In this document: positions 1-35,224 of the stretch, one piece after another | Layout of the letters: each line of letters starts with the position of its first letter | Numbering within the stretch: the first letter of the stretch is position 1 | Translations under genes and position numbers: made by a program | Source: Clostridia bacterium | GTDB lineage: Bacteria; Bacillota; Clostridia; Christensenellales; Borkfalkiaceae | NCBI GenBank assembly: GCA_017467345.1 | Contig: JAFTSI010000035.1 | Location: 1 to 35,224 of the forward strand | Length of the DNA stretch: 35,224 bases | Direction: 5' to 3' | The notes under the pieces: model-generated | The model's database searches: none | What the model was told of the DNA's origin: nothing | The model's input: the letters and a program-made list of their open reading frames with translations, nothing else

Positions 1-800
1 CGGTAAACCCATATATACTTGCAAGCGCATATATAGCAGGTGTAGATGAAATATATAAAGTAGGTGGCGCACAAGCAATAGGCGCGCTTGCCTTTGGCAC
101 GGAAAGTATTCCAAAGGCAGATAAAATAGTAGGTCCAGGCAACGCATTTGTAGCCGAAGCAAAAAAACAAGTGTATGGCTTGGTATCAATTGATATGATA
201 GCAGGTCCAAGCGAAATACTTGTTATTGCCGATAAAACAAACAACCCCGCCTTTATTGCAGCCGACCTTTTATCTCAAGCCGAACACGATAAATTAGCAT
301 CAGCAGTTTTGATATGTGATGATAAAGAGTTTGCATTAAAGGTATCAAACGAACTTGAAAAACAAATCCCACTTTTAGAAAGAAGTGAAATTGCAAGGGC
401 GTCAATTGATAATAACGGCAAAATTATAATAACTGAAAGCATAGATAAGGCTATTGAAATATCAAACTCAATCGCCCCCGAACACTTGGAAATATGCGTA
501 GATAACCCCTTTATGTATTTAGATAAGGTAAATCACGCGGGTTCTGTGTTCCTTGGCAAAAACTGTCCAGAAGCGCTTGGCGATTATTATGCAGGCACTA
601 ACCACACCTTGCCAACAAGTGGCACGGCAAGATTTTCAAGCCCACTTTCAGTAGATGATTTTATAAAGAAAACGCAGTATATCTACTACGATAGCAATGC
701 GCTTAAAAGTGTTTGCAAAGATGTAGAATATTTTGCGAAAAAAGAAGGCTTAACTGCGCACGCAAAAAGCGCTGTTATAAGGAGCGAAGAAAATGAGTAA
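1..800 (+). CDS. hisD: histidinol dehydrogenase, C-terminal part (5' end outside window)
   Basis: HisD oxidises L-histidinol to L-histidine in two NAD-dependent steps, the last reaction of histidine biosynthesis. The frame is open from base 3 (reading [18 protein letters not shown]) to the stop at 798-800, so about 265 residues are seen and the N-terminus lies upstream. Family motifs are clear: [25 protein letters not shown], the catalytic Glu-His in IAPEHLEI (codons near 480-485), and [19 protein letters not shown] with the metal-binding region. The next gene, hisC, starts 8 bases before this stop, so the two are translationally coupled. hisG and the start of the operon presumably lie to the left. 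The identification is secure. Confidence 0.97.
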
Positions 801-1857
801 GTTTTTATCAAAAAAGTATATTAACCTTGCTCCATACACCCCAGGCGAACAACCCAAAAATCGCAAGTATGTAAAACTCAACACAAACGAATCGCCATTT
901 AGCCCAAGCAAAAAGGCATTAAGCCTTGCAAAAAAAGCATTAAAAACCTTAAACCTTTACTGCGACCCAGAGTTTACTAATCTAAAAAAGGTGGCAAGTA
1001 TAGAGTTTAATGTAGGGGAAGAAAACTTAATATTTTCAAACGGCTCTGACGAAGTTTTAAACTATGCCTTTATGGCTTATTGTGATGATAAAACCCCAGC
1101 AGTTTTTGCCGACATTACATATGGATTTTATAAAGTATTTGCCGAAGTTAATAATGTGCCATACGAAACCGTTCCGTTAAAAGAAGATTTTAGTTTAGAT
1201 ATAAAATCACTTTGCGAAAAAAAGGGCACGCTATTTATTGCAAACCCCAACGCGCCAACAGGCATAGCGCTAACACTTGATGAAATTGAAAAAATATTAA
1301 AATCGCGCAAAAGCCGTATGGTAATAATTGATGAAGCATACATAGATTTTGGTGGCGAAAGCGCAGTAAGTTTAATAGATAAATACGATAACTTATTAGT
1401 AACCCAAACCTTTTCAAAATCACGCCAAATGGCAGGCGCAAGGCTTGGTATAGGCTTTGCGAACTCAAAAGTAATTGATGACCTTAACAGAATAAGATAT
1501 TCATTAAATCCATACAATGTAAATGCCACAACTCAAGCATTAGGAATAGGCTCATTACAAGATAAAAAGTATTTTGAAAAGACCAAAACTGAAATAATAG
1601 AAAATCGCGAATACTTAACAAACCAACTTAAAAGTTTAGGCTTTACATTAACAAACTCAAAAGCAAACTTCGTGTTTGCAAAAACTGATAAAATTAGTGG
1701 CAAAGATTTATATTTAAGCCTAAAAGAACGCGGAGTATTAGTTAGATACTTTGACAAACCAAGAATAAGCGATTATAATAGAATTACCGTAGGTAATAAA
1801 CAAGAAATAAACAAACTTTTAATAGAGATAAAAGATATTTTGGAGAACATAAAATGA
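793..1857 (+). CDS. hisC: histidinol-phosphate aminotransferase
   Basis: PLP-dependent class I/II aminotransferase that converts imidazole acetol phosphate plus glutamate to histidinol phosphate. The 354-residue length is normal for HisC. Visible motifs are the substrate/cofactor region NPNAPTG (N151), the PLP-pyridine Asp in IIDEAYIDF (D180) and the Schiff-base lysine K209 in [14 protein letters not shown], followed by a conserved Arg-rich segment. The start ATG overlaps the hisD stop by 8 nt and the stop overlaps the hisB start by 4 nt (ATGA), as expected in a tightly packed operon. General aromatic aminotransferases share the fold, but the his context settles the role. Confidence 0.96.
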
Positions 1858-2440
1858 GAAAATCTTCAATAGCAAGAAAAACAAGCGAAACTGATATCAA
1901 ACTCACCCTCAATGTAGATGGCAAGGGTGAATACCAAGTTCAAACTGGCTGTGGTTTTTTAGACCATATGTTATGTTTGTTTGCAAAGCACGGCAGATTT
2001 GACTTAACGGTAAACTGCGTAGGCGATACTGATGTAGATTATCACCACGCAACCGAAGATATCGGCATAGTATTAGGTCAAGCCTTCAAAGAAAGCCTTG
2101 GCGATAAAAAGGGTATTGTAAGGTATGGCGATACCACACTTCCTATGGACGAAGCGTTAGTATTAAGCGCAGTAGATTTTTCGGGCAGATTTTACTATGA
2201 ATCAAAACTTGATATATCCGTTCAAAAGGTAGGCGATTTTGATGTAGAACTTGTTGATGAGTTTTGGCAAGCTTTTGCATCAAACGCAGGTATGAACTTG
2301 CACATTATTCATTCGCAGGCAAAAACGCACACCATGTAATAGAAGCGGTGTTTAAATCGGTTGCAAAGAGCATAAAAAAAGCAGTTGCTATTGATAAAGA
2401 TTTTGCCGAAGAAATACCTTCCACAAAAGGGGTTCTTTAA
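1854..2440 (+). pseudogene. hisB: imidazoleglycerol-phosphate dehydratase with a one-base frameshift
   Basis: HisB dehydrates imidazole glycerol phosphate to imidazole acetol phosphate. The frame from ATG 1854 shows the family motifs GFLDHMLCLFAKHGRFDL, the metal-ligand HHATED and DFSGR. It then ends early at 2337-2339, giving 161 residues instead of about 195. After the break the +1 frame continues the family exactly: [19 protein letters not shown] and then IPSTKGVL with a stop at 2438-2440, which overlaps the hisH start as TAATG. Adding one T in CATTCG (2310-2315) restores a single 195-residue protein. Every downstream his gene is intact, so a sequencing or assembly error is as likely as a real mutation. 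The conceptual full gene is reported; the literal reading frame is 1854-2339. Confidence 0.93.
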
Positions 2441-3054
2441 TGATAGTAATTTGCGACTACGGTGTAGGGAACTTATATTCTTTAGCGTCGTCGTTTAAGG
2501 CTATCGGTAAAGATGTAGTAATAAGTGGCGAAAAATCGGTATTAGAAAAAGCCAAAAAAATAATATTACCAGGAGTAGGTGCTTTTAGCGACGCAATAGG
2601 TAAACTTCGCGAAAAGGGTTTAGATAGAGTAATAATAGAAAGGGCAAACTTAGGTGTTCCTATTTTAGGAATATGCCTTGGTATGCAACTATTATTTGAT
2701 AAAAGTTTTGAGTATGGCGAGCATTTGGGGTTAGGTCTAATAAAAGGTGAAATTCGCCCCATAAAAGATGTTATACCAAGCGATTTAAAAGTTCCACATA
2801 TAGGCTGGAACGCGCTTAACTTTTCAAAAGAAAAAAGCCCCATATTCAAATACTTAAATGAAGGCGACTTTGTGTATTTTATCCACTCATACTATGGCGC
2901 TAACTGTGATAGTAGTGTTATAGCCACCACAGAATACGGCGCTACCCTTACTGCCGCCGTAAGCAATAAAAATGTATATGGCTGTCAGTTCCACCCCGAA
3001 AAGAGTGGCGAAGTGGGCTTAAAAATACTAAAAGCCTTTTGCGAAATGGAGTAA
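2440..3054 (+). CDS. hisH: imidazole glycerol phosphate synthase, glutamine amidotransferase subunit
   Basis: HisH hydrolyses glutamine and channels ammonia to HisF, together forming imidazole glycerol phosphate and AICAR. It is a class I glutamine amidotransferase of normal length (204 residues). The catalytic triad is visible: nucleophile C79 in GICLGMQLLF, and H185 and E187 in CQFHPEKSGEVG. The oxyanion-hole region PGVGAF lies near residue 45. Its ATG shares a base with the restored hisB stop (TAATG), so the hisB frameshift, if real, would also uncouple hisH translation. hisA follows 6 nt later. Confidence 0.96.
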   Translation: MIVICDYGVGNLYSLASSFKAIGKDVVISGEKSVLEKAKKIILPGVGAFSDAIGKLREKGLDRVIIERANLGVPILGICLGMQLLFDKSFEYGEHLGLGLIKGEIRPIKDVIPSDLKVPHIGWNALNFSKEKSPIFKYLNEGDFVYFIHSYYGANCDSSVIATTEYGATLTAAVSNKNVYGCQFHPEKSGEVGLKILKAFCEME

Positions 3055-3060
3055 AGAAAA

Positions 3061-3771
3061 ATGATAATTTTTCCTGCAATAGATTTATATCAAGGCAAGG
3101 CCGTTAGGCTTTATAAAGGGGACTATGCGCAAATGACTATTTATAGCGAAAACCCCGTTGAAATTGCCCTTGATTTTAAAAGTAAAGGCGCAACAAATAT
3201 CCATGTAGTTGATTTAGAAGGCGCAAAATACGGAACTACCCCAAACTTTTATAGGGTTGAAGAAATAATCAAAACTGGCTTAAAGGTAGAAGTTGGTGGT
3301 GGAATTCGCAGTATGGAAGTTATTGATAAGTATATAAGTGCAGGTGTTGAAAGGGTAATACTTGGCACTTCGGCAGTAACCGATAAAGAGTTCTTAAAAA
3401 GCGCACTTAATAAGTATGGCGAAAAAATCGCCGTAGGCGTTGACCTTAAAGATGGCTATGTTGCCATTAAGGGTTGGACAGAAAAGAGCCAATATTTAGC
3501 AAAAGACTTTTTAATAGAGCTATCTAATCTTAATGTTAAAACGGTTATATGCACAGATATTAGCAAAGACGGCGCAATGCAAGGCGAAAACTTTGAACTT
3601 TATAAAGAATTAAACAATACCTTTAACATCAACTTTATAGCAAGTGGTGGTGTTAGCGACATAGAAGGCATTAAAAGGCTATCGGGAATAAATCTATACG
3701 GCGCAATAATAGGCAAAGCCTACTACACAGGCGCAATTGACATAGAACAAGCAATTAAGGTGAGCAAATGA
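3061..3771 (+). CDS. hisA: ProFAR isomerase (phosphoribosylformimino-AICAR-P isomerase)
   Basis: HisA carries out the Amadori rearrangement of ProFAR to PRFAR. This is a 236-residue beta/alpha-barrel. The general acid/base pair D8 (FPAIDLYQGKAVRL) and D128 (AVGVDLKDG) is present, as are the phosphate-binding segments VGGGIR (near 79) and ASGGVSD (near 194). The N-terminal half resembles the C-terminal half and HisF, as is usual in this family. The stop overlaps the hisF start by 4 nt. A bifunctional PriA role is unlikely because HisF, HisH and the rest of the pathway lie beside it in order, and no tryptophan genes are near. Confidence 0.96.
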   Translation: MIIFPAIDLYQGKAVRLYKGDYAQMTIYSENPVEIALDFKSKGATNIHVVDLEGAKYGTTPNFYRVEEIIKTGLKVEVGGGIRSMEVIDKYISAGVERVILGTSAVTDKEFLKSALNKYGEKIAVGVDLKDGYVAIKGWTEKSQYLAKDFLIELSNLNVKTVICTDISKDGAMQGENFELYKELNNTFNINFIASGGVSDIEGIKRLSGINLYGAIIGKAYYTGAIDIEQAIKVSK

Positions 3772-4529
3772 TATCAAAACGAATAATCCCTTGTTTAGAT
3801 GTGAAAAATGGCAGAGTAGTTAAAGGGAAAAACTTTCAAGGTTTGCAAGATGTATCAAGCCCCGTTGAACTTGGCAAATATTATAGCGATAAGGGCGCAG
3901 ATGAACTTGTGTTTTACGATATAACTGCATCATTTGAAAATCGCGCGCTATTTACCGATATATTAAAGGAAGTTGCAAGCACCATTTTTATACCATTAAC
4001 AGTTGGCGGCGGAATAAACGACTTAACCGATTTTGATAGGGTTCTTAAATGTGGCGCAGATAAAGTTTCGGTAAACTCTGGCGCAATCAAAAATCCAAAC
4101 CTTATTTATGATGCTGCCAAGCGCTACGGCAATCAATGCGTAGTTTTATCAGTAGATGCTAAAAGGGTAGATGGCACTTTCAAAGTGTTTGCCAAAGGTG
4201 GCAGAGAAAATACTGGTATAGATGCGTTAGAGTGGATAAAAAGGGGCATTGATAACGGCGCAGGCGAAATTGTTTTAAACTCTATCGATACCGATGGTGT
4301 GAAAGGTGGTTTTGATTTAGAAATGCTTAAAGCCGTGTGCGATATATCAAGTGTTCCGGTAATAGCAAGTGGTGGCGCAGGAAACATAAGCCACTTTGTA
4401 GAACTATTCAAAACCTTGCCAAAGGTAGATGCAGGGCTTGCCGCATCAATATTCCACTTTGGCGAAGTAGAAATAAAAGATTTAAAAAACACCCTTAAAG
4501 CAAACGGTATACCCGTGCGCTTAATATAG
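3768..4529 (+). CDS. hisF: imidazole glycerol phosphate synthase, cyclase subunit
   Basis: HisF is the cyclase/lyase half of the HisH-HisF synthase. It uses ammonia delivered from HisH to turn PRFAR into imidazole glycerol phosphate plus AICAR. The 253-residue barrel has the two catalytic aspartates at their canonical positions, D11 (IIPCLDVKNGRVVKG) and D130 (LSVDAKR). Phosphate-binding loops TVGGGI and ASGGAG are present. ATG 3768 overlaps the hisA stop. A spacing of 9 nt and a good ribosome-binding site (AGGAG) lead to hisIE. There are no missing residues. Confidence 0.97.
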   Translation: MISKRIIPCLDVKNGRVVKGKNFQGLQDVSSPVELGKYYSDKGADELVFYDITASFENRALFTDILKEVASTIFIPLTVGGGINDLTDFDRVLKCGADKVSVNSGAIKNPNLIYDAAKRYGNQCVVLSVDAKRVDGTFKVFAKGGRENTGIDALEWIKRGIDNGAGEIVLNSIDTDGVKGGFDLEMLKAVCDISSVPVIASGGAGNISHFVELFKTLPKVDAGLAASIFHFGEVEIKDLKNTLKANGIPVRLI

Positions 4530-4538
4530 GAGATAATT

Positions 4539-5189
4539 ATGATAGACATTACTAAACTTAAATTTGATGAAAAGGGCTTAATTCCAGCAATAGTTGTTGA
4601 TACCGTTAGTAAAAAGGTATTAACCCTTGCTTATATGAATGAAGAAAGCCTTAAAATAACAATGGAAAAGAACCTAACTTGTTTTTGGAGCAGAAGTAGA
4701 AATGAACTTTGGCTCAAAGGCGAAACAAGTGGCAATTACCAAAAGGTAGTTTCAATTACTGCCGATTGCGATTATGATGCGTTGGTAGTAGAAGTAGAAC
4801 CTATGGGCCCTGCTTGTCATTTGGGCAAAGAAAGTTGTTTCCATAACGATTTATATGCAAACCCCGAAAAGCAAAGTTTTGCGCTTAACGGATTATACCA
4901 ACTTTTACAAGGCAGAAAGGAAAATCTTCCCGAAGGCTCATACACTACATACTTGTTCCAAAAGGGCATTGATAAAATCTTAAAAAAGGTAGGCGAAGAA
5001 AACACCGAAGTTATAATCGCCGCCAAAGCGGGCGATAAAAAAGAAACGATATACGAACTTGCAGACCTATGCTATCACGCAATGGTTTTAATGGTAGAAA
5101 TGGGTATATCTATTAAAGATGTTCATAACGAACTTGCTTCGCGCCACATCATTGATAAAAAGGTAAAACAGGAGAAAATGACTAAATGA
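4539..5189 (+). CDS. hisI: bifunctional PR-AMP cyclohydrolase / PR-ATP pyrophosphatase
   Basis: A fused HisI-HisE protein (216 residues) that does steps 2 and 3 of the pathway: PR-ATP to PR-AMP and opening of the adenine ring. The HisI part (about 1-110) has the zinc/magnesium motif DCDYD (C77, D76, D78, D80) and the paired cysteines C93 and C100 in [12 protein letters not shown]. The HisE part (about 112-205) has the MazG-like helices with [14 protein letters not shown] and [13 protein letters not shown]. The fusion is common in bacteria. AGGAG precedes the ATG at good spacing. The stop overlaps the next ATG by 4 nt. Confidence 0.96.
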
Positions 5190-5926
5190 TAAATACCGAT
5201 TTACATATCCACTCTTGTTTTTGTGATGGAGTAGATTTGCCTGAAACAATAGTTTTAGAAGCAATAAAAAAAGGTATTAAACATTTAGGTATAGTTGTTC
5301 ACTCTTTTGTTCCATTTGATAAAGATTTTTGTTTAGAAGAAAATAGATATCAAGAGTTTATTGCCGAAATATCTAAACTAAAAAGCAAGTATAAAGATAA
5401 AATTACCCTTTATGCAGGCATAGAACTTGATTATTATTCAACACCAAATGTTAGTGGTTTTGATTATGTTATAGGCGCCGTTCACTACATTGAAAAAAAT
5501 GGCGAATACTATTCAGTTGATTTAAGCCCCGAAGAACTTAAAAGGGCAGTAGAAGTTGGGTTTTTCGGCAACTATATGGAGTTTGCAAAAGAATACTATT
5601 TGCTTGTTAGTAAACTATGCGAAAGACCTTGCGATATAATAGCGCACTTTGATTTAATTACAAAGTATAACGATAAATATAAACTTTTTGACACTGAAAG
5701 CAATGAATATAAAAATGCTTGGCAACAATCGGCAAACGAACTATTAAAGCATAACAAATATTTTGAAATCAATACGGGCGCAATGTTTAGGGTAGGAAAG
5801 AAAGAACCCTATCCATCAACCGAAATTATTAACTATCTAAAAGAAAGGGGCGCAAAGTTCATTTTATCAAGCGACGCGCACTCAAAATCCGCTATCGCTT
5901 ATAATTTTGAAGATTATGAAAAATAA
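5186..5926 (+). CDS. hisK: histidinol-phosphatase, PHP family
   Basis: Removes phosphate from histidinol phosphate, the step before HisD. Clostridia and Bacillus use this PHP-type enzyme instead of the HAD-type domain fused to HisB in enterobacteria. At 246 residues it shows the PHP metal ligands: H7 and H9 (TDLHIH), H39, E80 (AGIELDYY), H100 (GAVHYI), a His in IIAHFDLI, and D230/H232 (SSDAHS). It overlaps hisIE by 4 nt and is the last gene of the operon, with a strong hairpin terminator right after the stop. Some PHP proteins are generic phosphoesterases, but operon position makes the histidine role very likely. The symbol hisJ is also used. Confidence 0.93.
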
Positions 5927-5928
5927 AA

Positions 5929-5956
5929 AAGCACCAACTGAAAGTTGGTGCTTTTA
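5929..5956. terminator. bidirectional intrinsic terminator between hisK and the ubiquitin-like gene
   Basis: An 11-bp perfect stem AAGCACCAACT / AGTTGGTGCTT with a GAA loop. T-rich tracts lie on both sides (TTTTAACTTTT on plus, TTTTTTATTTTT on minus). It sits 3 nt after the hisK stop and 14 nt past the stop of the convergent gene, so it can end both transcripts. Confidence 0.88.
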
Positions 5957-5969
5957 ACTTTTAAACTTA

Positions 5970-6569
5970 TTAATTTTTACGGCTTTTAACTGCCAAGCAA
6001 ATTATTGCAAAACAGGTAAGCGAAGTAAACACTATATAGTTTCCATTTAAACTTGTGTTGCAGTTAATGAATGAAGAATTATTTTCACTTTCAGGAGTGG
6101 TGCTTTCGGTGTTTTCGTTTTGATTTTCATTTTCTGTAACAGGTGGGGTAAGGTAGATAGAAATATCTTTTTCACACTCTGTGCAAGCGCCGTTAACATA
6201 AATGCCTAAGCAGTTTTCTGTGCCGTGGCACGAAGTTTTTTCGTTGCGAATAATAACATGTAAAGTAGATTCTTTTTGAATGTTATAATCGCTTAAAGTT
6301 TTTCCATCTTTAACAACCTTTCCTGCAAACATAATAACAATTTTATCGGTTGGAATGGAAGTTTTTTCTTGAACTCTTGCCTTAATTTCATCAATAGAAG
6401 TGTTAGGCTCAACTTCAAGTGTTTGAGTGCTTGTATCATCTCCGTTTAACACCTTAAAAAACACTTGCATTGCACTTGCTTTTGTCAATGAAAACATTGA
6501 AAAACACAAAATAGAAATAGCAAACAAAATTATCAAAACAAAACTTAACTTTCTTTTAGCAGTATTCAT
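5970..6569 (-). CDS. secreted, membrane-anchored ubiquitin-like domain protein
   Basis: A 199-residue exported protein. Residues 1-33 form a signal peptide (KRK, hydrophobic core, then TKASA). Residues 34-108 align with eukaryotic ubiquitin almost end to end: MQVFFK matches ubiquitin MQIFVK, TLEVEP and FAGK are identical, and [14 protein letters not shown] is a 14-residue identity. My hand count is about 41 identities in 72 aligned positions, with a 3-residue insertion in the first beta hairpin. Equivalents of K48 (K84) and K63 (K99) are kept. The L8/I44/V70 patch becomes L41/M80/I106. After R108 (ubiquitin R72) the LRGG tail is replaced by NEK, so it cannot be conjugated in the usual way. 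A four-Cys segment (C114, C120, C129, C132), an Asn/Glu/Thr-rich linker and a C-terminal membrane segment (about 178-194) follow. ATG 6569 is chosen because AGAGGG lies 7 nt upstream; a TTG at 6575 is too close to it. Confidence 0.9.
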
Positions 6570-6599
6570 AACCAAGCCCTCTTAAAATTATTATAGTAA

Positions 6600-6627
6600 A
6601 TTATACCACTTACAAAATAATTTTCAA
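6600..6627 (-). promoter_or_regulatory. sigma-A promoter of the ubiquitin-like gene
   Basis: Read on the minus strand: TTGAAA, 16-nt spacer, TATAAT, with an extended -10 (TGG before TATAAT). It lies about 30 nt upstream of ATG 6569, so the gene is monocistronic with a short leader. Confidence 0.75.
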
Positions 6628-6656
6628 TAGTTAACACAATATTTTCGTTAAAAGTG

Positions 6657-6685
6657 TTGACTTTTTTAGTTGAGTTTTATATTAT
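6657..6685 (+). promoter_or_regulatory. promoter of small-RNA unit A
   Basis: TTGACT, 17-nt spacer, TATTAT. The upstream context GTTAAAAGTGTTGACTTT recurs at 11153-11170 before unit C, and nearly so at 11040-11057 before unit B. No start codon with a ribosome-binding site follows. Confidence 0.7.
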
Positions 6686-6691
6686 AAAAAC

Positions 6692-6798
6692 ACCTAGGTA
6701 ATGTTGAAAGGCAAAAAATTATTTTTCCTTCATGGGCATATTGATATATGTTAAGATTTCTTTTTTAGGCAACCATATCGGTTGCCTTTTTTATTTTT
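6692..6798 (+). ncRNA. candidate small RNA, unit A
   Basis: About 105 nt between the promoter above and a strong terminator, with no convincing reading frame. The first part (TAG, then AAAATTATTT, then CC-T-CATGGGCAT) resembles unit B at 11083-11146 by eye. I do not recognise a named RNA family. The exact 5' end is inferred from the -10 box. Confidence 0.5.
6767..6798 (+). terminator. terminator of small-RNA unit A
   Basis: Stem AGGCAACC / GGTTGCCT (8 bp, perfect), loop ATATC, followed by TTTTTATTTTTT. Confidence 0.85.
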
Positions 6799-6800
6799 TA

Positions 6801-6876
6801 GAAAAGATGGGATACTGCTCCGTTTTACTACGCAGGGCTAAAGCCCGAACCCTATGGGTTCAAATCCCATCAAGCA
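6801..6876. repeat. tRNA-like structured element, copy 1
   Basis: No reading frame worth calling. The sequence can fold like a small cloverleaf. A closing helix GATGGGAT / ATCCCATC pairs 6806-6813 with 6864-6871. Inside are CTGC/GCAG, GGGC-TAAA-GCCC, and a T-arm-like hairpin ATGGG-TTCAAAT-CCCAT (6854-6870). The T-arm hairpin and the closing helix compete for the same 3' strand. TTCAAAT fits the tRNA T-loop consensus, but no acceptor stem or anticodon arm can be completed, so it is not a functional tRNA. It is similar to copy 2 downstream. Strand is undecided because the hairpins on either side can terminate in both directions. Confidence 0.55.
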
Positions 6877-6879
6877 TAA

Positions 6880-6911
6880 AAAAAAGAACGCTAATGAAAG
6901 CGTTCTATTTT
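6880..6911. terminator. hairpin terminator after tRNA-like copy 1
   Basis: Stem GAACGC (6886-6891) / GCGTTC (6900-6905) with an 8-nt loop. It is followed by TATTTTT on plus and by TTTTTTTT on minus, so it is stronger for minus-strand transcription coming from copy 2 and the tRNA. Confidence 0.7.
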
Positions 6912-6913
6912 TA

Positions 6914-7019
6914 TGGCGGAAAAGATGGGATACTCGTCCGCTGTCGCTACCGAGCCCTTGTCCGTCAAAGTAAGTCCATCAATGACGGGCGAACCTATGG
7001 GTTCTCATCCCATCAAGCA
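6914..7019. repeat. tRNA-like structured element, copy 2
   Basis: Begins with TGGCGGAAAAGATGGGAT, identical over 18 nt to the complement of the tRNA-Ser 3' end at 7053-7070. It shares with copy 1 the closing pair GATGGGAT (6924-6931) / ATCCCATC (7007-7014), the TCCG...CTAC loop and the 3' block CTATGGGTTC..ATCCCATCAAGC. Its second helix is CTCG/CGAG where copy 1 has CTGC/GCAG, a compensatory change. A longer internal helix CCGTCA/TGACGG replaces the short GGGC hairpin. It could be a structured RNA or degenerate tRNA/attachment-site debris. Confidence 0.55.
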
Positions 7020-7023
7020 AAAA

Positions 7024-7052
7024 AAGAACACCCAAAAGGGTGTTCATTTTTT
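7024..7052. terminator. terminator of tRNA-Ser (minus) and/or copy 2 (plus)
   Basis: Stem GAACACCC (7026-7033) / GGGTGTTC (7038-7045), loop AAAA. It is flanked by TTTTTTT on plus and TTTTTTT on minus, just past the tRNA 3' end. Confidence 0.85.
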
Positions 7053-7145
7053 TGGCGGAAAAGATGGGATTCGAACCCATGTGCCGAAAACTCGACAACC
7101 GCATTTCGAGTGCGGCTCGTTATGACCACTTCGATACTTTTCCGC
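7053..7145 (-). tRNA. tRNA-Ser (anticodon CGA)
   Basis: Read on the minus strand: acceptor GCGGAAA pairs with TTTCCGC. The anticodon stem CCGCA/TGCGG carries the loop CTCGAAA, so the anticodon is CGA (reads UCG). There is a long class II variable arm TGTCGA/TCGGCA, a T arm ATGGG-TTCGAAT-CCCAT, and an encoded 3' CCA. The 93-nt length suits tRNA-Ser. It is divergent from lgt and ends at a strong terminator. Confidence 0.96.
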
Positions 7146-7155
7146 GTGCCATTAT

Positions 7156-7183
7156 ATTATACACAAAAAAATGTGATTTGCAA
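7156..7183 (-). promoter_or_regulatory. promoter of tRNA-Ser
   Basis: Minus strand TTGCAA, 16-nt spacer, TATAAT, ending 10 nt before the tRNA 5' end. Confidence 0.65.
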
Positions 7184-7200
7184 ATAAAATGCGCTACGCG

Positions 7201-7229
7201 TTGACAATTTTTTGTGGAAATAGTATAAT
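7201..7229 (+). promoter_or_regulatory. promoter of lgt
   Basis: TTGACA, 17-nt spacer, TATAAT: a near-perfect sigma-A promoter 23 nt before the lgt ATG. AAGGAG at 7241-7246 serves as ribosome-binding site. Confidence 0.85.
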
Positions 7230-7252
7230 AAACAATAGGTAAGGAGAATAAT

Positions 7253-8128
7253 ATGTATCCAGATAATTTATTTGAACTATTCGGTCAAGGCGTAAACCTA
7301 TACGGAATATTTATAGCAGTAGGCATACTTGCATGTTTTATCGTATTCTTTTTTTATGGCAAAAAAGATGGTATGGATGCCGATTTGCAAAGTTTCATAT
7401 TTTATGTAGCGATAATAGCAATAGTATTAGGCTTTGTATCGGCAAAGTTTTTCCAAGCGATATACAACTGGATTGAAACAGGCAAGTTTGACTTTGCAAG
7501 CGCAGGAATAACGGTAATGGGTGGCTTGCTTGGTGGTGCAGGCGCATTTTTACTTGCATACTTTTTGGGTGGAAAGTTTTACTTTACCGGCAAAAAGAAG
7601 GGCATACATATCAAACAATTTGGTAAGATTTTAAGGCTTGCTCCACTTTGCATAATAATAGCGCACGCATTTGGCAGAATAAGTTGCTTAATGGTAGGCT
7701 GTTGTCACGGCGCATACCTTGGTCAAGAATATGTGTTTGGTGGTGTATGGATGCACACAAGTAAACACGGCTGGGGCTATCATGTTCCAACCCAACTTTA
7801 TGAATCTCTATTCTTATTCGCGCTTTTTGCAGTATTAAGTGTTTTATATTTCAAAAAGAGCACATTAATTTTACCCATATACCTAATTTCATACGGTGTA
7901 TGGCGAATGATAATTGAAATATTCCGCACAGATGCGCGTGGCGCAGTAGTTTTAGGCTTACAACCCTCACAATGGATGTCAATACTATTTGTGGCAATAG
8001 GTGTGGGGTTGATACTCTTATACTATTTTAAGAAAATCCCCTTTAAAGAAAAGCCAGAAGTGGCAGAAGAAACCGAAAAAACGGAAGAAAACACCGAAAA
8101 CTCACAAGAAAACACACCTAAAAACTAA
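7253..8128 (+). CDS. lgt: prolipoprotein diacylglyceryl transferase (variant signature)
   Basis: Lgt moves diacylglycerol from phosphatidylglycerol to the lipobox cysteine of prelipoproteins in the membrane. The 291-residue protein has about seven hydrophobic segments. It shows the family blocks HAFGR (near 140), PTQLYES (near 180) and WRMIIEIFRTD (near 222-232). It departs from the usual GRxGNFxNxExxG signature: here it reads GRISCLMVGCCHG, a Cys-rich version also seen in Lgt-like proteins. The last 30 residues are an acidic Glu/Thr/Asn tail. The gene stands alone between its own promoter and terminator. Lgt is needed for the lipoprotein at 29677-32928. A non-canonical Lgt paralogue is possible. 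Confidence 0.82.
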   Translation: MYPDNLFELFGQGVNLYGIFIAVGILACFIVFFFYGKKDGMDADLQSFIFYVAIIAIVLGFVSAKFFQAIYNWIETGKFDFASAGITVMGGLLGGAGAFLLAYFLGGKFYFTGKKKGIHIKQFGKILRLAPLCIIIAHAFGRISCLMVGCCHGAYLGQEYVFGGVWMHTSKHGWGYHVPTQLYESLFLFALFAVLSVLYFKKSTLILPIYLISYGVWRMIIEIFRTDARGAVVLGLQPSQWMSILFVAIGVGLILLYYFKKIPFKEKPEVAEETEKTEENTENSQENTPKN

Positions 8129-8132
8129 AATT

Positions 8133-8157
8133 AACCCACCCTAAAGGGTGGGTTTTT
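8133..8157 (+). terminator. terminator of lgt
   Basis: Perfect 9-bp stem AACCCACCC / GGGTGGGTT with loop TAAA and a short T tract, 5 nt after the lgt stop. Confidence 0.88.
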
Positions 8158-8196
8158 GTATAAATCGCCTAAAAATTAGCGTAGGGCGATAAAAAG

Positions 8197-8224
8197 TTGA
8201 CTTTTTTATAAAAAAAGGTATAAT
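8197..8224 (+). promoter_or_regulatory. promoter of trkAH, predicted leaderless start
   Basis: TTGACT, 16-nt spacer, TATAAT. The -10 box ends only 7 nt before the trkA ATG (8232) and no ribosome-binding site is present, so transcription should begin at or next to the start codon. Confidence 0.75.
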
Positions 8225-8231
8225 TTGAAGT

Positions 8232-9581
8232 ATGAAAATCGTATTAGTAGGCACCGGCAAAGTCGGTGGAAAACTTTTAGAAAGTTTAGCAAGTGAAAAT
8301 CACGACATCTATATTGTTGATACCGACCCAAAAACGGTTGATAGTTTAGTAAACAAATTTGATGTATTTGGCGTAGTAGGTAGTGGTAGTGAACGCGATA
8401 TATTATTAGAAGCCGGCGTTGACAAAGCCGACCTATTTATTGCATGCACTTCGCGTGATGAGTTTAATATGGTGTGTTGCGTGCTTGCAAAAGGCTTGGG
8501 CGTAAAGTATGCAATTGCAAGGGTAAGAGACCCAGAGTATATAAAAGAAACTGCAACACTAAACTCATATTTAGGTATTGATATGGTGTTCAATCCTGAA
8601 TATAGAACGGCTATGGAAATAGCGCAAATATTAAAGTTTCCATCGGCATTAAAGATTGAAAGTTTCGCGTCAGGCAAAGCAATGCTAATCAAGTTCCACA
8701 TAGCAAACGGCAACCACATAATCGGCAAAACGGTAATGGATTTAGCCAAAGAAGTTGATAGCAATGTGATATTTGCAACTGCAATTCGTGATGAAGAAGT
8801 GTTTATACCGCGTGGCGATTTCGTAATAGAAGAAAACGACGATTTGTATGTAATAGGCAAAGAAAGCGATATAGTATCTTTTAGCAAAAAGATAAACCTA
8901 TTTAAGCCAAGCGCAAAATCGGTATTTATAATCGGTGGCGGAAAGGTAGGCTACTACCTAACCAAAAAACTAATAGAATCGGGTGTATCGGTAAAAATTA
9001 TAGAAAACAATGAAAAGCGTTGTGTAGAACTTTCTGATGAATTGCCCAAAGCCTCAATAATTTATGGTGACGGTAGTGAGCAAGAACTTTTAGAAGAAGA
9101 AAACATTAGTGAGTTTGATGCTTGCGTAACCCTTACTGGTATGGACGAATTAAATGTAATGCTTTCACTATTTGCAAAAGAAGAAGGTGTAGATAAGGTA
9201 ATAACCAAGGTAGATAGACCTTCTATAATAGAAATGGTAAGCACATTAGGCATTGACACATGCTTATCGCCAAGAACAGTAATTGCCGACCATGTGTTAA
9301 GGTTTGCGCGTTCGCGCCAATCAAACGAAAAGAGTGTGCGCTCACTATACAAAATCCACGAAAAGGTTGAAGCGATAGAGTTTATAATAAACGAAGAAAG
9401 CGAAATAACAAGCACGCCACTTAAAGATTTAAAAGTTAAGGGCACGGCAATAATAGCAGGCATTATTCGTGGCAACGATTTTATTAAACCAGGTGGCGAA
9501 ACTAACTTTTTAGTAGGCGATAAAGTTTTAGTGGTAACAACTGCGCAAGGTGTAACTGAACTTGAACAAATAATCGGGTAA
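8232..9581 (+). CDS. trkA: Trk-type potassium uptake regulator TrkA
   Basis: Cytoplasmic NAD(H)/nucleotide-binding ring protein that gates the TrkH channel. The 449 residues form two repeats. RCK-N domain 1 starts at the N-terminus with IVLVGTGKVGGKLLESL and has the acidic end of strand 2 (IVDTD). RCK-C domain 1 is at about 140-218. RCK-N domain 2 begins near 232 with FIIGGGKVGYYLTKKL. RCK-C domain 2 occupies the last 80 residues. Both glycine-rich loops are intact. It is followed 2 nt later by trkH in the same transcript. The -10 box 7 nt before ATG suggests a leaderless mRNA. Confidence 0.95.
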   Translation: MKIVLVGTGKVGGKLLESLASENHDIYIVDTDPKTVDSLVNKFDVFGVVGSGSERDILLEAGVDKADLFIACTSRDEFNMVCCVLAKGLGVKYAIARVRDPEYIKETATLNSYLGIDMVFNPEYRTAMEIAQILKFPSALKIESFASGKAMLIKFHIANGNHIIGKTVMDLAKEVDSNVIFATAIRDEEVFIPRGDFVIEENDDLYVIGKESDIVSFSKKINLFKPSAKSVFIIGGGKVGYYLTKKLIESGVSVKIIENNEKRCVELSDELPKASIIYGDGSEQELLEEENISEFDACVTLTGMDELNVMLSLFAKEEGVDKVITKVDRPSIIEMVSTLGIDTCLSPRTVIADHVLRFARSRQSNEKSVRSLYKIHEKVEAIEFIINEESEITSTPLKDLKVKGTAIIAGIIRGNDFIKPGGETNFLVGDKVLVVTTAQGVTELEQIIG

Positions 9582-9583
9582 TT

Positions 9584-11029
9584 ATGAATTATAAAATGAT
9601 ATTAACAACGCTTGGTAAAACCATGCTAATAATAGGTGTAGTATTACTTGTGCCCATGGCAGTAGGTTTTATCTATGGCGAAAATACTTGGCTATCATTC
9701 TTAGTGCCAATGCTATCGCTATTCGCAATAGGCTTGCCTTTAACTTTCTTGAAAACGGAAGAAAAGGCAATCCACGCGCGCGAAGGCTTTATAATAGTAG
9801 TGGCAGTATGGCTAATAATCTCACTATTTGGATGCTTACCCTTTATAATAAGTGGTAGCATACCAAGTTTTGTAGACGCATTTTTTGAAACTGTATCTGG
9901 ATTTACAACAACTGGTGCGTCAATTTTAAACGAAGTTGAAAGTTTGCCAAAAAGTTTGTTGTTTTGGCGCTCATTTACCCACTTTTTAGGTGGTATGGGT
10001 GTTTTGGTTTTCGTTCTAATAATAATCCCCACGGGCGAAGGCTTTATGCATGTTTTTAGAGCTGAATCACCAGGCCCATCAGTTGGCAAACTTGTAAGCA
10101 AATTAAAGTTTACAGCAAGAATACTATATGCCATTTACTGCGTGCTAACACTAATATTGTTTGTGTTGTTACTTATTTGTGGAATGCCCGTTTTTGATAG
10201 TATTTGCCACGCCTTTGGAACGGCAGGCACAGGTGGATTTAGTGTAAAAAACACAGGCATAATGTTTTATGATAGCGTAGCAATTGAAATGGTGATAAGT
10301 GTATTTATGGTGCTATTTAGCATAAACTTTTCGCTGTTTTATTTAATATTAATAGGAAGCGCAGGTAAAGCCTTTAAAAGTGAAGAGTTAAGGGCATTTA
10401 TAATAATCTTAATAGTATCAATAATTGCAATAGCAATTAACCTAACCCACACGGTATACGCTACTTTTTGGGAATCGCTAAGATACTCTTTTTTCCAAGT
10501 AGCCGCAATTAGTTCAACAACTGGTTTTGCCTCTGCGAACTTTGACTTGTGGCCCACCTTTTCAAAACTAATACTAATGTTTTTAATGGTAGTTGGCGCG
10601 TGCGCAGGTTCAACGGGTGGTGGAATGAAAGTTTCAAGGCTTGCTATATTAACCAAATCAAGCGTAGGCGACTTAAAAAAACTTATTCGTCCACGCTCTG
10701 TAGTATCGGTTAAGTTTGAGGGCGAACCACTTGCCCCCGAAACAGTTACCACCGTTCGTAACTATTTATGGTTGTGGTTCGTGTTGTTATGCATAAGCAC
10801 AATACTAATATCTTTGCAAGGCTTTGGCGATTTAACCACAAACCTATCGGCCGCAATTACAACATTAGGCAATGTAGGCCCAGGCTTTAACGAAGTAGGC
10901 CCAATAATGAACTTTTCGGGTTATTCAGCCTTTTCTAAAATAGTATTATCTATCAATATGCTTGCAGGAAGATTAGAAATATTCCCATTGATAATCCTAT
11001 TTATGCCAAGCACTTGGAAAAAGGTATAA
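9584..11029 (+). CDS. trkH: Trk potassium channel subunit TrkH
   Basis: Membrane potassium channel subunit that works with TrkA. The 481 residues hold many hydrophobic helices and the four pore loops of the SKT family: TVSGFTTTGAS, AFGTAGTGGFS, AISSTTGFAS and AITTLGNVGPGF. The conserved selectivity-filter glycines are all present. GGMGVLVF and AGSTGGGMKVSR, also typical, flank the pores. It starts 2 nt after the trkA stop with only a weak ribosome-binding site (CGGG), so it probably relies on coupled translation. No clear terminator follows its stop. Confidence 0.95.
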   Translation: MNYKMILTTLGKTMLIIGVVLLVPMAVGFIYGENTWLSFLVPMLSLFAIGLPLTFLKTEEKAIHAREGFIIVVAVWLIISLFGCLPFIISGSIPSFVDAFFETVSGFTTTGASILNEVESLPKSLLFWRSFTHFLGGMGVLVFVLIIIPTGEGFMHVFRAESPGPSVGKLVSKLKFTARILYAIYCVLTLILFVLLLICGMPVFDSICHAFGTAGTGGFSVKNTGIMFYDSVAIEMVISVFMVLFSINFSLFYLILIGSAGKAFKSEELRAFIIILIVSIIAIAINLTHTVYATFWESLRYSFFQVAAISSTTGFASANFDLWPTFSKLILMFLMVVGACAGSTGGGMKVSRLAILTKSSVGDLKKLIRPRSVVSVKFEGEPLAPETVTTVRNYLWLWFVLLCISTILISLQGFGDLTTNLSAAITTLGNVGPGFNEVGPIMNFSGYSAFSKIVLSINMLAGRLEIFPLIILFMPSTWKKV

Positions 11030-11047
11030 CATTTTAATTGAAAAGTG

Positions 11048-11076
11048 TTGACTTTTTTATTTAGATTGAATATAAT
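11048..11076 (+). promoter_or_regulatory. promoter of small-RNA unit B
   Basis: TTGACT, 17-nt spacer, TATAAT, starting 19 nt after the trkH stop. The surrounding sequence (GTGTTGACTTTTTTA, then ATAAAAAC and TAG) closely follows that of unit A. Confidence 0.72.
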
Positions 11077-11082
11077 AAAAAC

Positions 11083-11146
11083 TAGTCAAAGAAAATTATT
11101 TCTTTTCCCTGGTCATCTTAAAGTTGGGCTGGGGATTCTTTTTTTT
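11083..11146 (+). ncRNA. candidate small RNA, unit B
   Basis: About 64 nt with two hairpins: AAAGAAA-ATTA-TTTCTTT, then a 9-bp stem with wobbles, TCCCTGGTC / GGCTGGGGA (11106-11135), ending in TTCTTTTTTTT as an intrinsic terminator. No start codon with a ribosome-binding site. By eye it shares AAAATTATTT, CC-TGG-CAT and GATTCTTTTTT blocks with unit A. Family unknown. Confidence 0.55.
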
Positions 11147-11157
11147 CGTTAAAAGTG

Positions 11158-11186
11158 TTGACTTTTATTGTTAAACCAAATATAAT
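11158..11186 (+). promoter_or_regulatory. promoter of small-RNA unit C
   Basis: TTGACT, 17-nt spacer, TATAAT. GTTAAAAGTGTTGACTTT before and over the -35 box is identical to that of unit A. Confidence 0.75.
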
Positions 11187-11192
11187 AAGATT

Positions 11193-11260
11193 GTCTTAAG
11201 GACAGATGTGTTTCGCGGACACATCAACCCAGGTCAGCCGAAAGGGGGCCTGGTTTTTTT
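11193..11260 (+). ncRNA. candidate small RNA, unit C
   Basis: About 68 nt with three hairpins: TGTC/GACA (loop TTAAG), a perfect 7-bp GATGTGT / ACACATC (11205-11225), and the terminator stem CCAGG..CC-GAAA-GG..CCTGG (11229-11253) followed by TTTTTTT. It shares the promoter module of units A and B but not their body. It contains CCAGGTCAG, reminiscent of SRP RNA, yet lacks the matching AGCAGC strand. Family unknown. Confidence 0.55.
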
Positions 11261-11272
11261 ATTTAAAAACCC

Positions 11273-11300
11273 TTGACAATCTTTTTTAGGCTTTTATTAA
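11273..11300 (+). promoter_or_regulatory. probable promoter of the 11358 gene
   Basis: TTGACA followed after 16 nt by TATTAA (11295-11300), 57 nt before ATG 11358. The -10 box is imperfect and its register is uncertain by 1-2 nt. Confidence 0.5.
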
Positions 11301-11357
11301 CATAAGCAAAGTAAAGTTGCATATATTGAAATAGAAGGCCCAAAAAGGAGGAAAAAA

Positions 11358-11990
11358 ATGTCATTTTTTTGTAATTTTCAATCCGATAGGTGTCCAGGGC
11401 AAATTAACGGAAACCCAATAAACGGATTGTGTGAAAAGGTATGCATACAAGCCAAAAAGGTTTTTGATGCGTGTATGCAACAAAGTCAATTAAACGGGGT
11501 AGTGTTAACGCTTTCAAACTTAACCCCTGCAAATCCTACATATCCATTAACCTTTATAAGCGCGAAAAGCACAGTATCGCAAGGTGTAATAAGTAATTTA
11601 CTTATTGAGCCACTTGGTGAGCGTCAAGGCTCTGCAAGGGTTAAAGCAGATATAACTATACCAGTATCGGTAGCATATACTGATGCAAACGGTGTTGAAG
11701 GTGTTGCCACTTCAAGCATAACTATAAATAAAGATGTAATACTAAATATTCCGTCGGCATCAATAATGCCATATTCAGTAGAGGCAATAGTATCGCTAAT
11801 AAGCACCCAAGGCACATATACAGGCGAAAATGAGTTCACCATTGATGCTTGCGTTTCAATAATACTAAAAATCGTAATGGAAGTAGAACTATTAATCCCA
11901 TCATATGGCTACACGGCAATACCACCTTGCCAAGAATACACTCAAGAAGTGTGTGCAGGGTTCTTTGAATTGCCTATGTATCCAGAATAA
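11358..11990 (+). CDS. Cys-containing beta-rich protein of unknown function, possibly coat-like
   Basis: 210 residues with no signal peptide or membrane segment. A Cys-bearing N-terminus (C5, C12, then LCEKVCIQAKKVFDACMQQ) leads into a beta-rich core with a repeating hydrophobic pattern (LTLSNLTPANPTYPLTF, ADITIPVSVAYTDANG, INKDVILNIPSAS). The C-terminal part has FTIDACVSIILKIVMEVELLIPSYGY and ends PPCQEYTQEVC. AAGGAGG lies just upstream, a very strong ribosome-binding site, so high expression is likely. The gene is monocistronic with its own terminator. The Cys pattern and beta repeats recall hypothetical or spore-coat-type proteins of Clostridia, but I do not recognise the family and assign no function. 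Confidence 0.8.
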   Translation: MSFFCNFQSDRCPGQINGNPINGLCEKVCIQAKKVFDACMQQSQLNGVVLTLSNLTPANPTYPLTFISAKSTVSQGVISNLLIEPLGERQGSARVKADITIPVSVAYTDANGVEGVATSSITINKDVILNIPSASIMPYSVEAIVSLISTQGTYTGENEFTIDACVSIILKIVMEVELLIPSYGYTAIPPCQEYTQEVCAGFFELPMYPE

Positions 11991-12006
11991 TCAAAAAACA
12001 ACTATA

Positions 12007-12034
12007 AAAGCACCGAGAAATCGGTGCTTTTTTT
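12007..12034 (+). terminator. terminator of the 11358 gene
   Basis: 10-bp perfect stem AAAGCACCGA / TCGGTGCTTT, GAAA tetraloop, then TTTT. Confidence 0.88.
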
Positions 12035-12064
12035 CATTTTATTTATAATATATAAATAAATTGT

Positions 12065-12092
12065 TTGCTTTTTTTAATCAAAGTGTTAAAAT
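12065..12092 (+). promoter_or_regulatory. promoter of the phosphoesterase gene, predicted leaderless
   Basis: TTGCTT, 16-nt spacer, TAAAAT. The -10 box ends 6 nt before ATG 12099 and there is no ribosome-binding site in between. Confidence 0.6.
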
Positions 12093-12098
12093 AAATGT

Positions 12099-12797
12099 AT
12101 GAAGATTTACGCAATAAGTGATTTGCATATATCTACCAACACCGATAAACCTATGGAAATATTCGGTGGCAACTGGGTAGGCTATATGGAAAAAATCCGT
12201 GCCGACTGGCAAGCAAAAGTTAGCGAAGACGATTTAGTGTTAATAGGTGGCGATATAAGTTGGGCAATGAACCTTAATGATGCCATTGAAGATATTAAAA
12301 CGCTACAAGGTCTAAAAGGCAAAAAAATCTTAATAAAGGGCAATCACGATTACTGGTGGAGCGCAATTTCAAGGGTAAGGGAAAGTTTGCCAGAAAACAT
12401 TTACGCTTTGCAAAACGACGCAATAAGGTTTGATGGTGTGGTAATCTGTGGTTCAAGGCTATGGTCTGTTCCAGGTTCGCCCGATTTTAATGAGCAAGAT
12501 AATAAGATTTACCTTCGCGAAGCAGAAAGGTTAAAATTATCATTAAAATCTGCCCAAAAACTTGTTCAAGATGGCGATAAACTTATTGCCTTAATACATT
12601 ATCCACCCTTTAATGTTAAACGAGAGCCAACGCTTTTTACATCACTCTTTGAAGAATACAATGTAAATGCCGTAATATATGGGCACTTACACGGCAAAAG
12701 CGTGCGCGCCGATAAATTAGTTAAACTAAACGGAATTGATTACTACTTAACAAGTTGTGACCAAGTTGATAATAAACTCACGGAGGTGAAGTTGTAA
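12099..12797 (+). CDS. calcineurin-like metallophosphoesterase
   Basis: 232-residue cytoplasmic phosphohydrolase of the Icc/YunD-like group. All five metallophosphoesterase blocks are present in order: D8-L-H10 (SDLHIS), D52 (GGDIS), GNHD (81-84), a His in LIHYPP, and GHLHG near residues 196-200. These ligands build the two-metal site. No signal peptide or membrane segment is seen. The substrate cannot be read from sequence; cyclic nucleotides, phosphoproteins and nucleotides are all possible in this superfamily. It is followed 1 nt later by a PTS-IIC-like permease gene, so the two are co-transcribed. The start has no ribosome-binding site and a -10 box just upstream. Confidence 0.9.
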   Translation: MKIYAISDLHISTNTDKPMEIFGGNWVGYMEKIRADWQAKVSEDDLVLIGGDISWAMNLNDAIEDIKTLQGLKGKKILIKGNHDYWWSAISRVRESLPENIYALQNDAIRFDGVVICGSRLWSVPGSPDFNEQDNKIYLREAERLKLSLKSAQKLVQDGDKLIALIHYPPFNVKREPTLFTSLFEEYNVNAVIYGHLHGKSVRADKLVKLNGIDYYLTSCDQVDNKLTEVKL

Positions 12798-12798
12798 T

Positions 12799-13965
12799 AT
12801 GGAACAAAACAATGTAGTAGAAGAAACTTCTCAATTAGAGCCCAAAAAAGAAAATAGGGCGCTTGCATATTTAAAAGCATTGCCAAAACGCTTTTTCATA
12901 ACAGCGTTTTCGGGTATGGCTCAAGGCTTATTCGTAACCTTAATTGCAGGCACTATTTTAGCGCAAATTGCAGGTTGGATAGGCGATAACTATTTAGGCA
13001 ACACCTTAAAGTATATCGCAAACATTGCAAAATCAATGATGGGCGCAGGCATAGGCGTAGGCATAGCGCACTCACTTGGCAAAAACAAACTATTAGTGTT
13101 TTCGTCTGCCGTGGCAGGTATGGTTGGCGCGTTTGCCGATAAACTCTTTATAGGCTCATCAGCATTTACTTCTTTATCGCTTGGCGCACCAGGTAACCCC
13201 ATAGGCGCGTATGTGGTAACAATGCTTGTTGTTGAAGTTGTGTCGCTATATGCAGGCAAAACCAAACTTGATATAATTTTAATACCACTTGGCACGCTTA
13301 TATTATCGCTTGGTGGCGTGTTCTTATCTTATCCATTTATATGGCTTATAAACCAACTTGGCGTGTTAATCGCCCTTGCAACTAATGTAACCCCATTTGT
13401 TATGGGTATAATCGTTGCAGTAATAATGGGTGTGTTGCTTACTATGCCAACAAGTTCTGCGGCCATTTGGGTAGCAGTTTCAACCCCTGTTTTAACAGGC
13501 TATGCAAACGGCACAGTAAGTGCAGAAATATATAACGCAATGCTTTTAGCAGGTGGCGCAGCAACAGTAGGTTGCGCTTGCCATATGGTAGGCTTTGCCG
13601 TTGCAAGTTATCGTGAAAATGGCGTAAGTGGTCTTATTTCACAAGGTCTTGGAACAAGTATGTTGCAAATACCAAACATAATGAAAAAGCCAGTATTAAT
13701 GATGCCTATGATAATATCATCTGCAATATGTGGTCCACTTTCAACTTGCGTGTTTAAACTTATGTGTGGCAGTAGTGGTGGCGGTATGGGTACAAGTGGC
13801 CTTGTTGGTGTGTTTGACCTATTCAACTACACAAGTGGCGCGCTTGGAATTATAGGAATATTTGCTTTAATGTTTGTATTGCCAGTAATTCTAAACATAG
13901 TAATAAGCGAATTTATGAGAAAGAAAAACTGGATAAAGTTTGGCGATTTAAAACTTCCCGACTAA
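12799..13965 (+). CDS. PTS-IIC-like membrane protein (PTS_EIIC_2-type)
   Basis: 388-residue integral membrane protein with about 8-10 hydrophobic segments. A soluble basic N-terminus leads into FFITAFSGMAQGLFVTLIAGTILAQ. Gly-rich helices follow (GAGIGVGIAHSLGKNK, AVAGMVGAFADK, GAPGNPIGAYV), then CGSSGGGMGTSGLVG near the end. This matches the PTS IIC-type group often annotated as sugar permease or regulator. No IIA, IIB, HPr or sugar-metabolic gene is close, so a standard phosphotransferase role is unproven. GGAGGTG 11 nt upstream is a good ribosome-binding site. A terminator follows directly. Confidence 0.75.
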   Translation: MEQNNVVEETSQLEPKKENRALAYLKALPKRFFITAFSGMAQGLFVTLIAGTILAQIAGWIGDNYLGNTLKYIANIAKSMMGAGIGVGIAHSLGKNKLLVFSSAVAGMVGAFADKLFIGSSAFTSLSLGAPGNPIGAYVVTMLVVEVVSLYAGKTKLDIILIPLGTLILSLGGVFLSYPFIWLINQLGVLIALATNVTPFVMGIIVAVIMGVLLTMPTSSAAIWVAVSTPVLTGYANGTVSAEIYNAMLLAGGAATVGCACHMVGFAVASYRENGVSGLISQGLGTSMLQIPNIMKKPVLMMPMIISSAICGPLSTCVFKLMCGSSGGGMGTSGLVGVFDLFNYTSGALGIIGIFALMFVLPVILNIVISEFMRKKNWIKFGDLKLPD

Positions 13966-13973
13966 TAAATAAA

Positions 13974-13999
13974 AAACACCGTGCAAACGGTGTTTTTTT
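13974..13999 (+). terminator. terminator of the phosphoesterase-permease operon
   Basis: 9-bp stem AAACACCGT / ACGGTGTTT, loop GCAA, then TTTT, 9 nt after the stop. Confidence 0.87.
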
Positions 14000-14057
14000 A
14001 TGCTAAAAATAAAACCTTTTGCATATGTATTATTAAAACATAAACAGGGGGAATACT

Positions 14058-14318
14058 ATGCAAAACCAAGTTGAAACCGAAAGCCTAATTTTAGAAGATA
14101 GAAAAAGGCTATCGTTAACAGGGGTAGAGAGTGTTGACGGGTTTAGTGAAACCTTGCTAAAACTTACCATAAACAAATCAAAGGTAGAAATTAAAGGAGC
14201 AGGCATTAAAATAACTGCCTTTAATAAGTCAAGTGGCAACCTATCGGCAACAGGAAGTTTTACCGATATCCGTTTTAACGCAAAAAAGCAACCATTACTA
14301 AAAAGGATATTTAAGTAA
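14058..14318 (+). CDS. yabP: sporulation protein YabP
   Basis: 86 residues of the YabP/YqfC family, needed for spore morphogenesis in Bacillus. Typical segments are visible: ESLILEDRKRLSLTGVESVDGFSE, then LTINKSKVEIKGAGIKITAFNKSSGNLSATGSF. In spore formers yabP is followed by yabQ and a divIC/ftsB-type gene, exactly as here. Ribosome-binding site AGGGGG lies at good spacing. The stop shares bases with the yabQ start. No clear sigma-A promoter is seen upstream; a sporulation-specific sigma-E promoter would be expected but I could not place one confidently. Confidence 0.9.
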   Translation: MQNQVETESLILEDRKRLSLTGVESVDGFSETLLKLTINKSKVEIKGAGIKITAFNKSSGNLSATGSFTDIRFNAKKQPLLKRIFK

Positions 14319-14815
14319 TGTTTGTAACGCTTGGTCAAGCAATATACTTTTTATCAGTAGTTGCTTTTGGTGGGGTGTTTGGGCTAATTTATTCCTTATT
14401 TTGTGGCGCAAAAAGTTTAATAAGGGTTAGGTTTATAGGTGTTATTTTAGACCTAATATTTTTTGCAATCTTTTCAATTTTCTTTTCAATTTTTTGCTTT
14501 AAAAGGGGCTTTCCAAACATAAGGGCATATATGGTAGTAGGCGCGCTTTTTGGGCTTATATTATACGCTAAAAGTTTTCATATAATACTTGCAAAAGGCG
14601 TAAATGTGCTGTATAATAGAATAAACAAGTTTATTCTAACCAAAAAAGGAAAGAAAAATGACGGAAAAGAAATTCAAAAACCTAATCGTCGCAGGCACGG
14701 TAGGTGCAGTGCTACTTCTTGTGATACTCTTATCGGTAATGATATTCCAAATCATAAGCATAAGCGTAGAAAAGAAAAAACTAAACGAATTAGAAGAGCA
14801 AATAGCCATTTATAA
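14318..14815 (+). CDS. yabQ: sporulation membrane protein YabQ (reading frame runs into ftsB)
   Basis: The first 110 or so residues are a YabQ-type membrane protein: GQAIYFLSVVAFGGVFGLIYSLF, VILDLIFFAIFSIFFSIFCF and AYMVVGALFGLILYAKS form three or four hydrophobic segments. It starts at ATG 14318, one base into the yabP stop. The frame continues 158 bp into ftsB, and the last 53 residues are a basic, out-of-frame reading of that gene. Adding one base in the A-rich stretch around 14641-14657 would place the yabQ stop at TGA 14659-14661, the usual ATGA overlap with ftsB. I therefore think the real protein ends near residue 114 and that the window has lost one base. Confidence 0.75.
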   Translation: MFVTLGQAIYFLSVVAFGGVFGLIYSLFCGAKSLIRVRFIGVILDLIFFAIFSIFFSIFCFKRGFPNIRAYMVVGALFGLILYAKSFHIILAKGVNVLYNRINKFILTKKGKKNDGKEIQKPNRRRHGRCSATSCDTLIGNDIPNHKHKRRKEKTKRIRRANSHL

Positions 14816-14933
14816 AGAACTCATAGAAGATGGAGAAGACACGGTTGAGGCAAGAACTTCGCGTTGGTGGATTATAGAGCGCGCAAGGGAACTTGGCTAT
14901 GTTTTTGATGGCGATAAATTACTTGGTGAATAA
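14658..14933 (+). CDS. divIC: septum formation initiator, FtsB/DivIC family
   Basis: 91-residue bitopic division protein. A short cytoplasmic N-terminus is followed by one membrane segment (about 8-33) and a coiled coil (EKKKLNELEEQIAIYKELIEDG). The C-terminal DivIC motif reads WWIIERARELGYVFDGDKL. It bridges early and late divisome proteins. AAAGGAAAG precedes the ATG. It sits at the usual place after yabQ and touches the next gene: TAA ends at 14933 and ATG starts at 14934. Confidence 0.87.
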   Translation: MTEKKFKNLIVAGTVGAVLLLVILLSVMIFQIISISVEKKKLNELEEQIAIYKELIEDGEDTVEARTSRWWIIERARELGYVFDGDKLLGE

Positions 14934-15809
14934 ATGTCAAAATTATTCGGCGTAATAGATATCGGCTCAAACTCCGTTCGGCTAATGCTATCAAACGGTA
15001 GCAAAACGCTTTTCAAGTCAAACGAAATAACACGGCTTGCACAAGGTCAGGGCGAAGATTTAATGCTTACTAATGAAGCAATAGAACGAACTGCCTTGGC
15101 CGTTTTTAATTTTAATCGCTTGGCAATAGAAAAGGGCGCAAGCACTATTTATGCATTTGCCACGGCAAGCGCAAGAAAAGCCCCAAACAAACAGGCTTTG
15201 CTTGATAGAATAAACGAACTTTGTGGCGTATCTGTAGAAATAATCTCTGGCGAACAAGAAGCCTATTTAGGCGCGCTTGGCGCACTAAACGGTAAAGACG
15301 GAGTGGTTATTGATGTAGGTGGTGCAAGCACCGAAATAACGGTAAATAAAAATGGCAAAACCATTTACTCAAAAAGTATAAATGTAGGTTCTGTGTTTTT
15401 AACCGAACTTTTTGGGCAAGATAGTAAAAGGGTAGATGAATACCTAAAAAGCGCGCTAACCGAATACGGAACAATTAACTGCGAAAACCTTTCCGTTTAT
15501 AGTATAGGTGGAACGGCAACCACGGTGTCTGCCGTTATTCAAGAGTTAGAGCCGTATGACCCAACTAAAACTCACGGCCATTATGTAGATTTAATAAGCT
15601 TAAAAGCCTTAAAAGATAAACTCTATTCTTTAAGCGAAGTAGAGCGCGAAAAGTTAAAAGGCTTGCAACCAAAACGCGCAAAGGTAATAGCAAACGGTGT
15701 GGCAATACTTGTTTCCGTGCTTGAATATGCTAATTTTAACGGCTTTACCACCAGTGAAAATGATAATTTAGAAGGCTACTTAATAGAAAAATTAAAGGGC
15801 AATCAATAG
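14934..15809 (+). CDS. Ppx/GppA-family phosphatase (short form)
   Basis: 291-residue member of the exopolyphosphatase / guanosine pentaphosphatase family, an actin-like ATPase fold. Motifs: FGVIDIGSNSVRLMLSNG at the N-terminus (phosphate-1 loop), ATASARKAPNK, SGEQEAYLGALGAL with the catalytic Glu, VIDVGGASTEIT (phosphate-2 loop), and YSIGGTATTVSA. It lacks the C-terminal HD-like domain of long Ppx. The start abuts the divIC stop, so the two are co-translated. The paralogue at 34158 is longer. Polyphosphate and (p)ppGpp cannot be told apart as substrates from sequence. Confidence 0.88.
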   Translation: MSKLFGVIDIGSNSVRLMLSNGSKTLFKSNEITRLAQGQGEDLMLTNEAIERTALAVFNFNRLAIEKGASTIYAFATASARKAPNKQALLDRINELCGVSVEIISGEQEAYLGALGALNGKDGVVIDVGGASTEITVNKNGKTIYSKSINVGSVFLTELFGQDSKRVDEYLKSALTEYGTINCENLSVYSIGGTATTVSAVIQELEPYDPTKTHGHYVDLISLKALKDKLYSLSEVEREKLKGLQPKRAKVIANGVAILVSVLEYANFNGFTTSENDNLEGYLIEKLKGNQ

Positions 15810-15816
15810 GTGAAAA

Positions 15817-16938
15817 ATGAGTAGGAAATGGAACTTTATAAACAATGTGTTAAGTTTAGGTTTAACCATAGGCTTAATATTTTTATCTGCCACGGTAAAC
15901 AAAAATCCTTATAGTGGCGATATGGCAGGCTACATAGCCTTATATGTAGTTGGCGCAATAATCTTTGGAATACTAAACACACTATTCCACGAACTTGGCC
16001 ATGTAATCTCTGGCAAAATTAGGGGCTTTAAGTTTTATTCAATGACCGTTTGGTTTTTCCACTTCAAAAAAGAAAACGGCAAAATCAACTTTGGCTTTAA
16101 CTGGATAGGTAACGAAGCGGGCTACACCGAAATGATACCCACAAGAAAAGAAACCGTTGGTAAAGACTTTATGAAGATGACCCTTGGTGGCATAAACGCA
16201 TCTTTAATACTAACCATAATTTCTATATTGCCTATAATCTTTAACGCATATTTGCCCATAAAAGTATTTGCGCTATTAGCAATGGGCTTACCCGTATCTG
16301 TATACTTCTTTTTAGGCTCAGTATTGCCTATGATAAGCGACGGGGTTAAAAATGACGGTTTAACGGCACTTTCATATCACCGCAGAGATGAATCTTCAAG
16401 AGTGGGCGAAAGTGTGTTAAAGGCTCAAGCCGACCTTTATGCAGGCGTTTTGCCAAAAGACTTAAACGAAGAATTATTGTTCACCGTTCCACAAATTATG
16501 GAAGACGATTTGAACTTCGTAGCCCTTTTAGATTTAAGGTATGCTTATTATCTTGATAAAGGCGACTATGAAAACGCAGTAAAGGTAAACGAAAGATTGC
16601 TTGCTATTGACCGTTTGCCCAAGCAATACTATCTATCTGTTTTAGCCGAAAGTTTATATATCTATTCGGCAATCAACAAAAACGAAGAAAAGGCAGAAGA
16701 AACCCTTTACGACCTTGATAAATATATCAACTCTGTAAACACGGCACAAAACATAAGAATTAAACTTGCATATCTAATTGAAATACTTGGCGAAACAAGT
16801 GGCTTAGAAATGTTCTTTGACAAGGCAGAAAGGGAATGCAAAAAAATGCCCCTAAAAGGCGTTGCCGATTATGAGCGCAACCTAATTGCGCCCCTAAAAG
16901 CCAAAGCCGTTTTTGAAACCGAAACCGAAGAACAATAA
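15817..16938 (+). CDS. M50-like membrane metalloprotease with a helical C-terminal domain
   Basis: 373 residues. Two N-terminal hydrophobic segments lead into H58-E59-L60-G61-H62 inside a membrane helix (ILNTLFHELGHVISGKIRGF). Another pair of hydrophobic segments ends with PMISDGVKNDG, where D175 could be the third zinc ligand, as in the LDG/NPDG motif of site-2 proteases. Residues from about 195 on are soluble and alpha-helical, TPR-like in feel (AYYLDKGDYENAVKVNERLLAIDRLP). The substrate is unknown. It lies 7 nt after the Ppx gene, in the yabP-divIC cluster, so a role in envelope or spore protein processing is a guess. It resembles SpoIVFB only at the catalytic motif. Confidence 0.78.
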   Translation: MSRKWNFINNVLSLGLTIGLIFLSATVNKNPYSGDMAGYIALYVVGAIIFGILNTLFHELGHVISGKIRGFKFYSMTVWFFHFKKENGKINFGFNWIGNEAGYTEMIPTRKETVGKDFMKMTLGGINASLILTIISILPIIFNAYLPIKVFALLAMGLPVSVYFFLGSVLPMISDGVKNDGLTALSYHRRDESSRVGESVLKAQADLYAGVLPKDLNEELLFTVPQIMEDDLNFVALLDLRYAYYLDKGDYENAVKVNERLLAIDRLPKQYYLSVLAESLYIYSAINKNEEKAEETLYDLDKYINSVNTAQNIRIKLAYLIEILGETSGLEMFFDKAERECKKMPLKGVADYERNLIAPLKAKAVFETETEEQ

Positions 16939-16957
16939 TAAAAAAATAAAAACCCAA

Positions 16958-16984
16958 AAAGCACGGCAGTTGCCGTGCTTTTTA
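16958..16984 (+). terminator. terminator of the yabP-to-protease operon
   Basis: Stem AAAGCACGG / CCGTGCTTT with a small CAGTTG loop, followed by TTT, 19 nt after the protease stop. Confidence 0.82.
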
Positions 16985-17016
16985 ATTTATTCCACAACTT
17001 TTTTGCTCAGTAAAAA

Positions 17017-17112
17017 ATATCACTCACCGTAAGGTGAATATCACTTTCGCGTAAGCGAAAATATAACGCAAACGCAGTTTGCATATCTCTTGCCCGTTAG
17101 GGCAAATATCAC
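17017..17112. repeat. array of four short hairpins with 7-nt ATATCAC-like spacers
   Basis: Five 7-nt spacers (ATATCAC, ATATCAC, ATATAAC, ATATCTC, ATATCAC at 17017, 17038, 17061, 17083, 17106) frame four perfect hairpins: TCACC-GTAA-GGTGA, TTTCGC-GTAA-GCGAAA, GCAAAC-GCA-GTTTGC and TTGCCC-GTTA-GGGCAA. Stems differ completely in sequence but keep 5-6 bp and a 3-4-nt loop starting with G. Period is 21-23 bp. The array lies between a terminator and the 3' end of the minus-strand zinc-ribbon gene. It contains no gene. I do not recognise the repeat family. Confidence 0.85.
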
Positions 17113-17262
17113 TTATCCTATATACTCTAAATCGCTATAACAGTTAGGGCAAATGCGCTTGGTTTTTTTAGCACAATCTGTGCAAACAATATGCCCACAG
17201 TTAGGGCATTCAAGCATATTTCCCATAGTAATTTCATTGTTACAATTTCTACATTTACTCAT
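17113..17262 (-). CDS. small zinc-ribbon protein
   Basis: 49 residues dominated by four CxxC pairs: CRNC, CPNCG, CTDC and CPNC, with short basic stretches between. It looks like two zinc-binding ribbons or one treble-clef plus ribbon. ATG 17262 is chosen because the zinc-ribbon sequence begins there and AAAGG lies upstream at a somewhat long spacing of 10 nt. The longer frame to 17544 runs through the gyrB promoter and into gyrB on the other strand and is unlikely to be coding. It is divergent from gyrB, with its 3' end on the hairpin array. Function unknown. Confidence 0.65.
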   Translation of the reverse strand: MSKCRNCNNEITMGNMLECPNCGHIVCTDCAKKTKRICPNCYSDLEYIG

Positions 17263-17374
17263 AATAATTTTGCCTTTAAAAGTATTATTTTTCAAAAAGG
17301 AACAAGTTATTCGCAAAAAGGCAAAAAAAGTGGCTATTAAAACTATAAATAGTTTTAAAAAATGCAAAATAGGC

Positions 17375-17403
17375 TTGTTTTTTTTGGGAATATATGGTAT
17401 AAT
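17375..17403 (+). promoter_or_regulatory. promoter of gyrBA
   Basis: TTGTTT, 17-nt spacer, TATAAT with an extended -10 (TGG directly before), 38 nt before the gyrB ATG. Confidence 0.75.
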
Positions 17404-17423
17404 TTTATTGCTATAAAAAATAA

Positions 17424-19349
<1,926 letters not shown>

Positions 19350-19367
19350 TAAAAGGGAGAAAGCACA

Positions 19368-21902
19368 ATGTCTAAGAAAGAAGCGCTTGCCGCATTATCA
19401 GCGGAGTTCAAAGCAACGCTTGAAAAAACAAAACTTATAAATGTAGAAGTAAATAACGAAGTAAAGAAATCATTTATCGCCTATGCAATGGCGGTAAATG
19501 TATCGCGTGCTATACCTGATGTGCGCGACGGTATGAAACCAGTTCACCGCCGTATTTTATACGCAATGCACGATATGGGCTTAACATACGATAAGGGCTA
19601 CAAGAAATGCGCAAAAATCGTAGGTGAAGTATTAGGTAAATACCACCCACATGGCGACTCATCAGTATATGATGCGCTTGTTCGTATGGCTCAAGACTTT
19701 TCTATTAACTTCCCACTTGTAGATGGTCACGGAAACTTCGGTTCTGTTGACGGTGATAAAGCGGCGGCATATCGTTACACCGAAGCAAGGCTTTCAAAAC
19801 TTGCCAACGAAATGCTACGCGAAATTGATAAAGACACGGTAGATTTTTACCCCAACTTTGACGATACTGAAATGCAACCAGAAGTATTGCCATCGCGTAT
19901 TCCTAACATTTTAGTTAACGGTGCAGATGGTATTGCAGTAGGTATGGCAACAAATATTCCACCACACAACCTTGCCGAAGTAATCAATGCGTGTATTGCC
20001 GTAATGGACAACTCTGAAATCACAGTTGATGAACTTATGGAATACTTGCCTGCGCCTGATTATCCCACAGGTGGTGTGCTTATGGGTAGAGCGGGCATAA
20101 AGGAAGCATACAAAACTGGTAAAGGTGGATTTGTTCTTCGTGCGAAAACCGAAATTGAAGAACTACCAAACGGTAGGGAAAGAATAGTCGTAACCGAAAT
20201 CCCATATCAAGTAAACAAGGAAATGCTTGTAAAAACTATTGCAGACCTTGTTAAAGATAAAAAAATTGAAGGCATTAGCGATTTGCGTGACGAGTCTGAT
20301 AGGCACGGTATGCGCATTTCAATTGACCTTAAAAAAGATGCTAATGCTCAAGTAGTATTAAATACCTTATTCAAACACACCAACTTACAAGTTAAAGATG
20401 GCATTATCTTATTAGCCCTTGTAGATGGCGAGCCAAAGGTATTAAACTTAAAAGAAATATTAACCCACTATATCGCGCACCAAGAATCGGTTATAAAGAG
20501 AAGAACGCGTTTTGAACTCAACAAAGCCGAAGAGCGTGGACACATAGTAGAAGGCTTGGTAAAAGCACTTTCAAACATTGATAGAGTAATTGAGATTATC
20601 AAACAAGCAAGCGATAAAAACTCTGCTTGCGAAGCGCTTATGGAAGAGTTTGTGTTAAGCGATAAACAAGCCAACGCAATTTTGGAAATGAGATTGCAAC
20701 GCTTAACTGCAATGGAAGTTGAAAAACTCAACGAAGAACTTGTTGCTCTTCACAACACTATTGCCGACCGTAAAGATATTTTGGCTAATGATGAACGCGT
20801 TAAAGCAATCGTTAAAGCCGATATGGAAGAAATCAAAAACAAATACCCATCACCAAGAAAAACCGAACTTTCATACGATTATGGCGATATAGACATTGCC
20901 GATATGATACCGGTTGAAGATGTTGTTATTAGTATGACTCACGCAGGCTATGTAAAACGCTTACCTGTTGATGAATACAGAACTCAACGCCGTGGTGGTG
21001 TAGGAATTACTGCTCATAAACCCAAGGAAGAAGACTTTGTTGATAATATGTTTATCACAAGCACGCACGACGATATATTGTTCTTCACCGATAAAGGTAA
21101 GGTATATGCAACAAAGGGCTATATGATACCCGAAGCGCAAAGAACTGCAAGGGGCAGGGCAATAGTAAACCTTATCCAAATTGAACAAGGCGAAAAGGTA
21201 TGCGCAATGCTCCCCTTGAAAGCCGACGCTGAAGGCTTTATGGTTTTAGCAACTAAAAACGGACTTATCAAGAAAACTGCGCTTGCTGAATTTGCTAACA
21301 TTAGAAAAACTGGTAAGATTGCAATTAGAATTGTTGATGGCGACGAACTTATTTCAGTTCAACTCTCTAACGGTTCTGATGAAATCATTATGGCATCTCA
21401 CGAAGGTAAGTGCATAAGATTTAGCGAAACTGATGTTAGACCTATGGGTCGTGATACTCAAGGTGTTAAGAGTATGGACTTAAATGAAGGCGACTATATG
21501 GTAGATATGTCTATCATCAAAGAGGGCTACGAAGTAATCACAATGACCGAAAATGGTTATGGTAAGTGTAGCAGTATTGAAGATTATAGATTGCAAGGCA
21601 GAAACGGTAAGGGTATTAAGGCAGGCACATTCAACTCTAAAACTGGTAAACTTGTAAGCCTAAAACTTATAAGCGATAATGATGATGTTATGATAATAAC
21701 TTCTGCGGGAACTATTATAAGGGTAGCATCAAGCGATATCAGTAGAATAGGCCGTGATACTCAAGGCGTAAGGGTAATGAGAATAAGCGATTCAAATGTA
21801 TCAAAAATAGCAATCGTTCCCAAAACCGAAGAAGATGAACAAGTAGAGGGCGAAGAAAGTGCTGATGAAACAACTGAAACTGCTCCCGAAACTGCCGAAT
21901 AA
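19368..21902 (+). CDS. gyrA: DNA gyrase subunit A
   Basis: Breakage-reunion subunit of gyrase, 844 residues. Active-site tyrosine Y137 lies in AAAYRYTEARLS. The quinolone-resistance region reads HPHGDSSVYDALVRMAQ with S98 and D102 at the positions of E. coli S83 and D87, i.e. wild-type, drug-sensitive residues. The wrapping domain begins with the GyrA box QRRGGVG (YRTQRRGGVGITAHKPKEEDF), a variant of QRRGGRG. The last 25 residues are an acidic Glu/Thr tail. AAGGGAG is the ribosome-binding site. It is co-transcribed with gyrB and ends at a strong terminator. Confidence 0.97.
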   Translation: MSKKEALAALSAEFKATLEKTKLINVEVNNEVKKSFIAYAMAVNVSRAIPDVRDGMKPVHRRILYAMHDMGLTYDKGYKKCAKIVGEVLGKYHPHGDSSVYDALVRMAQDFSINFPLVDGHGNFGSVDGDKAAAYRYTEARLSKLANEMLREIDKDTVDFYPNFDDTEMQPEVLPSRIPNILVNGADGIAVGMATNIPPHNLAEVINACIAVMDNSEITVDELMEYLPAPDYPTGGVLMGRAGIKEAYKTGKGGFVLRAKTEIEELPNGRERIVVTEIPYQVNKEMLVKTIADLVKDKKIEGISDLRDESDRHGMRISIDLKKDANAQVVLNTLFKHTNLQVKDGIILLALVDGEPKVLNLKEILTHYIAHQESVIKRRTRFELNKAEERGHIVEGLVKALSNIDRVIEIIKQASDKNSACEALMEEFVLSDKQANAILEMRLQRLTAMEVEKLNEELVALHNTIADRKDILANDERVKAIVKADMEEIKNKYPSPRKTELSYDYGDIDIADMIPVEDVVISMTHAGYVKRLPVDEYRTQRRGGVGITAHKPKEEDFVDNMFITSTHDDILFFTDKGKVYATKGYMIPEAQRTARGRAIVNLIQIEQGEKVCAMLPLKADAEGFMVLATKNGLIKKTALAEFANIRKTGKIAIRIVDGDELISVQLSNGSDEIIMASHEGKCIRFSETDVRPMGRDTQGVKSMDLNEGDYMVDMSIIKEGYEVITMTENGYGKCSSIEDYRLQGRNGKGIKAGTFNSKTGKLVSLKLISDNDDVMIITSAGTIIRVASSDISRIGRDTQGVRVMRISDSNVSKIAIVPKTEEDEQVEGEESADETTETAPETAE

Positions 21903-21920
21903 ACACAAAAAATAAAGTTA

Positions 21921-21960
21921 AAACACACCCTTTAAAGTAAGAAAAAGGGTGTGTTTTTAT
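21921..21960 (+). terminator. terminator of gyrBA
   Basis: Stem AAAACACACCCTTT / AAAGGGTGTGTTTT with an A-rich loop and a T tract. The rest of the gap to 22079 is A+T-rich with no feature I can support. Confidence 0.82.
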
Positions 21961-22079
21961 TATGCCAAAAAACCTAAAAGATTTATACAATTTAAAAATT
22001 TAAAACTATCATTTATAGCCATAAAAGTTAATATACATATAACGAAACTGTGGTTTTTAAAAGTGTTAAAACACGGTTA

Positions 22080-22124
22080 AAATTGTCAATAACTCTGTCA
22101 ACAACTCCCACTTGTTGACAATTT
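22080..22124. repeat. nested direct and inverted repeats upstream of cwlD
   Basis: TGTCAATAACTC and TGTCAACAACTC are adjacent 12-nt direct repeats (one mismatch). The following TTGTTGACAATTT can pair either with the first (AAATTGTCAA / TTGACAATTT, 10 bp) or with the second (GTCAACAA / TTGTTGAC, 8 bp, loop CTCCCAC). This is a mutually exclusive pair of hairpins or a multi-site operator, 17 nt before the cwlD ATG. TTGACA inside it could be a -35 box, but no -10 is found at the right distance. Confidence 0.6.
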
Positions 22125-22140
22125 AGGCGGTAAAAAAGAT

Positions 22141-22857
22141 ATGTTTGTAATAAAAAGAAGCAAAATTGTAATAGTAGTTGCCCTTATATTAACCTTTATA
22201 ACTTTTGTAATTTGCGTGTCTAATTTAGGTGCAAAACCTATTGATGAAACTGATATTGATAAACTAAAAATCGTGCTTGATGCAGGGCACGGTGGCATAG
22301 ATGGTGGCGCAATCGGTGTAAAAACAGGCGCAAAGGAAAGTGAACTAAACCTTAAGGTAGTAAAAAAACTTGAAAAATACCTTTTAAGTGGTGGTTTTAA
22401 GGTGGTGTTAACAAGGTCAACTGATGCAGGTTTATACGGCACGGCAACAGTAAATCGCAAAAAGAAAGATATGCAAAAACGAAAAAGCATTATAGATAAA
22501 GCAAGGCCCGATTTAGTTATTAGCGTGCATATGAATAAGTTTAGTTCGTCAAATCGTCGTGGCGCGCAGGTATTTTATAACGATAAAAACGAATTAGGAA
22601 AACGGCTTGCAAATAGCGTTCAAAACTCATTTAACAGTATGGAAGAGTGTGTTAAACAAACAAGTGCGCTAAAAGGGGATTATTATCTACTAAATTATTT
22701 AGATTATCCTTGCATAATTGCAGAGTGTGGATTTTTATCAAACCCAGAAGATGAACTGCTACTTACAAGCGAAGAATACCAAGATAAAATTGCCTATGCA
22801 ATATTTAAGGGAATGATAGATTATTTTTCAGTATCAAGCATAAAGTTTTGCTATTAA
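22141..22857 (+). CDS. cwlD: N-acetylmuramoyl-L-alanine amidase, CwlD type
   Basis: Amidase_3 zinc enzyme that cleaves the amide bond between N-acetylmuramic acid and the stem peptide. In spore formers CwlD makes the muramic-lactam of the cortex. 238 residues: N-terminal signal anchor (about 8-28), then H50 in VLDAGHGGIDGGA, E66 (GAKESELNL), a His in ISVHMNKF, and the catalytic Glu in IIAECGFLSNPEDE. The long insert RKKKDMQKRKSIID and the end EEYQDKIAYAIFKGMIDYF match CwlD better than general cell-separation amidases. It stands alone, preceded by unusual repeats and followed by a terminator. Confidence 0.87.
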   Translation: MFVIKRSKIVIVVALILTFITFVICVSNLGAKPIDETDIDKLKIVLDAGHGGIDGGAIGVKTGAKESELNLKVVKKLEKYLLSGGFKVVLTRSTDAGLYGTATVNRKKKDMQKRKSIIDKARPDLVISVHMNKFSSSNRRGAQVFYNDKNELGKRLANSVQNSFNSMEECVKQTSALKGDYYLLNYLDYPCIIAECGFLSNPEDELLLTSEEYQDKIAYAIFKGMIDYFSVSSIKFCY

Positions 22858-22865
22858 AAAAATAA

Positions 22866-22896
22866 AAGGTCGGAGTAATTTTATTCCGACTTTTCT
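22866..22896 (+). terminator. terminator of cwlD
   Basis: Stem AAGGTCGGAGTAA / TTATTCCGACTTTT with a short loop and one wobble, followed by T-rich sequence, 9 nt past the stop. Confidence 0.83.
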
Positions 22897-22897
22897 A

Positions 22898-22926
22898 TTG
22901 TAATTTTTTAAAAAGTATATTATAAT
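22898..22926 (+). promoter_or_regulatory. promoter of the mrnC-rlmB-sigma-dnaX-yaaK-recR cluster
   Basis: TTGTAA, 17-nt spacer, TATAAT, 29 nt before the mrnC start. No terminator is seen between here and 27246, so the six genes may form one transcript. Confidence 0.7.
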
Positions 22927-22955
22927 AATAAAATAAAGAAAAATGGAGTAGTTTG

Positions 22956-23360
22956 GTGTTTAAGTTATCGGATAAACTAACAAAAGAAAAAGCAAGGGCA
23001 ATAAACTCAATAGTATTAGCCTCTGTTGGTGATGCAGTATATTCACTATTTGTCCGTGAAAAACTTGCTTTTAGCCACGATGCAAAGGCAAACGAACTTA
23101 ACAAACTTGCTACGAAAGAAGTAAAAGCCACGGCTCAAGCCCAATTAATAGGTGAACTTTTGCCACTTTTAACAGAAGAAGAACTTGCCGTGTATAAAAG
23201 GGCAAGGAACGCAAAAAAAACCACAAGGGCAAAGAGCGCAAGTGTAGTGGAATACAATATGTCAACAGGATTTGAAGCCTTGCTTGGATATTTATACATT
23301 TGTGGCGAAGAAGAAAGGCTTAACTATTTACTCAACGGGGGAAAGACTAATGAAAATTGA
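22956..23360 (+). CDS. mrnC: Mini-ribonuclease III
   Basis: A dimeric RNase III catalytic domain without the dsRNA-binding domain, which processes 23S rRNA in Firmicutes. About 134 residues. The signature SIVLASVGDAVYSLFVREKL carries the catalytic Asp, and the end GFEALLGYLYICGEEERLNYLL carries the catalytic Glu. The start is GTG 22956 (8 nt after GGAG) or TTG 22953 (5 nt after it); I prefer the GTG on spacing. It overlaps the start of rlmB by 11 nt. Gene order mrnC-rlmB-sigH is standard in Clostridia and Bacilli. Confidence 0.92.
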   Translation: MFKLSDKLTKEKARAINSIVLASVGDAVYSLFVREKLAFSHDAKANELNKLATKEVKATAQAQLIGELLPLLTEEELAVYKRARNAKKTTRAKSASVVEYNMSTGFEALLGYLYICGEEERLNYLLNGGKTNEN

Positions 23361-24072
23361 AGGAAGAAATGCAATTCACGAATTACTTAAAACTGATAAA
23401 GAAATAGATAAAATACTTGTCCAAAAAGACTTAAAAGATGATGCAAGCAAACGCTTAATAAACATAATTAAGTCAAAGCGCGTAAAACTTCAACTTGTTG
23501 ATAAATATGTTATTGAAAAGGAAAGCGAAGGCAAGCGCAGTCAAGGATTTATCGCATTTGTGTCTGATTATAAATATTTTGATTTAGAAGATATTATTGA
23601 AGACGCAAAAGAAAAAGATGGATTTATAGTAGTATTAAACGAAATACTTGACCCACATAACCTTGGCAGTATCATAAGGGTATGCGAATGCGCAGGTGTT
23701 GATGGAATAGTTATCGGGAAAGACCGTTCTGCCTCTGTAAGCGACACGGTAATGCGTATATCTGCGGGCGCGCTTAATCATGTAAAGGTAGCAAGAGTAG
23801 TAAACATAAATACTGCCATTGAAAAACTAAAAGAAAACGGCTACTGGGTATATGGTTTAGAAATTGACGGTGGCGAGATTTATAAAACCGACTTAAAGGG
23901 TAAACTTGTATTAGTAATCGGTGGCGAAGATAGTGGTGTTAAAAAACTCACCAAATCCAAGTGCGACGGTGTTGTAAAAATCCCAATGTGTGGAAAGGTA
24001 AACTCACTAAACGCAAGTGTTGCGTGTGGTATTGCCGTATTTGAAGCATTAAGGCAACGCACAGGTAAATAA
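23350..24072 (+). CDS. rlmB: 23S rRNA 2'-O-methyltransferase, RlmB/TrmH (SpoU) family
   Basis: SpoU-type methyltransferase that uses S-adenosylmethionine, probably on 23S rRNA G2251. 240 residues starting MKIEGRNAIHELLK at ATG 23350, inside the end of mrnC. This start is chosen over upstream codons because the family begins here and upstream sequence is mrnC in another frame. An N-terminal SpoU substrate-binding domain (1-75) is followed by the trefoil-knot domain with VVLNEILDPHNLGSIIRVCECAG (Asn and Arg of motif 1), VIGGEDSGV (motif 2) and IPMCGKVNSLNASVACGI (motif 3). All three motifs are intact. Confidence 0.92.
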   Translation: MKIEGRNAIHELLKTDKEIDKILVQKDLKDDASKRLINIIKSKRVKLQLVDKYVIEKESEGKRSQGFIAFVSDYKYFDLEDIIEDAKEKDGFIVVLNEILDPHNLGSIIRVCECAGVDGIVIGKDRSASVSDTVMRISAGALNHVKVARVVNINTAIEKLKENGYWVYGLEIDGGEIYKTDLKGKLVLVIGGEDSGVKKLTKSKCDGVVKIPMCGKVNSLNASVACGIAVFEALRQRTGK

Positions 24073-24083
24073 ACATAGGGAAA

Positions 24084-24668
24084 ATGATGGAAGAATACAA
24101 AAGTATAACTAACGAAGTGCTTTGTGAAATGGCTCAGTCTGGCGATAAAGATGCCGAAAATGAACTACTTCAAAGATACGAGAATAGAATTATTCAAATA
24201 GTAAGAAGAAAAAAATATTATATCGCTGGTTTTGATGATGATGTTTGGATTCAAGAAGGCAGAATTATCATTTACAAAGCCATAAGAAAGTATAAAAGTG
24301 GCAATAATTTTGATGCTTATATCAATAAATGCATATTAAACGCCGTTTTAACAAGAGTTAGTAAAAGCATTAATAATAAAAAAAACAACGAAAAAAACCT
24401 ATCAATTGAAGATAAACTTGATGAGATAGATAACTCAAAACTTGTAGCAACACTCATCACTCCAGAAGTTGAGTATATAAATGCAGAAAGCGAATTAGAA
24501 ATAAAAAAGAAATTGAGTAGTTTAGAATACGAAATATTTCAATATCGCTTAAAAGGCTATTCATATTTAGAGATTGCCAAAATACTTAATAAATCAAAAA
24601 AAGATATTGACAACGCAATACAGCGCAGTAGAAAAAAATTAAAGTCATTAGTAAGCAAAGGGGAATAA
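24084..24668 (+). CDS. sigma-70 family factor, divergent SigH-like
   Basis: 194 residues. Region 2 is recognisable: AGFDDDVWIQEGRIIIYKAIRKYKSG (about 48-73) followed by FDAYINKCILNAVLTRVSKS. A charged linker leads to region 4 with a helix-turn-helix: LSSLEYEIFQYRLKGYSYLEIAKILNKSKKDIDNAIQRSRKKL. Position after mrnC-rlmB is where sigH (sigma-30, entry into sporulation and stationary phase) sits in Firmicutes, but the sequence is clearly diverged: VWIQEGRIIIYKAIRK stands where SigH reads DIIQEGMIGLYKAIRD. Two ATGs (24084, 24087) are in tandem; AGGG is better placed for the second. It touches dnaX with a 1-nt gap. Confidence 0.8.
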   Translation: MMEEYKSITNEVLCEMAQSGDKDAENELLQRYENRIIQIVRRKKYYIAGFDDDVWIQEGRIIIYKAIRKYKSGNNFDAYINKCILNAVLTRVSKSINNKKNNEKNLSIEDKLDEIDNSKLVATLITPEVEYINAESELEIKKKLSSLEYEIFQYRLKGYSYLEIAKILNKSKKDIDNAIQRSRKKLKSLVSKGE

Positions 24669-24669
24669 A

Positions 24670-26268
24670 ATGTCGTTTGTCGCTTTATATAGGCGCTATA
24701 GACCAACCACTTTTGAAAAAGTAATCGGTCAAGACCATATAGTAAAAACATTAACAAACCAAATAACAACTAATAGAATAGGGCACGCCTATCTATTCAC
24801 GGGCACAAGAGGCACGGGAAAAACTTCGCTTGCGAAAATCTTCTCAAAAGCCATCAACTGTGAAAACCCAGTAAACGGTTCACCTTGTGGCAAATGCGCG
24901 TCGTGTATCGCCCTTTCAGACCCATCTAATATTGATATCGTTGAAATTGACGCAGCGTCAAATAACGGTGTAAACGAAATAAGGGAACTTCGCGAAAATG
25001 TTCAATACCCACCAGTATCGTGTAGGTATAAAGTTTATATTATTGACGAAGTGCATATGTTAACGGGCGCAGCATTTAATGCGCTACTTAAAACATTAGA
25101 AGAACCCCCTAAACATGTAGTGTTCATACTTGCCACTACCGAAGCGCATAAAATCCCTGCAACCATACTTTCAAGGTGTATGCGTTTTGATTTCAAACTC
25201 ATATCCACCGAAAAAATAGCATCAGTAATAGCATCTATATATGATGGCGAAGGCAAGAAATACCAACCCGAAGCAGTAAACCTAATAGCAAGCGCGGGCG
25301 AAGGTAGTATGAGAGATGCCCTTTCAATCGCCGACACGGCATTATCTTACGGCACGGGCGAACTCACCTATGATGATGTTGTAAACATTTTAGGGTCTTG
25401 CAACGAAAATGTTTTATATGAGTTTGTGTATGCAATAATTAACGGACAAACTGGCAAAGTTCTTGAAAAAATAAACGAAACTTTCGCGCTTGGCAAAAGC
25501 GCAGGCGTATTAATCAAAGATATAACTTCGTATATAAGAAACATTTTGGTAGTAAAGTCTTGCGCAAATGCAAACGCAATGCTAAAACTTCCCGAAGATA
25601 AGTTTAATCGTATAAGTTCACTTGCCGAACTCACTAACGAAAGTAGGCTTTTGCGTATTTTAACTGTTTTTGCCGAAGCAGAAAACAACCTAAAATACTC
25701 AAATCGCCCAAGAATTATATTTGAAACGGCGGCGGTTAAATGCACTTGTCCTGATGAAGATTTTGATATTAATGCACTTCTTGGCAGAATAAAAGATTTA
25801 GAAAATAAACTTGAAAAGGGTGTAAAGGTTATAACCGAAAGCGCGCCACAAGTTGAAATTAAAACTGTTGAACCTATAAAGGCAGAAGAAAAGCCTATAA
25901 AAGAAGAAGTAAAAGAAGTTAAAGAAGAACGCAAGGCAATATTTTCAGTAAGTGTAGATGAAATAAAGGGTAAACTTTTATCAAATCTTCGCCACCACGG
26001 TCACGAAATGCTTTGGCATGTAATGCAATCGGTAAAGGTAGAAGTTAGGGGCAATGTATTAGTGCTTTTAACAATAAACGAAGGTGATGATGAAATAATT
26101 GATAGAGTAGATAACCGTGAAAATATTGAAGAAGCGTTATCGTGTTATTTGCCTTTTGAATTGCAGGTAAAAAAATCAGATGAAGGCAAAAAACTTGACA
26201 AAATTGATGAAGAAACCGAAAGAATAAAAAAGATTTTCGGTAGTGATATAGTAATTATAAAAGATTAA
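24670..26268 (+). CDS. dnaX: DNA polymerase III subunit tau/gamma
   Basis: Clamp-loader ATPase that holds the replicase together. 532 residues. Walker A GTRGTGKTS (44-52), zinc cysteines C64, C73, C76 and C79 (NCENPVNGSPCGKCASC), Walker B IIDEVHML (124-131), the sensor/arginine-finger region LATTEAHKIPATILSRCMRFDFK, then domain III to about 365. A Lys/Glu-rich linker (KPIKEEVKEVKEE) leads to a small C-terminal domain that may bind the polymerase. The order dnaX-yaaK-recR is conserved in Firmicutes. Ribosome-binding site AAAGGGG overlaps the end of the sigma gene. Confidence 0.96.
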   Translation: MSFVALYRRYRPTTFEKVIGQDHIVKTLTNQITTNRIGHAYLFTGTRGTGKTSLAKIFSKAINCENPVNGSPCGKCASCIALSDPSNIDIVEIDAASNNGVNEIRELRENVQYPPVSCRYKVYIIDEVHMLTGAAFNALLKTLEEPPKHVVFILATTEAHKIPATILSRCMRFDFKLISTEKIASVIASIYDGEGKKYQPEAVNLIASAGEGSMRDALSIADTALSYGTGELTYDDVVNILGSCNENVLYEFVYAIINGQTGKVLEKINETFALGKSAGVLIKDITSYIRNILVVKSCANANAMLKLPEDKFNRISSLAELTNESRLLRILTVFAEAENNLKYSNRPRIIFETAAVKCTCPDEDFDINALLGRIKDLENKLEKGVKVITESAPQVEIKTVEPIKAEEKPIKEEVKEVKEERKAIFSVSVDEIKGKLLSNLRHHGHEMLWHVMQSVKVEVRGNVLVLLTINEGDDEIIDRVDNRENIEEALSCYLPFELQVKKSDEGKKLDKIDEETERIKKIFGSDIVIIKD

Positions 26269-26283
26269 AAGGAGAATAGAAAA

Positions 26284-26631
26284 ATGGCAGGATATAGAGG
26301 TGGCTACGGCGGTGGATTTGGTGGATTTGGTGGTGGAAACCAAATGCAAAACTTAATGAAACAAGCACAAAAAATGCAAGAAGAAATGCAAAAAGCACAA
26401 GCCGAACTTGAAGAAGCAGAAATTGAAGGTGTTGCAAGCGCAGGTTTAGTAAAGGTAGTAATGAACGGCAAAAAAGAAGTTCTTTCAATTAGCATTTCTC
26501 CAGATGCAGTAGATGTTGACGATATGACTATGCTTGAAGATTTAATAATCGTTGCAATTAACGACGCGCAAGCAAAAGCCGATAAACTCTATCAAGAAAA
26601 AATGGGCGCATACGCAAAACTTGGATTTTAA
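26284..26631 (+). CDS. yaaK: YbaB/EbfC nucleoid-associated protein
   Basis: 115-residue dimeric DNA-binding protein. The N-terminus is Gly/aromatic-rich (GYRGGYGGGFGGFGGG). A long helix follows, NLMKQAQKMQEEMQKAQAELEEAEIEG, then the beta core VKVVMNGKKEVLSISISPD and helix EDLIIVAINDAQAKADKLYQEKM. The glycine-rich head is somewhat longer than in most relatives. It always sits between dnaX and recR, suggesting a link to replication or repair. AAGGAG precedes the start. Confidence 0.94.
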   Translation: MAGYRGGYGGGFGGFGGGNQMQNLMKQAQKMQEEMQKAQAELEEAEIEGVASAGLVKVVMNGKKEVLSISISPDAVDVDDMTMLEDLIIVAINDAQAKADKLYQEKMGAYAKLGF

Positions 26632-26640
26632 GGAATAAAA

Positions 26641-27234
26641 ATGAAAGTATTTATAGAGCCAATCGGTAAACTTATAAATGAGTTTACTAAACTACCAGGT
26701 GTAGGCGCAAAAACGGCTCAGCGCTACGCCTATAAAATAATCAATATGACTGAAAGCGAAGCGCAAGACTTTGCTAACGCCATACTAAATGTTAAAAAGC
26801 AAGTAAAGTATTGCACCATTTGTGGTAATTTTAGCGAAAGTGATGTTTGTGATGTATGCAAAAATCGCCCTGCTGATGTAATTTGTGTGGTTAAAGAGCC
26901 AAAAGATGTAATCGCAATTGAAAAATTAAACGAATTTGATGGCGTATATCATGTATTACACGGCACAATTTCGCCACTTGATGGAATAGGTCCAAACGAT
27001 ATCAATATTAAGGGCTTATTAGAGCGCATAGCAAAAGGTGGCGTAAAAGAAGTAATAATGGCAACTAACCCAGATGTAGAAGGCGAAGCAACGGCAATGT
27101 ATATCACAAGCCTTGTAAAGCCACTTGGAATAAAGGTGTCAAGGCTTGCCCACGGCATACCTGTTGGAACCGACCTTGAATATGCAGATGAAGTAAGTTT
27201 AGCGCGCGCTTTTGTTGACCGTAAAACTTTATAA
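26641..27234 (+). CDS. recR: recombination protein RecR
   Basis: 197-residue mediator of RecFOR-dependent recombinational repair, loading RecA onto gapped DNA. Order: helix-hairpin-helix (LPGVGAKTAQRYAYKII), zinc finger with C58, C61, C70 and C73, TOPRIM domain starting VICVVKEPKDVIAIE with GVYHVLHGTISPLDGIGP, then EVIMATNPDVEGEATAMYI, and the C-terminal Walker-B-like part. It is the last gene of the cluster, directly before a bidirectional terminator. Confidence 0.96.
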   Translation: MKVFIEPIGKLINEFTKLPGVGAKTAQRYAYKIINMTESEAQDFANAILNVKKQVKYCTICGNFSESDVCDVCKNRPADVICVVKEPKDVIAIEKLNEFDGVYHVLHGTISPLDGIGPNDINIKGLLERIAKGGVKEVIMATNPDVEGEATAMYITSLVKPLGIKVSRLAHGIPVGTDLEYADEVSLARAFVDRKTL

Positions 27235-27245
27235 TTTTATAATAA

Positions 27246-27279
27246 AAAGCCCCACCGAATACTAATTCGGTGGGGCTTT
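27246..27279. terminator. bidirectional terminator between recR and the WYL regulator
   Basis: 15-bp perfect stem AAAGCCCCACCGAAT / ATTCGGTGGGGCTTT, loop ACTA, with T-rich sequence on both sides. It ends both convergent transcripts. Confidence 0.92.
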
Positions 27280-27289
27280 AATTTTTAAA

Positions 27290-28222
27290 TTAAACTTCTT
27301 TATAACTATCAAGTATTCCTTTGGCAAACTCAACTTGCTTATCAATAAGTATTTGTGGCTCTAAAACTTTAAGTCCATTTCCATAACTCATAATTTTACT
27401 AACAAGCCCATCATCAAAAGAAAGTGTTGCGCGTGCAATAAACTTTCCGTTTTCCCTTGAAACATTTTCAACACCAAGCCATTCTTCAACATCACTAACC
27501 TTTTCAGGGCTAACTTCTAAAACCACCTTTTCGGCATTAGCCTGTTCGTGCCAAGTATCAAAAGGTAAATCGGTGGCAGAAAGGGGCTTTTTAACGAATT
27601 TTTCGTTTGTTATTAGTGCTTGTTCAATTCTACCAGTTTTGAAGAACCTAAACTCCTCTCTAAGCCTACAATAAGCATAAGTATACCAAAGCCCTTGCTT
27701 AAAAACAATAAAGTGTGGCTCAATATCTCTATCGCTAACACTACCGTTTCTATCGTGATACTTAATTTTAAGCACTAACTGGTTGTCAACGCATTGTTGC
27801 AATATTTTAAGTTTGTTCTTGTAGCCAACGGTGTCCCCCCAAGATCCACCATCAATAATCAAATTACCGCTTTTAACATCAAAACCACTATATTCCTTTT
27901 TAACAACGGCTTTAAGTTTAATAAGCGCATTTTCTAAAACCTTGTTAGGCACACCTTCGCAAATAGCCGATAGTGCATTAATGGTAGATTCAAACTCTTT
28001 AACCGTCATAAAAGTTGAAGGGAGTTTATATGTATCAATGAGCGAAAAACCACCGTTTTTACCACGCACGGTAGTAACTGGAACATGCGCCGCGTCAAGC
28101 GCATCAATATACCTATAAATACTTCTTTCACAAACTTCGTATTTTTCGGCAAGATACTTTGCCTTAACACATTTTTTCCCTAAAAGTTCCATTAAAATAG
28201 AAATCATTATTTCAAATTTCAT
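27290..28222 (-). CDS. HTH-WYL transcriptional regulator (YafY-like)
   Basis: 310 residues. The N-terminal winged helix-turn-helix (about 1-60) reads ISILMELLGKKCVKAKYLAEKYEVCERSIYRYIDAL, then the wing TTVRGKNGGFSL. A middle helical linker leads to the WYL ligand-binding domain from about 150 (KILQQCVDNQLVLKIKYHDRNG, then GLWYTYAYCRLREEFRFFKTGRI, the WYL-motif region). A C-terminal WCX-like domain finishes it. WYL domains sense nucleic acids or small ligands in several regulators. ATG 28222 is chosen because AAAGGAGTG precedes it at good spacing; a longer frame to 28267 lacks a ribosome-binding site and would cover the promoter. It is divergent from a small gene across paired operators and so probably autoregulated. 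Confidence 0.88.
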   Translation of the reverse strand: MKFEIMISILMELLGKKCVKAKYLAEKYEVCERSIYRYIDALDAAHVPVTTVRGKNGGFSLIDTYKLPSTFMTVKEFESTINALSAICEGVPNKVLENALIKLKAVVKKEYSGFDVKSGNLIIDGGSWGDTVGYKNKLKILQQCVDNQLVLKIKYHDRNGSVSDRDIEPHFIVFKQGLWYTYAYCRLREEFRFFKTGRIEQALITNEKFVKKPLSATDLPFDTWHEQANAEKVVLEVSPEKVSDVEEWLGVENVSRENGKFIARATLSFDDGLVSKIMSYGNGLKVLEPQILIDKQVEFAKGILDSYKEV

Positions 28223-28245
28223 AATATAATCACTCCTTTTCTCAT

Positions 28246-28274
28246 ATTTTATTATCACGACACCCATTTGTCAA
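28246..28274 (-). promoter_or_regulatory. promoter of the WYL regulator
   Basis: Minus strand TTGACA, 17-nt spacer, TAAAAT. The -35 box lies on the right half of operator site 1, so binding there would block it. Confidence 0.75.
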
Positions 28275-28314
28275 GTAATTTAAAAAAATTATTACTTTAT
28301 GACAAGCATATGTC
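28259..28314. promoter_or_regulatory. paired operator sites between the WYL regulator and the small gene
   Basis: Two inverted repeats of form GACA-N6-TGTC: 28259-28272 (spacer CCCATT) and 28301-28314 (spacer AGCATA). Their centres are 42 bp apart, four helical turns, so two dimers would sit on the same DNA face. Site 1 covers the regulator -35 box and spacer. Site 2 lies where the -35 of the divergent gene should be; that gene has a -10 (TATGAT, 28327-28332) but no -35, which would fit activation or control from site 2. Confidence 0.65.
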
Positions 28315-28353
28315 AAAAACACTTGCTATGATAAAGAAAAAAGGGGAAAAGAT

Positions 28354-28578
28354 ATGATTAATAAAATTATAAAAACATTTTTCAAAAAAGAAGTAAAGCC
28401 AAATAATGGAATAAAATTAAAAAGGCTTGGCAATATGTATATTGCAAGCCAAAACGAAAAAATTGAAGTAGAAGTTAAAAGTGAACTACACGAATATTTT
28501 AGTGGATTTTTAGGATTAAAAGAAATTGCAAAAATCCGTGAAAGCAAACTACATTGCGTAGTCGCAAATAATTCGTGA
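28354..28578 (+). CDS. small protein of unknown function, divergent from the WYL regulator
   Basis: 74 residues, basic at the N-terminus (INKIIKTFFKKEVKP), then charged and polar (RLGNMYIASQNEKIEVEVKSELHEYF), ending SKLHCVVANNS. No signal peptide or membrane segment. AGGGG at 28342-28346 is a good ribosome-binding site, and a -10 box with operator site 2 lies upstream, so the gene looks real and probably controlled by the regulator. Its last 30 nt overlap the 3' end of murG on the other strand, which may mean it was truncated by rearrangement. I do not recognise the family. Confidence 0.6.
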   Translation: MINKIIKTFFKKEVKPNNGIKLKRLGNMYIASQNEKIEVEVKSELHEYFSGFLGLKEIAKIRESKLHCVVANNS

Positions 28579-29598
28579 AATCTCTCTGCTTTTATCTGAA
28601 AACTCACAATTTTCTAATGATTTTTTAATATTAAGTCTATTAGCGTATGCAGAGTTTACTGCAAGGCTTAATGATGATGGGGTTAGTAGTTCTTGTTTAA
28701 GAAGATACACTAACCCTTTTTTATAGAAATATTCGGCATTTAATATTTGGTCGCCACGCGAAGCCACGCAAGGCAATGGTATTAAAATGCTTGGCAACTT
28801 GTAGGCTAATAGTTCTAAAACAGAGTTTGCGCCTGCCCTTGAAATACAAACATCTGCAATAGAAAATGCCTTTTCAATTTTATCAGTCCACTCTAATTGA
28901 ATATAACTTTTGTTTTGTAAGCCGTTTTCAATATTACCTTTTCCACAAATATGCAAAATATCAAACTTTTCGGTAAGTGTAGGGAGTGCAAGTCTTACTG
29001 CGTCATTAATCGCTTTTGCCCCTAAACTACCACCTATAACTAATAAAATAGGCTTTTTGCCACTAAAATTAAACTCTTTTAACAAACTATCACGCGCATA
29101 ATTTTTAACAGGTTTTATAGGCGAGCCAACATATAAACCATTTTTAATTTTTTTAGCAGTTTCAGGAAAGGTGGTTAAAACCTTTTTAGAAAACCTTGAT
29201 GCAATTTTATTAGCAAGCCCCACACTCAAATCGCTTTCGTGTGAAATTACAGGTATTTTTTTGTTATATCCTGCAATAACCGTTGGAAGCGAAACATATC
29301 CACCCTTAGAAAAAATAACATCAGGCTTTAACTTTTTGAGCAATTTTTCGGCTTGGCGAATACCTTTAAGCACGGTAAACGGCATTTTAAAGTTCTTAAA
29401 TGTAAACTCTCTATTAAGTTTAGCGCAGTCAACACTATAATAAGGAATATCGGTTTTTTCAATGATATTCCGTTCAATACCTTTATCGCTACCTATATAA
29501 TAAATGTTTTTGAAATCATTTTTTAAAAAGGGCAAAAGAGTAAGGTGAGGGGAAACATGCCCAGCCGAACCACCACCAGTTAAAACAATAGTTTTCAT
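28549..29598 (-). CDS. murG: UDP-GlcNAc:lipid I N-acetylglucosaminyltransferase
   Basis: MurG adds GlcNAc to lipid I to make lipid II at the inner face of the membrane. 349 residues, GT28/GT-B fold. N-terminal glycine loop TGGGSAGHVSPHL (7-19), conserved ISHESDLSVGLANKI, second glycine loop VIGGSLGAKAIND, and the sugar-binding region SRAGANSVLELLAYKLPSILIPLP. It is a lone copy, outside the usual dcw cluster. The start has no ribosome-binding site; a -10 box ends 6 nt upstream, suggesting a leaderless mRNA. Its 3' end overlaps the small convergent gene and no terminator is visible there. Confidence 0.93.
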   Translation of the reverse strand: MKTIVLTGGGSAGHVSPHLTLLPFLKNDFKNIYYIGSDKGIERNIIEKTDIPYYSVDCAKLNREFTFKNFKMPFTVLKGIRQAEKLLKKLKPDVIFSKGGYVSLPTVIAGYNKKIPVISHESDLSVGLANKIASRFSKKVLTTFPETAKKIKNGLYVGSPIKPVKNYARDSLLKEFNFSGKKPILLVIGGSLGAKAINDAVRLALPTLTEKFDILHICGKGNIENGLQNKSYIQLEWTDKIEKAFSIADVCISRAGANSVLELLAYKLPSILIPLPCVASRGDQILNAEYFYKKGLVYLLKQELLTPSSLSLAVNSAYANRLNIKKSLENCEFSDKSREISRIICDYAM

Positions 29599-29604
29599 AC
29601 AATT

Positions 29605-29633
29605 ATAATATGCGCGATAAATATTTTTGTATA
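29605..29633 (-). promoter_or_regulatory. promoter of murG, predicted leaderless
   Basis: Minus strand TATACA, 17-nt spacer, TATTAT. The -10 ends 6 nt before ATG 29598. An overlapping TATAAT (29602-29607) is even closer. The same TATACA -35 appears before the second Ppx gene. Confidence 0.55.
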
Positions 29634-29634
29634 C

Positions 29635-29666
29635 AAAAAGCCCCGCATAAAAAGGCAGGGCTTTTT
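29635..29666 (-). terminator. terminator of the large surface lipoprotein gene
   Basis: Minus-strand stem AAAAAGCCCTGCC-like: AAAAAGCCC pairs with GGGCTTTTT, extended inward by GC/GC across one mismatch. It lies 11 nt past the stop at 29677. Confidence 0.82.
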
Positions 29667-29676
29667 AATGATTTAA

Positions 29677-32600
29677 TTATTCTTTAATATCGTTGTCGCT
29701 ACCAAAGTCTTGAACATCACCATAAACATATTCATCAAGTGTGCTTTCGCTTTCTTGTTCAGCGTTTTCGGTGTTTTCTTCGGTTTCGGTTGCAGTTTCT
29801 TCTTCAACCGTTTCAACTTCGGTTTCTTCTTCGGTTTCAGTTTCAACTTGTTCTTGTGCTTTATCTTTCTTATCTTTCAATGCTTTATATCTACTTGAAA
29901 CATTATAGTGTGATTTAGCATCATTAGCATTTGCTTTCTTTCTATTGATAACACCCTTAATGATAAGAGCAACAAGAGCAAACACAAGTGCTACGCCAAG
30001 TAGGATAGAAGAGAATTGCATCCAGAAAGTAGCAGGGTCGGTTTCAGCAGCGCAACCTTTTTCTTCGGTGTCTTCTTCGGTTTCGCTTGCATATGGGTCA
30101 ACTTCGTCGTATTCTAACGAATTAAATATAGCGTAAGCAACGGTAGGAGTTTTAACCCAAACATATTTAGCAGGGTAAGCAACTGCCGCGTTCTTACGGT
30201 CGCTATCGTTGTTATACTCAACTTCGGTTTCGCTAAGTTCGCGCTTGTGTAAGAGTGATTCGTTTACAACACCCTTATCGTAAATAGTAGCATCAAGTAA
30301 TACGCCTTCGGTAAATGCAAGCAAGTAGTTGGTGCTTGTTGATTCGGTAAACGCGCCAGAAGTAATAACTTCATCAAAGAATACAAAGCCTTGCGAATTG
30401 TCGCTACCATCTCTTGCACCGTTCCAAAGTTCTAAACGGAAGTTTTTGCTTTGGTTGCCAGCAGCAATATAGAAGTTAACGGTAACCCAACCATCTTCAT
30501 CAGCACGCATCATACCACTCTTAACTTTGAACATCATAGTTCCAGTTTTGGTTTGAATATCGTCGCCAGTTAAATAACTTGTTCCATCAGTATTAACAGG
30601 AACTTCAATAGACATAACCTTTTTGGTATCGCTTGAAGTATCAACTAAATAGATATACGCGCTTGCAACACCTACAACCCTAACTTTAACAGAAATTTGC
30701 ATTGAACTGTTGGCAGAAAGGGGAAGTGATTCGCCTATAAATCCATAAGCATTAGCAGTTGCGTTATAAATCATTAAAGGTTGAGCATCTTTGCTACCTG
30801 TGTGGTTTAATGCCGAACTAATAAGCGACGCGTTGTTGTAAGAGCCAACATACTTGGTATTAATAACACCAGCCATACCGTCAGTAGTTCCGTTTCCACA
30901 TCTATCGTTAACAACGAAATTAGTGCTTTCAGAATTGATATAGCCGTGGTTAGAAGAAACGCCAGTAAAACCATCAATATTAGCAGGTCCGTGAAGAATT
31001 GAACCGATAGCGCTTGGCGAAACATTCATTGCATAGGCAACTGAATCGTCTTTTTCGGTCCAGTCTAAAAGGTAAGCAGAGAACAATGCTTCTTTAGCAT
31101 CAGAAACGCTATAAGCAAGCGAATAGTAACTGTTAAAGTCGGTTCTATTTTCAGGTAATTCTTCTTTAATATCGTAATCGGTGTAGTAAGAATTGCCCGC
31201 AGAAGTAGTTGCGCTTACATAATTTTCTCTTTGGAAGTTGTATGATTTGCCAGTTGCAATTTCAGGAAGAGTAACTAAAACATTACCAGTTACAAAATCA
31301 GAGTTTGCCGTGGTAGATAAAATATCGGTAGGACCAACAACAATTTCAAAGAAGAATGCGTGTTCTACATCTGCATACTTTCCATCAACATCTTTTTCGG
31401 GGAAGTTGTTAGAAAGGGTAAATGAAACCTTAACCCAGTCTTCATCATAGGTGGGGTTAATGGTAATTCTTGGTGCTTTAGCATAAGCATAATCACCAGT
31501 AACTAAATCGTGGTTTACATCATAAGCCAAAACGGTAATTGATTTTTTATTGAATTCGCCAAGGTCAGCCTTTAAGTAGAAAACTACATTAGCATAAGAT
31601 TCTGGCTTAACAACCATAACAGGCGCATCATAACTACCAAATCTAATGGTATAACTTGCACCGGTAACTTCGGCGTTCATTAAGTAATTAGAGTAATCAC
31701 AAGTTTCGCCTGTGTAATCTTTGGTAAGTGTTCCAGAACCCTTGGTGGTAGTTCCATCACTACCTAAGGTTAAACTACCGTTAACGATAGCAGGGTTTAA
31801 TTGAGAATAGAAAGTGCTTGCGTAGGTATCAATTGATTTGTTTAAGTCCATTGAGTAAACGAAAGCCGTTTGAGTTCCTGCTACAACTTCTAAAGCATCT
31901 TCAGGAGCAACTTCATATTCAAAAACATTTTCAACTGCGCCGTTAGTGATAGCATTGTCATAATCGGTTTTTTCTATTTCTTCAAAGGTGATATCGTCAA
32001 AGTAAACAGTTCCTTCGCAGTAATCTTTAGCCTTGTTAGCCGCACCGTTGCCGTAGCCTAAACCAACTTCAACAATTACAGAGCAGTCAACAAAATCGTC
32101 AGCCTTAACGAATATTTCATATTTAGCCCAACCGTTAGCATCAACAGCAACACCACTTGTTTCGGTGTTAATACCACTAATTCTATAATCTGCTTGTTTG
32201 GTGGTTGAAACTGTGTTTGAAAGCCTAATGTTTGCACCTAAATCACTTGCCGTGCCAAAATGAGCAATGTTTCTTGTTTGAACAAAAACAGTAATTTTGC
32301 CAAACGAACCTTTTTCTAAAGCGATAGAAGTAGAAGAAACAAGTTTTTGCGCCGTGCCTTGTCCAATACCACCAAGGTTAGTAACGCTGGGGTAGTTGTT
32401 AAGCATATAAACCTTACTGCCATCAGCGCCAACAGGTGCTTTGGGGTTAGCAAAGTTAGTTTCGTTAAGGTAGGTTTCAATGATGTGGTTTTTAACTTGT
32501 TCATCAGTCCAACCTGAGTTAGCCGACTTAACATCACTTACTTTAAAATCCCACTTCTTTTCAGCATAGGCAATAAAATCGCTATCGTCGTAAAGATTAG

Positions 32601-32928
32601 AAAGCAATTTTGTCCACGCTTCGGTTTTGGTGTTAACGATACCAGAAGTAATAAGCGAAGTTTGAGCGGCATTGTCAACTGATAACGACCAGTTGCTTGC
32701 AGAGTTATAAGGATATTGGTCCAAAGTAACACCGTTAGTGCCGAACTCAAACGAACCGTTTACAATCTTGGCTTCGTCAGTCCACTCATAAGAATAATCT
32801 TTTTCGGTAAATTCGCTTTCGTCGTCGCCACAAGCAGTCAAAAAGAATGCCGAAGTGCACGCAAAAAGCACCGCTAAAAGAATAAGCAATATTCTGTTTT
32901 TGATTTTGCTAAACATATTTGTTGCCAT
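29677..32928 (-). CDS. large cell-surface lipoprotein with beta-sandwich modules and a C-terminal membrane anchor
   Basis: 1083 residues. An N-terminal signal sequence ends in lipobox LTAC with C33, followed by GDDES. The extracellular part has about three jelly-roll or carbohydrate-binding-like modules: KIVNGSFEFG...GTVYFDDITFE (about 50-320), VNGSLTLG...APRITINPTYDEDWVKVSFTLSN (about 380-580), and MQISVKVRVVGVASAYIYLVD...RLELWNGARDGSDNSQGFVFFDEV (about 720-880). Near the end, GC (C959) precedes a membrane segment (about 968-994), then NRKK and an 89-residue acidic cytoplasmic tail rich in Glu/Thr. Lipid anchor plus C-terminal membrane helix is an unusual double anchor. Ligand unknown; polysaccharide binding is a guess from module type. 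AAAGGTG is the ribosome-binding site. Confidence 0.82.
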   Translation of the reverse strand: MATNMFSKIKNRILLILLAVLFACTSAFFLTACGDDESEFTEKDYSYEWTDEAKIVNGSFEFGTNGVTLDQYPYNSASNWSLSVDNAAQTSLITSGIVNTKTEAWTKLLSNLYDDSDFIAYAEKKWDFKVSDVKSANSGWTDEQVKNHIIETYLNETNFANPKAPVGADGSKVYMLNNYPSVTNLGGIGQGTAQKLVSSTSIALEKGSFGKITVFVQTRNIAHFGTASDLGANIRLSNTVSTTKQADYRISGINTETSGVAVDANGWAKYEIFVKADDFVDCSVIVEVGLGYGNGAANKAKDYCEGTVYFDDITFEEIEKTDYDNAITNGAVENVFEYEVAPEDALEVVAGTQTAFVYSMDLNKSIDTYASTFYSQLNPAIVNGSLTLGSDGTTTKGSGTLTKDYTGETCDYSNYLMNAEVTGASYTIRFGSYDAPVMVVKPESYANVVFYLKADLGEFNKKSITVLAYDVNHDLVTGDYAYAKAPRITINPTYDEDWVKVSFTLSNNFPEKDVDGKYADVEHAFFFEIVVGPTDILSTTANSDFVTGNVLVTLPEIATGKSYNFQRENYVSATTSAGNSYYTDYDIKEELPENRTDFNSYYSLAYSVSDAKEALFSAYLLDWTEKDDSVAYAMNVSPSAIGSILHGPANIDGFTGVSSNHGYINSESTNFVVNDRCGNGTTDGMAGVINTKYVGSYNNASLISSALNHTGSKDAQPLMIYNATANAYGFIGESLPLSANSSMQISVKVRVVGVASAYIYLVDTSSDTKKVMSIEVPVNTDGTSYLTGDDIQTKTGTMMFKVKSGMMRADEDGWVTVNFYIAAGNQSKNFRLELWNGARDGSDNSQGFVFFDEVITSGAFTESTSTNYLLAFTEGVLLDATIYDKGVVNESLLHKRELSETEVEYNNDSDRKNAAVAYPAKYVWVKTPTVAYAIFNSLEYDEVDPYASETEEDTEEKGCAAETDPATFWMQFSSILLGVALVFALVALIIKGVINRKKANANDAKSHYNVSSRYKALKDKKDKAQEQVETETEEETEVETVEEETATETEENTENAEQESESTLDEYVYGDVQDFGSDNDIKE

Positions 32929-33011
32929 AGTTCACCTTTGAAAGTTATTGTTCAGTTAAATGTTTGTGGAAAATAAAGCGAAAAATCGCATTAAAACCAA
33001 AACACTTGTCT

Positions 33012-33040
33012 ATTATATAAGATTTTTATTTAAAAATCAA
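33012..33040 (-). promoter_or_regulatory. promoter of the surface lipoprotein gene
   Basis: Minus strand TTGATT, 17-nt spacer, TATAAT, giving a leader of about 75 nt before ATG 32928. Confidence 0.7.
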
Positions 33041-33115
33041 CCTTAAACAGTTATATTACCCAAAAAAATTTAAAACTTTTTACCTAAAAAAACCAAAATT
33101 ACCTAAACTAATCGT

Positions 33116-33535
33116 ATGGAAAATCAAAAAACCAAAAAATCAAACACTTTTAGCAAAAAGTTTAATAACTTTTTAGCCACTCACGATAAGCCTATCGCAG
33201 TATTTTGTGGAATAATAACAGGGCTAATCAACGGACTATTTGGTGGCGGTGGTGGAATGATAGTAGTTCCAATGCTAAATAAACTCTTAAACCACTCACC
33301 AAAACAATCTCACGCAACGGCAATTTTAATAATTTTGCCATTATCAATAACAAGTGGACTATTTTACCTTGCCTTTGGCAATTTACAATGGAACTTGGCT
33401 TTGCCAGTAACTCTTGGTGTAGTGGCAGGTGGGGTTTTGGGCGCATTTTTGCTAAAAAAACTCTCATCAAAATGGGTAACACTAATATTTTCAATCGCAA
33501 TGGCAGTTGCAGGCGCAAAAATGCTATTTTTTTAA
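33116..33535 (+). CDS. TSUP-family transporter, first half (TauE/SafE type)
   Basis: 139 residues with four hydrophobic segments. The first contains the TSUP signature GLINGLFGGGGGMIVVPML; the rest are ILIILPLSITSGLFYLAF, LPVTLGVVAGGVLGAFLL and LIFSIAMAVAGAKMLFF. TSUP proteins export or import sulfite and other organosulfur anions and usually have two such halves in one chain of about 250 residues. Here the second half is a separate gene 9 nt downstream, in the same frame after a single TAA. The start lacks a ribosome-binding site; TAAACT ends 6 nt upstream as a weak -10. Substrate unknown. Confidence 0.82.
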   Translation: MENQKTKKSNTFSKKFNNFLATHDKPIAVFCGIITGLINGLFGGGGGMIVVPMLNKLLNHSPKQSHATAILIILPLSITSGLFYLAFGNLQWNLALPVTLGVVAGGVLGAFLLKKLSSKWVTLIFSIAMAVAGAKMLFF

Positions 33536-33544
33536 GGGGGATTT

Positions 33545-33913
33545 ATGCAATATTTATGGTTCGTTTTAGCAGGCGCGTTGTCTGGCATTTTAGGTGGAAT
33601 GGGTATGGGTGGCGGAACAGTTTTAATACCGCTACTTTCCATATTTTATAAGGTAGGTCAACACACGGCTCAAGCAGTTAATTTAATAAGTTTTATACCT
33701 ATGGCAATAGTCGCATTAATAATGCACTTAAAAAACAAATTCGTTAGGTTTGATAAGGTGTTGTTCATAGTTTTACCAGGCATTGCAACTTGTATAGTAG
33801 GTTGCTATATAGCAAACGCAATCGGTGGCGAACTTTTAAGGCGATTTTTCGGTGGATTTTTATTAATTTTATCGGTGTTTCAATTCCTTTCTGCACTCAA
33901 ACAAAAAGAGTAA
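33545..33913 (+). CDS. TSUP-family transporter, second half (TauE/SafE type)
   Basis: 122 residues, four hydrophobic segments, opening with the matching signature GALSGILGGMGMGGGTVLIPLL, then AVNLISFIPMAIVALIM, VLFIVLPGIATCIVGCYIANAI and FFGGFLLILSVFQFL. It has its own ribosome-binding site, AAGGGGG, so it is translated independently. It is expected to pair with the first half to form the complete eight-helix transporter. The two are in the same frame (stop TAA 33533-33535), so a full-length gene split by a nonsense change is an alternative. A terminator follows. Confidence 0.83.
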   Translation: MQYLWFVLAGALSGILGGMGMGGGTVLIPLLSIFYKVGQHTAQAVNLISFIPMAIVALIMHLKNKFVRFDKVLFIVLPGIATCIVGCYIANAIGGELLRRFFGGFLLILSVFQFLSALKQKE

Positions 33914-33920
33914 AGAAATT

Positions 33921-33976
33921 AGGCAAAATGCACAACAAAACCCAAAAATAATTTGTGCATAGTTTTGCCTTTTTTA
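33921..33976 (+). terminator. terminator of the TSUP gene pair
   Basis: AGGCAAAATGCACAA (33921-33935) pairs with TTGTGCA..TTTTGCCT (33953-33970) with a 3-nt bulge, then TTTTTATT. The remaining 33977-34090 is A+T-rich with no supportable feature. Confidence 0.82.
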
Positions 33977-34093
33977 TTGACATAAACCGTTAAAAAATTG
34001 CGAAAAAGCACTCAAAAAACTAACGAAAAACCATTTTAATTTTAATTAAAATTAACAATATATAAAAAAATTGCACAAAATTAAAAAAGGGTC

Positions 34094-34122
34094 TATACAA
34101 ACGGAATATCTTGTGTTATAAT
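34094..34122 (+). promoter_or_regulatory. promoter of the second Ppx/GppA gene
   Basis: TATACA, 17-nt spacer, TATAAT, 35 nt before ATG 34158; AGGGTGGAG is the ribosome-binding site. Confidence 0.68.
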
Positions 34123-34157
34123 TGCCGTAGACTACAAAATTACAGGGTGGAGTAGAA

Positions 34158-35224
34158 ATGGAAAAAATTGCAATTATAGATTTAGGCTCAAATACAGTCC
34201 GCTTGCTTTTAGTTGAGGTAAAAGAGAGTGGGCATTTCCAGATTGTAGACCAACTTAAAGAAGCACCAAGATTAGGTGAAGGTATGGAAAGAGACGGGTT
34301 TTTGAAACCCGCCCGTATTCAACGCACTATAAAAACTCTAAAAATGTTTAGAAGGCTATGTGACGCAAACGGTGTAGAAAAAATTATCACCGTGGCAACG
34401 GCAGCCGTTCGTAGGGCAAAAAACCAAAGAAGTTTTTTAGACGAAGTTTCGGCAACTTGTGGATTAAAGATTAGGGTTTTAACTGCTGAAGAAGAAGCAA
34501 TGTATGTTTATAGGGGTGTTATAAACACTATGGATATTCCTAAAGGAATAATCCTTGAAATCGGTGGTGGTAGCACAAAAATCGTTCACTATAACAGAAG
34601 AATGCTCTTAAATCACGCAACCTTGCCATTTGGTGCAATAACACTTACCGAACTTTTTGCAGGTGATGGGCTTTCTCCCCAACAACAAGCAGAAAAAATT
34701 GAAGAATTTGTAACCGAACAATTAAGGGGTATAGAGTGGCTAAATGAACTTGACCCAGAAACTCAAATTATAGGTGTAGGTGGTTCGTTTAGGAACATTT
34801 GCCGTATCACCAAAATAATGAAAAAATACCCATTAAAAACTATACATAACTACACGGTTAACGAACTTGACTTTAACCATGTATACGATTTACTTAAAGG
34901 CTTAGAACTTGACAGTAAGAAAAAGATTAAAGGTTTATCGGGTGAGCGTGTAGATATACTTCCAAGCGCATTATCGGCGATAGCCGCTTTCAAAAAGTAT
35001 ACAGGTCTTGGCGATATAGTAATTAGTGGTAGTGGATTAAGAACAGGCTTACTATATAACTACGCAGTATCAAGCACGCTTGATAAACCAATAAGTGATG
35101 TAATGACGCATAGTTTAAGCACCATTGCAGAGTTTTATGGATGCAATATTCCGCACACCGAACAAGTAGTAAACCTTGCAGTTCAACTATTCAAGCAATT
35201 AAGGGTATTGCACAAGTTCCCAAG
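34158..35224 (+). CDS. ppx: exopolyphosphatase, Ppx/GppA family (3' end outside window)
   Basis: Open from ATG 34158 to the window end, 355 codons without a stop. N-terminal phosphate-1 loop IAIIDLGSNTVRLLLVEV, VATAAVRRAKNQRSF, LTAEEEAMYVYRGV with the catalytic Glu, phosphate-2 loop LEIGGGSTKIV, and IIGVGGSFRNICRI. After about residue 320 a helical region begins (LSTIAEFYGCNIPHTEQVVNLAVQLFKQL) that looks like the start of the HD-type C-terminal domain of long Ppx. It differs from the short paralogue at 14934. In many Firmicutes ppx neighbours polyphosphate kinase; the gene to the right is not visible. Confidence 0.9.
   Translation, partial: MEKIAIIDLGSNTVRLLLVEVKESGHFQIVDQLKEAPRLGEGMERDGFLKPARIQRTIKTLKMFRRLCDANGVEKIITVATAAVRRAKNQRSFLDEVSATCGLKIRVLTAEEEAMYVYRGVINTMDIPKGIILEIGGGSTKIVHYNRRMLLNHATLPFGAITLTELFAGDGLSPQQQAEKIEEFVTEQLRGIEWLNELDPETQIIGVGGSFRNICRITKIMKKYPLKTIHNYTVNELDFNHVYDLLKGLELDSKKKIKGLSGERVDILPSALSAIAAFKKYTGLGDIVISGSGLRTGLLYNYAVSSTLDKPISDVMTHSLSTIAEFYGCNIPHTEQVVNLAVQLFKQLRVLHKFP

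Follow-up and report, generated by a model that had tools for sequence, protein, structure and literature searches.

The tested precedent for an exported bacterial ubiquitin is BfUbb, found in some strains only of the gut bacterium Bacteroides fragilis; in the parts of two reports that describe it, removal of the signal peptide restores residue 1 of ubiquitin, and the protein has no terminal Gly-Gly (PMC3352274, PMC5705921). The corresponding part of the 2011 description gives 63% identity to human ubiquitin, a processed form of about 9 kDa that is present in the culture supernatant, inhibition of ubiquitination and binding of E1 in vitro, the binding to human E1 being reported as covalent despite the lack of Gly-Gly (PMC3352274). 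Bacteria as targets are pointed to in part of the other report, which also describes a secreted ubiquitin extension protein of Globodera rostochiensis that consists of a signal peptide, ubiquitin, and a 12-residue extension cleaved in the plant (PMC5705921). Among gut Clostridia, Ruminococcus albus 7 carries a relative on plasmid pRUMAL01 (WP_013483628.1), whose annotation as a "ubiquitin family protein" means that single members are recognised by name. In the open-access literature of PubMed Central, we found BfUbb but nothing on a wider family of exported ubiquitins, and the parts of PMC4378268, PMC11354881, and PMC3482391 available to us contain no description of exported bacterial ubiquitins. 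Extracellular ubiquitin as the ligand of an animal receptor is the subject of reviews. Exported bacterial ubiquitin is already known from BfUbb; the protein described here is clearly a new variant, and the broad family is barely described.

The gene lies in a stretch of 35,224 nucleotides (hereafter, the window), which is contig 18 of a 49-contig, 1.09-Mb assembly, 77.6% complete with 0.02% contamination; it is the single ubiquitin match in the whole assembly. It reads as an intact gene for a 199-amino acid protein, P0001, on the minus strand (5970..6569), with the ATG at 6569 and the stop codon at 5970-5972, while the same frame on the plus strand is closed by stops. Residues 1-33 (6471..6569, minus strand) are a predicted signal peptide with a basic start, a hydrophobic core (hydrophobicity 3.4 over 11 residues), and a KASA end to which Met34-Gln directly adjoins (ASA/MQ). 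The peptide passes the heuristic that we applied to the relatives, and the AlphaFold2 model places a helix at residues 3-27 within it. Thus, prediction bears out an earlier note on this DNA, which had proposed a cut that makes the position of ubiquitin Met1 the new N terminus. The ubiquitin domain (residues 34-108; 6246..6470, minus strand) is followed by a segment that replaces the LRGG tail and carries cysteines C114, C120, C129, and C132 (residues 109-135; 6165..6245, minus strand), a polar linker predicted to be unstructured (residues 136-181; 6027..6164, minus strand), and a hydrophobic helix that ends in KSRKN and is a probable membrane anchor (residues 182-199; 5973..6026, minus strand; 182-198 in the model). 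This agrees with the Cys-rich segment, linker, and C-terminal membrane segment of the earlier reading, and by eye a comparable Cys segment follows ubiquitin in one relative (L017). No LPXTG-like motif was read before the C-terminal helix of P0001, and the lone sortase-type NCBIfam match scored 11.6 bits against a cut-off of 47. We are therefore almost certain that P0001 is an exported, tethered protein with a true ubiquitin domain, its tether and topology being predicted.

The gene looks like a single-gene unit. On the minus strand, a promoter-like site (TTGAAA-16-TATAAT with TG ahead of the second hexamer; 6600..6627) and an apparent ribosome-binding site (AGAGGG; 6577..6582) precede the ATG, and a terminator-like hairpin of 13 pairs with a T run (5927..5955) lies just downstream, between the ubiquitin gene and the convergent histidine genes. 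Promoter and terminator were assigned by consensus match, and the promoter-like consensus occurs 17 times in the region as compared to 5.9 expected.

The domain search gave PF00240 as the best of eight Pfam matches, 30 bits ahead of the next, with an E value of 1.6e-19 and 69.9 bits (curated cut-off 25.4) over profile positions 2-71 of 72. Six of the eight are ubiquitin-like by name, and the remaining two, Get5_N and MATH_2, stayed below the cut-off. A phmmer search of PDB chains matched ubiquitin over residues 34-108 with ~68-74 bits per domain among the matches listed, so the assignment of this stretch to ubiquitin in the earlier note stands. The structure prediction that it had suggested as a check gave the strand-strand-helix-strand order of ubiquitin: in the AlphaFold2 model, built from an alignment of 12 sequences, 10-residue means of pLDDT were 78-79 for residues 31-50 and 91-93 for residues 51-100, and pLDDT was below 50 for residues 111-182. 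The Pfam and PDB matches, the model, and the intact frame together rule out a chance match or a broken frame. A native beta-grasp identity (ThiS, MoaD, or YukD), already doubted on first reading, was rejected as well, because no such family was matched in Pfam and ubiquitin leads by 30 bits.

Comparison with human ubiquitin gave 42 identical residues of 76 aligned positions (55%), close to the 41/72 previously counted by hand, and a 3-residue insert in the first beta turn. TLEVEP, FAGK, and a 14-residue block are identical, and Q2, F4, T12, and five of the seven lysines are retained: K6, K27, K33, and the K48 and K63 equivalents, as had been noted; K29 is replaced by arginine, and K11 is lost. 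R72 is kept, positions 73-76 read NEKT instead of LRGG, and the chain continues beyond them. Further substitutions are R42 to V, I44 to M, and V70 to I, and the I44 patch is conservatively changed (L8, M44, H68, and I70). Because of the changes at R42, I44, V70, and 73-76 and a long end branch in the tree, standard ubiquitin readers may not recognise the domain. The lack of a Gly-Gly tail means that P0001 cannot be conjugated in the normal way. The replacement of LRGG had thus been read correctly; the further claim that the protein cannot be activated by E1 is less secure, since BfUbb without Gly-Gly bound E1 according to part of its description (PMC3352274).

Two arguments from sequence identity were dropped. 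The 14-residue block matches at 14/14 positions, with a chance probability of ~0.005 given 42/76, and relatives found without the seed vary there. The invariance of DYNIQKES in 77 domains does not serve as proof of a functional face, because the peptide itself had served as the seed in the scan for relatives. The corresponding stretch is DYSIQMGST (L122) and DYSIQKDST (L136) in members that the HMM searches brought in; thus, K63 is not strictly kept in the family.

P0001 resembles BfUbb in its eukaryotic-type ubiquitin, the predicted cut at residue 1, the missing Gly-Gly, the gut setting, and the patchy presence. In contrast to BfUbb, which we compared by description, it has 42/76 identity to the human protein with a 3-residue insert, and it is not small, as Cys segment, linker, and hydrophobic helix add ~90 residues to reach 199 amino acids. 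The Globodera protein shares the order of signal peptide, ubiquitin, and C-terminal extension and is exported by the nematode to act on another organism; it is, however, a eukaryotic effector, whereas P0001 lacks the Gly-Gly for a cut and has a long extension with a hydrophobic helix. WP_013483628.1 also comes from gut Clostridia and combines a signal peptide ending before Met1 with ubiquitin and a C-terminal extension, but its sequence as printed has no C-terminal hydrophobic helix, it is plasmid-borne, and falls outside the tree group of P0001 described below.

Next, we compared the neighbourhood of the gene with that in other genomes of the genus. By ORF reading, his genes and a PHP-type gene lie to the left of the ubiquitin gene, and tRNA-Ser(cga) (7053..7143, minus strand; upstream of the gene), Lgt, TrkA, TrkH, and others to the right. 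In one genome of the same genus (G015), tRNA-Ser, adjoining lgt as here, Lgt, TrkA, TrkH, and five more genes stand in identical order, and a different gene, for a giant repeat protein, lies to the left of the tRNA. As compared to G015, the ubiquitin gene sits just past the shared block, next to the tRNA. This gene order was found in one of six genus loci viewed more widely; the other five share a nearby Lgt alone, one of them with a 38% PHP match further off, and among 29 shorter genus loci, TrkA was visible in the G015 locus alone. The repeat protein of G015 (L148:26-5791; 1921 amino acids) ends in a Cys-Ser-Gly segment, a hydrophobic stretch, and RKKK. This end recalls the C terminus of P0001, and the tRNA-Ser spot may be a site of surface-gene exchange.

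The codon score of the ubiquitin gene is 0.179, as compared to a range of 0.117-0.269 for 28 genes of the neighbourhood, and its GC content is 0.325; thus, the gene is not a fresh arrival. Host or assembly contamination, which had been named as a possible refutation, was rejected on the basis of the G015 gene order, the local codon usage, and the presence of family members in isolates: the contig is bacterial, neither eukaryotic nor chimeric. Of 44 genus genomes, the one that carries the window gave the single match to P0001; the 18 near-complete genomes gave none. Bacterial ubiquitin-conjugation operons (Bil and relatives) have genes for E1, E2, or JAB next to that for ubiquitin, and none of these was found among the neighbours read from ORFs here. 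Whole-genome searches for E2 and UCH gave no match, nor did they in any control genome, and one ThiF-family gene (a 240-amino acid frame) is present on another contig of the same genome.

Two further proteins of the window are worth recording. At 17116-17262 (minus strand), a 49-amino acid protein carries eight cysteines in RING/FYVE-like spacing and scores below the threshold of each of the 25 Pfam families listed; because it is matched in 38 of 44 genus genomes, it is not tied to the ubiquitin gene. The other, of 1083 amino acids (29677-32928, minus strand), begins like a lipoprotein (LTAC) and has a hydrophobic stretch at its C terminus, with no Pfam family over its cut-off.

Scanning the genome_contigs collection with the 75-residue domain yielded 317 relatives, and we kept the best 80. 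By a simple heuristic, a signal peptide whose A-x-A-like end stands directly before ubiquitin Met1 is predicted in 71 of these 80, while the same test passed at 23 of 649 internal methionines of neighbouring genes. Other arrangements were also found: inspection showed a plain signal peptide in L050 and L052, and that of L070 lies nine residues further up; L084 is a polyubiquitin; no more than seven residues precede ubiquitin in L059 and L074; and L053, L061, and L064 have no signal peptide at the ubiquitin start. Judged by strain or species titles, 12 of the 80 are isolate records, and all 12 belong to the exported group (Saccharibacillus, three; Dyella, two; Cohnella, Rhodoferax, Aquiluna, Methylolobus, Pseudovibrio, Haliea, and Paracidovorax, one each), spanning Paenibacillaceae, Proteobacteria, and Actinobacteria. 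Because isolates carry exported ubiquitins, bin contamination cannot explain the family, although single bin names (cyanobacteria, an archaeon) are not to be trusted.

In genome samples of increasing rank, PF00240 exceeded its cut-off in 3 of 396 genomes of the order (the window's own and two with diverged domains in giant frames), in 5 of 391 of the class, own included, and in 4 of 398 of the phylum sample, own included and two partial. HMM searches without the seed gave six further full-length matches in five genomes (G443 twice, G591, G535, G490, and G974), and in all six a signal peptide that stops before Met1 was recognised by eye. G213 and G267 contain giant frames with diverged ubiquitin-like domains, and G889 has a partial PF00240 match; the match in G851 was discarded as chance, as it reads as a purine-synthesis gene. 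The two genes of G443 (L119/L125) stand in tandem and belong to different subfamilies. As for carriers, there was no match in 50,697 phage records; IMG/VR gave nine loci on putatively viral contigs, five of them exported forms by eye (L127 and L130-L133, with L130-L132 nearly alike). No partner gene common to the loci emerged among frames of at least 80 amino acids. A recurrent neighbour family stands beside five gut genes, and the one member scanned carries a TetR domain. Separately, a family of 336-amino acid proteins (L034:426-1433, minus strand; also beside L022, L026, L027, L035, L038, and L082) adjoins seven proteobacterial-type exported ubiquitins at 13-76 bases from their frames; the one member scanned had no Pfam match.

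To place P0001 among these proteins, we used an unrooted tree of 86 domains over 72 columns, whose bootstrap had not converged and which leaves 37 of its 80 inner branches unresolved. P0001 fell, with support of 98/98, into a group of 22 rows together with 18 gut Clostridia, one unnamed class member, and two bins assigned to Bacteroidales; the ubiquitins of human, yeast, and viruses fall on the opposite side of the tree. Its nearest neighbour, L008 (93/82), is identical at 50/76 positions as compared to 42/76 for human ubiquitin. N20, D24, E32, and K54 are common to P0001 and all 11 aligned group members, and S22 to 10 of them, where the human protein has S, E, D, R, and T, respectively; the two Bacteroidales rows differ from the group at 20 and 24. 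A ruminant gut is named as the host for 15 of 20 titled loci of the group, and the other five name no host. The end branch of P0001 (0.63) is the longest of the set, and forcing it together with five eukaryotic-type ubiquitins cost 18.3 log units, with an AU p value of 0.211. Thus, the data favour, but do not prove, descent from bacterial exported ubiquitins. As the closest relatives are exported ubiquitins of gut Clostridia, the proximate source was most likely another bacterium, and not a eukaryotic host as the earlier note had suggested; the ultimate source of the domain was presumably eukaryotic or viral. Judged by its sequence, P0001 is an outlying member of a broad set of predicted exported bacterial ubiquitins.

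We then asked what these ubiquitins are attached to, using 72 proteins (P0001 and 71 relatives, long ones cut at 1000 residues). Among the 25 of 43 families listed, the parts behind ubiquitin were an autotransporter barrel in 15 proteins, S-layer homology in four, IPTL-CTERM in three, and dockerin and a type IX sorting tail in two each, and NCBIfam gave a similar picture. Frames with a stop encode mature proteins of 56-1662 amino acids (median 362), the minimum being L080, whose frame ends inside the ubiquitin domain. In 17 pairs, the dN of ubiquitin was 0-0.052 at dS values as high as 1.41, and the partner part reached a dN of 0.55; the pairs were chosen as near neighbours and are non-independent, and NG86 on 72 codons is rough. 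Ubiquitin had the lower dN in 15 of the 17 pairs; in L043/L087 the partner part was slower, and in L012/L016 both parts were nearly identical. Such slow change in a domain carried by unrelated proteins argues for a partner that recognises ubiquitin itself, and the obvious class of partners would be eukaryotic ubiquitin readers.

We therefore tentatively favour, at somewhat less than an even chance, the reading that P0001 is a surface-tethered ubiquitin mimic that is not normally conjugatable and is bound as ubiquitin by the ubiquitin-recognising proteins of another organism. Its gene would most likely have reached the genus from other bacteria. Sec would export the protein, signal peptidase I would cut at ASA/M and restore ubiquitin's own N terminus, the C-terminal helix would hold the product in the membrane, and the domain would be displayed outwards on the Cys segment and linker. 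Least certain is the last step, in which ubiquitin-recognising proteins of a gut protist or the animal host might bind the domain as a decoy or ligand, with no attachment to substrates; the animal receptor for extracellular ubiquitin is a possible further host target. Protists are eukaryotes common to waters, soils, and rumens. Since some members are by name not from the gut (e.g., Rhodoferax lacus and Paracidovorax valerianellae), a vertebrate host cannot be the general target.

The main rival, which we regard as unlikely, is an antibacterial role as for BfUbb, in which the protein would be aimed at neighbouring bacteria instead of eukaryotes and would reach them by uptake or contact. The precedent itself points to bacterial targets in the part of the report concerned (PMC5705921), and both the patchy presence in the genus (1/44) and the spread over bacteria of different habitats fit inter-bacterial weapons. 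However, BfUbb is small and found in the supernatant, according to part of its description (PMC3352274), whereas P0001 has a hydrophobic helix at its C terminus and the majority of its relatives extend far beyond ubiquitin, as their median length indicates. Moreover, no recurrent immunity-like neighbour emerged among frames of at least 80 amino acids.

Somewhat less probable again is that ubiquitin, being compact and stable, does no more than cap or space surface proteins at their N terminus and has no partner specific to it. Its presence at the head of autotransporters, S-layer and dockerin proteins, and other unrelated surface proteins is what such a role predicts, but a mere spacer could drift, and ubiquitin changed more slowly than the partner part in 15/17 pairs. 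Many outer-face residues are also kept along with the core, a conservation that is partly an artefact of the search. Finally, a decaying or neutral pickup in this genome would fit the longest end branch, the single copy, and the lack of a match in 43/44 genus genomes, yet it is improbable given the intact frame, signal peptide, promoter-like site, ribosome site, and terminator-like hairpin, and a codon score and GC content (0.325) that mark a long resident, unbroken gene.

Ubiquitin is taught as eukaryotic; in our scan, exported forms turned up in many bacteria that are unrelated to one another, cultured isolates included. If these are mimics, as we favour for P0001, ubiquitin would be a widely shared means of contact between bacteria and eukaryotes, or among bacteria. 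The wider proposal that the signal peptide-ubiquitin cassette is a general bacterial surface module, spread over many phyla, fused to many types of surface protein, and engaging the ubiquitin-recognising machinery of protists and animals, is more doubtful than the reading of P0001 as a mimic. Gly75-Gly76 is present in 4 of the 71 relatives long enough to tell and additionally in L120. An exported ubiquitin of Dyella sp. OK004 (L055:4905-5228) ends exactly at LRGG and is identical to human ubiquitin at 75/76 positions, and one on an IMG/VR contig (L127, frame from 4808) likewise ends exactly at LRGG. From their sequences, both are candidate secreted, conjugatable bacterial ubiquitins, and LRGG-ended forms such as that of Dyella might be conjugated by the recipient.
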